Of a stretch of 64,000 nucleotides of DNA, positions 1 to 64,000 are shown piece after piece. The stretch is from the NCBI GenBank assembly GCA_034231615.1, contig CM067310.1, forward strand, positions 79,501 to 143,500. Direction: 5' to 3'. Source of the DNA: Meghimatium bilineatum. Its lineage: Eukaryota > Mollusca > Gastropoda > Stylommatophora > Philomycidae. Position 1 is the first letter of the stretch; each line of letters starts with the position of its first letter. The notes under the pieces were generated by a model. It worked only from the letters and a program-made list of their open reading frames with translations, made no database searches and was not told where the DNA came from. The translations under genes were made by a program, and so were the position numbers.

Positions 1-149
1 TTTATTCAGCTACAACAACTGTTATCATGAGTGTCACAGACGAGAATGATAATTTGCCAGTCTTTAAGAAAAATGAATATGTCATCGATAATAAGGTCGT
101 TGAGGAAGATTCTTCTGTGACGAAGGATAATCCAATGGAACTTCTCATA
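1..149 (+). CDS. CadN: DN-cadherin exon 1 of window (EC linker and start of next EC)
   Basis: The exon is cut by the window edge; codons begin at base 3. It reads YSATTTVIMSVTDENDNLPVF, the calcium-binding linker that closes one EC repeat, then the first strand of the next one with the conserved acidic pair VVEEDSS. It ends at a consensus donor (gtaagt at 150) in phase 0, matching exon 2. The 5' end of this exon lies outside the window. Confidence 0.9.
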
Positions 150-333
150 GTAAGTTTTTGTGTGTGTGAGCTTGTTTGTTTGTTCCAAGAGTTTTTATTG
201 GAAAGTGATTGTTATTATTAGAGGTTGATTGTTATTATTAGAAGTTGATTGTTATTATTAGAAGTTGATTTTTGTTATTAGAAATTGATCCATCTATATA
301 TATATTTATTGTCATGTCCACTTGTATCGTTAA
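150..333 (+). repeat. Intron start with 20-bp tandem repeat
   Basis: After the donor, about four copies of a 20-bp unit (GATTGTTATTATTAGARGTT) fill 207-289. A short AT tract and a TTAA tetranucleotide follow at 330-333; that tetranucleotide is the left target duplication of the piggyBac-type element. Confidence 0.75.
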
Positions 334-1029
334 CCTTAAGCACCCTATGTTTACAATTACGTAACTTCTCTCTCGCCTCTAACTGCTGCGGAATTAGTTT
401 TTGGTAATGTTACGCACTTGTTGGTGGCTGTTTTGAAATCGCGATCACTTTTTTGTTGTTACAGATATTTAAATAATATTTCCACATATAAATAAAGAAT
501 TAAATTCTGCATATATTGGTGTAAGTTTTGTTTGTGTGTGTGTGATAAAGACAGATAAAGACATATCTATATCTAGACCTATTGTATTTTTGGTCACTCC
601 ATATCTGTTGAATATTATATATATTTTACATAATGAAAACCTTGTGGAACCTCATGGTCTATTTTATTTAATCTATTTGAAGAACTTACCTCTCAAGATT
701 TCTACTTTTCAATCAGAATAAATTATTATTTAACTGAATATAAGATGAAATAAAAGTATATAAAACTTGATTCACTGTCATATCGCATCACCTCTATGCG
801 GATGGCTATAGATTGTCCGGAATTCATAATCACATGACATCTGATGCCATTTTAATAACAGAAATAGGAAGCTAAAAAAATATCTACTGAGAGTTGCCAT
901 AACATTATCTAAAAAAAATTACAAATCTGGCTTTTAAAAAAAATCATGTTCCACTCATTTGGCTACAGATTTCTCCTTCAGGATTAGAAAATTTGGGCTA
1001 AAATTTTTACTCCCGTAGGATGCTAAAGG
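334..1029. mobile_element. Non-autonomous piggyBac-type element, 696 bp
   Basis: The segment is flanked by TTAA on both sides (330-333 and 1030-1033). Its ends are inverted repeats: the left end reads CCTTAAGCACCCTA and the right end, on the other strand, CCTTTAGCATCCTA. TTAA duplication with CCTT termini is the signature of piggyBac-superfamily transposons. No transposase is visible, so this is a MITE-like copy. Internal sequence near 434-545 matches 11985-12110 of the second copy in intron 4. Confidence 0.8.
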
Positions 1030-1059
1030 TTAAACCTTTAATAATGGTAATGTGGGGGG

Positions 1060-1545
1060 GGGGGGCATTGGAGTTGTCTGACTTTGCCCATTTGGATAGC
1101 ATTGGCCATGGTCAGCCAACATCTCTTTATTGTTTCTTTGATTGCCTCCACCCATCTAGTTCCTAGTTCTTGGTCTTCCTGGTACCTATAGCCAAATCTT
1201 CTGCTGTTATAAGCCCGAAGGGCTAGTTGCGTTGGTTCCATTCTCATGATGTGGCCAAATCACCTAGTTTGCTGTATTTCTATGTAGGCTTGGCTTGAAA
1301 TAGTCTTTATTTCTTTCCTGATTTCTTCATTGGTCTCTTCTTGTAACATTTATAGCTTTCCTCAAAAATCTCATTTCACATACTGCGATCTTTTCACTGC
1401 TGTCTCTGTCAAGAGCCATGTTTGACATTAGTAACTCGAAGTTGGTATAAAAATACTGTTTATCAATTGCTATTTTACAGCCATGCAGATTGATAGGGTG
1501 TTTGAGTATTAGTGACAGATGGTAAGTCACAGCTTTGGATATCTG
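1060..1545 (-). mobile_element. LINE family D remnant (C-terminal part)
   Basis: On the minus strand the phrase MRMEPTQLALRAYNSRRFGY followed by a RWVEAIKETIKR-like stretch matches the copies at 3386-4174 and 30730-30990 (MRMNPNQTPIRAYNKR, MRMNHNQ). These are C-terminal tails of a non-LTR retrotransposon polyprotein. Upstream sequence on the minus strand (to about 1545) is decayed. A poly-G/C tract lies at its 3' side. Confidence 0.6.
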
Positions 1546-1700
1546 ACATCTTGTTTCGATAGTTGAAATGCCAGTTTCAATTTCACTGTAGGCAATTGTT
1601 TATATAGGCCATTCAGAAAGTGAAAGCAATGACAATCTGCAAAATTGAAATATTGCCTAGAAAAACACTATAATAACATGGTGGATTGATTGCTACATCC

Positions 1701-1803
1701 TGAATAGGATTGCTACCAATGTTTTATCCGGCTGTGTGGACAGTGAGGTACTGAATGGGATATGCTACCAACATTTTATCCGGCTGTGTGGACAGTGAGG
1801 TAC
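1701..1803. repeat. Tandem duplication, about 51 bp x 2
   Basis: Two adjacent near-identical units contain GCTACCAAYRTTTTATCCGG followed by CTGTGTGGACAGTGAGGTAC. They lie directly upstream of the Penelope-like sequence and may belong to its 5' side. Confidence 0.75.
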
Positions 1804-3385
1804 CTTTACCTTTCATTGCCATAACTCTTCTGTCCAATACATCATGCTTAAACAGTATTCCCTTCTCCAGCCTGATCCTGACACTTGTGCCGTTTTCCAC
1901 GACTTAATTCTGGTGGCCTATAAGTGCTGCAAAAATCTGAAGGACCTCTTGGTCCATAGCCACCTTAAGTCTTCTGTTCCTCACCATTTTAGCACTGTTC
2001 GTTGCTTATGTGGCTGTTGCTATACATGTCCTTATGTCATTCAGATGCGCTCCATTTCATTTCCCAAGGCCACTTTCTCCATCGATGAGGCCTTTACATG
2101 TGAATCCCGTAATGTTATTTATGTGATCATGCCATATTCACAGATTGCAGATCCCTACTGGAATCAATCCAGAGCAACATAAACGAAAGCCTTCTGCACA
2201 ACATCAGACATGAGCTAAGACAGATCCAAAAATCAACAGCTATTGCCCTTCAGTGGATACCATCACACTGTGGAATCATGGGAAATTAGAAAGTGGATGC
2301 TCTGTCAAAGGCAGGAAGCGAAATGGAGCAACACAGACACCCACTGTCTTACGAAGAAGCAAAAACAATAATCCACAACACATACACAGTAAAGTGGAAG
2401 AAACAAATGGAAGAGGAATACGAACATGATGCAATACATCTCCTCCAAAGGTATCAACAGACCACACTATTTCACCTTAGAACAGGCCACTGCAGACTGT
2501 TGGGCCACCTTTACCGATTAAGGATCTCATACACAGATGAATGTCCATGTGGATCCTTAACCCAGACCCCGGAACACATACTTCTGGACTGCCCAACATA
2601 CAAAGAGCAGAGACAGCAGACCTGGCCAGAGGATACAGACTTGAGGCAAAAGCTATGGGGCAACCGCTCTGACCTGGAGAAGACAGTGGACTTCGTCTTG
2701 ACAACAGGCCTGACGGTATAGCATGACCACAGATGCTGAACGTAGAAGAAGAAGAAGAATGTGATCATATTTAAACGCTGCGGCAAGCAGTACATTGAGG
2801 AAACCGGCTTAAGATTGAGCTACCGCTTTTGTAGCCATCTTCATGCCATCAAGCACAAACACCTACTCCTGTTGCCACACACTTCAACGGCGATGGCCAT
2901 CATGGTGCTCTTTATATTCAGGTCACTGCCATCAGATCTTGCTAGGCTTAAACTGGATAGATCTAGGTACACTCTAGAAAATTGTCTTATTTTTGAATTG
3001 GGTACCCTCAAGCCTTTTGGTCTCAATCCCGACCACTCTTTTGTCTAGTGCTGGGTTGGTGTGGTCTTTGTCTTTATTCATTTTGTTTCGTCATTTACGT
3101 CATCTTTTTGTGCATTTCGTTTCCACATATATTTATGTTTTTTATGCACTTCCTGTCCTTCGGGCTATTCACTTCCATATTTCCGTTGCATACGTTTGTT
3201 TGTTTTGATAATTTCCATTTTTGTCTTTTGATGTTGTGAGCTTATCTTGATAATTTTCAATATGTTCGGTGTATTGTAATTTGTATGTTTTCTTGTTTGC
3301 ACATCATTACCCACTAGTTTTAGTGATAGTCCGTCGTGTCTAAGTGAAACTGTTTTTAAAAACCTGTGTTTTACGCAAGTACACT
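1804..3385 (+). mobile_element. Penelope-like element (GIY-YIG), split by a LINE
   Basis: The coding part at about 1844-2130 (KDLLVHSHLKSSVPHHFS, then TFSIDEAFTCESRNVIYVI) and the part at 2769-3045 (CGKQYIEETGLRLSYRF with a downstream H..N.DGH region) together resemble the C-terminal region of Penelope-like elements, where a GIY-YIG endonuclease follows the reverse transcriptase. The RT is not present here. A LINE fragment at 2131-2758 separates the two parts, and the reading phase agrees on both sides. The tail (about 3226-3385) is shared with the second element at 37925-42650. Confidence 0.72.
2131..2758 (+). mobile_element. I-like LINE (family A), 5'-truncated RNase H end, with TSD
   Basis: The fragment encodes the end of an RNase H domain (AIFTDCRSLLESIQ, QWIPSHCGI) and the C-terminal CPCGSLTQTPEHILLDCP motif, then a (GAA)n tail at 2744-2758. 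One stop interrupts the frame after the HCGIMGN motif. The 10-bp sequence ATGTGATCAT occurs at 2121-2130 and again at 2759-2768, which is a target-site duplication. The copy is therefore a 5'-truncated insertion into the Penelope-like element. Confidence 0.88.
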
Positions 3386-4174
3386 TTATGTTTTCTATCC
3401 ACTGTTTTCTTGGTCTGCCTTTGGCTTTACAACCGGATATTCTTTTGTTATATGCTCTTATTGGTGTTTGGTTTGGGTTCATTCTCATAAGATGACGGAA
3501 CTATTTTACTTGCCGTCTTTCAATATGTTCATTAAATATTATTCTAATCTTTTCCTAATTTCTTATTTTATCTAGTTTATTAACCATTGCAGCTTTTCTA
3601 AGACACTTCATTTCACATGTAACGATATTCCTCTGCTGCGAAGCTGTTAAAGACCATTTTTGATATTGGTAGCAGAGTGTTGGTATAAAAATTGTAGATA
3701 TTATCTGTTTTTTTAAATTTCCATCTTGATCTTTGGGTGAAGAAGTAATGGTGAAAGTTGGTTGGTCAATGTGTTTTCTTTCTGGTACCTAATATCTATT
3801 TCTCTGTCTAGTCTTCCATTTTCTGAAAAAAATGCTACCTAAATATTTAAATTCTTTGACTTGTTTTACTTTGGTGTTATCTATTGTTATATCCATTGGT
3901 GTTGCAGACTTGCTAATTTCCATAACCTGTTTTTTTGTGCGTTAATTTTCATGTTGTACTTTTGACATGTTAATAGCAATGCATTGATGTAATTTGTGGA
4001 AATTTTCTTCTTTGTATCTTTGTATATTAGACTTAGATCATCAGCAAATAATAATAGTTTGTTGATTTCATTAAGTTCCTCATCAGGTTTATATGCAATG
4101 TCTTTCTCTTTATTGATGTGATCTTCTTTTATTATTCTGTCCATGTATATATTGAAAAGTAGAGGTGAAAGCAT
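3386..4174 (-). mobile_element. LINE family D, RT C-terminal half
   Basis: On the minus strand 4174-3887 encodes [14 protein letters not shown] followed by [11 protein letters not shown], the fingers/palm and FADD catalytic box of a reverse transcriptase. After decayed sequence, 3488-3390 encodes the C-terminal MRMNPNQTPIRAYNKR and GRPRKQWIENIK. Its 3' end abuts the Penelope-like tail and its 5' side abuts the (AT)n tract. The copy is defective. Confidence 0.75.
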
Positions 4175-4177
4175 GCA

Positions 4178-4354
<177 letters not shown>

Positions 4355-4604
4355 GTTCTATCATTAGGTGGTATCGATGTTGGCCACTTTTGACCACACA
4401 GCTATTTGGTGGTATCAATGTAGGCTACTTTTGACCAGTGATTTGACTGCACTGTTTAAATACAGCCAAAACTACCTGCAAGTCTGAATGTCACATGTCA
4501 AATAACAGTCAATAACTAAGTCAGTTCAGTTGTTTAATTTTTGTTTTTTTGTATGTCTAAGCAACTGCTAGTAAATACAACATTTTTTTCATCTCTCCCT
4601 CTAG

Positions 4605-4923
4605 GTCACCGCCACAGATGCAGACATTTCCCGTACCACAAATATGCGGTACAGACTTCTTGGAGAAGGAACAGAACCAGGCGACAAACAGCTTTTTACA
4701 ATCAATGAAAAAACTGGACAAGTTTTCCTTGTGGCAGCTTTGGACAGAGATGAGCCTAATGGAAAATCAGAATATATATTTACAGTGGAAGCGCTGGATG
4801 AAGATGAAGACCCACAGAAAGGATACACTAACATTAAGGTCAAACCTAAAGACATTAATGATAACAAGCCTATATTTGATGTCGACAGATTGACAGGAGA
4901 AGTATTTGAGCACTCGCCTCCAG
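4605..4923 (+). CDS. CadN: DN-cadherin exon 2 (most of one EC repeat)
   Basis: The acceptor is a pyrimidine tract ending in ctctag at 4604. The exon reads VTATDADISRTTNMRYRL (DxD calcium motif), TINEKTGQVFLVAALDRDEP (the strand E/LDRE-like motif) and KDINDNKPIF (linker), then starts the next repeat with VFEHSPPG. It enters in phase 0 and leaves in phase 1 at CAG|gtaaaa. The pattern is standard for calcium-binding EC repeats. Confidence 0.95.
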
Positions 4924-5199
4924 GTAAAAAAAGTTGTCTGTTTTTGTGTGTATTCTTTTTTCATATTTTTGTTTGCAGATGGTCATCATTGCTGTTAAAA
5001 GTCTATAAGAGTGCACCTCCAAGACAAGAGACCGAATATTGAAACGTCAGTCCATTGCAGCCAACCCTTGCTGTAGGGATAGCACTTGATGATGATACTA
5101 ATGACTGTTACTGTGATCTTGTTCAGTACCTGTTATTTTAGCATTATATTTTGATTTGAAGAAACTGAATTCTCTGTTCACACATATTGACATGTTATC

Positions 5200-5475
5200 T
5201 TCCTGTGTATTCCTGGGGCCTGAAAAGGAAGAAAATAATAGCAGCATTGTGACCTTCTGTGCATTCATAAGGCAACTAAGGAGGTGTGGTAGTGGAGTTG
5301 AATGTCCATCATGTCATTTGACCCAAAAGCCATGCTAATATAGGAAGTTTCAGGTCAGAAGGTGCATGTTATAGCAGCCAAGCTGTAAATGACAAGACAC
5401 TGTTGCTGTTATCTTGTTACTACATTCTGCTAACCAGCCAGAAATGTGAAAATGAATTCCAAAGAAGAATTGTAG
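5200..5475 (+). mobile_element. SINE-like repeat (GAA-tailed family), old copy
   Basis: The segment resembles the repeats at 48225-48495 and 55785-55998 in order and spacing: an ATAAGGYRAYTAAG-like block, a TGGAGTTGA-like block, a GCTGTAAAT block, a CATYCTGCTA.CCAGC block and a terminal GAAGAA. It has no coding capacity. The match is by eye and diverged, so the limits are approximate. Confidence 0.5.
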
Positions 5476-5520
5476 AGACTATGATGTTAGGCCCATATTT
5501 ATTGCACTAATGACATGTTA

Positions 5521-6787
5521 TCGGTAAAATTCTTTGTAATATGATGCTTGCAAGATTAAAGTCATCCTTCGATAAAAGAATTAGAGAAGAGCAGTCAGGC
5601 TTTAGACCTGAGGTTGTTCCTGCCTTGACCATATATTCACTCTTAGAACAATAATGGAAGAATGTCTAGAATTTAGATCTAATAAAATAATAAACTTCGT
5701 TGATTTTCAAAAAGCCTTCAACAGCATCCATCGACCATCGCTTTGGGAAATTAAAAAAAATATACGGATTCCAAAACAAATATATAAATGTGATAAAATC
5801 ATTCTATACCAACTCAAAATGCTGTGTTAGAACAGAAAAAGGCAATTCAGAATGGTTCTCTGTGATTACTGGTGTTAAACAAGGCTGCCCTATGTCACCA
5901 TTACTATTCAATATCGCATTTGACTGTGCTATGAGAAAAAGCACATCCAACACAAATTTAGGAATCAAATGGATAAATAAAAGAACATCAGAAGACCTGG
6001 ATTTTGCCAATGATCTTGCACTATTGAGTGAAAACCATCAAGATGCACAAACAAAAACTGATAGATTAAAACAAATTGCAGAACAAATAGGTCTCCAAAT
6101 CAATTCATCAAAAACAAAAATTATGGACTTCATCAATTCACCTAACGAAATTACTTTAAATGGACAACAACTTGAAAAAGTACACAAATTCTTCTATCTA
6201 GGAAGCAAATTAACACTCGACTGTGATGTCATGACAGAAATTACAACTCGCATTGCCCTAGCATCAAGTGCATTTAACAGACTGTCTAATATCTGGAAGT
6301 CAAAGTAAATCAGCACACGCACGAAAATGTGCTTATTTAATTCCTGTGTTATTCCGGTGCTATCATATGGATGTGAGAGCTGGAATAGCTCTTTATCTTC
6401 AGAAAAGAAATTACTGAGTTTCGAGAACAAATGTCTTCATAGGATAACTAACACCCATTGGAGTGAATTCAAATCGAATGATAAAATCAGAGAAGAGACA
6501 CATCAAAATTTCATCACAGATGTTATCAGAAAACGCTGTTGGTCCTACATCGGACACGTCCTACGCGCAGACACCAACAGAATACACCACCAATCTCTTG
6601 AATGGATACCTACAGGCAAAAGAGCAAGGGGTAGACCAAAAGAAACACTCAGAAGAACAATACTTAGAGAAAGTAAAACAACAAATATTCATACTATTCA
6701 AGAACTGCACAGAATAGCTTTGAACAGACAGAATTGGAGAGATCTGACCTCTGCCCTATGCATTAACTTCAGTGCAAAAGGAAAATG
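5521..6787 (+). mobile_element. LINE family G, 5'-truncated RT with perfect TSD
   Basis: Reading from the left, the copy encodes EQSGFRPEVVPALTIYSLR, then VDFQKAFNSIHR, TGVKQGCPMSPLLFNI, a decayed catalytic box (DLDFANDLALL instead of FADD) and the C-terminal SYGCESWN and YIGHVLRADTNR with GKRARGRPKETLRRT. Stops and a frame change break it. AATGACATGTTA occurs at 5509-5520 and 6788-6799, a perfect 12-bp duplication. The element ends at its own stop codon with essentially no 3' untranslated region. Its clade is uncertain, RTE-like at best. Confidence 0.85.
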
Positions 6788-6849
6788 AATGACATGTTAG
6801 TATTGATTTAACCATCATTTTTCCAGCCACATTTACCAGATTTAATTGG

Positions 6850-6985
6850 TACCTATTTCCTGCAACTAAGGCGACCTGAAACTATCTGCTAGAAAAAAAA
6901 CATTTGCAGTGAGCTGGAAATCTTGGTTAGGGTACCAGTGCACTAACCATGTCACAACTGTGGATGCCCCCCCCCCCCCCCCACC
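6850..6985 (-). mobile_element. Possible tRNA-derived SINE with poly-C flank
   Basis: On the minus strand the sequence ACATGGTTAGTGCACTGGTA resembles a tRNA-like A box and is followed about 20 bases on by a weak B-box-like CAAGATTTCC. A long C tract (6967-6983 on the plus strand) flanks it. Only one copy was recognised, so this is tentative. Confidence 0.4.
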
Positions 6986-7189
6986 TTTCTTCATTTTATT
7001 TTGACATATTTTTGTTTTCTGTACACATTTTCAGTGAGGCATCATATCCACCTGAGTATTTAAAGCAGTATTAACTTGGAAATCTTATATTTCTGTAGCA
7101 TCTGCAATGCTGTCCCATATACTTTTTTTACAGTCTTATGCTTGAAATGGAATGGGAGGGAAACATCGCTAGATGGATAGGATACAATT

Positions 7190-7290
7190 TGTCAGAGTGC
7201 ATCACCAAGGCAGTTAGTCATCAAATAGTCATCAAGCACTCCAGACAAGTCCATATGTGCTCTATTCTCATACTCAGCATGTGGTCCCCA
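7190..7290 (-). mobile_element. LINE family C 3'-end scrap
   Basis: The plus strand shows GTTAGTCATC.. and CACTCCAGACAAGTCCATA.GTGCTC, which recurs at 11066-11125 and 29515-29570. On the minus strand this is the C-terminal WTCPxC-type coding end of family C. Confidence 0.5.
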
Positions 7291-7369
7291 TCAAGGCTAC
7301 TACCATGAAGTGGTGGTGCGGCGTAGTTCAACCATCTTGAAAAATTCACCAATGTCATTATTTATGAAA

Positions 7370-7740
7370 AGAGCACTGCTTGCATCTTTATACATGGCTT
7401 CAATGACTTCTATGATGTTTGGGTCGAAGTTATATTGTCTCATTTTCTGGCACAGACCTTGTGGCCACAAATGATCAAATGATGAGACGGATACAGGCGC
7501 TTCGAATACAAGTGTTATATAAAGTTATATTGTCTCAGTATCTGCTACAGACCTTGGTGCCACAAATGATCAAATGCCTTTGTGAAATCAATGAAATTAT
7601 AATACAAAGCACATGGTGCAAGTATGTGATTTTCTATCAATAATTTTTTCTGTGGTAGATTTGTATTAACGGATACCAGCCTGTTCTTCTGATAACAATT
7701 CATCTGATTTAGCTTGTTTAAGAATGACCTTTAGCCTCAC
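7370..7740 (-). mobile_element. RT fragment of an unassigned LINE
   Basis: The minus strand encodes FIDFTKAFDHLWHQGL, the first catalytic-aspartate motif of LINE reverse transcriptases, within an otherwise decayed frame. An internal duplication repeats the block TATATTGTCTCA...CAGACCTTG(G)TG..CCACAAATGATCAAATG at about 7430-7480 and 7521-7578. Confidence 0.6.
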
Positions 7741-8503
7741 CTTGCTAGAATGGGTGACAAATATTTGTGTAATTCTTGCACAGTTTGAGGTTGCCTTTCT
7801 ATGGACTTACATTGCAGAGATGGCAATTCATGATGATGATGATGATGCTCTAAAATAAGATTGTGTTTACTTATGTTTGCTGAAGCCTGGTGTGCTTTTT
7901 CAGTAAGATATTTCTAGATTTGGCCTTTATATATGCCTTATACACAGCCTGCGAATGAGAAGATGCGCAGTGCGATATCCTGTATTTTTAATAAATCAGT
8001 TGTTTAGTCTTTTTAGTCTGAAAATGTCCTTTAGTCTGAAAATCTTTTAATCAAACATAGAGATTCCTCAGATATGCTTAAAGGCTAAAAAAAAAAAAGG
8101 TAGATAACAACATGTCTAGTAGAAAGTAATAGAAGCTCTGAAAGAGACTGAGAAGTCCTGAGGAATGACAGTAGCTTTGAGAAGGTTTGAAAGGACAAGT
8201 AGAAACTAGTTTTGAGCTTGAAAAAAACTCTTAGAGGAGCTGCTATAAAAAAAACTTCTAGGGTAGTCCTGAAAAAAAACCTGGTATCTTTGCTGACTTA
8301 CACTGTGTTCAGAACCAATATCTAGTTTGCATGAATGTGGATTGTGAGACATGTCTCACTAACCTCCTCTGCCAATTAATGATTTAGTCATCTGTAAAAT
8401 ATACTCAAGTATGCTCAATGAAATGCTCTATTCATATATGTTTGTACAGTGTTCTTTGTGAAGAGAAGAATGCAGTCAAGCCATATTATTTACTCCACTA
8501 CAG
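7741..8503 (+). other. Intron 2 end, no gene seen
   Basis: The stretch contains a short (GAT)n run at 7828-7848 and a purine-rich stretch (8090-8290) with several A runs. No open coding region or known repeat was recognised before the exon 3 acceptor. Confidence 0.6.
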
Positions 8504-8843
8504 GTTGGTTCTGTCCAGTTCGAGACCACTGTCCAGTAATTGCCGTAGTCATCACCAATGATTTTGACTTTATGGAAAATGCTTCAGTTGACTATGAGAT
8601 TGTGAGCAGTCCAAGCACAAATTCTCACAGTCCAACTACAAACTTCTTCAACATTGACCCAGAGGGCAGGATTTTCTCCCAGGTGGATCAACAGTATCTT
8701 GATCGAGAGACAAGACCGAAATTGGAGGTAGTGATTCGGGCTAAAGACCGCGGACCGAAGCCTCTGTCATCTACAGCAACTGTCACAATTATAATCAAAG
8801 ATATCAATGATAATGCTCCTGTTTTTACCCAAAAAGTTTACAA
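8504..8843 (+). CDS. CadN: DN-cadherin exon 3 (one EC repeat; start ambiguous)
   Basis: The exon encodes NDFDFMENASVDYEI (DxDxxxNA), FNIDPEGRIFSQVDQQYLDR, a LDRE-type motif, AKDRGPKP and KDINDNAPVF. It ends in phase 2 at the donor gtaagt (8844). Three AGs could be the acceptor: starts at 8504, 8519 or 8537 all complete the phase-1 codon left by exon 2. The 8504 start keeps the conserved glycine of EHSPPG and has the best CAG|G context, but adds an unusual WFCPVRDHCP stretch. The 8537 start gives a more compact loop. Confidence 0.88.
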
Positions 8844-8869
8844 GTAAGTTTCTGAGTTATGTCATATCT

Positions 8870-9058
8870 ATTTCATGTCCTTCTAATTGTTCATCCATAG
8901 AGCTCTTTATATTGTGATCTTTATGTCATATATATTTCTTGTCCTTCTGATTGTTCCTCTGTTCACCCTTAGAGCTTTATATTGTGATCTTTGTCTTTCT
9001 ATTTTTTTCCTTGTGATTGTTCATCTGTTCACCCAGAGAGTTTCATACTCTGATCTTG
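8870..9058. repeat. Tandem repeat, about 64-bp unit x 3
   Basis: Three degenerate units share CTTGTCCTTCTRATTGTTC, an AGAGCTTTATATTGTGATC-like block and a T-rich segment. The array directly follows exon 3 and ends at the family E repeat. Confidence 0.7.
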
Positions 9059-10400
9059 GGGTGCAAAGGGTCTTGCATTGCTCTCGTGCAAATTCAGGGT
9101 CAGCAGATAACCTAGATCCTAAAAGTACCTCCTTGTGGTGCACCCTGGAAACAAATACAGCTGCTCTTGATATATTCCTGGCTAACACTTTTTGGCTCGT
9201 ATCCATGGATGTTATGCTGTAGATGGAATGAGATTTGCCTGCAGAGACAGGAAATATCTCTGAAACCTCTACACCTTTACATCCAATATCACTGTCAGCA
9301 CACAGTGATTCAAGGCATCTGTGAATTTTGTCTTGACTGGTTTAAAAAGCAGAAATATTGGTGGAATGACCAACGTCAATGTCCCTAACATACAGCGATC
9401 TTATGAGTACACACCGAATCTGGAAAATGAAACACATGCTAGAGGATAGCGTAGTGTGAGAGTGAATCAATCCAGTGGAAATAAAAGCTACAATAGTCTA
9501 GAACGAGACTGGCGGAAGTGCTGTTCATGCTCGAGAACACATAGAAACCCTCATGTTCCATCATAATTGAACCCATGCAAAGTAGGAATCATGACTCAAG
9601 TATTGGATACACCAACTTGAACATGCACTCCTGGGTATGGACAAAGGTTTTGAATACAGATCCCCATTGCATACAGGGCAAGCATTAAACAAATGTCGGA
9701 GAGTGCATTATTCAATTGTCTGACCGAAGCAGTGTTGAGACTCAAACTCTGGACACTGCAGGCAACGTAGGGGGAGCACAAGTCTCTAACAACACTGCAA
9801 ACCAAGCCCAACTTGACTACAGTCTGTTGCCCAACACGGCTCATACAGAGAGAATTGGGTTCAGTATCCATGGGCCAACTGCGAAGCTCCTTTTCCGAGA
9901 TTTGTATTTTACCAATTTTGAGTAATATACGCAATGGCAAAGAGTCAAATTACAGACTGCGCCTGGCGATGATTTGGTAGGCCATCTCAAGGGGACGATG
10001 CGAGTGTGTGAGAAATGCACAGGTCAAATCTCAGAACACCAACGTGTTTGGCAATACAGCACCTCCTTTAGGAAGGTGTATCAACCCTGAGGCTCATTTG
10101 ACTCACCGTTACCCAGCACGGCTCATACAGAAGAAATTAAGGCTGGGTCCTAGTGACGCAAAGGGTGATAATGGAATGGTCTTTCTAAATGAGGAACAGC
10201 TCGCTGACTGCGAATTGCCTCGTCGAAGGAAAGGCAAACAATAGTTGACAGAAGAAAACTACCATCTCCCCTCGTAACATGTATCCCCTCTGAGTAGAAG
10301 GCTCCTCCAATAGGCATAGCACAAAGCCGAACATTGAAGTCTCCTGGGTATGAAAGAAAGATCGAAGATACCTCCGCATTGCACATATGAGATTGTGATT
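9058..10400 (+). mobile_element. Long non-coding interspersed repeat, family E (copy 1)
   Basis: The block from GGGTGCAAAGGGTC through CAGATAACCTAGATCCT and GTGGTGCACCCTGGAAAC recurs inverted at 47096-47480 and 55570-55770 and direct at 51770-51960. The remainder (9600-10400) has the same composition and includes short phrases repeated inside it (CCCARCACGGCTCATACAG at 9830 and 10110). No transposase, RT or RNA polymerase III box was recognised. The class is unknown; it may be non-autonomous. Element limits are not established. Confidence 0.6.
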
Positions 10401-10407
10401 GACATAT

Positions 10408-10528
10408 GAGATAGTGCATCATTCAGTTGTTGATTGTGTATAAGTTCAAGAATCAGTAACATATTACAGAGATAGTGCATCATTCAGTTGTTGATTGTGT
10501 AAAAGTTCAAGAATCAGAAACATATTAC
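10408..10528. repeat. Tandem duplication, 61 bp x 2
   Basis: Two near-identical units contain GATAGTGCATCATTCAGTTG, then TTGATTGTGTATAAGTTCAA. The second half resembles the unit of the 36-bp array at 15045-16258 in intron 5. Confidence 0.85.
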
Positions 10529-10782
10529 ATAAAACTGACAGTCATACCATTATATATTGAATACTCTACTCAGCTTCCCTATTTCTACATGTCAGTGTAC
10601 AATTTTACTGCAGTTTATTAGTATTAGTATTTTTCTAGTATTATCAATTAATCTCTTGTAGAGTTACACACACTTTTTTTATGGGCACCTTAAAAACTTT
10701 TTGGTTATCTTAGTCTCCTGCAACATATTCCAAACTTGTTGGTGTCAGAAACAGATGTCAACATTCATTGTAATATCCCCAG

Positions 10783-10954
10783 TGTAACAATGTCAGAGCA
10801 CTTCAAGAAGGGTATTGTGACAGAGGTACATGCTACAGACAGAGATGAGAATGATAATGCAAAGCTACAGTTCTCAATGTCTGAGAGAGTTGCAGCAGGA
10901 GGCCATTTCAAGGTGGACACTATTGAAAACAAAGGAGCTATTTCTATTTATCGG
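10783..10954 (+). CDS. CadN: DN-cadherin exon 4 (first half of an EC repeat)
   Basis: The acceptor at 10781-10782 (ccccag) adds one base to the phase-2 codon of exon 3, giving VYN and then VTMSEHFKKGIVTEVHATDR. The DxD-type motif ATDRDENDNAKLQF and a glycine-rich loop follow. The exon ends in phase 0 at cgg|gtaagt. No better start fits, because the next upstream AGs break the phase. Confidence 0.93.
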
Positions 10955-11057
10955 GTAAGTTTCAACTAAATAGTTCAAACTTATTTGTTACAGAGTCTGT
11001 AACAGTCTAATCATAACCATAGATGCTCAGTCTTCCCCAGCACATGATGAAATAATC

Positions 11058-11600
11058 CCTTCATGTTAGTTAGTCATTGGATCATCATCACTGCACTCCA
11101 GACAAGTCCATAGGTGCTCAGATCTCTCGTTGAGTGTAGCCGCCAATGCAGGTTGACTGATGGTCCCAGTACGCAGTTGATTGACCATCATTCTTTCTTA
11201 CCCACGAAACTGCTCCTTTATAGCGACATCACATTTCAAACCAAATTCATTTATTCTAGTCATGGAACAAAGGTCATCGTCACTTATACAGTCATTTGCT
11301 CCCGTAGGGCGTTCATGTCTGCACGATCTACCACTCCCCCAACAGCCGTAGTAACAGCGTGTACAGCCAACTTATCTGCTTTCTAATTACCCCGGACTCC
11401 CGCATGTCCCGGCACAAAAATCAAAGTCACTTTACTTATACAGGAATTCTTCACTGCATCCAGCCACTTTACCCGAATGTATCCCGCCTGAACTTTCACA
11501 ATCATGCTCATCGAGTCACTGAGTACGCAGACATGCTCGCAGACTATCTGCGAAGCTTTGGTTACTGCCAAAATCTCCATTGTCATGTTACTTGTCATCT
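11058..11600 (-). mobile_element. LINE family C, RNase H end
   Basis: The minus strand encodes LTLIFVPGHAGVRGN preceded by the MEILAVTKASQI-like and VLSDSMSMI-like segments that hold the E and D residues of RNase H. Its 3' end lies at about 11064 next to a TTAGTTAG run, which is the family's (ACTA)n tail on the minus strand. The frame is decayed. Confidence 0.75.
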
Positions 11601-11614
11601 GAACGAATGCACCA

Positions 11615-11906
11615 CTTTCCTCTCTGATGGAACAGTCATCATGTCATTGAACAGTATTCATGTTGAACAGTTGTCATGTCATTGAACAGTCGTCATGTCA
11701 TTGAACAGTCATCATGTCATTGAACAGTTGTCATGTCATTGAACGATCATCATGTCATTGAACAGTTGTCATGTCATTGAACAGTCGTCATGCCATTGAA
11801 CAGTCATCATGTCATTGAACAGTTGTCATGTCATTGAACAGTCGTCATGCCATTGAACAGTCATCATGTCATTGAACAGTATTCATGTTGAACAGTCGTC
11901 ATGCCA
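11615..11906. repeat. 19-bp minisatellite, left part
   Basis: The unit is TTGAACAGTCATCATGTCA with variants. It stops at the TTAA that borders the piggyBac-type element and resumes at 12806. Confidence 0.92.
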
Positions 11907-11910
11907 TTAA

Positions 11911-12801
11911 CCTTTAGCAAGCCAGATTAAAAAATACGAAACGTCTTCCTGCCACCGGATTCTTTTTTGAAAATTTGCATTATTGATGGTGACTGTTTTG
12001 AAAATATGATAATTTTTTGGTTGTTAGAGATATTTAAATAATATTTGCACATATAAATAAAGAATTGAATTATGCATATATTGGTGTAATTTATGTACGT
12101 GTGTGTGTGATACCAGACGTATGAGAAAGTGGTAAAGACGTTTTTCACAAAAAACATATATTTTATAACAAATAAAGAGGGAAAAAATAAGTAAAAAAAA
12201 TAACTTACCTTACATATCGAATTCCTTGGCAACACTGTCAACTAAATCACGTAAATCTGTTGTATTTATGTTCTTTCACTGCGAAATTATCAAAATATAG
12301 CCGGGGGAACTGTATAAAACATGTAGATTTGCAGTAAAATCGTTCTTTGAGCTTAGGCCTAGAGTTATTTTTTCTGCCACTTCAAAATATTCGATATCAA
12401 ACGTACAAGTCCCCAAACCAGCACGGCATTCTGTATATTCACTGCTGTGAAACTAAATAACCTAATAATCCATGATTCAATCCACGATTCAATGTTATTT
12501 TATTCGAAATACGATGAAATAAAGGTCTGTAAAACCGATCCATCATCATGGCATCGTACCGGTGTACAGATGTGGTCAGATTAATTGCTCTTAAACTTTT
12601 ACGAATAGCCAGCCATTCTCAAAAACGATCATGTCGGAAGTGGGGGATGTACCGGCTTCGATTGCGCATGTCCCCAGCTATGTGCACGGACTGTGGTACG
12701 TGTAAATCTCACGATAATCTCGCTGGGTGGGACGGCCCGCCATCAGCGCGCGCGGCCATTTTGTTTTTCGGCGGCTGGATATCATATCGGCTCGGTGAAG
12801 G
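11911..12801. mobile_element. Non-autonomous piggyBac-type element, 891 bp, inside the 19-bp array
   Basis: TTAA flanks both ends (11907-11910 and 12802-12805). The left end is CCTTTAGCAAGCCAG and the right end, on the opposite strand, CCTTCACCGAGCCG. Internal sequence at 11985-12110 (ending TGCATATATTGGTGTAA) is shared with the 334-1029 copy. No transposase frame is visible. Confidence 0.85.
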
Positions 12802-12805
12802 TTAA

Positions 12806-13212
12806 CAGTCTTCATGTTGAACAGTATTCATGTTGAACAATTGCCATGTCATTGAACAGTCATCATGTCATTGAACAGTCGTCATGTCATTGAACAGTCA
12901 TCATATCATGGAACAGTCATCATATCATGGTATAGTCATCATATCATGGAACAGTCATCATATCATGGAATAGTCATCATATCATGGAACAGTCATCATA
13001 TCATGGAACAGTCATCATATCATGGAACAGTCATCATATCATGGAACAGTCATCATATCATGGAATAGTCATCATATCATGGAACAGTCATCATATCATG
13101 GAACAGTCATCATATCATGGAATAGTCATCATATCATGGAACAGTCATCATATCATGGAACAGTCATCATATCATGGAACAGTCATCATATCATGGAATA
13201 GTCATCATGCCA
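12806..13212. repeat. 19-bp minisatellite, right part
   Basis: About 21 units continue the same array. Most carry the variant ATGGAACAGTCATCATATC, which differs from the left part, so expansion appears to have gone on after or beside the insertion. Long open frames here (ISWNSHHIMEQSSYHG periodicity) are artefacts of the repeat. Confidence 0.92.
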
Positions 13213-13371
13213 TTGAAAAGAATGTATTGTCAACCAACAAAGAACTGGGACTATCATTCATCTTGTAGTTGTGGAAATACAAAGAAATTTTAGCAACTAT
13301 GGATGCGATGGATGGATCCTGTGGGAAATCATTATAATATGATGACAGTAATCATATTGTAGCATGTCTGC

Positions 13372-13520
13372 TTCTTCTTCTACATTTGTTCTCAAACTCC
13401 TGTAGATTAACAGGGCATAGTCTGGAGAATGGAATGCATTATGTCATGGTTTACAATATCTGTGCCTTTGGATCTAACATCACTCTCAGACATTTGAGGA
13501 GAGGGTTTAAGTAAGGAAGA
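13372..13520 (-). mobile_element. SINE-like repeat (GAA-tailed family), minus strand
   Basis: On the minus strand the element ends CTACAGGAGTTTGAGAACAA and then ATGTAGAAGAAGAAG. This matches the 3' ends at 33285-33444, 48225-48495 and 14936-14984. The head is poorly defined. Confidence 0.65.
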
Positions 13521-13624
13521 ATCACTCAGGGAGATAGTAGAGGAGAGTGATTAAGTGGTTATGGTAAGGAAGATATATAATCAATGAGGCTATGGGAACT
13601 GTCAGTAAACTTACCTTTCGTTAT

Positions 13625-13917
13625 CTGCTGAAAGAAACAGAAATCCTATGCAGATTCCCAGAGTGTACATCAGTCAGTTCAATATCTGTTTAAAGAAACA
13701 GAAATCCTATGAAGATGTCTAGAGTGTACATCAGTCAGTTAAATATCTGCTGAAAGAAACAGAAATCCTATGCAGATTCCCAGAGTGTACATCAGTCAGT
13801 TAAATATCTGCTGAAAGAAACAGAAATCCTATGCAGATTCCCAGAGTGTACAGTTCAATATCTGCTGAAAGAAACAGAAATCCTATGAGGATGTCTAGAG
13901 TGTACATCAGCCAGTTC
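13625..13917. repeat. 60-bp minisatellite, about 5 units
   Basis: Units contain ATCTGCTGAAAGAAACAGAA, then ATCCTATGCAGATTCCCAGA and GTGTACATCAGTCAGTT. It lies about 75 bp upstream of exon 5. Confidence 0.9.
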
Positions 13918-13993
13918 ATAAAATCACTAATATTTCTTTATTTTATGTATCCATTTATTTATGTAATGATTTTTATTCCCCCCTCTAAATTAG

Positions 13994-14148
13994 CCTGTAG
14001 ACTTTGAGACATTAAAAAGTCCAGTATTTGAGCTAGAAGTCAGGGTACAAGACAAGGAACCTTCACACTTTGACACAGCTATTGTGAGAATCACTGTTGA
14101 AGACTTCAATGACAATGCCCCAAAGTTTACAGATGAGTTTAAATCAGT
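13994..14148 (+). CDS. CadN: DN-cadherin exon 5 (second half of the EC repeat)
   Basis: It starts after ttag (13993) in phase 0 and reads PVDFETLKSPVFELEVRVQD, KEPSHFDTA and the linker VEDFNDNAPKF, then FTDEFKSV. It completes the EC repeat begun in exon 4. The LDRE position is replaced by PVDFET. It ends in phase 2 at cagt|gtaagt. Confidence 0.94.
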
Positions 14149-14162
14149 GTAAGTCTTATGTT

Positions 14163-14722
14163 GTCGTCATCATCATCATCATTAAGTGTTTATTTCTCCA
14201 TGTACATCAATCTCTCATATATGGCATCATCTCTGTTGGTCTCGTCAATCGAATCCATTTAGTCAAACTGTCCAATATCTTTTCTCTGGGTCTTCCCTTG
14301 ATCTTTTCCCTTCTATCTTTCCTGTTATCACTTTATTCTCAATGCCTCCTCTTCTCATTATGTGCCCAATAAATGTTGGCTGTCTTTTTCTTATATTCTC
14401 AAAAATGCATCTTTTCACATCCATCCTTCTAAGACATTCTTCATTAGTAATCTTTGCTGTCCAAGGAATGCGTAACATTCTTCGAATAAACCACATTTGT
14501 GCTGCCTCCAATGATTTTTGTGATGTATTATTTATTGTCCATGATTCACTTCCATAGAGAAGCACTGGTTCAATGTAGCATTTGAGGACACGTTTTCTAG
14601 TATCCATCGATATGGAATTGTTGCACAGGATATTTTTCATTTTATGGAATGCTGCTTTTGTTTGTCCCATTCTGCTTATAATTTTGGTCTTGCATTTGCC
14701 ATCTGAAGTTATTATGTTACTT
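14163..14722 (-). mobile_element. RTE/BovB-like LINE (family B), 3' end
   Basis: The minus strand encodes FHKMKNILCN, RVLKCYIEPVLLYGSESWTI, MWFIRRMLRIPWTAKITNEE and NIRKRQPTFIGHIMRRGG, the conserved C terminus of BovB-type RTE polyproteins. The 3' end is a (TGA)n tail (14166-14182). The copy is 5'-truncated, and its open stretch is about 135 codons. Confidence 0.85.
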
Positions 14723-14739
14723 CATGTTGTTCTGTGGAC

Positions 14740-14984
14740 TAATTCTTCATTCATTCTCAAACTCCTGCAGATTAGCCGGATGTATTCTGGAGAGTAAAAT
14801 GAAGTTTCTTGGTTTACAGCTTAGCTGTGATATCTGTGCCTTTTGGCCTGACACATTCGACCTCCCTTGGCTTCTACGATGCATCCAAACTGTAATTTAT
14901 CGCATAATGCATTTTGTTCTCGTGACCAAATACTACTAATTAGCTGCAGGAGTTTAGAACAAATGCAGAAGAAGAAGAAGAAAC
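14740..14984. mobile_element. SINE-like repeat flanked by inverted 3' tails
   Basis: The left end has the family's tail on the minus strand (TTCTTCAT..CTCAAACTCCTGCAG) and the right end has it on the plus strand (CTGCAGGAGTTTAGAACAAA, then GCAGAAGAAGAAGAAGAA). The block is therefore an inverted pair or a head-to-head double insertion of GAA-tailed repeats. Confidence 0.6.
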
Positions 14985-15044
14985 ATCAGGGCCCTTGAGG
15001 TGGGTGGGGGGGTATTCGCATAAGCACAGGTCCATCAGTCATCT

Positions 15045-16258
15045 AAGCGTGTATAAGCTCAATTGTATCAGTCAGTTGTTGGTTGTGTATAAATTCAATT
15101 GTATCAGTCAGTTGTTGGTTGTGTATAAATTCAATTGTATCAGTCAGTTGTTGGTTGTGTATAAATTCAATTGTATCAGTCAGTTGTTGGTTGTGTATAA
15201 ATTCAATTGTATCAGTCAGTTGTTGGTTGTGTATAAATTCAATTGTATCAGTCAGTTGTTGGTTGTGTATAAATTCAATTGTATCAGTCAGTTGTTGGTT
15301 GTGTATAAATTCAATTGTATCAGTCAGTTGTTGGTTGTGTATAAATTCAATTGTATCAGTCAGTTGTTGGTTGTGTATAAATTCAATTGTATCAGTCAGT
15401 TGTTGGTTGTGTATAAATTCAATTGTATCAGTCAGTTGTTGGTTGTGTATAAATTCAATTGTATCAGTCAGTTGTTGGTTGTGTATAAATTCAATTGTAT
15501 CAGTCAGTTGTTGGTTGTGTATAAATTCAATTGTATCAGTCAGTTGTTGGTTGTGTGTAAGCTCAAGTGTATCAATTAGTTGGTGGTTGTGTATAAGCTC
15601 AAGTGTATCAGTTAGTTGGTGGTTGTGTATAAGCTCAAGTGTATCAGTCAGTTGGTGGTTGTGTATAAGCTCAAGTGTATCAGTTAGTTGGTGGCTGTGT
15701 ATAAGCTCAAGTGTATCAGTCAGTTGGTGGTTGTGTATAAGCTCAAGTGTACCAGTCAGTTGTTGGTTGTGTATAAGCTCAAGTGTACTAGTTAGTTGGT
15801 GGTTGTATATAAGCTCAAGTGTATCAGTTGGTGGTTGTGTATAAGCTCAAGTGTACCAATTAGTTGGTGGTTGTGTATAAGCTCAAGTGTATCAGTTAGT
15901 TGGTGGTTGTGTATAAGCTCAAGTGTATCAATTAGTTGGTGGTTGTGTATAAGCTCAAGTGTATCAGTTAGTTGGTGGTTGTATATACGCTCAAGTGTAT
16001 CAGTCAGTTGTTGGTTGTGTATAAGCTCAAGTGTATCAGTTAGTTGGTGGTTATGTATAAGCTCAAGTATATCAATCAGTTGTTGGTTGTGTATAAGTTC
16101 ATATGTATCAGTCAGTTATGTATAAGCTCAAGTGTATCAGTTAGTTGGTGGTTATGTATAAGTTTATGTGTATCAGTTAGTTGTTGGTTGTGTACAAGCT
16201 CAAGTGTACCAGTCAGTGAATGTGGGTGTATAAGTTCAAGTGTATCAATCAGTTGTTG
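15045..16258. repeat. 36-bp minisatellite, about 33 units
   Basis: The left two-fifths (15063-15545) are nearly identical units of CAGTCAGTTGTTGGTTGTGT plus ATAAATTCAATTGTAT. The right part uses variants with AAGCTCAAGTGTAT and GTTGGTGG. Homogeneous units on one side suggest recent local expansion. Because 36 is a multiple of 3, it gives long meaningless open frames. Confidence 0.95.
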
Positions 16259-16614
16259 GATGTGCATTCTTTGGATTTTTCCAGAAACTTTCTTACTCTT
16301 GTTTGGTCACTCCAATATTTATCATTCTGTCAACTTGCACATTACTTTCTTGTAGCCTTTACTTCGTTACTTTAAAGGGCATCCATAACTGCCCTCATTG
16401 ACTCAGCACTGTCTTTTCTTATAACTAATTCATACAATATAGAATTCAACAATGCTTTCAACTGCATTGGCTCTATCATTGCCTGTGATTCATGCATGAA
16501 ATGGGCAGTAGATTCATGTTATAATTTAAATGTTGCCCAATTCTGGCAAGAGATTCTATGCCAAGATTGGAGTTCTTTGTCATCTCCACACACAACAGAG
16601 AGGTGCATCAACAC

Positions 16615-16737
16615 AATCATTATCATCATTGTCGTCGCAGCCACCATCCATTCTTTCATAATCCATCATCCATCCATCATCATCTTCCATCATCCATCCA
16701 TCATCATCTTCCATCATCAACCAATCATCATCATCAC

Positions 16738-16772
<35 letters not shown>

Positions 16773-16775
16773 TGT
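16615..16775. repeat. ATC/CATC-rich and (TTA)n microsatellites
   Basis: Clustered CATCATCCATC units are followed by about twelve TTA units (16737-16772). Just beyond it, a 25-bp block with CCTATGAGTATTATGTTATC is duplicated (16818-16861). Confidence 0.9.
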
Positions 16776-16955
16776 TGTCTTACCTTATCCAGACATGAGA
16801 ACATTGCTCTGTATCATCCTATGAGTATTATGTTATCATCCTATGAGTATTATGTTATCAATTCTAATAATTGTGTTGTGTATAAGTTCAAGTGTATCAG
16901 TCATTGACTGACTGTTCCATTGACTGAACACATTTTTGTTATGTTCATATTTTAG

Positions 16956-17042
16956 GACAGTAGAAGAAAACAAAGAACCTGGAGAGTTGCTGACAATATT
17001 TCATGCTGAGGACATTGATTCAGGGATCAATGCTGAGTTCAG
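16956..17042 (+). CDS. CadN: DN-cadherin exon 6 (87 nt, start of an EC repeat)
   Basis: The acceptor is tattttag at 16955. One base completes the valine codon from exon 5. The exon then reads TVEENKEPGELLTIFHAEDI and DSGINAEF, the first strands of an EC repeat with the E, DxD and NAxF positions expected for calcium binding. It ends in phase 2 (ag|gtgagg). Confidence 0.93.
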
Positions 17043-17187
17043 GTGAGGTTATTACTTGTCAGTCTTCTTTCATGTTTGTCATTTTCAATCAAATCAAGAT
17101 ATTAAGAAAAGAAAATATTCACAAACATCACAAGTATATACTTTGTGACAATGAGTACAAATTATTGAAGGAAATCATCTGTGCAAC

Positions 17188-17570
17188 TCTTAGCTCCCTT
17201 CACTACAATGTGTTCTCAACAAACATTCTCCATCTGTACAGCTTTTAGCTCCCTTCACTACAATGTGTTCTCAACAAACAATCTCCATCTGTACAGCTTT
17301 TAGCTAACTTCACTACAATGTATTCTCAACAAACACTCTCCATCTGTACAGCTTTTAGCTAACTTCACTACAATGTATTCTCAACAAACACTCTCCATCT
17401 ATACAGCTTTTAGCTAACTTCACTACAATGTATTCTCAACAAACACTCTCCATCTATACAGCTTTTAGTTAACTTCACTACAATGTGTTCTCAACAAACA
17501 ATCTCCATCTGTACAGCTTTTAGCTCCCTTCACTACAATGTATTCTCAACAAACACTCTCCATCTAATCC
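17188..17570. repeat. 55-bp minisatellite, about 7 units
   Basis: Units contain CTTTTAGCTCCCTTCACTAC or the AACTT variant, then AATGTGTTCTCAACAAACA and CTCCATCTGTACAG. Each unit carries a CAG preceded by a weak pyrimidine stretch. Confidence 0.92.
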
Positions 17571-17734
17571 TATCTTTAGCTATATCTTTCAGCTCTTTCT
17601 ATATCATATCTAGTCTGCATCACATTCTTTCCTGCAGGTGTTTCTTGTAGTAGTGTTAAGGTTGAGTTTTTGGCGTAGTACTTAATAGAATTTATCTTTT
17701 TTCTTTTCTTTAGAGTTACTTGATAGATAAGGAG

Positions 17735-17960
17735 TGAGGTAGCCTAGTTGATAGTGAGCTTGCTTGCTATCATTGGGGTACAGCGTGCTAGAATTGAAAC
17801 CACGCCCAGACCCAAAAAATCCAGGTTGAGATTTCTTGCCTGATACCTCCACTCCTCTAGTCGATTCAGCTGTTAATGAGAACCTGATGCATGAGTTTGG
17901 GGAAGTAAAGACAGCAAGGAAGGAAACTGGCCACTCCACCTAACAGTTGCTGCGGTTTAG
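17735..17960 (+). mobile_element. tRNA-derived SINE
   Basis: The element begins GGTAGCCTAGTTGATAGTGAG, a good RNA polymerase III A box, and continues to AGAATTGAAACCACGCCC, a B-box-like block about 45 bases later. A 150-bp unrelated body follows. It sits inside the acceptor-like array. Target duplications were not identified. Confidence 0.65.
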
Positions 17961-18028
17961 TATATGAAGATTTATCTTATCCTGAGCAGCAGGTTTCTGC
18001 CTTGTTTTTCTTTGCAGCTACTAGATAT

Positions 18029-18670
18029 GGTTGGTTGGTTGGTTACTGATCCAGCGGTCTATGGGCTCATGCCCTTTGACCCAATGCCATTAAAATGGCA
18101 TTATATTGCTGGGAAGTCTGTGGATTTTTGGCTCACCCCGGGACAGAGCCAGAGAATAACTATCACACCTCCAGGAAGGTAGGTTTCAACCTATGCAATG
18201 CTCCCAGCCACTGTAGCCAAGATAGGGTTCACCATGCTCATTCCCCGCCACCAATTGACTACTGGTTATGCCGAACTTCTCTATTGCTCCAGGTATGTAA
18301 CCAAATATTCAAGTCAAAAGGATTGTCACATCCTGAGTCACTGTGCCCCTATGATGGGTCTCGGCCATAGGAAAAAACAGTGCTGTCAGTTTCCTCCTCC
18401 CCAGTGCCAGAGAATAACTATCACACCTATGCTGCACAGTACATCTCTGGCTCCCTCCCAACCACAGAGGGTGCATACATATATATTCAAGTAAACATGA
18501 AACACATTTCAACAACAAAATAAAAACATAATTGTATAGATGACGTGCCATGACGTTTCTATAAAAAGATAACCTCAATATAACGGCATGTCATCCACTA
18601 AGGTTTTCTGTTGCATGGGTGGTTTGTCTAGTGGGCCATTGGTGAGACCCACAGATGCAACCACATGCGT
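18029..18670 (+). mobile_element. 642-bp interspersed element with 13-bp TSD
   Basis: AGCTACTAGATAT occurs at 18016-18028 and 18671-18683, exactly bracketing the element. It begins with GGTTGGTTGGTTACTGATCC and contains CCAGAGAATAACTATCACAC twice (about 18149 and 18407). The first 200 bases match 30383-30525 in intron 10. No long coding frame and no poly-A tail are seen; its class is unknown. It is inserted in the acceptor-like array. Confidence 0.8.
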
Positions 18671-19786
18671 AGCTACTAGATATAAGTAATCTTGTTTTTC
18701 TTTGCAGTTACTTGATATAAGTGATCTTGTTTTTCTTTGCAATTACTTGATATAAGTGATCTTGTTTTTCTTGCAATTACTTGATATAAGTGATTTTGTT
18801 TTTCTTGCAATTTACTTGATATAAGTGATCTTGTTTTTCTTGCAGTTACTTGATATATGTGTTCTTGTTGTTTTTTTGCATTTACTCAATATGGTTGTTA
18901 TTGTTTTTCTTTGCAGTTACTTGACATAAGTGATATTGTTTTTCTTTGCAGTTACTCAATATAATTTATATTGTTTTTATTTATAGTTACTTGATATAAT
19001 TGATCATATTTTTCTGTGCAATCATTTGATGGAATTGATTTAGTTCTTCTTAAGGTTAACTGATAGATAGTTGCATACATCTCAAAAAGGTAACTCACTT
19101 GAATATGCTTGAGATTTTAAAGCCGACCTGCCCACATTGTTATCGGCAATACAATTGGATGTATTTGTGTGAATCTAAAACTTGAAAAATAATTGATTTG
19201 AAATGTCTTATACAGGATATGATTCAATTCATAGAAAGAATTGATCCTCTATTTTCTTACATTGTCCTAATGAATAAAATTAATTCTTCTTTCATACAGT
19301 TATCCGACAGATGAAAGTGATCTTGTTTTATTTTTCATACAGTTGTTTAATAGATATAAATCAATCTTGTTTTTGTTAGATATAATTTATTTTTGTTAGT
19401 TACCTTACAGACAGAATTTATCTTTATTTTGTTTACAGTTGTTTGACAGATAGAATTTATCTTTATTTTGCTTACAGTTGTTTGACAGATAGAATTTATC
19501 TTTATTTTGCTTACAGTTGTTTAACAGATAGAATTTATCTTTCTTTTTGTTAGTTACCTGATAGACAGAATTTATCTTTATTTTGTTTGCAGTTGTTTGA
19601 CAGATATAATTTATCTTTATTTTGCTTACAGTTGTTTAACAGATAGAATTTATCTTGATTTTGCTTACAGTTGTTTGACAGACAGAATTTATATTTATTT
19701 TGCTTACAGTTGTTTGACAGATAGAATTTATCTTTATTTTGCTTACAGTTGTTTGACAGATAGAATTTATCTTGTTCTACTTACAG

Positions 19787-19923
19787 TTATCTGATAGATA
19801 GAGAATCAGATCCTCGACATGAGTTTGTCATTGATCCTGACAGTGGACAAGTAAGAACTCGGAAGAAGCTGGATCGTGAAGTTGAATCTAAGTTGAACAT
19901 TAGAATCAAAGCTGTGGATAAAG
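19787..19923 (+). CDS. CadN: DN-cadherin exon 7 (middle of EC repeat)
   Basis: The first base completes a serine codon from exon 6. It then reads YLIDRESDPRHEFVIDPDSG, QVRTRKKLDREVESKLNIRI and KAVDK, with the classic LDRE and A-x-D strand motifs. It leaves in phase 1 at g|gtatta. The start at 19787 is fixed by phase and homology; the upstream AGs of the array would shift the frame and meet a stop at 19792-19794. Confidence 0.95.
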
Positions 19924-20126
19924 GTATTACATTTTTTTCATATCCTTCAAATGCCATCAGATGCCACATAGAGCTTGTAGTATGTCTTAATGTGTATCCC
20001 TGATTAGAGTAAGTTTTCTTTATACCACTCTACTACCACAGAGTCGGGCTCATATAATATGGAGCAACAAAAAAACTATGGTGGGAGGAGGGAAATAGTC
20101 AGTAGGCATTCTGGGGAACATTCCTT

Positions 20127-21805
20127 TTCTTCTTCTTCTTTTTTTCGCTTGAAACATGTCTATATCTGTAATTCTGTCTGCTGAATAAAACTCAGTGTAT
20201 TTTAGTTCATATAGTGACCCATAGAGCTTTCATTTCAGTGTTGATTCCCCTGGCCAATAAGTCTGCCTCAGTGTTTCATACTCAGAACATCCTTGAAGTA
20301 TATGTTTGGCACTCTGTGCTGCCTGTCCACATGTGCACATGGATGTGTTGCCAATATTGAATTTTGTGTACATGTCACTGTGGAGTCGGTTGTGTCCTGT
20401 TCTGAGGCGTAGAATTACAACTTGTTCTGATCACAATGTGATAGTTATCTTGTGTTGGTGTTTGTGGCTTTCTTATTGACTTGATCATCTGTTTTTTCTG
20501 ATGGTAGGTGATTGGTACATCTGGTTGGTCTTCGGCACTACCTTCCTTAGCCTATTGGTCTGCTTTTTCATTTCCTGGTATTCCATAGTGAGAGAGTATC
20601 CACTGCATAGTTACCCTATACTGGTAATACAGTTCATTAAGTAATTTTTTTACGTCTGTTAGTTTTCTAGACTGGAGAGCTTGAAGCACTGACCTTGCAT
20701 CTGTCAGGAATACCAGGGCTGTGGGCCAAGGTTGGAGTTCAGCAGTTTTTTAGTTGTCACCCTAATTGCCCGGAGTTCTGCATCATAATTATTGCAGAAT
20801 TTCCTTGTTGTGTTCTGATCATATCTCTAGGCTTGTGTAGATATTCTATATATACACCTGCATCTCCATTCCTCACTGTATTCTGTGCTGATCCATCTGT
20901 GTAAACTGTCACCCATATGTTTTATGGATATTCCTCGTCCTGAGGAAACTGAGGGTGACTGTCCTTCGCTGCACACAGTTCTGTTTGTCCCTGCTTAGTA
21001 TTCCTTTCACGTGGATCTTAATGTATATTGGTATTTCATGCCTTTCACTCCAAGGGGTTTGCTCTTGTACAGGCCATAAGGGACTGTCAACTTCAGGTAG
21101 GTCTGTAAGTTGCCTATGGAGCCGTTTAGCTTGATGGATAAAGCTGCTTCTTTTCAGTCACCCCATTGCTAGATTATGGAATCTTTCCTTCATTGGATGA
21201 CTTGACATACACTGAAACTTTTCTGCTTGTATTAGTACTTTTGAGTCTATGTGTTCTCAGAGTGTTTGTATTCTTCCCATTTTCTGCATCTCCACTATGG
21301 CTGTTAATTTCATTGCTCCCAACATTATCCTAAGCGCCTGGTTTTGTACTTTATCTAGATCCTGTAATGTGGTGTTTGATGCAGGGCACCAGGCAGCTGA
21401 ACCATATTCAAGGTGTAGTCTTATGCCTTGCTGGTAAACTTTTCGGAATATATTCCCACTGGCTCCCCATGTGGTTCCACTTGTTCCACTTAGTTTTCTC
21501 AGGATAGCTAACTTCCTGCTGGCTTTTGTTGTTGCTTTGTTTATGTGTTGCTTCCATGTCAGCTTATCATCAAAAGTAACTCCGAGGTATGTTGGCTGTT
21601 TGTCTACTTTCAAAATCTCTCCATCTATTTTGATAACACTGGCTATTTGTTTTGGTGAGAGGGTAAAGACTTATTTGTGTTAATGCTGACTCACCATCTA
21701 TTTGCCCATAACGTTAAGGCATCAATAGCTCTTTGTATTTGTATAGTGGCCTTTGTTGCATGTTCTTCTGTGCACAAAATCACCAGGCCGTCAGCATATA
21801 CCATA
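20127..21805 (-). mobile_element. I-like LINE (family A), 5'-truncated, decayed
   Basis: The minus strand carries the RT thumb region (QPTYLGVTFDDKLTWKQHIN, RKLAILRKLSGT, LEYGSAAWCPAS) at 21613-21257, and then decayed RNase H sequence to a (GAA)n tail at about 20127-20138. A YADG-like remnant of the catalytic box lies near 21790. The order and wording match the near-intact copy at 38488-42584. Confidence 0.85.
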
Positions 21806-22289
21806 TACATATACACATATACCAACAAAACATCATTATATTCAGTAACCATTCCTTTACTTCCATATACATGAATTATACAAGAAAAGCATCAAAAACA
21901 AAAACAAAAAAGTTTTTGCATTTCCAAATACCCTCCATAAATAATTTATAACGGCAAAATAGTATACAATAGTAGGAGAAAATTACTAAATTTAATGCAA
22001 AGTCCTAACAGTTAAAGGTTCACATGATGTAGAGCATTGACTTGATTGTAATCTGGTTTTCCCACTCAGTGAAGCATCATGCTACCTCCACCGAGTAAAC
22101 AAGAGTCATGGCCGAACCCGCAACTTCTTCATGACACTGCAAATAGCTGAACCTTTATGCCATGGAGATCCCCAACTCATCAATTCTTGTGATTTGATTA
22201 AACTGTCATTTACAATGATTTCCGGCCTGATTGTTACCACATAATAATTTTGTATCATTTTTAACGGAAATACAATTATGATTTATCAG

Positions 22290-22435
22290 GGGATCCAAAG
22301 CTGACTGGAACTGCTTCCCTGGATGTAACAGTATCTGATCTCAATGATAACTATCCCATCTTCAAGGAAAACTACAGACCTGTGATCTATGAAAACATGC
22401 AGGAAGGCCATTATGGAGTCATTTTCCCTATAAAG
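22290..22435 (+). CDS. CadN: DN-cadherin exon 8 (EC linker, next EC start)
   Basis: The acceptor is tttatcag at 22289. Two bases complete a glycine codon. The exon reads GDPKLTGTASLDVTVSDLND, the linker NYPIF, then KENYRPVIYENMQEGHYGVI and FPIK. It ends in phase 0 at aag|gtatac. The following intron is the longest but one in the window (6.4 kb). Confidence 0.94.
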
Positions 22436-22529
22436 GTATACAATTTCACAAAGAATTACCTTCTGTTTTTCTTAATATAAATCACAATTTCCAGCTTTTG
22501 TGTCAAATCTCCTTTAACATAAACTATAA

Positions 22530-22622
22530 TCTACATTGTGTAGTAGTAGCAGCAGCACAATAAACTCTCCTCTGGTATAAACTTTAATCTACATTGTGTA
22601 GTAGCAGCAGCAGCACAATAAA
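22530..22622. repeat. Tandem duplication, about 48 bp x 2
   Basis: Two units contain ATCTACATTGTGTAGTAG and an AGCAGCAGCACAATAAAC block. Confidence 0.8.
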
Positions 22623-22639
22623 CAAAGGCAGTTATTAAA

Positions 22640-22870
22640 GGTATTAAAATGATTGCAGCAGTTCCCATTTACAATATTAATATTTTTATTGTTTGTTTTA
22701 CCGTTTTTCCTGTATTTGTTCTTGATAAAAATATTCTGGTCGAAACTCCTCCTCAGTCTGTTTTGTAGATTTACTATAATTATTGTTGTTCTGTTTTATG
22801 AACGGTAAAACTTATCTGGTTTTTCCATTAATATTTATTTGTAAACAATTTTACTGCAGTCCAATAAATT
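22640..22870 (+). mobile_element. Penelope-associated 3' repeat (copy with GAAA motif)
   Basis: The segment matches 30160-30360: TTATTTTTATTGT, a CTTGATAAAA..TGGTCGAAA motif, CAGTCTGTTTTGT, TTCCATTAATATTTA and AAACAATTTTACTGCAG. The same central motif ends the Penelope-like element at 37925-38476 (minus strand). It is non-coding here. Confidence 0.6.
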
Positions 22871-22924
22871 AATGATTTCCTGTGTTTATTATATAAATCA
22901 CCAATTCAAATATTTATTAAGAGA

Positions 22925-24068
22925 TGTGACATTAAATAGGAAAAGTTCAACAGGGATAAGAAACATAATAAGGAAGGCAAAGGTAGCATATACAACAGGG
23001 ATAAGAAACATAATAGGGAAGGAAAAGGTAGCTACAGCAGGGATAAGAAACATAATAGGGAAAACAAAGGTAGCTACAACAGGGATAAGAAACAATAGGG
23101 AAGGCAAAGGTAGCATATACAACAGGGATAAGAAACATAATAGGGAAGGCAAAGGTAGCATATACAACAGGGATAAGAAACATAATAGGGAAAACAAAGG
23201 TAGCTACAACAGGGATAAGAAACATAATAGGGAAGGCAAAGGTAGCATATACAACAGGGATAAGAAACATAATAGGGAAGGAAAAGGTAGCTACAGCAGG
23301 GATAAGAAACATAATAGGGAAAACAAAGGTAGCTACAACAGGGATAAGAAACAATAGGGAAGGCAAAGGTAGCATATACAACAGCAATAACAAACATAGG
23401 AAGGCAAAGGTAGCATATACAACAGGGATAAGAAACATAATAGGGAAGGCAAAGGTAGCATATACAACAGGGATAAGAAACATAATAGGGAAAACAAAGG
23501 TAGCTACAACAGGGATAAGAAACATAATAGGGAAGGCAAAGGTAGCATATACAACAGGGATAAGAAACATAATAGGGAAGGCAAAGGTAGCTACATCAGG
23601 GATAAGAAATATAATAGGGAAGGCAAAGGTAGCTACAGCAGGGATAAGAAACATAATAGGGAAAACAAAGGTAGCTACAACAGGGATAAGAAACAATAGG
23701 GAAGGCAAAGGTAGCATATACAACAGCAATAACAAACATAGGAAGGCAAAGGTAGCATATACAACAGGGATAAGAAACATAATAGGGAAGGCAAAGGTAG
23801 CATATACAACAGGGATAAGAAACATAATAGGGAAAACAAAGGTAGCTACAACAGGGATAAGAAACATAATAGGGAAGGCAAAGGTAGCATATACAACAGG
23901 GATAAGAAACATAATAGGGAAGGCAAAGGTAGCTACATCAGGGATAAGAAATATAATAGGGAAGGCAAAGGTAGCTACAGCAGGGATAAGAAACATAATA
24001 GGGAAGGCAAAGGTAACATATATAACAGGGATAAGAAATATAATAGGGAAGGCAGAGGTAGCATATAT
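22925..24068. repeat. 39-45 bp minisatellite with higher-order structure
   Basis: Units contain AACAGGGATAAGAAACATAA and TAGGGAAGGCAAAGGTAGC, with or without ATATAC. A rare variant (ACAGCAATAACAAACATAGG) occurs at 23381 and 23723, 342 bp apart, and the order of unit types between the two is repeated. Blocks of several units were therefore duplicated together. Open frames through it on the minus strand are artefacts. Confidence 0.93.
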
Positions 24069-25903
24069 ACATGATGTACCATATATACCAACTATAACAT
24101 ATGTACCATATATACCAACTACAACATATGTACCATATATACTAACTATAACATATGTACCATATATACCAACTATAACATATGTACCATATATACCAAC
24201 TACAACATATGTACCATATATACCAACTATAACATATGTACCATATATACCAACTACAACATATGTACCATATATACCAACTATAACATATGTACCATAT
24301 ATACCAACTATAACATATGTACCATATATACCAACTATAACATATGTACCATATATACCAACTATAACATATGTACCATATATACCAACTATAACATATG
24401 TACCATATATACCAACTATAACATATGTACCATATATACCAACTACAACATATGTACCATATATACCAACTATAACATATGTACCATATATACCAACTGT
24501 AACATATGTACCATATATACCAACTATAACATATGTACCATATATACCAACTGTAACATATGTACCATATATACCAACTATAACATATGTACCATATATA
24601 CCAACTACAACATATGTACCATATATACCAACTATAACATATGTACCATATATACCAACTATAACATGTACCATATATACCAACTATAACATATGTACCA
24701 TATATACCAACTATAACATACGTACCATATATACCAACTACAACATATGTACCATATATACCAACTATAACATACGTACCATATATACCAACTATAACAT
24801 ATGTACCATATATACCAACTATAACATATGTACCATATATACCAACTACAACATATGTACCATATATACCAACTACAACATATGCACCATATATACCAAC
24901 TATAACATATGTACCATATATACCAACTATAACATGTACCATATATACCAACTATAACATATGTACCATATATACCAACTATAACATATGTACCATATAT
25001 ACCAACTATAACATACGTACCATATATACCAACTACAACATATGTACCATATATACCAACTATAACATACGTACCATATATACCAACTACAACATATGTA
25101 CCATATATACCAACTATAACATATGTACCATATATACCAACTATAACATATGTACCATATATACCAACTATAACATATGTACCATATATACCAACTGTAA
25201 CATATGTACCATATATACCAACTATAACATATGTACCATATATACCAACTATAACATATGTACCATATATACCAACTATAACATATGTACCATATATACC
25301 AACTATAACATATGTACCATATATACCAACTATAACATATGTACCATATATACCAACTACAACATATGTACCATATATACCAACTATAACATATGTACCA
25401 TATATACCAACTATAACATATGTACCATATATACCAACTATAACATATGTACCATATATACCAACTACAACATATGTACCATATATACCAACTACAACAT
25501 ATGTACCATATATACCAACTACAACATATGTACCATATATACCAACTATAACATATGTACCATATATACCAACTATAACATATGTACCATATATACCAAC
25601 TATAACATATGTACCATATATACCAACTACAACATATGTACCATATATACCAACTACAACATATGTACCATATATACCAACTACAACATATGTACCATAT
25701 ATACCAACTACAACATATGTACCATATATACCAACTATAACATATGTACCATATATACCAACTACAACATATGTACCATATATACCAACTATAACATATG
25801 TACCATATATACCAACTATAACATATGTACCATATATACCAACTACAACATATGTACCATATATACCAACTATAACATATGTACCATATATACCAACTAT
25901 AAC
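24069..25903. repeat. 27-bp minisatellite, about 68 units
   Basis: The unit is CATATATACCAACTATAACA plus TATGTAC, with C/T and A/G point variants. Because 27 is a multiple of 3 and contains no stop on the minus strand, very long frames with the nonapeptide YVIVGIYGT arise. The array resumes at 27488 after the LINE. Confidence 0.96.
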
Positions 25904-27487
25904 ATCATCATCATCATCAGGTGCCATGCCGGGTGGCGTAGGCGGTCATGGTTCTCCACAGCTCTCTGTCCACAGTATTATGTATCAAAGTCGTTGTTGT
26001 TTCTTTGCCGTGCCAGGTTGTCAAACTGTCTAATATTTTCTCACGTTGTCGCCCTCTGTCTCTGGTGCCTTCAATCTTGCCTGTTGTGATTATGTTCTCT
26101 AAACCTGCCTGTCTCATGAAGTGGCCAAAAAAAGAAGATTGCCTTTTTCTTATATTGTTGATTAAGGTCCTTTTCGCATTTAACTCTTTTAACACCTCTA
26201 CATTAGTTTTTCTGGCAGTCCATGGTATTCTCAGCATTCTTCTGTAGAACCACATCTCCGTTGCCTCCAATCTCCCACTTTCCAGTTTGTTTATTGTCCA
26301 AGACTCGCACCCATATGTTAGTATAGGGGTTATATAGCACTGCAGAACTCTCTTTCTCACCTCTAATGACAAGGTCATATTACACAGTATATTTTTCATT
26401 TTTCTGAATGTTGTTTTTGCCTGTCCTATTCTGCATCTTATTTCTGTTGAACTTCTTCCATCTGCTGTTATAATTGTACCTAGATATTTGAATTGGTGGA
26501 CCTGTTTTAATACTATATCATTCACTATGATCTTGCAAGGTGTGTTATTTTCTTTCTTTGAAATAACCATTACTTCTGTTTTCTTGATATTTAGGAAGAG
26601 GCCTTTCTCTTTGCTTTCTGTGACTACTACTTTAATTAATTTTTGAAGGTCTTCCTCACTTTTTGCAATCAGAACAGTGTCATCCGCATATCTCAAATTA
26701 TTTATGTTATGTCCTCCCACTGATATTCCTGGGATATCTACTATTGCACGCATTATGTTTTCACTGTATAGAGAGAACAGGTCTGGTGAAAGCACGCATC
26801 CCTGTCTGACTCCTTGTTTTATTTGTTGAAAAGGGCCAAATTGCTTTCCTACTCTTATTGCTGCTGTTTGTTGCCAGTACATGTTCTTGATTATTCTTAA
26901 ATCCTTGCTGTCAATGTTCAGATTCTCTAGCATGTGTATAATTTCGCTATGTTTAACTTTGTCAAAAGCTTTAGTGTAGTCTATAAAACAGAGGTACAGA
27001 TATGTTTTTACCTCTATAGACCTCTCTATTAGTGTTCTCAATATATAAATCGCAGTGTTGGTGCCTTTGCCTTCTACAAATCCACATTGTTCTGGACTTA
27101 TTTCTGGTTTTATTTTGTTTCTCACTCTCTTCATGATGATTCTGAGCAGTATTTTGGTTATTTGGCTCATGAGGCTGATTGTACGGTGTTCTTCACATTC
27201 GGTGGTCCCTGGTTTCTTAGGTAATGCTATGAATATGGATCTCATTAAGTCATCGGGTATGTTTCCGCTGTTATATATGTCATTCAGCAATTTTGTGATT
27301 ATTTCAACTCCAAAGTTATCTAAAGCTGCTAATTCTTCTAATGTGATATTGTTGGACCTGGGGCTTTGCCATATTTCATGTGTCTTAGTGCCTCCCTTAC
27401 TTCTGCTGTGAGTATTGATGGACCCTCGCCGTTATCTTGTATGTTTATTTCTGGTCTATTGTCCTCATAAAGTTCTTTGATATATTC
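25904..27487 (-). mobile_element. RTE/BovB-like LINE (family B), long open RT, inside the 27-bp array
   Basis: The minus strand has an uninterrupted 457-codon frame (27290-25917): ALPKKPGTT, FVEGKGTNTAIYILRTLIER, FIDYTKAFDKV, GVRQGCVLSPDLF, LRYADDTVLIAK (catalytic YADD at residues 201-204) and the C-terminal MWFYRRMLRIPWTARKTN. Upstream to 27478 lies further RT-linker coding sequence out of frame. The 3' end is a (TGA)n tail (25904-25919). The endonuclease is missing, so this is a 5'-truncated but young copy. Minisatellite units flank both ends. Confidence 0.92.
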
Positions 27488-27560
27488 TGACCAACTATAA
27501 CATATGTACCATATATACCAACTATAACATATGTACCATATATACCAACTATAACATATG
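27488..27560. repeat. 27-bp minisatellite, distal remnant
   Basis: Between two and three units identical in type to 24069-25903 follow directly on the 5' edge of the LINE. This shows the LINE landed in a pre-existing array. Confidence 0.92.
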
Positions 27561-27954
27561 GATGCGAGTAATACATAGAATCAAATACAGAATACAACAG
27601 GATCATCGAAAATGAGAAGCAACAGAGATGTGGTTCTAATTGAGACATTCTGAGAATATCATGGACAGATAGAAAATCTAATGAGTGTGTATTGAGACAA
27701 ATGTGAGACAGGGGTTACTCAGTAATATTTTAAAGAGACACTTTTCATTTACTTTAACATTTTATGAGACAGGGAGGTCTGGAGAACATAGTTACAACAG
27801 ACAAGAGAGATTAAGGACGACAGTATGAGAAAGATAGCTTGACATTGTGGCATGGCAAAGAATCAATAAATATCCTGATAAAAGATACTTTGTTGAAATC
27901 TGAGATCACATGTGTGTGTTCATCCATCATAAGTGATGATGACCATTTATTTTA

Positions 27955-28710
27955 CATCCACATTTGAAAATTCAATTAGAATTATGAACATACATAATAG
28001 TTCGTAGATGGCTAATGAGCCCTATATGAGCTGTAAATGTCCTTGAACAGTTCGGACATGGAATGACCACTGTAGATTGATTTTGGTCTATCTGTGACTT
28101 TCTAGCAAATCTCCACTGTTGGGCTGCAGCATTTCTCCTCTTTTCACAAGATGATGCGCTCTTTTTGACTGTGAGCGCCATGTAGATCTATTTTTTGCAA
28201 GTTCTTTCTATATGTCTTGGTCTATTTCAAACACTTTCAGTGAGGTCTTTAATGAGTCCTTGTAGCGCTTCATTTGGCCACATTGAGATTGTTTACACTT
28301 CTCCAGCTCACAATAGAGATGTATCTTTGGCAGGCAATGGTCTGGCATATGTACCAAATTATCTGCCAAACGAATCTGTTTCTGTGTCTGCATCAGGATA
28401 GTGTCAATGCTGGGGATACCAGATCTGTCAAGGACAGTAGTATCTGGAATTTTGTCTTGCCATCTGATGTTCATAACTTTTCTGAGACAGGTTGTGTGAA
28501 AGTGAGTTTCCTCACATGACGCCTATACACAGTCCATGTTTCACTATTGTATAAAAGCACTGGAAGTACCACTGCTCTGTAGACTTTTAGCTTAGTCTGT
28601 AGGTTAATGCCTATGCGTACAGTACAATCCATGCTCCCTAGAGTCAGTGGGAAAACCTTTTCCCTTCTGGTGAATTTTCGTGGATGTGATCGCATACACG
28701 TCAGCACAGC
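27955..28710 (-). mobile_element. LINE family F, C-terminal part with C2H2 finger
   Basis: Reading the minus strand from 28710: [40 protein letters not shown], then IRWQDKIPDTTVLDR, MPDHCLPK and QCGQMKRYKDSLKTSLK, and finally CPNCSRTFTAHIGLISHLRT, a C2H2-like finger. This is the widespread animal LINE C terminus whose last residues form a zinc finger. It is split between frames and is defective. Confidence 0.85.
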
Positions 28711-28814
28711 ACCTAATGATAATAACTAGAACATAGAGAAACTAACTCTTGTGATTTTTGGCCTGATGTCAATCAAATGTATGATTAGTAATGAAAAGAT
28801 ATGTTTTGCCACAG

Positions 28815-28935
28815 ATGCTGGAGATATTTGCCATAGACAAAGACACTTCTATTTATGGGCCTCCTTTTGGATTTGGCCTGCCGAATCCATGCACTGTAGA
28901 AGCATGTCAGGACTTCTCTTTGACCTTCAATGAAA
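28815..28935 (+). CDS. CadN: DN-cadherin exon 9 (EC repeat, atypical loop)
   Basis: It starts after tgccacag (28814) in phase 0 and reads MLEIFAIDKDTSIYGPPFGF, GLPNPCTVEACQDFSFTFNE. The A-x-D-x-D motif is followed by a YGPPFGF loop and a C-x4-C pair, as in membrane-proximal EC repeats of DN-cadherins. It ends in phase 1 at aaa|gtatgt. Confidence 0.93.
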
Positions 28936-28984
28936 GTATGTGATTCATATGTTTCTTAATTTAAGTTTTCAAAATGTATGTGTG

Positions 28985-29145
28985 GGCGTCTGTTGCTATG
29001 TCGATAGCGTTAACTGCAGCAGTTAAAATATCAAGCATTCTTAATAGGTTAGCATTAAGGTTGATATCTTGTACAAGGAACCTGTTGTGTTGTAACTGGT
29101 TAGCGTTAAGGTTGATGTCCAGTACAAGAAACCATTCTTGATTCT
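28985..29145. repeat. Imperfect tandem duplication, about 57 bp
   Basis: GGTTAGCRTTAAGGTTGAT with a following YAGTACAAGRAACC-like block occurs twice (29047 and 29098). The next segment to about 29400 is GC-richer single-copy sequence without a recognised feature. Confidence 0.65.
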
Positions 29146-29504
29146 TGGTTAGAAACTGGCTTCACAGCATGTGGGGCGTTCCCTTAAGTGATCCACCCTC
29201 TGTTCCAGCAGCCATCGCAGTGTATGTAGACTCGGATGTCTTCAATGATCCCTACCATGTCACCAGTCCTATGACAGGGCTGTAGATCTTGTCTGCCAGA
29301 CCTGTTAACCTCCACCCGCCACACTGGGCTTCATGAGTGGAAGATGAGGAACCAGCAGCTCACTTGGGTAGATCTTGCATGACACAAAAGGAAGATGATT
29401 TTGAAAAATCTTTCTTTCTAGATTTATTTACATAGCCTTGAGTTGAGAAGATGAAACTGCAAGGCAAACACTGAGAATAGATATATTAGTCAGTACTATA
29501 ATTA

Positions 29505-29665
29505 GTTAATTAGTTAGTCATTGGATCATCGTCACTGCACTCAGGACAAGTCCATAGGCGCTCAGATCTCTCCTTAAGTGTAGCCGTCATTACTCGTTGA
29601 CTGACAGTCCCAGTAAGCTGTTGATTGACCAACATTCTTTCTTGCCTGCGAAACCGCTCCTTTCT
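29505..29665 (-). mobile_element. LINE family C 3' end
   Basis: The plus strand begins with TTAGTTAATTAGTTAGTC, the (ACTA)n tail on the minus strand, then GGATCATCGTCACTGCACTC, AGGACAAGTCCATAGGCGCTC and sequence shared with 11066-11220. It is the last 160 bases of the element. Confidence 0.75.
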
Positions 29666-29673
29666 AGCGGTTC

Positions 29674-29679
<6 letters not shown>

Positions 29680-29706
<27 letters not shown>

Positions 29707-29716
29707 TGTATGTATG

Positions 29717-29747
<31 letters not shown>

Positions 29748-29765
29748 TGTAATGTATGTAATGTA
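29680..29765. repeat. (TATG)n microsatellite just upstream of exon 10
   Basis: About eighteen TATG units, with a short break near the end, finish roughly 40 bases before the exon 10 acceptor and so occupy the usual branch-point and pyrimidine-tract neighbourhood. Confidence 0.95.
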
Positions 29766-29804
29766 TCTATCTAATTATGTATCTTGCCTGTAATTTCAAA
29801 ACAG

Positions 29805-30026
29805 GTGGTGATTCAGACAGAGGGACAGCTTGGATCAGCACTAGATCAGTGTTTGATCGTGAGAAGCAGAAGATGTTTGAACTCCCAATTGTTATGTATG
29901 ACATGCGAGGGACAGGTAACCCTAAAGCCCTTACTGGGACAAATACTCTGACCATTATTGTTGGTGATGTGAATGACAACCCTCATTATCCAGGTCACCA
30001 AGATATCTTTGTGTTCAACTATAAAG
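29805..30026 (+). CDS. CadN: DN-cadherin exon 10 (EC repeat second half)
   Basis: Two bases complete a serine codon; then GGDSDRGTAWISTRSVFDRE (FDRE in the LDRE position), KQKMFELPIVMYDMRGTGNP and the linker GDVNDNPHYPGHQDIFVF. It ends in phase 1 at aaag|gtaggc. This closes the last EC repeat that has a full calcium linker. Confidence 0.95.
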
Positions 30027-30159
30027 GTAGGCTGTGTTATAAGTTGTAGAAGTGATAAAGTTAAAAATGAAGTGTATACCAGGATTTTCAAGACAAGAAG
30101 CACTTTCTGCAAACTTTATACAAATGTATGGCATTAGTCTGCACATTGTGTTGAAAGTG

Positions 30160-30360
30160 TATAGAGACAAATGTGTCCATTCACTATATTATTTTTATTG
30201 TCTATTCTCCGTATGTCCTGCATTTTTTCTTGACAAAGACCTTTTGGTCGAAATATCGATTCAGTCTGTTTTGTGAACTGTTAACAATATTTTTTCTTTT
30301 CCATTAATGTTACTACTTTGTTTTCTGTTAATACCTATTGATAAACAATTCCACTGCAGC
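30160..30360 (+). mobile_element. Penelope-associated 3' repeat
   Basis: It is homologous to 22640-22870. The core at 30229-30253 reads CTTGACAAAGACC, TTTT, GGTCGAAA: a four-base stem and loop between a TGAYAAA box and a GAAA box. Confidence 0.6.
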
Positions 30361-30382
30361 ATTATCAATTGTCATGTTTCTT

Positions 30383-30530
30383 GGTTGGCTGCTGATCAAG
30401 CTGTCCATTGACCCATTGCTGGAAAGTCTGGATTTTCGACCTAACCGCCAGAGCCAGAAAATAAATATCTCACCACCAGGAAGGTAGGTTTCTACCTATG
30501 CACTGTTCCAAGCCACTGCAGCCAAGGACA
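30383..30530 (+). mobile_element. Partial copy of the 642-bp element
   Basis: It matches the first 200 bases of 18029-18670 (TTGGTTGGCTGCTGATC, CCAGAGCCAGAAAATAAAT, CCAGGAAGGTAGGTTTC). Only the 5' part is present. Confidence 0.7.
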
Positions 30531-30729
30531 TGTTTCTTGAACAACATATCAAATAAATCATGAATAGACAGATTTATCCAATGTACCTGCTCAACTCTGG
30601 CCTACTCAACTAATGCAAGCTTGTTTCTATCAAGATGAATAAGGCCATATATATACATTGATAATGAAGAATTATCTGCGGCATATTCCATTGAGGATGT
30701 ACAAACATCTGAGGGCTTTGATTAATTGA

Positions 30730-30990
30730 TATAAGACCATGCACAGAATACATCGAGTAACAACAAACAAAATGGTTTGGACACGTTATGAGAATGAACC
30801 ATAACCAACTACTGACACATATAAAATAAGAAGATTTGGATACAAGACCAGATGAAGAGCTAGAAAAAGATGGATAGATAACATCAAGACAATCCTGAAC
30901 AAATATGGATTCAACACAACCATGGTGGCACATCTGGCATTGGAAAGTCAACTAAAGCTCCCAATCACTACCCATACCCGTAACAGTAAG
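30730..30990 (+). mobile_element. LINE family D C-terminal scrap
   Basis: The plus strand encodes VMRMNHNQLLTHIK and then decayed RARKRWIDNIK-like sequence, as in the copies at 1060 and 3386. Several stops break it. Confidence 0.65.
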
Positions 30991-31114
30991 TATGAATATT
31001 CTGACCATCATCCACCTGGGAATAGATAGTAGATTGATTAATGTTTATGTGGCATATAGATGTAGGTTATGGTGATTTGATACCCATATTGTCAAGCTCT
31101 CTCTTGTTCTATAG

Positions 31115-31229
31115 GTCAGTTTGGACCAGTGGTAATTGGCCGTGTATATGTAGAAGACTTGGATGATTGGGATCTACCGAACAAGACCTTTACTTTTGGC
31201 TCTCCTGCTGTTATGAAGAACTTCTTCTC
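31115..31229 (+). CDS. CadN: DN-cadherin exon 11 (last EC-like repeat, first half)
   Basis: The acceptor is ttctatag at 31114. Two bases complete glycine. It reads QFGPVVIGRVYVEDLDDWDL, PNKTFTFGSPAVMKNFFS; the VEDLDDWDLPxKTF wording is typical of the membrane-proximal EC repeat of classic cadherins of this class. It ends in phase 2 at tc|gtaagt. Confidence 0.94.
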
Positions 31230-31419
31230 GTAAGTAATTTAGGGATAGTCTGATATCCAAAAATCACAGCTATTCATAATAATAAAGTCCATAACCTATC
31301 AGATTTTTAGTGGTGCAACATTCAAAATATCAGCACAAATATATAAGATCCATATTATGTCAACAGTCTAATGGAAGCATTTCAGTGGGAATTTATGGCA
31401 GGAAATGAGTTCATTCATG

Positions 31420-32115
31420 CTTGTGTTCTTTGTATCTTTTAGTGCCTCCAACACTGGCTTTGCATCAGTTATAAAGACATGTTTTGTTATGGCTCAACAA
31501 GCAATTTATGAGCATTTTGGCTGCCTCTGTTATGGCTTCCATTGAACCTGTTGTTGTTTGTGAGGTGTGTTTCCTGTATACATACTATATCAATTTCCTC
31601 TATGTGTAATTGGTTTGTGAGTGCAGTATTTTTTATTGTAGACACCTGCATTCAACTGCATTATTTTCAAGTGTTTTTTTCCCTTATCTTTGGTGCCTGT
31701 ATCATGATCTTTGGTTATGTTCTTTGAACCAGTAATTGTTTTTCTCTGGTCTCCTGAATCTACAAATTTAGACAGAGATACCACAAGTTGCTGAGTGTGC
31801 TCCTTCAAAACTTAAAGCCTGGCACTTCATCCACCTGACATGATTCCACAGGTGACACACCAAAACGAATTGTCTGCAACCTTTTATTTGACATGTGAAG
31901 TCATTGTGTGGCACTATGGTTGACAGTTTTGCCCTGGTTGGACTATTTTGCACCTCAGTGTCTTTGTCTTTCATCTTACTTTTGAGTTAATATGTATTTC
32001 CTAGCACTTACCCATCCAAGAATTGCCCACAGGGCAGTGGAGGTTTCAGTTTTGGAGTTTTCCTTCTTCTAAACAGCTTGCCTACCAGGACTAGAGAGCA
32101 CCATCTGCCCAGGGT
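31420..32115 (-). mobile_element. I-like LINE (family A-type), internally deleted
   Basis: From the right, the minus strand has the 5' region shared with 62570-63060, then the endonuclease start (DIVCIQETHLTNNNR). It then jumps at about 31550 directly to RNase H sequence (SMEAITEAAKMLIN; TDAKPVLEALKDTKN). The rest of the endonuclease and the whole RT are absent. This is a deletion derivative, distinct from the one at 61386-63060. Confidence 0.8.
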
Positions 32116-32739
32116 TTGAAGTTTGTTTGTTTATGCACTGCTGGCTTGCAAGGCCTGTCACAGTGGGATATTTTTCACTGACCTAGTTTATATGTCAGTA
32201 TATGTACATCTCTTTTTCTCTGGATGACACATATTTCCCACTCGAATGGAATACACATTCAAATAAGTCCATTATAAAACACTTCTTTAACTTATTTATA
32301 CTTTATACTTCATTGACAGTTTTTAATTGGGGATCATTTACTAAACTTGATTAAATCCACCATCTTGAACTTCTTGCTATTACTTCTCTCCTTTACCCTG
32401 TTTAATCACAGGGCATAGTATTACTGCACACTAAGCGACCAAATGTGTCACAACCCAAAAATACTCATCATTCAATACCACGACATCTCACAGCAAAAGC
32501 AGAGAAAAGAAAAATGACAAATAGAAATAGCAATAGAAAAAAGATATGCCAAAAGTTAATAGATGATGAATCAGATCAATGAAACCCAACGTAAAAGATG
32601 AGAAATCCAAATACAGACCAAACACACAAACTAAGTATTGTGTATATCGGGGAAAAAAACAGTAGGAGGCCATCACTAAGCAAAGTCAGGAATGGGTGGG
32701 GGAGGGAGATTGATGGGGAGAACAAGAAAGCAATGAAAA

Positions 32740-32741
<2 letters not shown>

Positions 32742-32788
<47 letters not shown>
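32742..32788. repeat. (AT)n microsatellite
   Basis: A run of 23 or so AT dinucleotides. The 620 bases before it (32116-32741) contain A-rich, frame-poor sequence in which I recognise nothing. Confidence 0.95.
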
Positions 32789-32790
<2 letters not shown>

Positions 32791-33054
32791 GAATTACCTA
32801 CTTGTTACTCAATGAAACATATGTTACAGACATATGGCATTGATTGATTGAAATCTTGAAGTGAGACAGTTTTTCAATCATTTAATTAACACAAAATAGC
32901 TATGCATGTGTGATCTTATTTATTGCAGATAATTTTACTTGTAAACTCTTGAATTGTGGAGTGGTATCTGTTCTTTGTTGTAAGAATAATTACATTATGT
33001 GGTCAATACAACTCATCCAAGTCAGCAAGGCCATAATTAAGTAAAGAAATACTT

Positions 33055-33272
33055 AGGTAGGTGATTGGTATATCTGGTTGCACCTTCCTCAGCCAGTTAG
33101 TCTGTTTTTTCATTTCCTGGTATTCCACAGTGAGAGGGTATCCACTGCATGGTTGCCCTATACTGGTAAGACATAAGTTCTTCATTTGACTTGGACTGAC
33201 ATTTTCCATCATGCTCTGCCTGCATTTTTTAAAATGAGTGTTAGCTGGTCGACATCTTTAGGCTGAGAAATT
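33055..33272 (-). mobile_element. I-like LINE RNase H scrap
   Basis: The minus strand retains QPCSGYPLTVEYQEMKKQTN, a decayed WIPSHCGIPGNE.AD block. The SINE at 33285-33444 lies immediately to its right. It is too short and decayed to say which sub-family it belongs to. Confidence 0.6.
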
Positions 33273-33284
33273 GAATTATTGCTC

Positions 33285-33444
33285 TCCGCCGAAGACGGAT
33301 GTGTCAGGCCATTGGCGCAAATAAAACGGTGACACAACGCATTTCCATTCTCTGGACAACATCCTGCTGGAAATCTAGTTGGACAATGGTCCTTCTACAA
33401 GAGAATTCAGCAGGAGTTTGAGAATGAACGCTGAAGAAGAAGAA
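33285..33444 (+). mobile_element. 160-bp SINE with GAA tail and perfect 12-bp TSD
   Basis: GAATTATTGCTC occurs at 33273-33284 and 33445-33456, bracketing a 160-bp unit that ends CAGCAGGAGTTTGAGAATGA, then ACGCTGAAGAAGAAGAA. Its 3' block matches the repeats at 5475, 13372, 14984, 48495 and 55998. It begins TCCGCCGAAGACGGATG; no clear A or B box is seen in this short, possibly 5'-truncated copy. Confidence 0.82.
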
Positions 33445-33714
33445 GAATTATTGCTCAATGGTAAAACTTGGATGGAATTATTATCACACAGGTTACATTG
33501 TCAACCATCTGCAGCAGACACTATACTTTTGAGGAGAGTGATTAGATTCTCACTTTTCCATTGGTCTATTACTATGACGTGTGTGACGTCTTCATGCTCC
33601 TTGTGTCTGGCATAGATGATTGACAGGTTTCATTTGATCATGCCCTGTAGTTTATTATTTAATTTGAATTTGGTGGCATTTCATTTAACACAAATAGATT
33701 TTGGGCAATACTTA

Positions 33715-33960
33715 AAACACTGACCTCCAACATCTGGAATATATACATCCCATCTTGAAATGTCTTTCCAATCTTCACCTTTTCACCTTTAATCACTCTT
33801 GCATTCTATCTTTCCTGCTGTAACTATGTTCTCTAGATGACCACTGCCCATCGAATAACATTTCAACAAATGTCTCTTTCTGATATTAAGTAAACCTCAA
33901 TTTGCATTTTATTCTTTCAGCGCCTTCTCATTATATTTAACTATAAGAGTATTGTGCCTA
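33715..33960 (-). mobile_element. RTE/BovB-like LINE 3' scrap
   Basis: The plus-strand text TCTATCTTTCCTGCTGTAAC, TATGTTCTCTAGATGACC and TTATTCTTTCAGCGCC parallels 26070-26200 of the well-preserved copy, i.e. its C-terminal coding end on the minus strand. It is followed by a poly-G run (34016-34036). Confidence 0.6.
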
Positions 33961-34424
33961 GAATTTCCTTATGAATGTGTTGAAATTTTTTTTTGGAATT
34001 TGTGGAGTGTTGTTGGGAGGGGGTGGGGGGGGGGGAGGATAGAAGACACTAGAGGCAGAACAGACCAAGATGTCGTTGGACAAGAGATATTCAGGAATGC
34101 ATGTGCACATGTTGCTAGAGTAAGTGGGACAACTTGCCAAAGACCACAGAGATTTCAGGAGATTCATAAGGAAGACTGCGGTCTGGGAAGAATACGAAAC
34201 ACACATCTTGAAAGCCTTACATGGATGTTATTTTGTGAAGGAATTCAAGTTTCATGACAATTTTGCTGAATTTAATACAGATGATGGATATAGACGTGAT
34301 TGATTAATGACTAATGGATGATGGTATAGCAATTAATGATGTAGTTCTACTGCTGCTGAAAGGATCTAGGATATAGAATAGAATAGGATATTGCATGAGT
34401 GGAATGTAGGTATGTAGTCATCAT

Positions 34425-34560
34425 TAGGTGGCATGACCGACTCATGTAGGTATGTACCGACTCATGTAGGTATGTAGGCTTATCACATTAGGTGGCGTCA
34501 CTGACTGATGTAGGTATGTAGTCATCATAAGATGTAGTTATATCACATTAGGCGGCATGA
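34425..34560. repeat. Degenerate tandem repeat, GTAGGTATGTAG type
   Basis: Units of ATTAGGTGGCATGACYGACT, CATGTAGGTATGTA recur four or five times. The unit resembles the 3' end of family B (RTE), next to which it lies, so it may derive from that tail. Confidence 0.65.
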
Positions 34561-34775
34561 CTGACTGATGTAGGCGATCATGGATCTCCACAATTCTCTA
34601 TTTCTTGTATCTTGTGTTAGGATGTTGACCTTGTGTGCCATTCTGTGATGTTAAATTATCTTATATTTGCTCATGATGTCACCGTCAATCTCTCTTTCCT
34701 TCTATCTTTCCTGCTATAACTATATTCTCTAGGACCACTCCCCTCCTCCTCACGACACCTACAACATATTCTAGG
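34560..34775 (-). mobile_element. RTE/BovB-like LINE 3' scrap
   Basis: GATCATGGATCTCCACAATTC, a CACCGTCAATCTCTCTTTCC block and TCTTTCCTGCTATAACTATA parallel 25945-26110 of the better copy. It is a short decayed end on the minus strand. Confidence 0.6.
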
Positions 34776-34779
34776 GTTT

Positions 34780-36560
34780 CCATACAGGTCTGGAAATGTG
34801 TGCTGTCACGATTGACTTGAAGGACGCGTACAACAGAGTGCCGTTCAAGTACCTCATCAACATGCTCTTGCTCTTTAATGTTAACTCTTTCGTCATCAGA
34901 TGGATATCAGCAGTGTTGCTCGAGAGGAAGGTGGCTCTTAGGTGCGGTTATTCAATGTCTAAACCGTGGCAATCACACATCAGTAGCTCGATGGAAGAGG
35001 TAGAGCAATGTCTTTTGCAGATGATATTGATATACAGACAGGGAAAGAATATAACAGAAACTGTTGGATCACTGCAGAATGAGCTAGATCGTATTGCCTT
35101 TCTGGTATGATGATTCAGGGGCACTGATCAACCAAGAAAAGGCTGTGGTGACATGATTCACTCTTAACAATTATATAGTAAAGTCTGTGACGCAGACTGT
35201 GGAGATGAGAGGGTACGATGTAATCAGGACCTCATCCTTACAATACCTTTTGTGCGATTTGATCATAGTCTTTGTTTCCGGGAACACGTTGATCATGTTA
35301 TCGCAAAGGCCTGCAAAGGACTTTCAGTTCTGAAAGTGATGACAGCGGCTGACACTAAACAATCACAGCTCGTAATCTTATATGAGGCTCTTGTCCTACC
35401 TTTCATTGAATACACAAGCACCACTAACACCGTCAGCCACACACAGATTGAGAGACTGGAGAGAATTCAAAATGAAGCAATATGGATCATTCTTGGTTGC
35501 ACAAGGGATATACCCTATGTGGCTATAAGATTTCTCCTTTATTTTCTGAGTATATCTCATAGATTTAATATGTGGCATGCCCATGTATACCTCAAAGTAA
35601 GTTCTGACATAGACCACACACTACACAGTGATCTCCCTCATGAGAAGGGAAGCAAACTCAAGAGAAGAAAATCGTGGATGTGTCATGCTGAGGATAGTGT
35701 TAAACATATCTGCGCCCGAGAAGACATAACTCCTGGCAAGGAATGGATACCTATTTCTGATGTCTTTCAACAGGCAATCAAGTCCGTCATTAAACTCAAT
35801 AGAGAGTTCAGGGAACACAGCCAGGTGAGCATGGACATTCAGGTCAAGGAACTAATCTGCAAGAATCTGATGACACTGATGTTATGTTTTACACAGACGG
35901 GTTGAACATCTGTCACCACCGATGCGCATGGGTTTTTACTGGCAGATAAAAAAGGAACAACAGTATATGAAGCCAGTGGTACTTTGCCACAAAAACAAGC
36001 AGCCTAACAATGGAAGTATTCGCTGTAATGCAGGCACTTAACTGGCTGGAATCATAAACGAATTCCCATGTGTGCATACTGACTCGCTGAATATGATTCA
36101 GAAAGTGAAAACAGGTGATATACGTATGGGATGGGTGGAGTCACTGGAGAGAGCTAAATTGCGGACATCACTGTGAAGACGCAAGCTTATCTTTGTCCTC
36201 GAACATGCAGGCATGGAGGGAAACAAACGAGCCAACCAATTAGCTAGCCTCGCTACCACAACAGATGGTCAGCCATGGACTGGGCAGATATACTCATTGC
36301 TCTTCGTGAGTCCTCTCGAGAAGAGGATTTTGAGATGAATGAGCATGAGTCAATACAGAGAATGCGAGAATTGGAAGTGAGGATGGGCATGGCCCGTGGA
36401 GAACTCCTGACACAGATTTCAAAAAGAGCAGTCAACCAACATAGAACCGGAACCATCAGCCGTTATACCGAGAGAGTTACTGAAGCGGAGATCTGAGCAC
36501 CTATGGACATGTCCGGTGTGTGAAGAGGATAATCAACATACCTAATACTTATTAACTGAT
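34780..36560 (+). mobile_element. LINE family C, RT to RNase H
   Basis: The copy encodes TIDLKDAYNRVPFKYLINML (first RT aspartate), LYEALVLPFIEYTSTT, the post-RT region to FRE, then RNase H pieces (CAWVFT, TMEVFAVMQALN, HTDSLNMIQKVKTGD, LEHAGMEGNKRANQLA) and the terminal cysteine block near 36500. The middle of the RT, including the catalytic box, is deleted or scrambled, and several frame breaks occur. The 5' end is truncated next to an RTE scrap. Confidence 0.82.
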
Positions 36561-36654
36561 TTGCTGAGAGAGATATAAAATTGTTGTTGGATTGTTGTGC
36601 CAGGTTTTTTCTAACAATGTCTGCCCCATCAGCCTTAAAACATTTTGTTTTCAG

Positions 36655-36845
36655 AATTGATGAATCTAGTGGAGAAATTATCATGAAGAAGGGAGTTAAA
36701 TCTAACTTTGGTGCAGAACCGTATGAATTTACAGTTGATGTTTACGATCGGGTGTTCAAGTCAACCGTAACTAGTACTGTAGCAATTGTTGTCAAAGAGC
36801 TATCAGAAGAGGCTGTTTTTAATTCTGGAGTTGTGAGGCTGGAAG
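36655..36845 (+). CDS. CadN: DN-cadherin exon 12 (last EC-like repeat, second half)
   Basis: The acceptor is gttttcag at 36654. One base completes serine, giving FFS-IDESSGEIIMKKGVKSNF, then GAEPYEFTVDVYDRVFKSTV and TSTVAIVVKELSEEAVFNSG. There is no DxNDN linker at the end, as expected where EC repeats give way to the membrane-proximal module. It ends in phase 1 at ag|gtttgt. Confidence 0.94.
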
Positions 36846-37109
36846 GTTTGTATTTCTATCTCACTCTTTTGTAGTAATATCTGCAAGTTCATGTGTACAC
36901 TGAATTGTCATGGACATATCTTTACGATAATAATGAAATAATTCCATTAGCTGTAAGCATGCAGACCTAGACACATGACGATGACGAGGTAATCATTTTA
37001 CCTATGAGCATGTAGACCTTGACAAATAGAGACGGTCAACCCTTTAGCTATGAGCAGGTAGCTCTTGACGCATGATGATGATGAAGTAATCCCTTTAGAA
37101 AAAAACACA

Positions 37110-37440
37110 GGCCATCCTCAGAGGTGATCTATCTATAAACCCGCCAGGGTCATAGTGGTATCACATCGGGTGCTTCAGCACACAGAGTCCTCCAGCCATT
37201 TCTGTCTTCAATGATGTGGATGAGTGAGGAAAAATCTTGTCCTGTCCATTCCTTGATGTCTGTCCATGTTGTTATTTACCCTCCTCTGCTTCTTCCATAT
37301 TCTGGTGATACTTGAACTTGTATACGGTTTGTTGTGGTAGTTTATGGATGCATGTATGAAGACAATCCAGTGTGATATTATCTCAAGATTATCACATCCC
37401 ACCAGGAGTGTTGCATTTATTTCTGGGCCAACTAGTTCAT
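37110..37440 (-). mobile_element. Possible LINE C-terminal relic
   Basis: The minus strand can be read as WTDIKEWTGQDFSSLIHIIE, DRNGWRTLCAEAPDVIPL with frame changes, resembling the W-x-DW..LV..P end of LINE polyproteins. It has low integrity and no clear tail. A block with TAGACCTTGACRMATRRMGA-like units precedes it (36960-37090). Confidence 0.45.
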
Positions 37441-37924
37441 TCTTCTGTCAGATCTGTTGACCCATCAGAAGTAATGGTACATCTACCATTCCCTGCCACC
37501 TAGAAGTCTCCCACAAAAGGACAAATGTGCAATGTCTGCTGACCTGCATCATCATCTATGCTTACCATTTGGCAGGAGACAAAAGTAAGAAATCAAGATA
37601 TTCAGTTGACAATGATGATTTTTCCACAGGTAGCAGGTAGTCAGCATATCACTCAACTTTCATTAGTCGCCTCCTACTGCATGCCTGGAAAAAAACAATA
37701 GCGCTATTTTTTTGCACCCTGAACTACAAGTCCAGCCCTGTTAAAACATGGGCAATATATTTTAGATATTGAATGTATTTTTTTCAAAAGTGGTACATAT
37801 TATGAATGTGAGAAAACAAATGTAGGTCTGCAGAATATTATATTAAAATTTGGATGTCCAAAAACATTTATTCTTAGGGTTTACAAGTTTCATTATAGTA
37901 CTTATGTAAAACATAGGTTTTTAG

Positions 37925-38476
37925 AATGTTTCACTCAGACACGACGGACTATGACTAAAACTAGGGGGTTATGATGTTCAAACAAGAAAGCATACAAATT
38001 ACAATACACAAAACATTTTCAACATTTCGACCAAAAGGCCTTTATCAAGATACACACAAAACATCAAAAGACGACGAATAGAAATGATCACAACACCCAA
38101 ACGTGTCCAACTGAAATATGGAAGTGAGATGCTGGAATGACAGGAACAGGATGTATATAAAAACCGTAAATATAAGTGGAAACAAAACCCAAAAAAAAGA
38201 TGACGTAAATAACCGAACAAAATGAATATAGACAAAGACCACACCAACCGAGTACTAGACACCTGAATATCAAGAGCACCATAATGACCATAGCCGCTGA
38301 AGTTTGTGGCAACAGGAGGTGTTCTGTGGTTAATGGTACGAAGATGGTTACAGAAGTGGTCGCTCAATCTTAAGCCTGTTTCCCCAATGTACTGCTTGCT
38401 GCAGTGTTTACATATACGATCGCGTAAATAACATTACGGGATTCACATGTAAAGTCCTCATCGATGGAGAAAGTGG
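37925..38476 (-). mobile_element. Penelope-like element (GIY-YIG), 3' part
   Basis: The minus strand encodes TFSIDEDFTCESRNVIYAIV-like sequence, then GKQYIGETGLRLSDHFCNHL, RTINHRTPPVATNFSGYGHY and GALDIQVSS, the GIY-YIG endonuclease end. A non-coding tail with the TTGATAAAGGCC, TTTT, GGTCGAAA motif (38022-38050) follows, and then sequence shared with 3226-3385. The other part of the element lies at 42585-42650, beyond a LINE. Confidence 0.82.
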
Positions 38477-38521
38477 ACTTGGGAAATTCTTTCTTCTTCT
38501 TCTTTCGTTCGCTAATAATGT

Positions 38522-39421
38522 CTATATCTGCAGTGTTGTTTCTTGTATAAATTGAACAGTGTTTTCCATTTCTTGTTTTGTACCATAAAGTTTAACATTC
38601 ATTGGTGTATCAGAAGGCCAGTATGTGCATCTTAATGTGTCATAGTTTGCACATTCTTGAAGGATATGTTCTGAAGTCTGGTTGACTTGTCCACAATTAC
38701 ACTTTGCTGTTGTGCCAATTTTAAATTTTGTATACATATGGCTGTTTAGTCTATTGTGTCCAGTTCTCAGTCGAAATATGATGACCTGTTCTTGTCTGTT
38801 AAGTAGGTGGTAGTCATCCCGTGGAGGTAAGTTAGGCTTTCGTTGTGCCTTTATCATGGATTTCTTTTGGTGATAGCTGATTGGTATATCCGGTTGCTGC
38901 ATGTTAGCACCTTCCTTGGCGAGTTGATCAGCTCTCTCATTTCCTGCTATTCCACAGTGTGATGGAATCCATTGCAGTATAACTCTACACCTATTTTGTA
39001 CTATGGACAATACCTCTTTTAACTCTGGAAGTTTATTGGATTGTAATGCCTCTAGTACTGACCTTGCATCTGTAAGTATTACAATAGGGTGTGAGGTCCT
39101 GTCCAATGTTAACAGTTTCTCTGCAGCTGTATAAATAGCTTTGACTTCAGAGTCATAGTTGTTGCAGTAATTCCCTGTTGGTATACAAGTGGTATCAGTG
39201 GTGCCATCTGGGTATTCTACATATACACCACTTCCTCCATTTTTTACTGCATTCTGTGCTGATCCATCTGTATATACTCTGGTCCATAGATCACTTGGGT
39301 AAACATCATCAAGGAAACTTAGAGCTGCTACTCTTTTCTGCAGATTATTCTGATGTTCATCCCATGCACACCTGCTACTGTTGTTTGGATGGTCACTGGT
39401 AGGCATGTCCGTTTTTCCCAT
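38522..39421 (-). CDS. LINE RNase H domain and cysteine-rich tail
   Basis: The 299-residue frame carries VYTDGSAQNA (D52), YDSEVKAIYTAAEKLL (E92), VILTDARSVLEALQ (D118) and WIPSHCGIAGNERADQLAKE (H155, D165), the four acidic/histidine landmarks of type I RNase H, then CNCGQVNQTSEHILQECANY. It overlaps the RT frame by 94 bases in another phase. One frame change is the only visible defect of the whole element. It could be a mutation, a sequencing error or translational recoding. Confidence 0.88.
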   Translation of the reverse strand: MGKTDMPTSDHPNNSSRCAWDEHQNNLQKRVAALSFLDDVYPSDLWTRVYTDGSAQNAVKNGGSGVYVEYPDGTTDTTCIPTGNYCNNYDSEVKAIYTAAEKLLTLDRTSHPIVILTDARSVLEALQSNKLPELKEVLSIVQNRCRVILQWIPSHCGIAGNERADQLAKEGANMQQPDIPISYHQKKSMIKAQRKPNLPPRDDYHLLNRQEQVIIFRLRTGHNRLNSHMYTKFKIGTTAKCNCGQVNQTSEHILQECANYDTLRCTYWPSDTPMNVKLYGTKQEMENTVQFIQETTLQI

Positions 39422-42387
39422 GGGGTGTGTTCTGGTTGAGATGTCAGTGGTATTGTTACCTCTGGTAGATCCGATACCTGTCTACGTAGACGCTTGGCCT
39501 GGTGTATGAAGCTGCTTCTTTTAAGCCGTCCTTGTGATAGATTCTGGAATCTTTCCTTCATTGGGTGACTATGGTGGGAAAGAAACTTTTCTCCATGAAT
39601 TATAATTTTAGTATCTCTACGCTCTTTCAATGACTGCATCCCTTCGATATTCTGCATTTCTATGATTGGTGTGGATCTCATTGCGCCTGTAATGATTCTA
39701 AGTGCTTGGTTCTGTACTCTATCTAGGTTTTGTAGTGTAGTGTTTGATGATGAACTCCATGCTGTAGAACCATATTCCAAGTGTGGTCGAATGGCTTGTT
39801 GGTATACATTTTTTAGAATTCTTTCATTAGCTCCCCAAGTTGTCCCACTCAGTTTTCTTAGTATAGCTATCTTCCTTCTAGCCTTTGTTTCTGCTTTGCT
39901 GATATGATGTTTCCATGTCATTTTGGCATCAAATGTTACACCAAGATATGTGGGTTGGTCATCTAGCTTTAAGATAGTTTTATTTACATAGATGTTTCCT
40001 GCTCTTTGTTTTGGTGAAAGTGTAAAAAGGGTTGTTGCTGACTTCTCTATATTGATACTTACACACCATTTGTCAGCCCAATTAGTCAAAATGTCCATGG
40101 CTCTCTGAAGCATTTTTGTGGTAACCATGGCGCTCTCATGTGTGCACCAGAGAACCAAGTCATCTGCATATAGTGCTGCCTTAGTTCCACAGGGTATTTC
40201 TTCAATTAGATCATTGATAAATATGAGAAAAAGAGTGGGTGATAGAACTCCTCCCTGAGGCACTCCATGGCGTAGTAATACTTTCCTACTTTTTTTGCCA
40301 TTTACTTGTACTCTGGCTCTTCTATTGTGAAGAAAGGCTTTCGTCCATCTATACATATTTCCACATATCTTGTAGTTTCTCATTTTTTGAAGCAATCCTT
40401 CTTTCCATACTTTATCAAAGGCCTTCTGTAAATCAATCCATGCCACTAAAACTGATTTTTTGTCTTGGAAAGCATCCTCAATTTCCTGTGAGAGGTATGT
40501 GGTTTGATCCTCTGTGGAGTAGCATTGCCTGAAACCTGCCTGCTGTGGTGCAAGGAATTTTCTACTTTCCAGGTGAAATTTTAGTCTTAGGTTTATGATG
40601 CGCTCCATTGTTTTGCACAGGCAACTTGTAAGACTAATTGGTCTGTAGCTAGTTGGTGTTGTTCCGTCTTTTCCAGGTTTAAGCAGAGGGACCATAATTG
40701 ATTCTCTCCAGATTTGTGGTATTTTCCCAGTAGACCAGCTAATATTTAGGATGTCCAATAGTTTCCTTCTGGCTGTTGTTCCTAGATTCTTTATCATTTC
40801 ATTTGATATTTCATCAATTCCTGGAGACTTATTTAGCTTTAGTTTAGAGACTGCTAATTCCAATTCACTATATGTGAACAATGTATCCATAATTTCATCT
40901 GCACTGTTTTCATCACTGATTCTAGTCTGAGCATGTTCCAATTTACTTTTTTGGTCGCTCCGCACTGTATGCTGTTTCTCTGGACTAATTTCAATATTGC
41001 AGTCTTGAGCAAATATCCTAGCGAAATTATCTACTGCTTGCTTTCCTGTAATCATTTTGCCATTCTGTACGAGTGTTATGTTTGTGCTTCTTCCTGTTCC
41101 CTCATCATTTAGTTGTTTGACCAGTTTCCACAGTTTTCTTCCATCCTTTTCAAAATTTAAGGATTCTGTTTTCTCTTTCCAGCTCTTTCTTCTAGCTTCT
41201 AGTTTGGCTCTTTGGAATTTAGCTTTTGCGTGTTGATGTTTGTTGTGATGTTCCTGGCTTGGGTTATTTTCCACTTCCGTCCGTGCTTTTTCTAATTCCT
41301 CTTGCAGCAGTTCTAGTTGTTCACTCCAGTATGGCTTGTATTGTTTGCGTGCTCCTCTTGGTATTGCTTCCTTAGCAGCTTGATGAATACATTTATTGAA
41401 CTCTTTGACTATGGCGTTTATGTCTTTTCCTTCCATGTCTATTTGTCCAGCTAAAACACTACTGCGGTGTTTAAATAGTCCCCAATTTGCTTTTTTATAA
41501 TTCCATCTTGGAAGGCTAGATGCATTTCCTGTGAGTTCATTTTTAATACTAAGGAGGACTGGTCGATGGTCGCTACCTCCAAGTTGCTTCCCCACTGTTC
41601 TATTGATTTCCCAGTTTAGGTCTGCTGAGTACAATGCCAAGTCTGGCGTGGAAGTGGTTTGCCATGCTCTTGAGTAGTATGTTGGAGGATCTTTTGGCTT
41701 ATTAAGCAATAGAAGACATTTATCGTCTTGCCAGCTTTCAAGTTCTTCTCCTCTTTTATCCATGTGGTCATAACCCCAGCTTTGTGAGTGACTATTAAAA
41801 TCTCCACATACTATCAGTCTTCCTCTGTACGGTATTGTGTCCAGGGAAAGGGACTGGTCATTTGGACAATAATAATTTAATAGGTTGAAGTCTGTGTTCT
41901 TGGTCTTTAGTTGAAGGACCTGATATTCTGCTCCTTCCATGTATAGCTCAGTTTGATGTGCGCTGATATTATTTTTGACTAGAGTTAGTATACCTCCTTT
42001 TCTTCTGTCTACTCGATCAGCTCTAAAGCACTGATAACCTGCAATTTTAAAGGCTACATCTTTGCTGAGGTGTGTCTCTTGTATGCAACAAATGCTGACC
42101 TGTTCCTTGTGAAGGGTGTTTTCTAATTCTAATTTCTTGCTAAAGCCATCTTTTTTGCTATTTACACCCTCAGCATTCCAGTGCATTATTGTAAGTGATG
42201 TCTCATTGGTTGGTAATATTTGTTGGTCAGTGATATTACTCTTGTGCCTCCTGGCTCCACAAGGCAATCGAAGAGGACCTCCAGTCGTATGGGGTGGGCC
42301 CTTTCGAGGTATAGGGCCCGGTGCTACTCCTGCCTGGTGAGTCGTCACAGGGTTAGCACCATAACGGGGTAATGCAGATATAGACAT
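39328..42387 (-). CDS. LINE endonuclease-reverse transcriptase polyprotein
   Basis: This 1019-residue frame nicks target DNA and copies the element RNA at the nick, as in other endonuclease-bearing LINEs. Catalytic residues of both domains are present: N71, E105, D196 and N198, D273 and H274 in the endonuclease; D652, D741 and D742 in the RT. A basic linker (residues 365-410) separates them. The frame ends in a short out-of-frame tail after EHTPWEK, and the next domain continues in the frame starting at 39421. It is a transposon gene, not a host gene. Confidence 0.9.
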   Translation of the reverse strand: MSISALPRYGANPVTTHQAGVAPGPIPRKGPPHTTGGPLRLPCGARRHKSNITDQQILPTNETSLTIMHWNAEGVNSKKDGFSKKLELENTLHKEQVSICCIQETHLSKDVAFKIAGYQCFRADRVDRRKGGILTLVKNNISAHQTELYMEGAEYQVLQLKTKNTDFNLLNYYCPNDQSLSLDTIPYRGRLIVCGDFNSHSQSWGYDHMDKRGEELESWQDDKCLLLLNKPKDPPTYYSRAWQTTSTPDLALYSADLNWEINRTVGKQLGGSDHRPVLLSIKNELTGNASSLPRWNYKKANWGLFKHRSSVLAGQIDMEGKDINAIVKEFNKCIHQAAKEAIPRGARKQYKPYWSEQLELLQEELEKARTEVENNPSQEHHNKHQHAKAKFQRAKLEARRKSWKEKTESLNFEKDGRKLWKLVKQLNDEGTGRSTNITLVQNGKMITGKQAVDNFARIFAQDCNIEISPEKQHTVRSDQKSKLEHAQTRISDENSADEIMDTLFTYSELELAVSKLKLNKSPGIDEISNEMIKNLGTTARRKLLDILNISWSTGKIPQIWRESIMVPLLKPGKDGTTPTSYRPISLTSCLCKTMERIINLRLKFHLESRKFLAPQQAGFRQCYSTEDQTTYLSQEIEDAFQDKKSVLVAWIDLQKAFDKVWKEGLLQKMRNYKICGNMYRWTKAFLHNRRARVQVNGKKSRKVLLRHGVPQGGVLSPTLFLIFINDLIEEIPCGTKAALYADDLVLWCTHESAMVTTKMLQRAMDILTNWADKWCVSINIEKSATTLFTLSPKQRAGNIYVNKTILKLDDQPTYLGVTFDAKMTWKHHISKAETKARRKIAILRKLSGTTWGANERILKNVYQQAIRPHLEYGSTAWSSSSNTTLQNLDRVQNQALRIITGAMRSTPIIEMQNIEGMQSLKERRDTKIIIHGEKFLSHHSHPMKERFQNLSQGRLKRSSFIHQAKRLRRQVSDLPEVTIPLTSQPEHTPWEKRTCLPVTIQTTVAGVHGMNIRIICRKE

Positions 42388-42584
42388 TCATGTGCGATAA
42401 TGCATGACATTCTGATTGTTGCGGTGCGCCTTCTGGCCAAATGTCGCTGACTTCAGCACCTTTACTTGCTAGGCAAGACTGTGGTCCTGCCCGAATGTGG
42501 GAGGGCCCGGCCAGTCTTAGTTTCCAGCCTCTGCTGGCTGGACTAAGCCCCATCTCCACGCCAAGGAGCTGGCCTCGATGGGGT

Positions 42585-42655
42585 ACTTGGGAAATGAAAT
42601 GGAGCACATCAGAACTACATAAGGACATGTATAGCAACAGCCACATGAGCAAAGT
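42585..42655 (-). mobile_element. Penelope-like element, distal part beyond the LINE
   Basis: The minus-strand reading GTGGCTGTTGCTATACATGT, CCTTATGTAGTTCTGATGTG, CTCCATTTCATTTCCCAAGT corresponds to 2008-2065 of the first Penelope-like element. It ends against the 31-bp array. Confidence 0.82.
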
Positions 42656-43420
42656 TTTATTGTAGTGTGTAGTTTAGTGTGCAAGTTTAATTATAGTGTA
42701 TGAATGTTAATGTGCAAGTTTCATTATAGTATGAAGGTTAGTGTGCATGTTTCATTATAATGTATGAATGTTAGTGTGCAAGTTCCATTATAGTGTATGA
42801 ATGTTAATGTGCATGTTTCATTATAGTATGAAGGTTAGTGTGCATGTTTCATTATAATGTATGAATGTTAGTGTGCAAGTTCCATTATAGTGTATGAATG
42901 TTAATGTGCATGTTTCATTATAGTATGAAGGTTAGTGTGCATGTTTCATTATAATGTATGAATGTTAATGTGCAAGTTTCATTATAGTTGAATGTTAGTG
43001 TGCAAGTTTCATTATAGTTGAATGTTAGTGTGCAAGTTTCATTATAGTATGAAGGTTAGTGTGAAAGTTTCATTATAGTATGAAGGTTAGTGTGCAAGTT
43101 TCATTATAGTATGAATGTTAATGTGCAAGTTTCATTATAGTATGAAGGTTAGTGTGCAAATACATTATAGTGTATGAATGTTAGTGTGCAAGTTTCATTA
43201 TAGTATGAAGGTTAGTGTGCAAGTTTCATTATAGTATGAATGTTAGTGTGCAAGTTTCATTATAGTATGAAGGTTAGTGTGAAAGTTTCATTATAGTATG
43301 AAGGTTAGTGTGAAAGTTTCATTATAGTATGAATGTTAATGTGCAAGTTTAATTATAGTATGAAGGTTAGTGTGCAAATACATTATAGTGTATGAATGTT
43401 AGTGTGCAAGTTTCATTATA
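42656..43420. repeat. 31-bp minisatellite, left part
   Basis: Units are AGTGTGCAAGTTTCATTATA plus GTATGAAGGTT, with 28-33 bp variants (GTTGAATGTT, TGTATGAATGTT). It stops at TA, the mariner target, and resumes at 44318. Confidence 0.94.
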
Positions 43421-44317
43421 CAGGGTGACACAAAAAAAAGGTCATCACCAAAAAACGAATACCTTCCAAAATTGTATTTAGATTGACACAAAACTTTAGC
43501 TACATTAGGTCAAGCCTGTGTAGCAGACATCTCCAAAGCAAGTCTGTACAACAAAAACTCTTTGTTTCACAGGCGCTCCAAAATTTGCTCCAAAATGAGC
43601 TCCCCGAAGCTCAATGAGCTCACGTGAACTCGAAGAACAATATCTTCTGGGGGTAGCACACCTCCAGAGCACTGTCTGCAAAGGCCATTACACTCGGTGA
43701 AGTGCACTGCCTGGGTCGCTATCTCCAAACATGGCATCATTGGACCATTCTGGTTCGAGGGCGACTTCGAGCGGTCTGTGACAATCACCACCGAGCGATA
43801 TGTCCAGGTGCTTGGCAAATTCTGGACAGCACTTGGTCGATGGAAAGAAGTCGTGAGGGTCCTCCAGTGGTTCCAGCAGGATGGTGCCACCCCCACACCT
43901 CAAACGAATCATTGGCATGGCTACAGCAGCATTTCTCTGACTGACTGATCAGCTGCAGGTGTGACCCGGAGTGGTCGCCGCATTCACCAGAATTGAACCC
44001 CCCCAGATTTTTATCTTTATTTAAGGACAGGGTATATGACAACAACCCCCAGACTATCCCTGACCTGAAGGCAGCAATCAAGCAGCAATAAGAGTGATCC
44101 CAAGGAAGGAATGTGGGAGGGTCATCGAGAACGTTGCCCGCTGGATCCATTGGAGCAAATTTTGGAGCACCAGTGAAACAAAGAGTTTTTGTTGTACAGA
44201 CTTGAAACTTTGGAGATACAAGCTTAACCTAATGTAGCTAAAGTTTTGTGTCGACCTAAATAAAACTTTGAAAGTTATTCATTTTTTTATGATGACCGTT
44301 TTTTGTGTGTCACCCTG
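43421..44317 (+). mobile_element. mariner/Tc1-type DNA transposon, 897 bp, internally deleted
   Basis: TA flanks both ends. The termini CAGGGTGACACA...GGTCATCA are inverted, and inverted similarity extends about 145 bp inward (43421-43571 against 44172-44317). Inside, the plus strand encodes KCTAWVAISKHGIIGPFWFE, WFQQDGATP and SPHSPELNPPDFYL-like blocks of a DD34D transposase in mixed frames. The N-terminal DNA-binding half is missing, so the copy is non-autonomous. Confidence 0.9.
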
Positions 44318-44430
44318 TATTATAAATGTTAGTGTACAAGTTTCATTATGAAGGTTAGTGTGAAAGTTTCATTATAGTATGAATGTTAATGTGCAAGTTT
44401 CATTATAGTATGAAGGTTAGTGTGTGCAAG
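44318..44430. repeat. 31-bp minisatellite, right part
   Basis: About three to four units of the same type as 42656-43420 continue after the mariner. Diverged pieces (GTGAAGGTCATTGTGCGAG near 44545) may be older units. The following single-copy sequence to 45100 shows nothing recognisable. Confidence 0.9.
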
Positions 44431-45102
44431 ATGATGACAAACATTCTCAGTCATTCCCAGTATTTAATGGTGTTAAATATTGATGCCCCAAATTTGTATG
44501 TTCAGAAACATTTATTGTTATGGTTTTCAATTTTTGTGACAGTGTGAAGGTCATTGTGCGAGTTGATGATGAATATTCTCATGAATTCCCAGTGAATAAA
44601 TGTGTTACAACGATGATTCATTCTGGCTCCATGGTATTTAGTAATTTGTTGTGGACTATGCTAGGTGACAAAAATCTATGCAGACTGAAGTCATTCAAAA
44701 CCACAACAAACATTCTTCATATCCACTTGTTTACTTGTTGCTACCAGTCAGTGCTACAGTGTGGAAAATATGGACCTTTTTTGCTTTGTCCATTACTGAT
44801 TTTTTTACTTTAACCTAAAAACATCCACAAACAGTAGTAATCCACCAACCAAAACCAAACACCCACTGCACTGAATCCTTCATTATAGTTCAAGGTCAAA
44901 AATCTAGTAATGCAAACAAATTTCTGTACCTTGCAGCACTCTATCTTAGAGCACAATAATTTACGAGCAAGTTACCTTGATGATTGCTCATGCCCAAGCA
45001 GATTTTGGGGAGTATTCATGCAAATATTTTAATCCAGTGGGGTCTCAGCTTTGAAACGAAACTCAAGGTCTTGGTTTGCCTTCATTGTTATATGTAGCAG
45101 AG

Positions 45103-45325
45103 TCATGGACTATCTATGCCAGATAGTAGATGTGGTCGCCAATAAACACTGGCCTCCGGTGATGCTTTCTTTTCCATCATTTCGTCATAGCTTTTCCTGT
45201 GCACCGATAGCAAATGGGTCTGCATTGATGATGTTGAGAAGTCTTTAGGGTAATCTGATCGTCCACACGATAACTGTTTGTCACACAACTTACATATTAC
45301 CTTCCCTGAATCATCATCTTAACCT
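45103..45325 (-). mobile_element. BED-finger fragment of hAT type
   Basis: The minus strand encodes GKVICKLCDKQLSCGRSDYP, KDFSTSSMQTHLLSVHRKSY, a C-x2-C...H-x4-H BED zinc finger as found at the N terminus of hAT transposases and their domesticated ZBED relatives. No catalytic domain, inverted ends or 8-bp duplication were found. A host exon is unlikely because it is antisense, isolated and not followed by conserved sequence. Confidence 0.65.
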
Positions 45326-45559
45326 TGAGTAATCCCAAACGGCACTGTATGACTTAGATTTGATGCCATTTTATTTTATTGGCAACACCAAAGAAAATTA
45401 CAAAAATATGAAATATTCAAGTCCCCAAACTTATGAAGTAATGTGCTATTAAAATTCAAAATGCATGTTTATTTCTTAAAATTCTTATTTACATCAGCAA
45501 GAAATAGTAAACCGGAAATGCTACTGTGTTATTGCCTAAAATTCAGCTTGGCCTCATGA

Positions 45560-46403
45560 AACATGTACAGAAAATTCATGCAACTAGGCAACACAAATCA
45601 GGCAACACAAATGCCGGAGCCAAAATCCGGTACACTTCTAGTAGTAATATCACTTAGCAGAGAATGGTGTCCCACAACTGTGGAGAAAGATGTCCAGACT
45701 TTAGTCAGTGAGAATGCCAAAGAAGGGTACGTGATTATATACACAGATGGATCTGTGATTAGATATGTTTGCAGTGCTTGGGCCTTCACAGCTCAGTTCG
45801 TAGGTAAAACCATCAGGGAGGAGAGTAGGGCCTTTGCAGTCACTACGAGTAGTATGACCATGGGGACTATAGCAGTGACCAGGGCATTTTAGTGGGTATG
45901 CACACAGAAGGTAACACAGGTCAGCATCTTGAGTGACTGTGTATGATCAGGAAGGTACAAGTGGGTCTCATTAGCAAACAGTGAATTGAGGCCGTGAGAA
46001 AGGCGAGGCTGAAAGTGGTTACATTTATTTTCATGATGGGGCATGTGGACTCATGAGGCAATGAAAGAGCAGATCAACTAGTGTCATGCACGATTGTGGC
46101 ACAGTGTGATGGGGCAATGGATCGAGCTGATATTTTGAACTCCTTAAGAGATATAGCATGCGAGAGTGAGACTAGTGTGGATGATGATTCCTTTTCAATG
46201 GCCAGGATTAAAGATCAGGGTTTAAAATGCAGTGTTACTAGAAGTGAACATTTTGGAGGGCACAGACGAATAATGGCCAACCAGCATAGGGCAGGTACTG
46301 TCAGCAGAAGTGTAATGGCAGATACACCCAAGGAGAGATCAGAGCAGCTATGGACGTGTCCAGTTTGCAGTGATGATGATCCTACGACTAACTAACTAAC
46401 TAG
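45560..46403 (+). mobile_element. LINE family C, RNase H end with (ACTA)n tail
   Basis: It encodes GYVIIYTDGSVIRYVCSAWA (first RNase H aspartate), TMGTIAVTRAF, then GHVDS.GNERADQLV and the C-terminal EQLWTCPVCSDDDPTTN. The element ends in ACTAACTAACTA (46384-46403). One stop interrupts the frame near 45890, and it is 5'-truncated. Confidence 0.85.
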
Positions 46404-46504
46404 AAGTTTAAGAATGAAGTAGAATTTTTTTAAATACATTAAAGTCTTGCATGTATTTCTATTGTGTTTTTATCTGATGATTATTCAAAGGTTTCTGTTA
46501 CCAG

Positions 46505-46749
46505 GTATGATTTCAGAGAAGTTTATCCTTGAACCTAAAGATCCTCGCACTGGCAAGAGAACAGATAGTCTATACACACAGTTCAGACGTCTTATGTCAG
46601 AAAAACTTGGTTACCCAAGCATCAACAACATTGACATTGTCACCTTATTAGACAGAAATAGCTACTTGGAGGTTAGATTTGCTGCCCATGGATCTCCGTA
46701 TGTTTCCCCTGCACAAGCTGAGAGTGCAATTATTATGAATATGGAAGAG
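46505..46749 (+). CDS. CadN: DN-cadherin exon 13 (non-chordate cadherin region)
   Basis: The acceptor is gttaccag at 46504. Two bases complete glycine; then MISEKFILEPKDPRTGKRTD, SLYTQFRRLMSEKLGYPSIN, NIDIVTLLDRN and EVRFAAHGSPYVSPA. The block corresponds to the membrane-proximal non-chordate cadherin domain of DN-cadherins (compare the fly wording DVRFSAHGSPYYKP). It ends in phase 0 at gag|gtaaac. The intron before it is the longest in the window (9.7 kb). Confidence 0.94.
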
Positions 46750-47095
46750 GTAAACTGATGGAAAAATTAGCTAAAGATTTGTTTCATTATTCGATACTCA
46801 TGTATTCCCTTTGACAGGCACATTTGTAGACTTACCTAGTATGTGCTGATACCTTCATTAATAGCACCTTTCAACATCAATTGTAGGAGTTTGGCATTTA
46901 ACTGTGCATTTCTCATGCATCAAATCCTCAACCTGAAATTACCTTCCAATCCATCGGCAAGCAAGGTCTTGTATTTTTACTTTTCTTCACCATTGCGTAT
47001 ATTTACCAGAAAAAGTAGGTCAGCCGGCCTTGTGCTTTACCATTGTAGCTCCATTGCCACTGAGTCGACTCAAGTACACTACACTGCCCTCTAAC

Positions 47096-47480
47096 GTGTG
47101 TTACCTTTTTCCAGATTCGGTGTGTACTCATAAGATCACTGTATGTTAGGAACATTGACATTGGTCACCCCTGCAATGTTTCTGATTTTTAAACCGGCCA
47201 AGTTGGAATGCACTAATAAGCTGACAGTTATGTAGGCTGTAATGGCGGAACGGTTTCAGAGATTTTTCCCTCATTCTCTCGGCAGGCAATTCTCATTCCA
47301 TCTACAGCATCCATGGTCATGAGCCTAAAAGTGTTAGCCAGGAATACAGCAAGAGTAGCTGTATTTCTGTTTCTAGGGTGCACCACAAGGAGGTACTTTT
47401 ATGATCTTGGTTATCTGCTAACCCTGGGTCTGCACGAGCGCTATGCGAGACCCTTTGCACCCATGCAAATTATCCACATT
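47096..47480 (-). mobile_element. Non-coding interspersed repeat, family E (copy 2, inverted)
   Basis: Its minus strand reproduces 9058-9420: GGGTCTCGCATAGCGCTCGT, CAGATAACCAAGATC, GTGGTGCACCCTAGAAAC, and at the other end CAGATTCGGTGTGTACTCAT on the plus strand. The unrelated 340 bases before it (46755-47095) show no feature. Confidence 0.7.
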
Positions 47481-47929
47481 GTGCATATTTCCATTGTAAC
47501 TATGCCTGTCATCGTCAATGTACATATGAATAATATCCTCCAATGTGAAAATAATGTGTCAAAACTCCACAAATTATTTTTTAAAAATCAGTCAGACATA
47601 ATATTGCCACGATGTAAATATGCAGAGAAAGCATGAACTTTGACCTATTCAAAGGTCACGGCCAGGTATTAACCCAACGCAAACTAGAAATGTAATATCA
47701 ATATCAACAAACAAGTATAAAAATGAGCTCTGCTGCAACTGTAGTTGTTTACTAGTAGAAGCGACACATGGTGACTGTAAGGGGGATATTGCTAATATGA
47801 TTTTGAAGGAAGCAGGACTGTTCCTAAGTACTAAAAGACACTGAACATGAAAGCATTTCCTTAATATGATTTTGCAGAAAGCAGGAATGTTTGCTCAGAA
47901 TTGAGAGACTAACAGTGTCTTTTGTCAAG

Positions 47930-48140
47930 GATCTCCCTTCCATAGTAGCTGAGCTGTTCACTTTGTGCTAGGAGATCACGCGTTTGAATCCTGCTCACAT
48001 CTTGTTTATAAAGTGGATCTTTTCAGAGATCTCTGGGGAATATCACTTCATGTATGGAGTGCGTTCTATGAGTGGTACTTTCAGCAAAAACTGAGTGGCT
48101 CGGAGTACATATAGGTTAACCTGAGCACAGTGAAGTCAAT
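47930..48140 (+). mobile_element. tRNA-derived SINE
   Basis: ATAGTAGCTGAGCTGTTCAC (A box) and GCGTTTGAATCCTGC (B box) lie about 40 bases apart, followed by a 130-bp body containing GCAAAAACTGAGTGGCTCGG. This is standard RNA polymerase III promoter architecture. The body differs from the SINE at 17735-17960. Confidence 0.7.
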
Positions 48141-48224
48141 CCTCTATACCTCTTTTGAGGGAGAATAATGTTCTACAAAGGACTTGTCACATAGAAAAAG
48201 ACATTTATATGCATGATTAGTTCT

Positions 48225-48495
48225 TATACTCTCTAACAATCTATGTGTTGTCAGGTCCTGAAAGAAAGCAAGAAATTGAGACTCCATGCATGTCATAAGA
48301 GGTGATTAAGTAGGTTTGGGAATGGAGTTGACTGCTCTGTCCTGTAGATCAAAGTAACCCAAAAAACATACTGAAGTTGGATGTGTCAGGCTGAAAGGTA
48401 TAGATATCTCATCCAAACTGTAAATCATGAATTGCAGTCTTTGGAATAAATCCTGCTAGCCAGCAGGAGTTTGAGAGCGCATGCAGAAGAAGGAG
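48225..48495 (+). mobile_element. SINE-like repeat (GAA-tailed family)
   Basis: It is the longest visible copy of the family: GTGATTAAGTAGGTTTGGG, AATGGAGTTGACTGCTCTGT, GGATGTGTCAGGCTG, AAACTGTAAATCATGAATTG, CCTGCTAGCCAGCAGGAG and GCAGAAGAAGG. It ends about 80 bases before exon 14. Confidence 0.7.
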
Positions 48496-48576
48496 GCACT
48501 CTATAAATATATATTTCATATGTGTACATTGTGTTCAGACATACACAAATTTCATAGCTTATATTTTAATTTGCAG

Positions 48577-48842
48577 TTTGAAAACTTGGGCATAAAGATC
48601 TTGCCACTACCCATTGATGAGTGCCAAGATGAGATTTTCGAAGGTGGCTGTTATAACAAGTTGAAGGTGACAGGAAATCCAGTGACTGTTAATGCTAACG
48701 GCACAAGCTATGTTGGTGTTGAGGCTTATCTTGTCGCCACAGAGGGTTGTGAGGCAGACATACTCATGGAGAGTGACGGCTGCACAGGAGACTATTGTTT
48801 TAATGGTGGTACTTGCAAGCAAGATAACTGGGGCACAATTTC
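48577..48842 (+). CDS. CadN: DN-cadherin exon 14 (non-chordate region end, EGF start)
   Basis: It starts after aatttgcag (48576) in phase 0: FENLGIKILPLPIDECQDEI, FEGGCYNKLKVTGNPVTVNA, an N-glycosylation sequon NGTS, GVEAYLVATEGCEADI, then the EGF start DGCTGDYCFNGGTCKQDNWG. Cysteine spacing (C-x4-C-x5-C) is that of an EGF module. It ends in phase 2 at tc|gtaagt. Confidence 0.95.
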
Positions 48843-48954
48843 GTAAGTAAACCAGCTTTTCTTTAACAAATTTACTACGAATATACCATGTTTTTTGTGG
48901 AGCATTAGAGTCACATTTCTCACTCCATTTCTGGTTTGGTCCATTATTTTTAGA

Positions 48955-49790
48955 ATGTGTCTATGAATGCTGTGTACAGGTCAGTTTTGTTCTTGAAATT
49001 GTTCTTGAAGTTGTCTTTCAGCAAAGACCATATCAGTTGTTCCATGTTAGTTTCTGAAACAACATTGGCTTTCGGGTTATAATCCTTCATAAAGATGAGA
49101 TGTAAAACATTTCGAAAAGACTCGCAAATATCTTCCCTGCGATGGACAGTAGAGAAATGCTTTGATGGTTATTACAGGACTGGAGGTTCCCTTTATGTTT
49201 ATACAGGAGTATAATTGTTGCACCCTTGAAATTTGGTGGAACAGTTTCACTTTTTCATGACTGTTGGAAAATCATAACTATTAATTTAGATTGGTATTGA
49301 GTAAGAGCCAGGTGTTTTTCCACTAGCAAGTTGGTGAATTGTTATTCGAGCTTCCTCCAAGGTGCCACCTAGCACTTCATTGAGAGGAACCTGCAGTAGT
49401 TAGTTGATAGCCTCTTGATTTATTGATGATGTATTATTCAAAATGTTCTCGAAGTGTTTCACCCAGAAGTGAAGAATTTTATCTTTCTCTACAATTAATT
49501 GTGTTTCATTTACATTATCCCACTCAAATCCAAACTTTCTTAAATTGCCCACTATTTATTCAATCTCAAAATTGCTGTTTACGCCAAATTTTAAGAGTGA
49601 TTTAAATTGTTTCTCCCCACTGTTTACTGTTTCCATGTGAGCAGAAATGTTAAATTTAGCCCTCATGTGACTAAGTAATGGTGGCTTACATAGCAGTTTA
49701 CTGATCGTTTCTAACAGTTGTAGTTTCCAAGCTGCAACAGGTTTATAATGACCTTCAATTTTCTTCAAAACGTGGTCAGAATGGACCTAA
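48955..49790 (-). mobile_element. LINE family F, pre-RT and RT start
   Basis: On the minus strand: HFENILNNTSSINQEAINQL, LNEVLGGTLEEARITIHQLA, SGKTPGSYSIP, then FKGATIILLYKHKGN and ISLLSIAGKIFA. These are the region before the RT and its first motifs in the animal LINE family whose C terminus lies at 27955-28710. Stops and frame changes are numerous. Confidence 0.75.
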
Positions 49791-51065
49791 TTATGATGTG
49801 GATGATGTTGATAGGCAATTTGTTTAAATGGAATTTTAGAGAACAAGAATGAATCAGACGTTAATGGGGAATTAGTTAAGTATTTAGGAGTTGAATGTAA
49901 TGAAATCTTTTTGTAGTGTAGACCTAATTATTGGCATGCTTCTCCCCCCTAAAACCGCCACACCCTAGACCTAGTAATGACTGAGAATAGTCAACACAGC
50001 TGGTCTATGTCAATATTGATCAATTTTATGAGAAATCAGTTCTTGCAAATGACATTCATCCAGATTACTTTACTTTTGATTAGGTCTAGGCCTATCTTTC
50101 ATTATATCTATATGAGTCGATCTTTGAGGTAAGCACAGAACAAACCCGCAATGTGCATCAAAATTTTCTTAAAAATGAGATCCTACTTGGAAACCTGTTT
50201 TGCCAGATAATATCAGGGACTTTATTTATGTGAACTAGGCCTATTATGTTTGCTAATGTGACTGCAGTTACAAGTGTATTGTCCAGTAATATATTTGAAA
50301 GTATAAACAAATATTTTCATCTCAATGATAACTCCAAATTCATGCCATGAGAACAAGATGGAAATGATGCAAAAATACTAGCATTAATGAAGCTATGATA
50401 CATTTTACAGGCAGACTCCAATTCAAACAGTAGACCTATATGAACCACAAAATCCAGGGAATACAAATTTTGTGCACTGCCAATTTTCATTCTGAATATC
50501 TCTATAAATTGTAGGTGTATGCTCGATGACAAAAGAAAACAAACTTATGCACATGGCTTTCTTCTCTACACTTCTTCTCATCCTCCCGCGTGTCGCAACT
50601 CTCTGCCGTACTCCCAGTACACACTTTCACTGGTGAACAATATTAAACTTGATTATGATAAGAACATTGACAGAAGACATACTGAAATGGACAAACCAAG
50701 AAGAAATTTGTGTGTTCTAGGACAAATGGAAAAATTTGGAGATATTTGAACTGCGACATTTCTTTGGAGTTTTGCTTTTGACTAGCGTGTATTAGTCAAA
50801 ACACAAATCCATTGGTCTACTTTGGAATGAGGAACATGGTCGTACAATATTGTCAAAGGTCGGCAGCGAAACAGATTCACTGATAATTCTAGATGTCTGC
50901 GATTTGATAATGTCCAAGAGACACAAAAACAAGAAAGAAGAAATAAATTAGAGCCAACAAAGCAAGTATTAATAACTGGGTGAAACAAATTTACACAACT
51001 GCTATGTTCCATTATGCAATATAACAGTTAATGAGCAATTAGTTACCTTAAGCTGACAATGTCCT
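49791..51065 (+). other. Intron 14 interior, no feature recognised
   Basis: This 1.3 kb of AT-rich sequence has no long open frame with family resemblance and no tandem repeat that I can see. Small frames (for example 50519-50749) have no recognisable motif. Confidence 0.6.
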
Positions 51066-51067
51066 TA

Positions 51068-51705
51068 AGCTTTCACTGATGTTGCAGCACTGACATTATA
51101 TTGTCTGAAGAAAGTTTGCTTTCACTGATGTTGCAGCACTGACATTATATTGTCTGAAGAAAGTTTGCTTTCACTGATGTTGCAGCACTGACATTATATT
51201 GTCTGAAGAAAGTTATCTTTCACTGATGATGCAGAAATGACATTTTATTGTCTGAAGAAAGTTATCTTTCACTGATGATGCAGCAATGGCATTATATTGT
51301 CTGAAGAAAGTTTGCTTTCACTGATGATGCAGCAATGACATTATATTGTCTGAAGAAAGTTATCTTTCACTGATGATGCAGCAATGACATTTTATTGTCT
51401 GAAGAAAGTTATCTTTCACTGATGATGCAGCAATGGCATTATATTGTCTGAAGAAAGTTTGCTTTCACTGATGTTGCAGCAATGACATTTTATTGTCTGA
51501 AGAAAGTTATCTTTCACTGATGATGCAGCAATGACATTTTATTGTCTGAAGAAAGTTATCTTTCACTGATGATGCAGCAATGGCATTATATTGTCTGAAG
51601 AAAGTTTGCTTTCACTGATGATGCAGCAATGACATTATATTGTCTTAAGAAAGTTTGCTTTCACTGATGTTGCAGCAATGACATTATATTGTCTGACAAA
51701 ATGAA
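51068..51705. repeat. 49-bp minisatellite, about 13 units
   Basis: Units are TTTCACTGATGATGCAGCAA, TGACATTATATTGTCTGAAG, AAAGTTATC, with TTGC/TATC and TTGC/ATGC alternations arranged in alternating blocks. Confidence 0.94.
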
Positions 51706-51759
51706 AATTAGTTGTTCTTCTTAGTACATTGCATGATCATCCAGACATGAATCAAGATT

Positions 51760-52800
51760 ATGAGGCCAAAAAACCACTGCTCTTTGCGGACCCAGGGTTA
51801 GCTGATAACCAAGATCCCAAATGTACCTTCTCATGGTGCACTCTGGTAACAGAAATACAGCGGCTCATGCTGATTCTGGCTAAAACATTTGGGGATCGTG
51901 TCTGTGAATGTGGAGGTAGCAGATGGAAAGAGATTTGACTGCAAAACTACAAGCAATATCTGACACCTCTGCACCAACACATGCAGTCAACACTGAAGCT
52001 AATCAGTACGGCAGAAGCATTTGAGGGGCGGCCTATGCAGATGTTACAAAGTAGGCAGATGTTATGAGAAATATAAAGAATTGGTGCATCAGTCACCATA
52101 AGAATAGCTCAATGAGTACACTGTGAGGGAAGCACAGCGCTAGAGGGCAGCATCATGTACAAAGAGAAAAGAAAACGTTTCAGGGAAATCGGAACTAAAG
52201 TATTGTTTGCTCGAAACAAGCTTCTAGTTACCAGTGACTGCAGCCTGGGCCCAACTCTAGTGTCGAGTTCTTCCTATACCAGAATCATGCTGTGGAGAGA
52301 AAAGGTTCAGTACCCAATGGGCACAGGCACAGCCACCCAAGGCAACAAGCACTGTTCAGCTCTAGAACAAAAAGCTAGTCCCTGACGCTACATATATGTG
52401 TATAGACTTGGACTGGGACGAGGGGTTCATGATGCTGGTGAACAACACTTCAGTTAAGAGGGTGAATGCATCAGAATCCAACTCTTCTGTTGAGTTCTTC
52501 GTAAACCGGAACCAAGCACGCGGATGAGAAAAGGTACCCGATAGGCACAATACGTCTAATTATACGAAACAAGTTCACTGGCTGCGAAATACCTCGTGTA
52601 AGACAGGCATGAAGGACAAACTGTCTCAGCATAGAATCAGCACACATTTGCTGCCTGGCAACAGATAGGAAGGCTGTCACAGGCTAGGGTAGATCACCCG
52701 AAATGTCAAGGCATGCAGAAAGTGGCTGTTCTGAGCCTACAAGGCGCGTAAAGGTGGTACAACATAACTACGCTCCCAGCGGAAATCACATGAATATCCA
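51760..52800 (+). mobile_element. Non-coding interspersed repeat, family E (copy 3)
   Basis: CCCAGGGTTAGCTGATAACC, AAGATCCCAAATGTACC and ATGGTGCACTCTGGTAACAG match 9090-9160. The right part (52190-52560: GCTCGAAACAAGCTTCTAG, CTATACCAGAATCATGCT, GGGACGAGGGGTTCATGATG) matches the inverted copy at 55130-55330. Repeated internal phrases (AGAAAAGGTWCMCRAT..GGGCACA) suggest a modular structure. Confidence 0.65.
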
Positions 52801-53447
52801 TGTTGATTACAATGGAGCGAATGCAACAAAACACAGTAAAACAATTGCTCTCTGCTCATAGTGCTGTGATATCTTCTGAAAGGACTGAGTACATTTGGTC
52901 TCTGCTCATAGTTTTTATTGGTTATTTTTTATCCCCAAGGAATTACAATGAGATGTTTGTTTCCCATGTACAGTTGGGGAGTGTTTTTTTTTATACCTAG
53001 AAGTTTTCAATTTTCATGCATGCAGTGCTTTGAGATGAAACCTCCTACTCAGAGGGGTGTGTCTGTGTGTGTATATAGAATGCATGTTTCATCATTTTGT
53101 ATGCAGACATCCAATCACATACAACCTATAACAATTGGTGATATCAGAGCTGTTCACTTTTGACTACACATCTCATATGACTGCAAGGTTTCAATATGGA
53201 CATGATATTGGTTCAATTAACCATTTCAATTTCCCGCCACAGACAGTTGTGCATCCGGACTGTTTGCAAAGTCATGACAACATATATTAGGTTTGAATAC
53301 TGCATAGAAAATCATTACAGCCAAAGAAAATGATACATCATACATCATGATAAATGGAATGTACTACAAACTTTTTTCAAACTAAATATACCATACTTGA
53401 ATTGACTTGGTTGTGGTTCATGAATTTTTGCAATATTATTCTGCCAG

Positions 53448-53640
53448 TTGTGAATGCCCAGTTAACTTTGATGGTCCAAGGTGCCAGCAGCGTCGACATC
53501 ATTTTGATGGTGCAAGTGTTGCCATGTACAGAGCTCTACAACAGTGTAAGAACTCACAGACCAGTATAGAATTTATCACCAATCAAGAGAATGGGATTAT
53601 TCTATACAATGGCCCTCTAGTTGATATTGATCCATTAGAG
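53448..53640 (+). CDS. CadN: DN-cadherin exon 15 (EGF end, laminin-G start)
   Basis: The acceptor is attctgccag at 53447. One base completes serine; then CECPVNFDGPRCQQRRHHFD closes the EGF module (C-x-C-x8-C), followed by laminin-G sequence ASVAMYRALQQCKNSQTSIE, FITNQENGIILYNGPLVDID. The FxTxxxNGIILYNGP phrase is diagnostic of laminin-G. It ends in phase 0 at gag|gtaagt. Confidence 0.95.
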
Positions 53641-53945
53641 GTAAGTTGTATTTATAATTAAATAAAAGGGAGACCTCAGTCTTATCTACCATATGGTACA
53701 TAAATGTCATTAAATATATATAAAATTAGTTCAATTTTATATATTTTCACCCCAAGGATATACATGGAATCATCCTTCTGGTATTCTTTTTCTTCTGTGA
53801 TCAATTGTTTAAACATCCTGTCCAATATTCCTCATGTATAGAGCGATTTCTTTTAGATCATCTTAGGTTCCCCACCACTTGCTTTGCAAAGAAGCCCTTG
53901 TGGACCAGATTGTCATTCTGTGAACAGTGTAACTGGGACAATCCT

Positions 53946-53984
53946 ATTTGGTCCCTGCCAATTACTCTATGGCAGGGACCAAAT
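53946..53984. other. Perfect 15-bp hairpin in intron 15
   Basis: ATTTGGTCCCTGCCA (53946-53960) and TGGCAGGGACCAAAT (53970-53984) are exact reverse complements separated by nine bases. A further CAGGGACCAGCAC block follows at about 53996. The stem is short for a pre-miRNA. It could be a piece of a palindromic transposon end. Confidence 0.85.
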
Positions 53985-54599
53985 TGTGAATTTTGCAGGG
54001 ACCAGCACTCGTTGAATGACATTTTGACGCTTGCAGTGTGGTGCATGGATTCAACTGTGTAGCTTAAATGCCTGTTTTCAAATTCCATACCTCATGATCC
54101 GGATTCTTGAGACTTCGACTGTGGGGAAGTAGGGAATATGATAATGCACATAAAAGCTGGTTTTCAGGAAAACCTGCAGATTCACTTTTTGTGTAGAATA
54201 CAAGAACAAATTGTAATGTCAAAAATGTTCTCGCTGTGACTACATCGTAATGCAATTAGGAGTCCCTTCTGGTATTAAAAACTGGACATAATTAAACATT
54301 TCTATCCCCAAACAAGCAGCTGAGAACAGATGTGCATGGCTACATTGTTTTTATTTATCTTTCCAAAATGGCATCAAGAGTTATGGGATTGATGATGAGA
54401 TTCTGTCATAGGTTTCAAGTGTCCAAAATTTTATCTTCTTCTTTGTTTACTTTATCAACATTTCGGTTTTTTCGGTCTCTTTTTTTTATTTTTTGAGGAT
54501 ATTTTATTGATTGTTTTTGCTTCTGTTAGCATATGCCAAACTTCTTTTTGTCATGTCTCATTTGTTAAAATATCTAATCAGTCAAGATGTGATTGCCTG

Positions 54600-55785
54600 G
54601 ACCCAAAAAAAGGAAAAGCAACCCTATTTCTTCTTCTGCGTTCGATCTCAGATAACCACCACGAAAAATCATGTGATTTCTACCTTGGAACATTGTTCTG
54701 CTAGTTCCACAGCATAATAGTGTTATTTGCACCTTGGTTGGTCCAGCATATCTGAGGACCAGCACATCCATTTTCATCATGCCTTTAATTCGGCAAGTTG
54801 ACTTCCCTAGCCTATGGCAGCCTTCCTATCTGTCGCCAGGTAGTGAATGTGTATCGACTCTACGCCTTGAAAGTTTATCACCCAATGTGCCCTTGGACTT
54901 TTCAGGCCAAAACATGTCTCTGAGTGGCAGTTCCCATGGAGAATGTAGTCAGGGATTTGGGGTTGGGTCTACTATGCCTATCTCGCAAGAGGTGTTTAGT
55001 TGCCAGTGAACTCGTCTCACATAATTAGATGTATTGTGCCTGTGTCTATTGCTTACTGAACCGTTTTTCTCTGCAAGCAAGATTCCAGTATAAATGGTAG
55101 GGTTGGGCTTGGGTTCATTCGCCTTCTTAGCCGAGGTGTCATTCACGGACATCATGAACCCCTCATCCAAGTCTGAGTGTACACATTTTTGTGGAGCGCT
55201 AAGGCCTGGAAGCTTGTTCTCGAACTGAACAAAACTCTCTTAGTGAGCATGATTCTAGTATAAGAAAACATTGACAGTAAAGTTAGGCCGGGTCTGTTAT
55301 GGAAAACGGGGACTAGAAGTTCTCGAGCTGAACAGCACTTTAGTTCTGGTTTTCTTTTAATGTTTCCTTTTTCCATTTGCACATAGCACTGTGATGTACT
55401 ATCATTGTACTCAAAACGATGTCTTTTGGACTCACTATTTATTTTGGTATCTGCTCATTTCTAGTCAATTGCATTGGCTGCCCCTCCAATGCTCAAGCCA
55501 GACTGAGCTGCATTACTGTGTGTCAACCGTGACTTTGTATGTGTTGGTACAGAGGTGTCTGGGATATTGCTTGTCTTTTGCAGTCAATTCTCATGCCATC
55601 TGCAGCCTCCACATTTCCGGACACCCCAAAAGTGTTTGCCAGAAGCAGACGAGCCGCATACTTCTGTTTTGCAGAGTGCACCACGAGGAGGTACTTTTGA
55701 AATCTTGGTTATCTGCTAACACTGGGTCTGCTGAGAGCAGTGCTGTACCCATTGCACCCCAGCAACCCCATGAGCTGCTATGTAT
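54600..55785 (-). mobile_element. Non-coding interspersed repeat, family E (copy 4, inverted)
   Basis: The minus strand parallels 51770-52760. GTGCACCACGAGGAGGTAC, TTGGTTATCTGCTAACACTG and CATGAACCCCTCATCCAAGT on the plus strand are inverted versions of blocks there. With copies 1-3 it defines a repeat of at least 1 kb without coding capacity. Confidence 0.65.
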
Positions 55786-55998
55786 GTTGTAAGAAGCAAA
55801 TAATGGGATTTGGAGGTACAGTTGACTGCTGTCTCACCATAGGTAAAGGTGAGTCAATAGCCATGCCGAAATAAGATGTGTTAATCCACAAGGCGCACAT
55901 CTTGCAGTGAAGCTGTAAATTATGGAAAAAAACCATTCAGTTCTCTGGACTACATCCTGTTAAACAACAGGAATTTGATAGTGAACACTAGAAGAAGA
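55786..55998 (+). mobile_element. SINE-like repeat (GAA-tailed family)
   Basis: GGTACAGTTGACTGCTGTC, AGTGAAGCTGTAAATTATGG, CTACATCCTGTTAAACAACA and GGAATTTGATAGTGAACAC-TAGAAGAAGAA parallel 48290-48495. It lies 5' of exon 16 with about 300 bases of featureless AT-rich sequence between. Confidence 0.72.
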
Positions 55999-56303
55999 AT
56001 GTAATAGTTTTGAGAAATAAGAAGAGATAATACCAAGGATAATGTATTATTGTCAGGGACAACTAATAAATAGCAAAAATAATATAAATGAGAACTAACA
56101 CAAAAACTAAGAAACAAGGAGCTTTTCCACATTAGTCCAATTGGGAGCTCTGTCAAGAAACAACAAACAAATGAAATAAATGAACAAAACTGTTAATACA
56201 ATGAGATGATAATATTTGACGTTGTATTTGAAAAAAAAAGGCAAAATCATGTTTTTTAAATAATAATAAGCAAAGAAACTCTGTTTAAAATGATTCATTT
56301 CAG

Positions 56304-56480
56304 ACACCACAGGATTTCATATTTTTAGAGTTGCGAAGTGGTTATCCTTTTCTGGTGATAGATCATGGAACAGGAGCGACAACTATCACACTTGATGGCA
56401 AGGACAATCATGGCACTCAGCTGCTACAGAAGCTTAATGATGGCAAGTGGCACCATCTTGATATAAATCGCAATGGCAAG
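56304..56480 (+). CDS. CadN: DN-cadherin exon 16 (laminin-G core)
   Basis: It starts after catttcag (56303) in phase 0: TPQDFIFLELRSGYPFLVID, HGTGATTITLDGKDNHGTQL and LQKLNDGKWHHLDINRNGK. The DFIxLEL, DxGxG and L.DG.WH strands are the laminin-G core. It ends in phase 0 at aag|gtgaga. Confidence 0.95.
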
Positions 56481-56519
56481 GTGAGAAAAATGCTAAGACC
56501 ATGTGCCTAACAATCAGCA

Positions 56520-56950
56520 GCGATATGATTTCTTAAGAGTTTACGGTATGATTTCTTGTAACATGTTTACCTTTTGATTTCTTGTAAGAGTTTACAGTAT
56601 TTCTTGTAAGAGTTTACAGTATGATTTCCTGTAAGAGTTTACAGTATGATTTTTGTAAGATTTTACAGTATGTATTCTTGTAAGAGTTTATCGTATTATT
56701 TCTTATCCGCATGAGTTAGGTCTGGAGGTCTCACTGTTTCCTTATGAAATTGACCATTATGCAAAAGTCAACTCTCAGTAGACTTTTCAGTAAACTCACA
56801 TGCCAATATATTGAAATTTTTCTCTTGTAGAAGGTCTGAAAATCTCACTATTTCCCCTCAGTTGATGACATGCCAATATATTGAAATTTTTCTCTTGTAG
56901 AAGGTCTGAAAATCTCACTATTGACCTACAATCATGTAAAAGTAAACTCT
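56520..56950. repeat. 25-bp tandem repeat and a 70-bp duplication
   Basis: TTCTTGTAAGAGTTTACAGTATGATTT-type units (about seven, degenerate) run to 56705. A block with TGACATGCCAATATATTGAA, TTTTTCTCTTGTAGAAGG and TCTGAAAATCTCACTAT is then present twice (56797 and 56867). Confidence 0.85.
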
Positions 56951-57039
56951 CAGTAGATCACATGAGCTCCAAGCAATATTCCTTCTCATGTGTGCAGCTG
57001 AGTGGCTACGCACATAACTAGAAAGTAGAGCTCATGAAA

Positions 57040-57440
57040 CATACTGCCTGCGCATATAAAGTTGGAACAAACAACCCTTTTATTGTTATATATTCATTAT
57101 GCTGAATGGGACAATTTCCTGGGAGATTCTCATCGGTGTTCAATTGTGTGGTTTCTCCACAACTCTATTTCATACTTGAAGATTTCAACTCTCATCGGTG
57201 TTCATTGTGTGGTTTATCCTCACTACTGTCTCTCTTCTCTCTTTTTTCTGTCCTATCACCTCCAAGTGTGTCTCTATGTAAGATTTGTTTACTCTTGTCC
57301 TTTGTTTGTTCTGATGAAGGCTTTTTAGTTGAAATGTTGTCTGTCACTGTGTCTCGTTGTTAGGTAGTTTAATGACTTATTTTGGTAACACTTATACCTA
57401 TTTTTGTTCATTTTGATTTTTTGCCCTGTGTTACCTGAGC
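57040..57440 (+). mobile_element. Penelope-associated 3' repeat with CTGATGA..GAAA motif
   Basis: The right part carries CTGATGAAGGC, TTTT, TAGTTGAAATG (57311-57336), the same position-specific motif as at 22721, 30229 and 38022-38050. The left part has an internal duplication (CATCGGTGTTCA...TGTGTGGTTT at 57131 and 57193). It is otherwise non-coding. Confidence 0.55.
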
Positions 57441-57529
57441 CACCCATTTCCTGTTTAGGGTTGTTACCCAACACCGGAACTTTTATCTTTTGCAACCTTG
57501 AACAGGCTCAATTTCATATTTGTGTCTGT

Positions 57530-58170
57530 ACATGCCCAGTGTCCGTGGAAATAAACACGCAGACAGACTTGCAGTCTTGAACAGACTACATGAACATCAC
57601 TTTCAAGATACAGTTTCGGGGTGTGACTAAACATGAACAGGTACTATACCAAAATAAGGGTCTGCATATTATCCAGGATGTGAAGGAATGGTCATGAAAT
57701 ATAATACAAATGGGAGAATAAAGTTGTGTTCGTCATGTTTTTATTGTCCTGGCATTAAATACCAACCCACCAGTCCAATCTGCTGTTTAACAGTGCAGTT
57801 CCAGTTAATCCTTACTGCAGCATAGTAGGTTAACATTATAGCATGTCTCCCATGTATATCTTTGCATCTGGGAATGCTCCTTGCAATGGTAATAATGAAT
57901 TTTTCAGATGAACCACAATTACGGCAGCTATTTTGTAACTAGGAATACAGTGGTCACACATACTAAATATTTCAGATCGGCTCAGATTTCTTAAAAAGTG
58001 TAAATTGTAGGACTTTTATTTTGTTATGGTGCGCTTTGGGGGTAACCCAGTGGAGACTCATAAACCAGCACAGAGTTGGTGTGATCAATCGTTAAACACA
58101 GGAATGTCTTGAGGAGATCTGAGCACCTATCTACCAATGTTTCCATGTGCTGTGAGGATGATATTTCAAC
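57530..58170 (+). mobile_element. LINE family C, RNase H end, decayed
   Basis: The plus strand encodes MPSVRGNKHADRLAVLNRLH, the HAGVRGNE.AD box of RNase H, and ends near GGAGATCTGAGCACCTAT, the same terminal wording as at 36485 and 46338. Many stops are present. Confidence 0.7.
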
Positions 58171-58179
58171 TTAATGAAT

Positions 58180-58380
58180 CTTTATAGTGCTTCTTTTTGC
58201 CACCTTGAGAATGTATACTCTTCTGTGTCCTGCATTACAGGAGTATCTTTGGTAAGCAATAATCTGGCATTTGTATACATGACCTGCCCAACAAATCTAT
58301 GACTGCATTAGAATAGTATCAGTGCAATGGCTTCCCTAGATGTGTCTGTGTCACCCCTGGAAATCACTATGGCCCCGTGA
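58180..58380 (-). mobile_element. LINE family F scrap
   Basis: TTTATAGTGCTTCTTTTTGC, GTATCTTTGGTAAGCAATAA and TCTGGCATTTGTATACATGA parallel 28260-28355, the MPDHxLPK region on the minus strand. Confidence 0.65.
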
Positions 58381-58644
58381 GTGCCATATAGCCTATGTTG
58401 AGACCCATTGCATTGGAAGACTAGAGTTGATATCCATGGGTGTCAAATAGCCATATTTTGTACTGTTTTTTTGCAAGGATTAACTCTGTGCACCCATATA
58501 ATACATTATATATGGTTTTTTTTGTTGATTCCCTGCAGTTCTTTATATTTTGGGATTTTTCTTCAGTTTAGTCACAACACTGCTTTTCTGCTATTTTTAT
58601 TTATTTTTAGTGGCAATACTGATTTTTAAAGTATTTATTTTTTT

Positions 58645-61362
58645 TAGACAATATTAAACAGGAAATGGAAAGAATTAAAGTAAATATCTTAAGAATGAGT
58701 GAAATGAGGTGGACTTGGACAGGAGAGATACAATTAGATGAATTGAAAATCATATACTTGGGTGACAAAAACATGAGAGAGGTGTAGGCTGTTATTAGAA
58801 AAAACAGGAAAATCGGTCAATGGTTTCATGGCAATATCAAACTGGGTAATATTAGTGAAACTAACAGGAAAACTATTGGATATCAACATTGTACAAGTTT
58901 ATGCACCAACATCAAGCAGTTCAGAGGAGGACATCGAAAATTTCTATGGAGAACTTGAATTTCAATGAAACAGTGTAAAATCATGAAGTTAACTATAATG
59001 ACGGAGGACTTTAACGCAAAAGTAGGTGATACAGTAATAAAGGATGAGATTGAAAGATTTAGTTTAAGAGTTAAGAACAAAAGAGGTGACTTATTGATAA
59101 AATGGGCACAAGCACATAATTTAATAATAGGAAATACATGGTTCAAGCAACATTCAAGAAGGCTGTGTACATGGAATAGCCCAGGAGATAGTACACAGAA
59201 TCAAATTGATTACATTTTTGTCTGTCTTAACAGCACTATGTCTACAAAAATAAGACCAGGTGCTTGCTGCAACATTGACCATATACTAATGGTGGGAAAA
59301 TTTTGTATAAGATTACAGAAATCAAGAGATCACCACGAAATATGAAATTAGATTTAGCATTATTGAACTCAGATGCTGACATTAAAGAAAGATACAATAT
59401 AATTGTACAAAATAGATACAGTGCCATTACAAATATTCACAATATTGAAGATCAATGGGACATGCTAAAACATTTGATAAGCTAAACATCTAAAGAGATA
59501 TTACCAAAAGTAAAACATACATCTAAACAAAATTGGATGACAGATGAAATATTAGAATTGATGAGCACCAGAAAAAAAACAAGACAGAAGAATATCAGAA
59601 AATACATAAGGAGATAAAGAGAGAAATGCAAAGTAGCAAAAGAAAGCTGGCTGAACAAGAAATGCAGAGAAATAAAATCACATTACAATCAAGACACAAT
59701 ATTACTACATAAGCAAATTGATGTAATAGCAGAGAAAATAATGCAAACAGTTACAGAGTGTCTAAAATCTAAGATGAGCAGGTATTAATGGGAAAAGATC
59801 ACATAGTACAGAGATGGTCAGAATATATCAAAGAACTTTATGATGACAATTGACTTGAGATAAACATACAAGGTAACTGCGAGGGTCCATTAATACCCAC
59901 ATAAAAATGAAGGGAGGCTCTAAAGAACATCAAATATGTCACAGCCTCAGAACCAGACAGTATCACATTAGAAGAATTGGTAGCTTTATGTGACTGAAGT
60001 AGAAATAATCACAAAATTGCTGAATGACATATATAATAGCAGACACATTCCCAATGACTTAGTGATATCCATATTTATAGCCTTACCAAAGAAACCAGGG
60101 ACCACCAAATATGAAGAACACCGTACAATCAGCCTCATGATCCAAATTTTAAAAAATACTTCGCAGAATCATGAAAAGAGTGAGAAACAAAATAAAAACA
60201 ACAATAAGCCCAGAACAATTTGGCTTTGTAGAAGGCAAAGGTATATATGCTATATATATTTTGAGAACAATAATAGAAAGGAATATAGACGTAAAAACAT
60301 ACCCGTTTTATAGACTACTCAAAAGCATTTGATAAAGTTAAACCTAGTGAAGACACATGCTAGAGAGTTTGAACATCGACAGTATGGATTTAAGAATCAT
60401 CAAGAACATATACTGGCAACAGACAGCAGTAATAAGAGTAGGAAATCAATTTGGCCCCTTTCAATGAATACAACAAGGAGTTAGACAGGGATATGTACTT
60501 TCACCAGACCTGTTCTCTTTATACAGGGAAAATATAATGCATCCAATAGTTGATATCCCAGAAATATCAGTGGGAGGACATAACATAAATAATTTAAGAT
60601 ATGTGAATGACAATTTTAATGATTGCTATAAGTGAGGAAGACCTTCAAGAATTAATTAATGTAGTAGTGACAGAAAATAAAGAGAAATACCTCTTCCTAA
60701 ATATCAAGAAAACAGAAGTAATGGTTATTTCAAAGAAATAAAATACCACAAATTGCAAGATCAAAGTGAATGATATAATATTAAAACAGGTCCACCTATT
60801 CTAATATTTAGGTACAACGATTACATCAGATAGAAGAAATTCAACAGAAATTTGTAGCAGAGTAGGGCAAGCAAAAACAACATTCAGAAAAATGAAAAAT
60901 ATATTGTATAATATGACCTTGTCATTAGAGGTGAGTAAGAGAGTTCTGCAGTGCTATATAACCCCTATACTAATATATGAATGCGAGTCTTGGACAATAA
61001 ACAAACAGAAAAGTGGGAAATTAGAGGCAATAGTGATGTGATTCTAAAAAAGAATGCTGAGAATACAATGTACTGCCAGGAAAACTAATGTGGAGGTGTT
61101 GAGTCAAATGCAAGAATGAGCTTAATCAGTAGTTAAAAAAAAGACAAATCTTAATTTTTTGTCCACATTATGAGACAAGGAGGTTTGGAGAACATAGTCA
61201 CAATAGGCAAGATCTAAAACAACAGAGATAGAGGGCAACAATGTTAGAAAATATTAGTTTGACAGCCTGGCACTGCAGGGAAACAACAATAACAATCCTG
61301 ATTAGATAAGAGAGCTGTGGAGAGCCATAATTGCCTAAACCAGCCGGAATCCAACTGATGAT
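58645..61362 (+). mobile_element. RTE/BovB-like LINE (family B), near full length but decayed
   Basis: From the left: endonuclease start (QEMERIKVNILRMSEMRWTW), MTEDFNAKVGD, KNKRGDLLIKWAQAHNLIIG, NTWFKQHSRRLCTWNSPGD and NQIDYIFV; then the RT (ALPKKPGTTKYEEHRTISLM; YVND where YADD is expected), and MRQGG near the end. The tail is TGATGATGATGA at 61353-61365. Numerous stops and frame changes mark it as old. It shows what the 5'-truncated copies at 25904 and 14163 lack. Confidence 0.88.
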
Positions 61363-61385
61363 GATGATTTATTTTTAGTGGAAAC

Positions 61386-63060
61386 AATTCTTCTTGTTTT
61401 TCATCGGTCAGCAGTCAGATATGTTACAGCGCCAATAGCTTCAATGAATTGTGTGATTCGCTTCATGTCATCCATGGAATCCCTCATGTCTGGAAGTAGC
61501 GTCTCAGTAGGCCATATTTTCTCCCTCTCTTCTTGATAGAGTTGACAGGCATGAAAATTTCTGTGTTTTTTTTCATGCCAGTTTTTGTGTTTGTAATTGT
61601 GGTTTTTCTTAGTTTGGCTATGGCAGCTTTTAGTGATATGTTGTTTTCTGTTGATGGGCTGTTTTCGGCTGTCTCTGGCCTTAGACACTTCTTTCTTCAA
61701 CCCATGGAGTTTGTCAGACCAGTACGGCTTGTAATTTTTCCTAGCACCACTTGGTATGGTTTGCTTGGCTGCTTGAAGTAGTGCAGAATCCAGGAGTTGT
61801 GCAGTTTTGTTCACATTTTTAATTCTTGGATTTAGGGTTTTTGTGAATTTGTCTGTCAGGTCAGCATACTTACTCCAGTTTGCTTTCTTGAAGTTCCATC
61901 TAGGTGTGGTTGTGGTGCCAGCAGGAGTGTGATTAATGATGAGTTTGATGGGGCGATGGTCACTTCCACCAAGCCGATCTAGCACTTCCCTGTATGTTAT
62001 TTCAGATAAATCATCTGTTGCAAAGGCTAGGTCTGAGGTTGAGATGGTGTGCCTTCTTCTAGAGTAAAAAGTTGGGTGGTCTTCTGGTTCATTAAGCAGT
62101 TTAAGTGTCACCTCGCACTGCCAGTCTTCCACTTCTTCTCCTCTAGTATCATGTTCTGTATATCCTCAACTCTGTAAGTGGCTATTAAACTCATCAATCA
62201 CAAGACAGTTATCTTTTTCTGTGTTAATTGTGTGCAGAGATAGGCTCTTGTCTTGTGGACAGTAATAGCTATATATTGTAACCTCTTTAGTTGGAAGGGT
62301 TAAGCAGGTTCCAATTATTTCAGCCTGTTCTTCAGTGTTTACTCGGATTTCTGAGGCAATGATATTGTTTTTGACCAGTATAAGTACTCCTCCTTTATGT
62401 CTCTTTTCTCTATCAATCCGAAATGTTTGGTATCCCTGGATATTGAATCTGTTGTTGTTTGGGAGTTGTGTTTCCTGTATGAATGCTATATCAATTTCCT
62501 CTTTGTGTAATCAGTTTGCAAGTGAAGTCTTTTTATTGTAGACACCTTCGGCATTCCACTACAATATTTTCAAGTGCTTAGTCTAGCCTTTAGAGTCTGC
62601 ATCATGATCTTTATGTGTATTTTTGAACTAGTAGCCATTTTCCTCTGATCTCTTTTTCTGGCTCCGCAAATTGAGACAGAGGTACCACCAGTCGCTGAGG
62701 GCGGGCTGCTTAGAGCCTAGCACTTCATCTGCCTGATGGGATTCCACAGATAAAGCACCAAAACGAACAGTCTGCAACCTTTTATTTGACATATGAAGTC
62801 ATTGCATGGCACTGTGGTTTTCAGCCTTGGCAGTCATGCCCTGGCTGGACTATTTTGTACCTTTCGGTCCAGTGTCTCCATTTTACTTTTGGTCAGGATG
62901 TGGTTCCCTAGCCCTTATCTATCCAAGGATTGTCCACAGGGCAGTGGAGGATTTATTTTGAAGTTTTCCTTTTCCTAGACAGCTTGCCTACCAGGGTTAA
63001 TGAGCACCATCTGCTCGGGGTTTGGAGTCAGAGTTCCCCTCTCCTAGGATAATTTTAGTT
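61386..63060 (-). mobile_element. I-like LINE (family A-type), RT deleted
   Basis: The minus strand has a 5' region shared with 31640-32115, then an endonuclease (TISTSDLAFATDD, LGGSDHRPIKLIINH) and linker (SGARKNYKPYWSDKLHGLKK). The same 243-codon frame (62132-61401) then passes directly into the extreme C terminus (HACQLYQEEREKIWPTETLL). RT and RNase H are missing without loss of frame. A short TTCTTCTT on the plus strand marks the tail. Confidence 0.85.
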
Positions 63061-63082
63061 GTTGCTAGGGATTCATTATCCT

Positions 63083-63462
63083 TCCTCTTTGGTTTATTTC
63101 TTGTGATCTAAGGCACCTCCCACTCAAGGTTTATTTCTTGTGATCTAAGGCACCTCCCACTCAAGGTTTATTTCTTGTGATCTAAGGCACCTCCCACTCA
63201 AGGTTTATTTCTTGTGATCTAAGGCACCTCCCACTCAAGGTTTATTTCTTGTGATCTAAGGTACCTCCCACTCAAGGTTTATTTCTTGTGATCTAAGGCA
63301 CCTCCCACTCAAGGTTTATTTCTTGTGATCTAAGGCACCTCCCACTCAAGGTTTATTTCTTGTGATCTAAGGCACCTCCCACTCAAGGTTTATTTCTTGT
63401 GATCTAAGGCACCTCCCACTCAAGGTTTATTTCTTGTGATCTAAGGCACCTCCCACTCAAGG
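63083..63462. repeat. 37-bp minisatellite, about 10 nearly identical units
   Basis: The unit is AAGGTTTATTTCTTGTGATC plus TAAGGCACCTCCCACTC, with one visible variant base (GGTACC at 63261). The near-perfect homogeneity suggests recent expansion or gene conversion. The 410 bases that follow, up to exon 17, show no recognised feature. Confidence 0.95.
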
Positions 63463-63872
63463 ATGATGATTTAAGAGTATTCCTCTCTGTTGTTCCAATA
63501 TCTATAATTTCCCCATGCCTTATCTAACCCTCCCTCCCCCCTCTCCGCACATTCCTGATGTGGTGTCAGTGACCCTACTTCAGTAAACTGAGCTCATACT
63601 TGCTTGATGCTGCCAGTCACTGGACACCTGGGGTATTTTAGTGAGGATATCAGCACCGCCTGATCACTATCCACCACCTGTTGACACTACTGGTAGAGGT
63701 AGGTAGCACCATAAGGTGGGAACAGTAATTTGTATGTTTTTACTTCAATTTTTTTCAACAATGGTTTTAGCAGATTTTAACTTTTATTTTAGTGGCAACA
63801 CTGCTTTTAAACAATATTTCCCATGATTGTTAAGGATGTATGTGGAATTACTGTATACAAATGTGTTTTCAG

Positions 63873-64000
63873 ATGGTGGAATTGGTTGTGGATAAATGCA
63901 TTGATGCCATAGATCAGAATCATTTCATTAACGATGATCGAGCTTGCCGTGCAAAGAAAGAAACACCTGGAGAAAACATATTCTTGAATGTCAACACACA
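63873..64000 (+). CDS. CadN: DN-cadherin exon 17 (laminin-G end), cut by window edge
   Basis: The acceptor is gtgttttcag at 63872. It continues exon 16 in phase 0: MVELVVDKCIDAIDQNHFIN, DDRACRAKKETPGENIFLNV, NT. The conserved VDxC cysteine and the DDxxCRA cysteine form the C-terminal disulphide of the laminin-G domain. The exon is open to the window edge. Confidence 0.94.
   Translation, partial: MVELVVDKCIDAIDQNHFINDDRACRAKKETPGENIFLNVNT

Follow-up and report, generated by a model that had tools for sequence, protein, structure and literature searches.

A tandem array carrying copies of the exon 7 acceptor precedes a cadherin exon and resembles the lancelet mirages

Minisatellite-like arrays whose units contain an intron-exon boundary have been described in lancelets as "mirages", in the genes for Adh3, the globins BflGb6 and BflGb9, troponin C and PGBD5 (PMC3087553, PMC3902484). 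According to these accounts, AG or GT is kept in many units, and splicing is regular, as judged by RT-PCR for the globins and by the data for Adh3, and as suggested for PGBD5; in the globins and PGBD5, the array varies from one assembly to another. In intron 18 of human ABCA7, a VNTR of about 12–427 copies consists of tandem units that each repeat the adjacent exon's splice signal, and retention of one unit causes a frame shift and a premature stop. Such retention is reported at about 2%, independent of VNTR length, while longer VNTRs are associated with more exon 19 skipping and lower expression, decoy use being unaffected (PMC5954066). Internal repeats at human exon-intron boundaries have also been described (PMC2812944). 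The array analyzed here shares the boundary-containing unit and the widely kept AG with the lancelet mirages, the repeated splice signal and the predicted outcome of decoy use with ABCA7, and the close spacing of its acceptors with NAGNAG tandem acceptors as these are described.

The window, the whole stretch of 64,000 nucleotides that was analyzed, corresponds to C13:79501-143500 in a genome of 1.61 Gb and 32 contigs; as contig C13 measures 27.9 Mb, the window lies close to one contig end. Its plus-strand exons, whose limits we set from reading frame and splice motifs, code for a cadherin, presumably of the invertebrate classical cadherin family. Exons 6–8 make up one Pfam Cadherin domain (E = 6.6e-19). 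The DE-cadherin Ig-like domain is matched by a later exon (E = 1.4e-7), and laminin G by another. Intron 6 is flanked by the following exons:

16956..17042, plus strand: exon 6 (cadherin repeat), with the donor GTGAGG after 17042; its frame joins exons 7 and 8 in the Pfam Cadherin domain.
19787..19923, plus strand: exon 7, 137 nt, donor GTATTA; placed by frame continuity and by SYLIDR, invariant in three relatives.

Exon 7 opens with a split S codon followed by YLIDR. On the minus strand, the window also carries two long non-LTR retrotransposon frames, one with endonuclease and reverse transcriptase (39328-42387) and one with reverse transcriptase alone (25917-27431). Contigs C15, C20 and C22 of genome G000 yielded many cadherin-repeat matches in long open frames, among 150 scored candidates; several of these frames span 900–1847 residues, like an expanded protocadherin family.

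The acceptor of exon 7 stands at the end of a repeat series:

19400..19786, plus strand: young array of ten units, the last being the true acceptor, supported by Tandem Repeats Finder (TRF) and unit comparison.

Each unit combines a polypyrimidine tract and an AG with a copy of the bases that open exon 7, and all ten units end in AG when the true acceptor is counted. The TRF array (19407-19802, 39 bp × 10.2, score 603) reaches 16 bp into exon 7, which places the authentic acceptor within the unit series. The initial annotation had described acceptor-like units at 39-bp steps that lead to the real acceptor by a last step of 38 bp. Site 19786 is indeed one of the series, every AG that it listed lies in its place, and the last step is 38 bp; the 39-bp spacing holds for most units, except that the step from 19516 to 19553 is 37 bp, the unit there ending in TTAG instead of CAG. 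One additional young unit, beyond those listed earlier, starts after the AG at 19399, and the unit lengths in order are 39, 39, 39, 37, 39, 39, 39, 39, 39 and 38 bp. A 154-bp period of four units, also called by TRF, suggests growth by duplication of a four-unit block. Three inner units are identical and the terminal unit is 4–11 edits from the others, so that homogenized inner units stand beside a distinct edge unit.

Joining exon 6 to a decoy would interrupt translation. Intron 6 has 106 YAG sites, counting the true one; in a frame test confined to YAG, exon 7 stays open from 19786 alone. The earlier prediction that decoy use shifts the frame into a TGA just inside exon 7 held for six sites:

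19792..19794, plus strand: TGA reached by the exon 6 frame from each of the six decoys 19553-19748.

From the four decoys 19399-19516, the exon 6 frame meets TAG at 19551-19553, and all stops of the decoys 19399-19748, at 19551 or 19792, lie well ahead of the exon 7 donor. Nonsense-mediated decay is expected for a stop at such a distance before a donor; as the stop at 19792 precedes the exon 7 donor by 129 nt, decay of these transcripts would be expected. Use of the nine decoys 19438-19748 would lengthen exon 7 from 137 nt to 175–485 nt, a size compatible with exon definition.

Acceptor strength was scored with a simple, generic weight table for 18 decoys, 19786 and nine other acceptors of the gene, two uncertain acceptors being left out. 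On this scale the true acceptor scores 5.7, eight of the nine other acceptors (range −2.7 to 7.4) fall below it, and 11 of the 18 decoys reach at least 5.6. The nine decoys 19438-19748 score 3.9–6.1, with 19670 and 19709 below 5; the weakest decoys are 19399 (−1.2) and 18986 (2.0). With so many strong decoys, measurable use is possible, which counts against the predominantly correct splicing that we favor below.

A YTRAY motif lies 29–31 nt before nine of the ten AGs at 19438-19786 (sole miss, 19438), compared with 178 of 2040 YAGs window-wide that have one at 25–33 nt. Since the units are copies of each other, this spacing amounts to one coincidence and not nine. The motif originates from copied exon bases, CTGAT in the exon and TTGAC in most units, and one copy precedes the true acceptor:

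19753..19757, plus strand: TTGAC, which by motif only is a candidate branch site for the true acceptor.

Its A at 19756 lies 30 nt before the AG end, within the exon-derived copy of the last unit. The true acceptor's branch candidates inside the array are this TTGAC at −30 and TTTAT at −17, and any branch site further upstream would have decoy AGs between itself and the true acceptor. With an intronic part of only about 25 bases per unit, the true acceptor now probably relies on a branch site within the array; if this is the exon-derived TTGAC, as it may be, former coding bases would have turned into a branch site. Recursive splice sites have the form AG/GT; in the units, TT and not GT comes after the AG, and recursive splicing was rejected on this ground.

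The initial annotation had allowed, as a fallback, that the decoys have no branch points and are inert. At the level of motifs this finds no support, given YTRAY upstream of nine of the ten young-array AGs, although such a motif need not be a used branch site. A wider version, with decoys never used owing to poor branch sites, bound repressors or a lack of exon enhancers, would agree with the undisturbed splicing reported in lancelet mirages (PMC3087553, PMC3902484), but sits poorly with a tract and a branch-like motif at nearly every young unit, and we regard it as unlikely.

Further copies lie to the left of the young array:

17691..17733, plus strand: furthest recognized copy, a T-rich tract, an AG (as GAG) ending at 17715, then TTACTTGATAGATA.
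18018..18707, plus strand: old 35-bp unit split by a 655-bp insertion (18029-18683).
18673..19021, plus strand: older array of ten acceptor-like units of 34–36 bp, with AG lost in five.
19275..19342, plus strand: two intermediate units, with AG ends at 19299 and 19342.

Older units had been noted here as 36-bp repeats; they are present, with lengths of 34–36 bp and a TRF period of 35 (18674-19020, 35 bp × 9.9, score 438) in place of a uniform 36. The layers differ in divergence, the older units having diverged further than the young ones. AG is kept in five of the ten older units, and the G of AG is their most diverged column (changed in 5/10). Loss of this G could reflect selection against usable decoys; as three of the five G-loss units are neighbours, perhaps through one event, the pattern proves nothing, and preferential AG loss in old units was rejected, since the top column represents few independent events. 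Copies of a 13-bp direct repeat, AGCTACTAGATAT, flank the insertion (18016-18028 and 18671-18683) as a target duplication, and the unit that the insertion splits is the first of the ten older ones; the old array layer therefore predates the insertion. At 17715, the furthest copy agrees with the exon 7 start at 12 of 14 bases. Directly after it, 17734-17990 holds what we take to be a tRNA-derived SINE-like sequence.

The layering also bears on the suspicion that the unit number was invented or collapsed during assembly. Tandem arrays are prone to such errors, and the lancelet globin and PGBD5 arrays are reported to vary between assemblies. Here, however, the units carry distinguishing differences, divergence changes from layer to layer, and an insertion with its target duplication interrupts the old layer. 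An artefact is thus highly improbable, and the exact copy number alone is doubtful.

SYLIDR at the exon start is kept exactly in all three relatives compared (P0121-P0123; 56, 110 and 74 residues), which makes exon 7 the likely source of the unit. In P0122, an upstream stretch of 55 residues, about 165 nt read in a single frame, holds no in-frame unit copy; in the two other frames the unit contains a stop in 9/10 and 6/10 cases. The upstream stretch read in P0123 is only about 66 nt, and P0121 is too short. P0122 probably, though not surely, has no array, and this comparison points weakly to an origin of the array after the P0122 lineage had diverged. The array-encoded peptide had no match at E <= 1 among 756 candidates from 5.8 billion proteins, and an exact unit fragment had none among viral contigs, a collection that may omit records close to the genome of the window.

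Across the 1.61-Gb genome, the 35-nt unit pattern (at most 3 mismatches) has eight matches, all in this array, with none on the other strand and none for a reversed control. Minisatellites are common: arrays of period >=9 occupy 14.6% of bases in the window and 43.7, 3.2, 10.2 and 3.6% in four other 10-kb stretches. A copy across the boundary was found within 1 kb at 1 of 22 exon boundaries, as against 498 of 3000 random positions; the 22 exclude four uncertain ones (acceptors E11 and E15, donors E10 and E11). The 26-boundary set, in which several positions are a few bases off, gave one clear and one weak match (donor of exon 3), compared with 1500 random places, of which 246 reached >= 40 bits. 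A gathering of arrays at exon boundaries was accordingly rejected; a deficit there is expected, because the exon halves of boundaries are under constraint. Among 30 fn3 loci, mostly from one region of contig C9 and with exon ends not set per locus, two have an array no further than 150 bp from the domain, and none has an array overlapping the matched domain.

Other arrays were seen near exons. At L043, one of the fn3 loci elsewhere in the genome, seven 33-bp repeats whose consensus lacks AG lie just before the inferred acceptor of an fn3 exon (1250-1492), and a 43-bp array follows the inferred donor. A 25-bp array at 56524-56704 begins 44 bp downstream of a laminin G exon donor (56480); on visual inspection, five of its seven units contain GTAAGA and four TTTACAG, which could offer decoy donors and acceptors. 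The 66-bp array at 8888-9057 begins some 45 bp downstream of the donor whose exon ends at 8843 and does not span the junction. Intron 5 holds 34 copies of a 36-bp unit, open in several frames (15049-16264), and an apparent stray unit of this array lies at about 16878-16905, some 50 bp before the exon 6 acceptor.

One use of such an array would be as a copy-number rheostat, whose decoys compete for the exon 6 donor in unproductive joins, array length setting the amount of functional cadherin. Most decoys look motif-complete, all YAG joins save the true one close the frame, and the donor-side ABCA7 VNTR is reported to correlate with exon skipping and lower expression (PMC5954066). In the same report, however, frameshifting retention stays near 2% whatever the length; lancelet arrays are described or suggested as harmless (PMC3087553, PMC3902484), P0122 seems to have no array, and arrays are not enriched at exon boundaries. 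We therefore consider a rheostat quite unlikely.

The reading that we prefer, with a probability of roughly 75%, is a mirage-type minisatellite that expanded locally and near-neutrally; splicing would go mostly to 19786, and some would leak into unproductive joins. Tandem duplication in the intron would have copied the exon 7 3' splice site with at least the first 14 or so exon bases; the units would have drifted, been struck by the insertion and recently re-expanded as units and a four-unit block were duplicated. The copies should confuse splicing, yet probably do so only a little. Most transcripts would join 19786, since no other copy is continuous with the complete exon and the enhancers of that exon (exon definition), and a minority would join decoys and be removed by nonsense-mediated decay, leaving the array near-neutral. 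The same anatomy in lancelet mirages, together with ABCA7, which bears on both sides, favors a near-neutral array with leakage.

A bolder version, which we hold to be very doubtful, is that a self-renewing series of at least ten complete 3' splice sites with exon-derived branch sites diverts exon 6 joining into decay in proportion to copy number; if true, a hypervariable minisatellite would act as dosage control of a cell-adhesion gene. The locus is also a natural test of acceptor choice, with near-identical branch-tract-AG modules in series and the last alone joined to a full exon, where junction counts per unit would gauge exon definition against order along the transcript.

This array adds a further case to the lancelet and human ones found in print. 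As described, lancelet units measure 150–160 bp in the globins, 60 and 108 bp in PGBD5 and 10–72 bp in Adh3; here, units of 34–39 bp form divergence layers over 2 kb of a cadherin gene, with an insertion inside. The ABCA7 VNTR has a 25-bp unit and lies on the donor side, whereas the cadherin array lies on the acceptor side (PMC5954066). NAGNAG acceptors, as described, are spaced 3 nt apart, compared with 37–39 nt here, where nearly each acceptor has its own branch-like motif. The cadherin array is not a new kind of device: its anatomy is that of a lancelet mirage, with ABCA7 as the donor-side counterpart.
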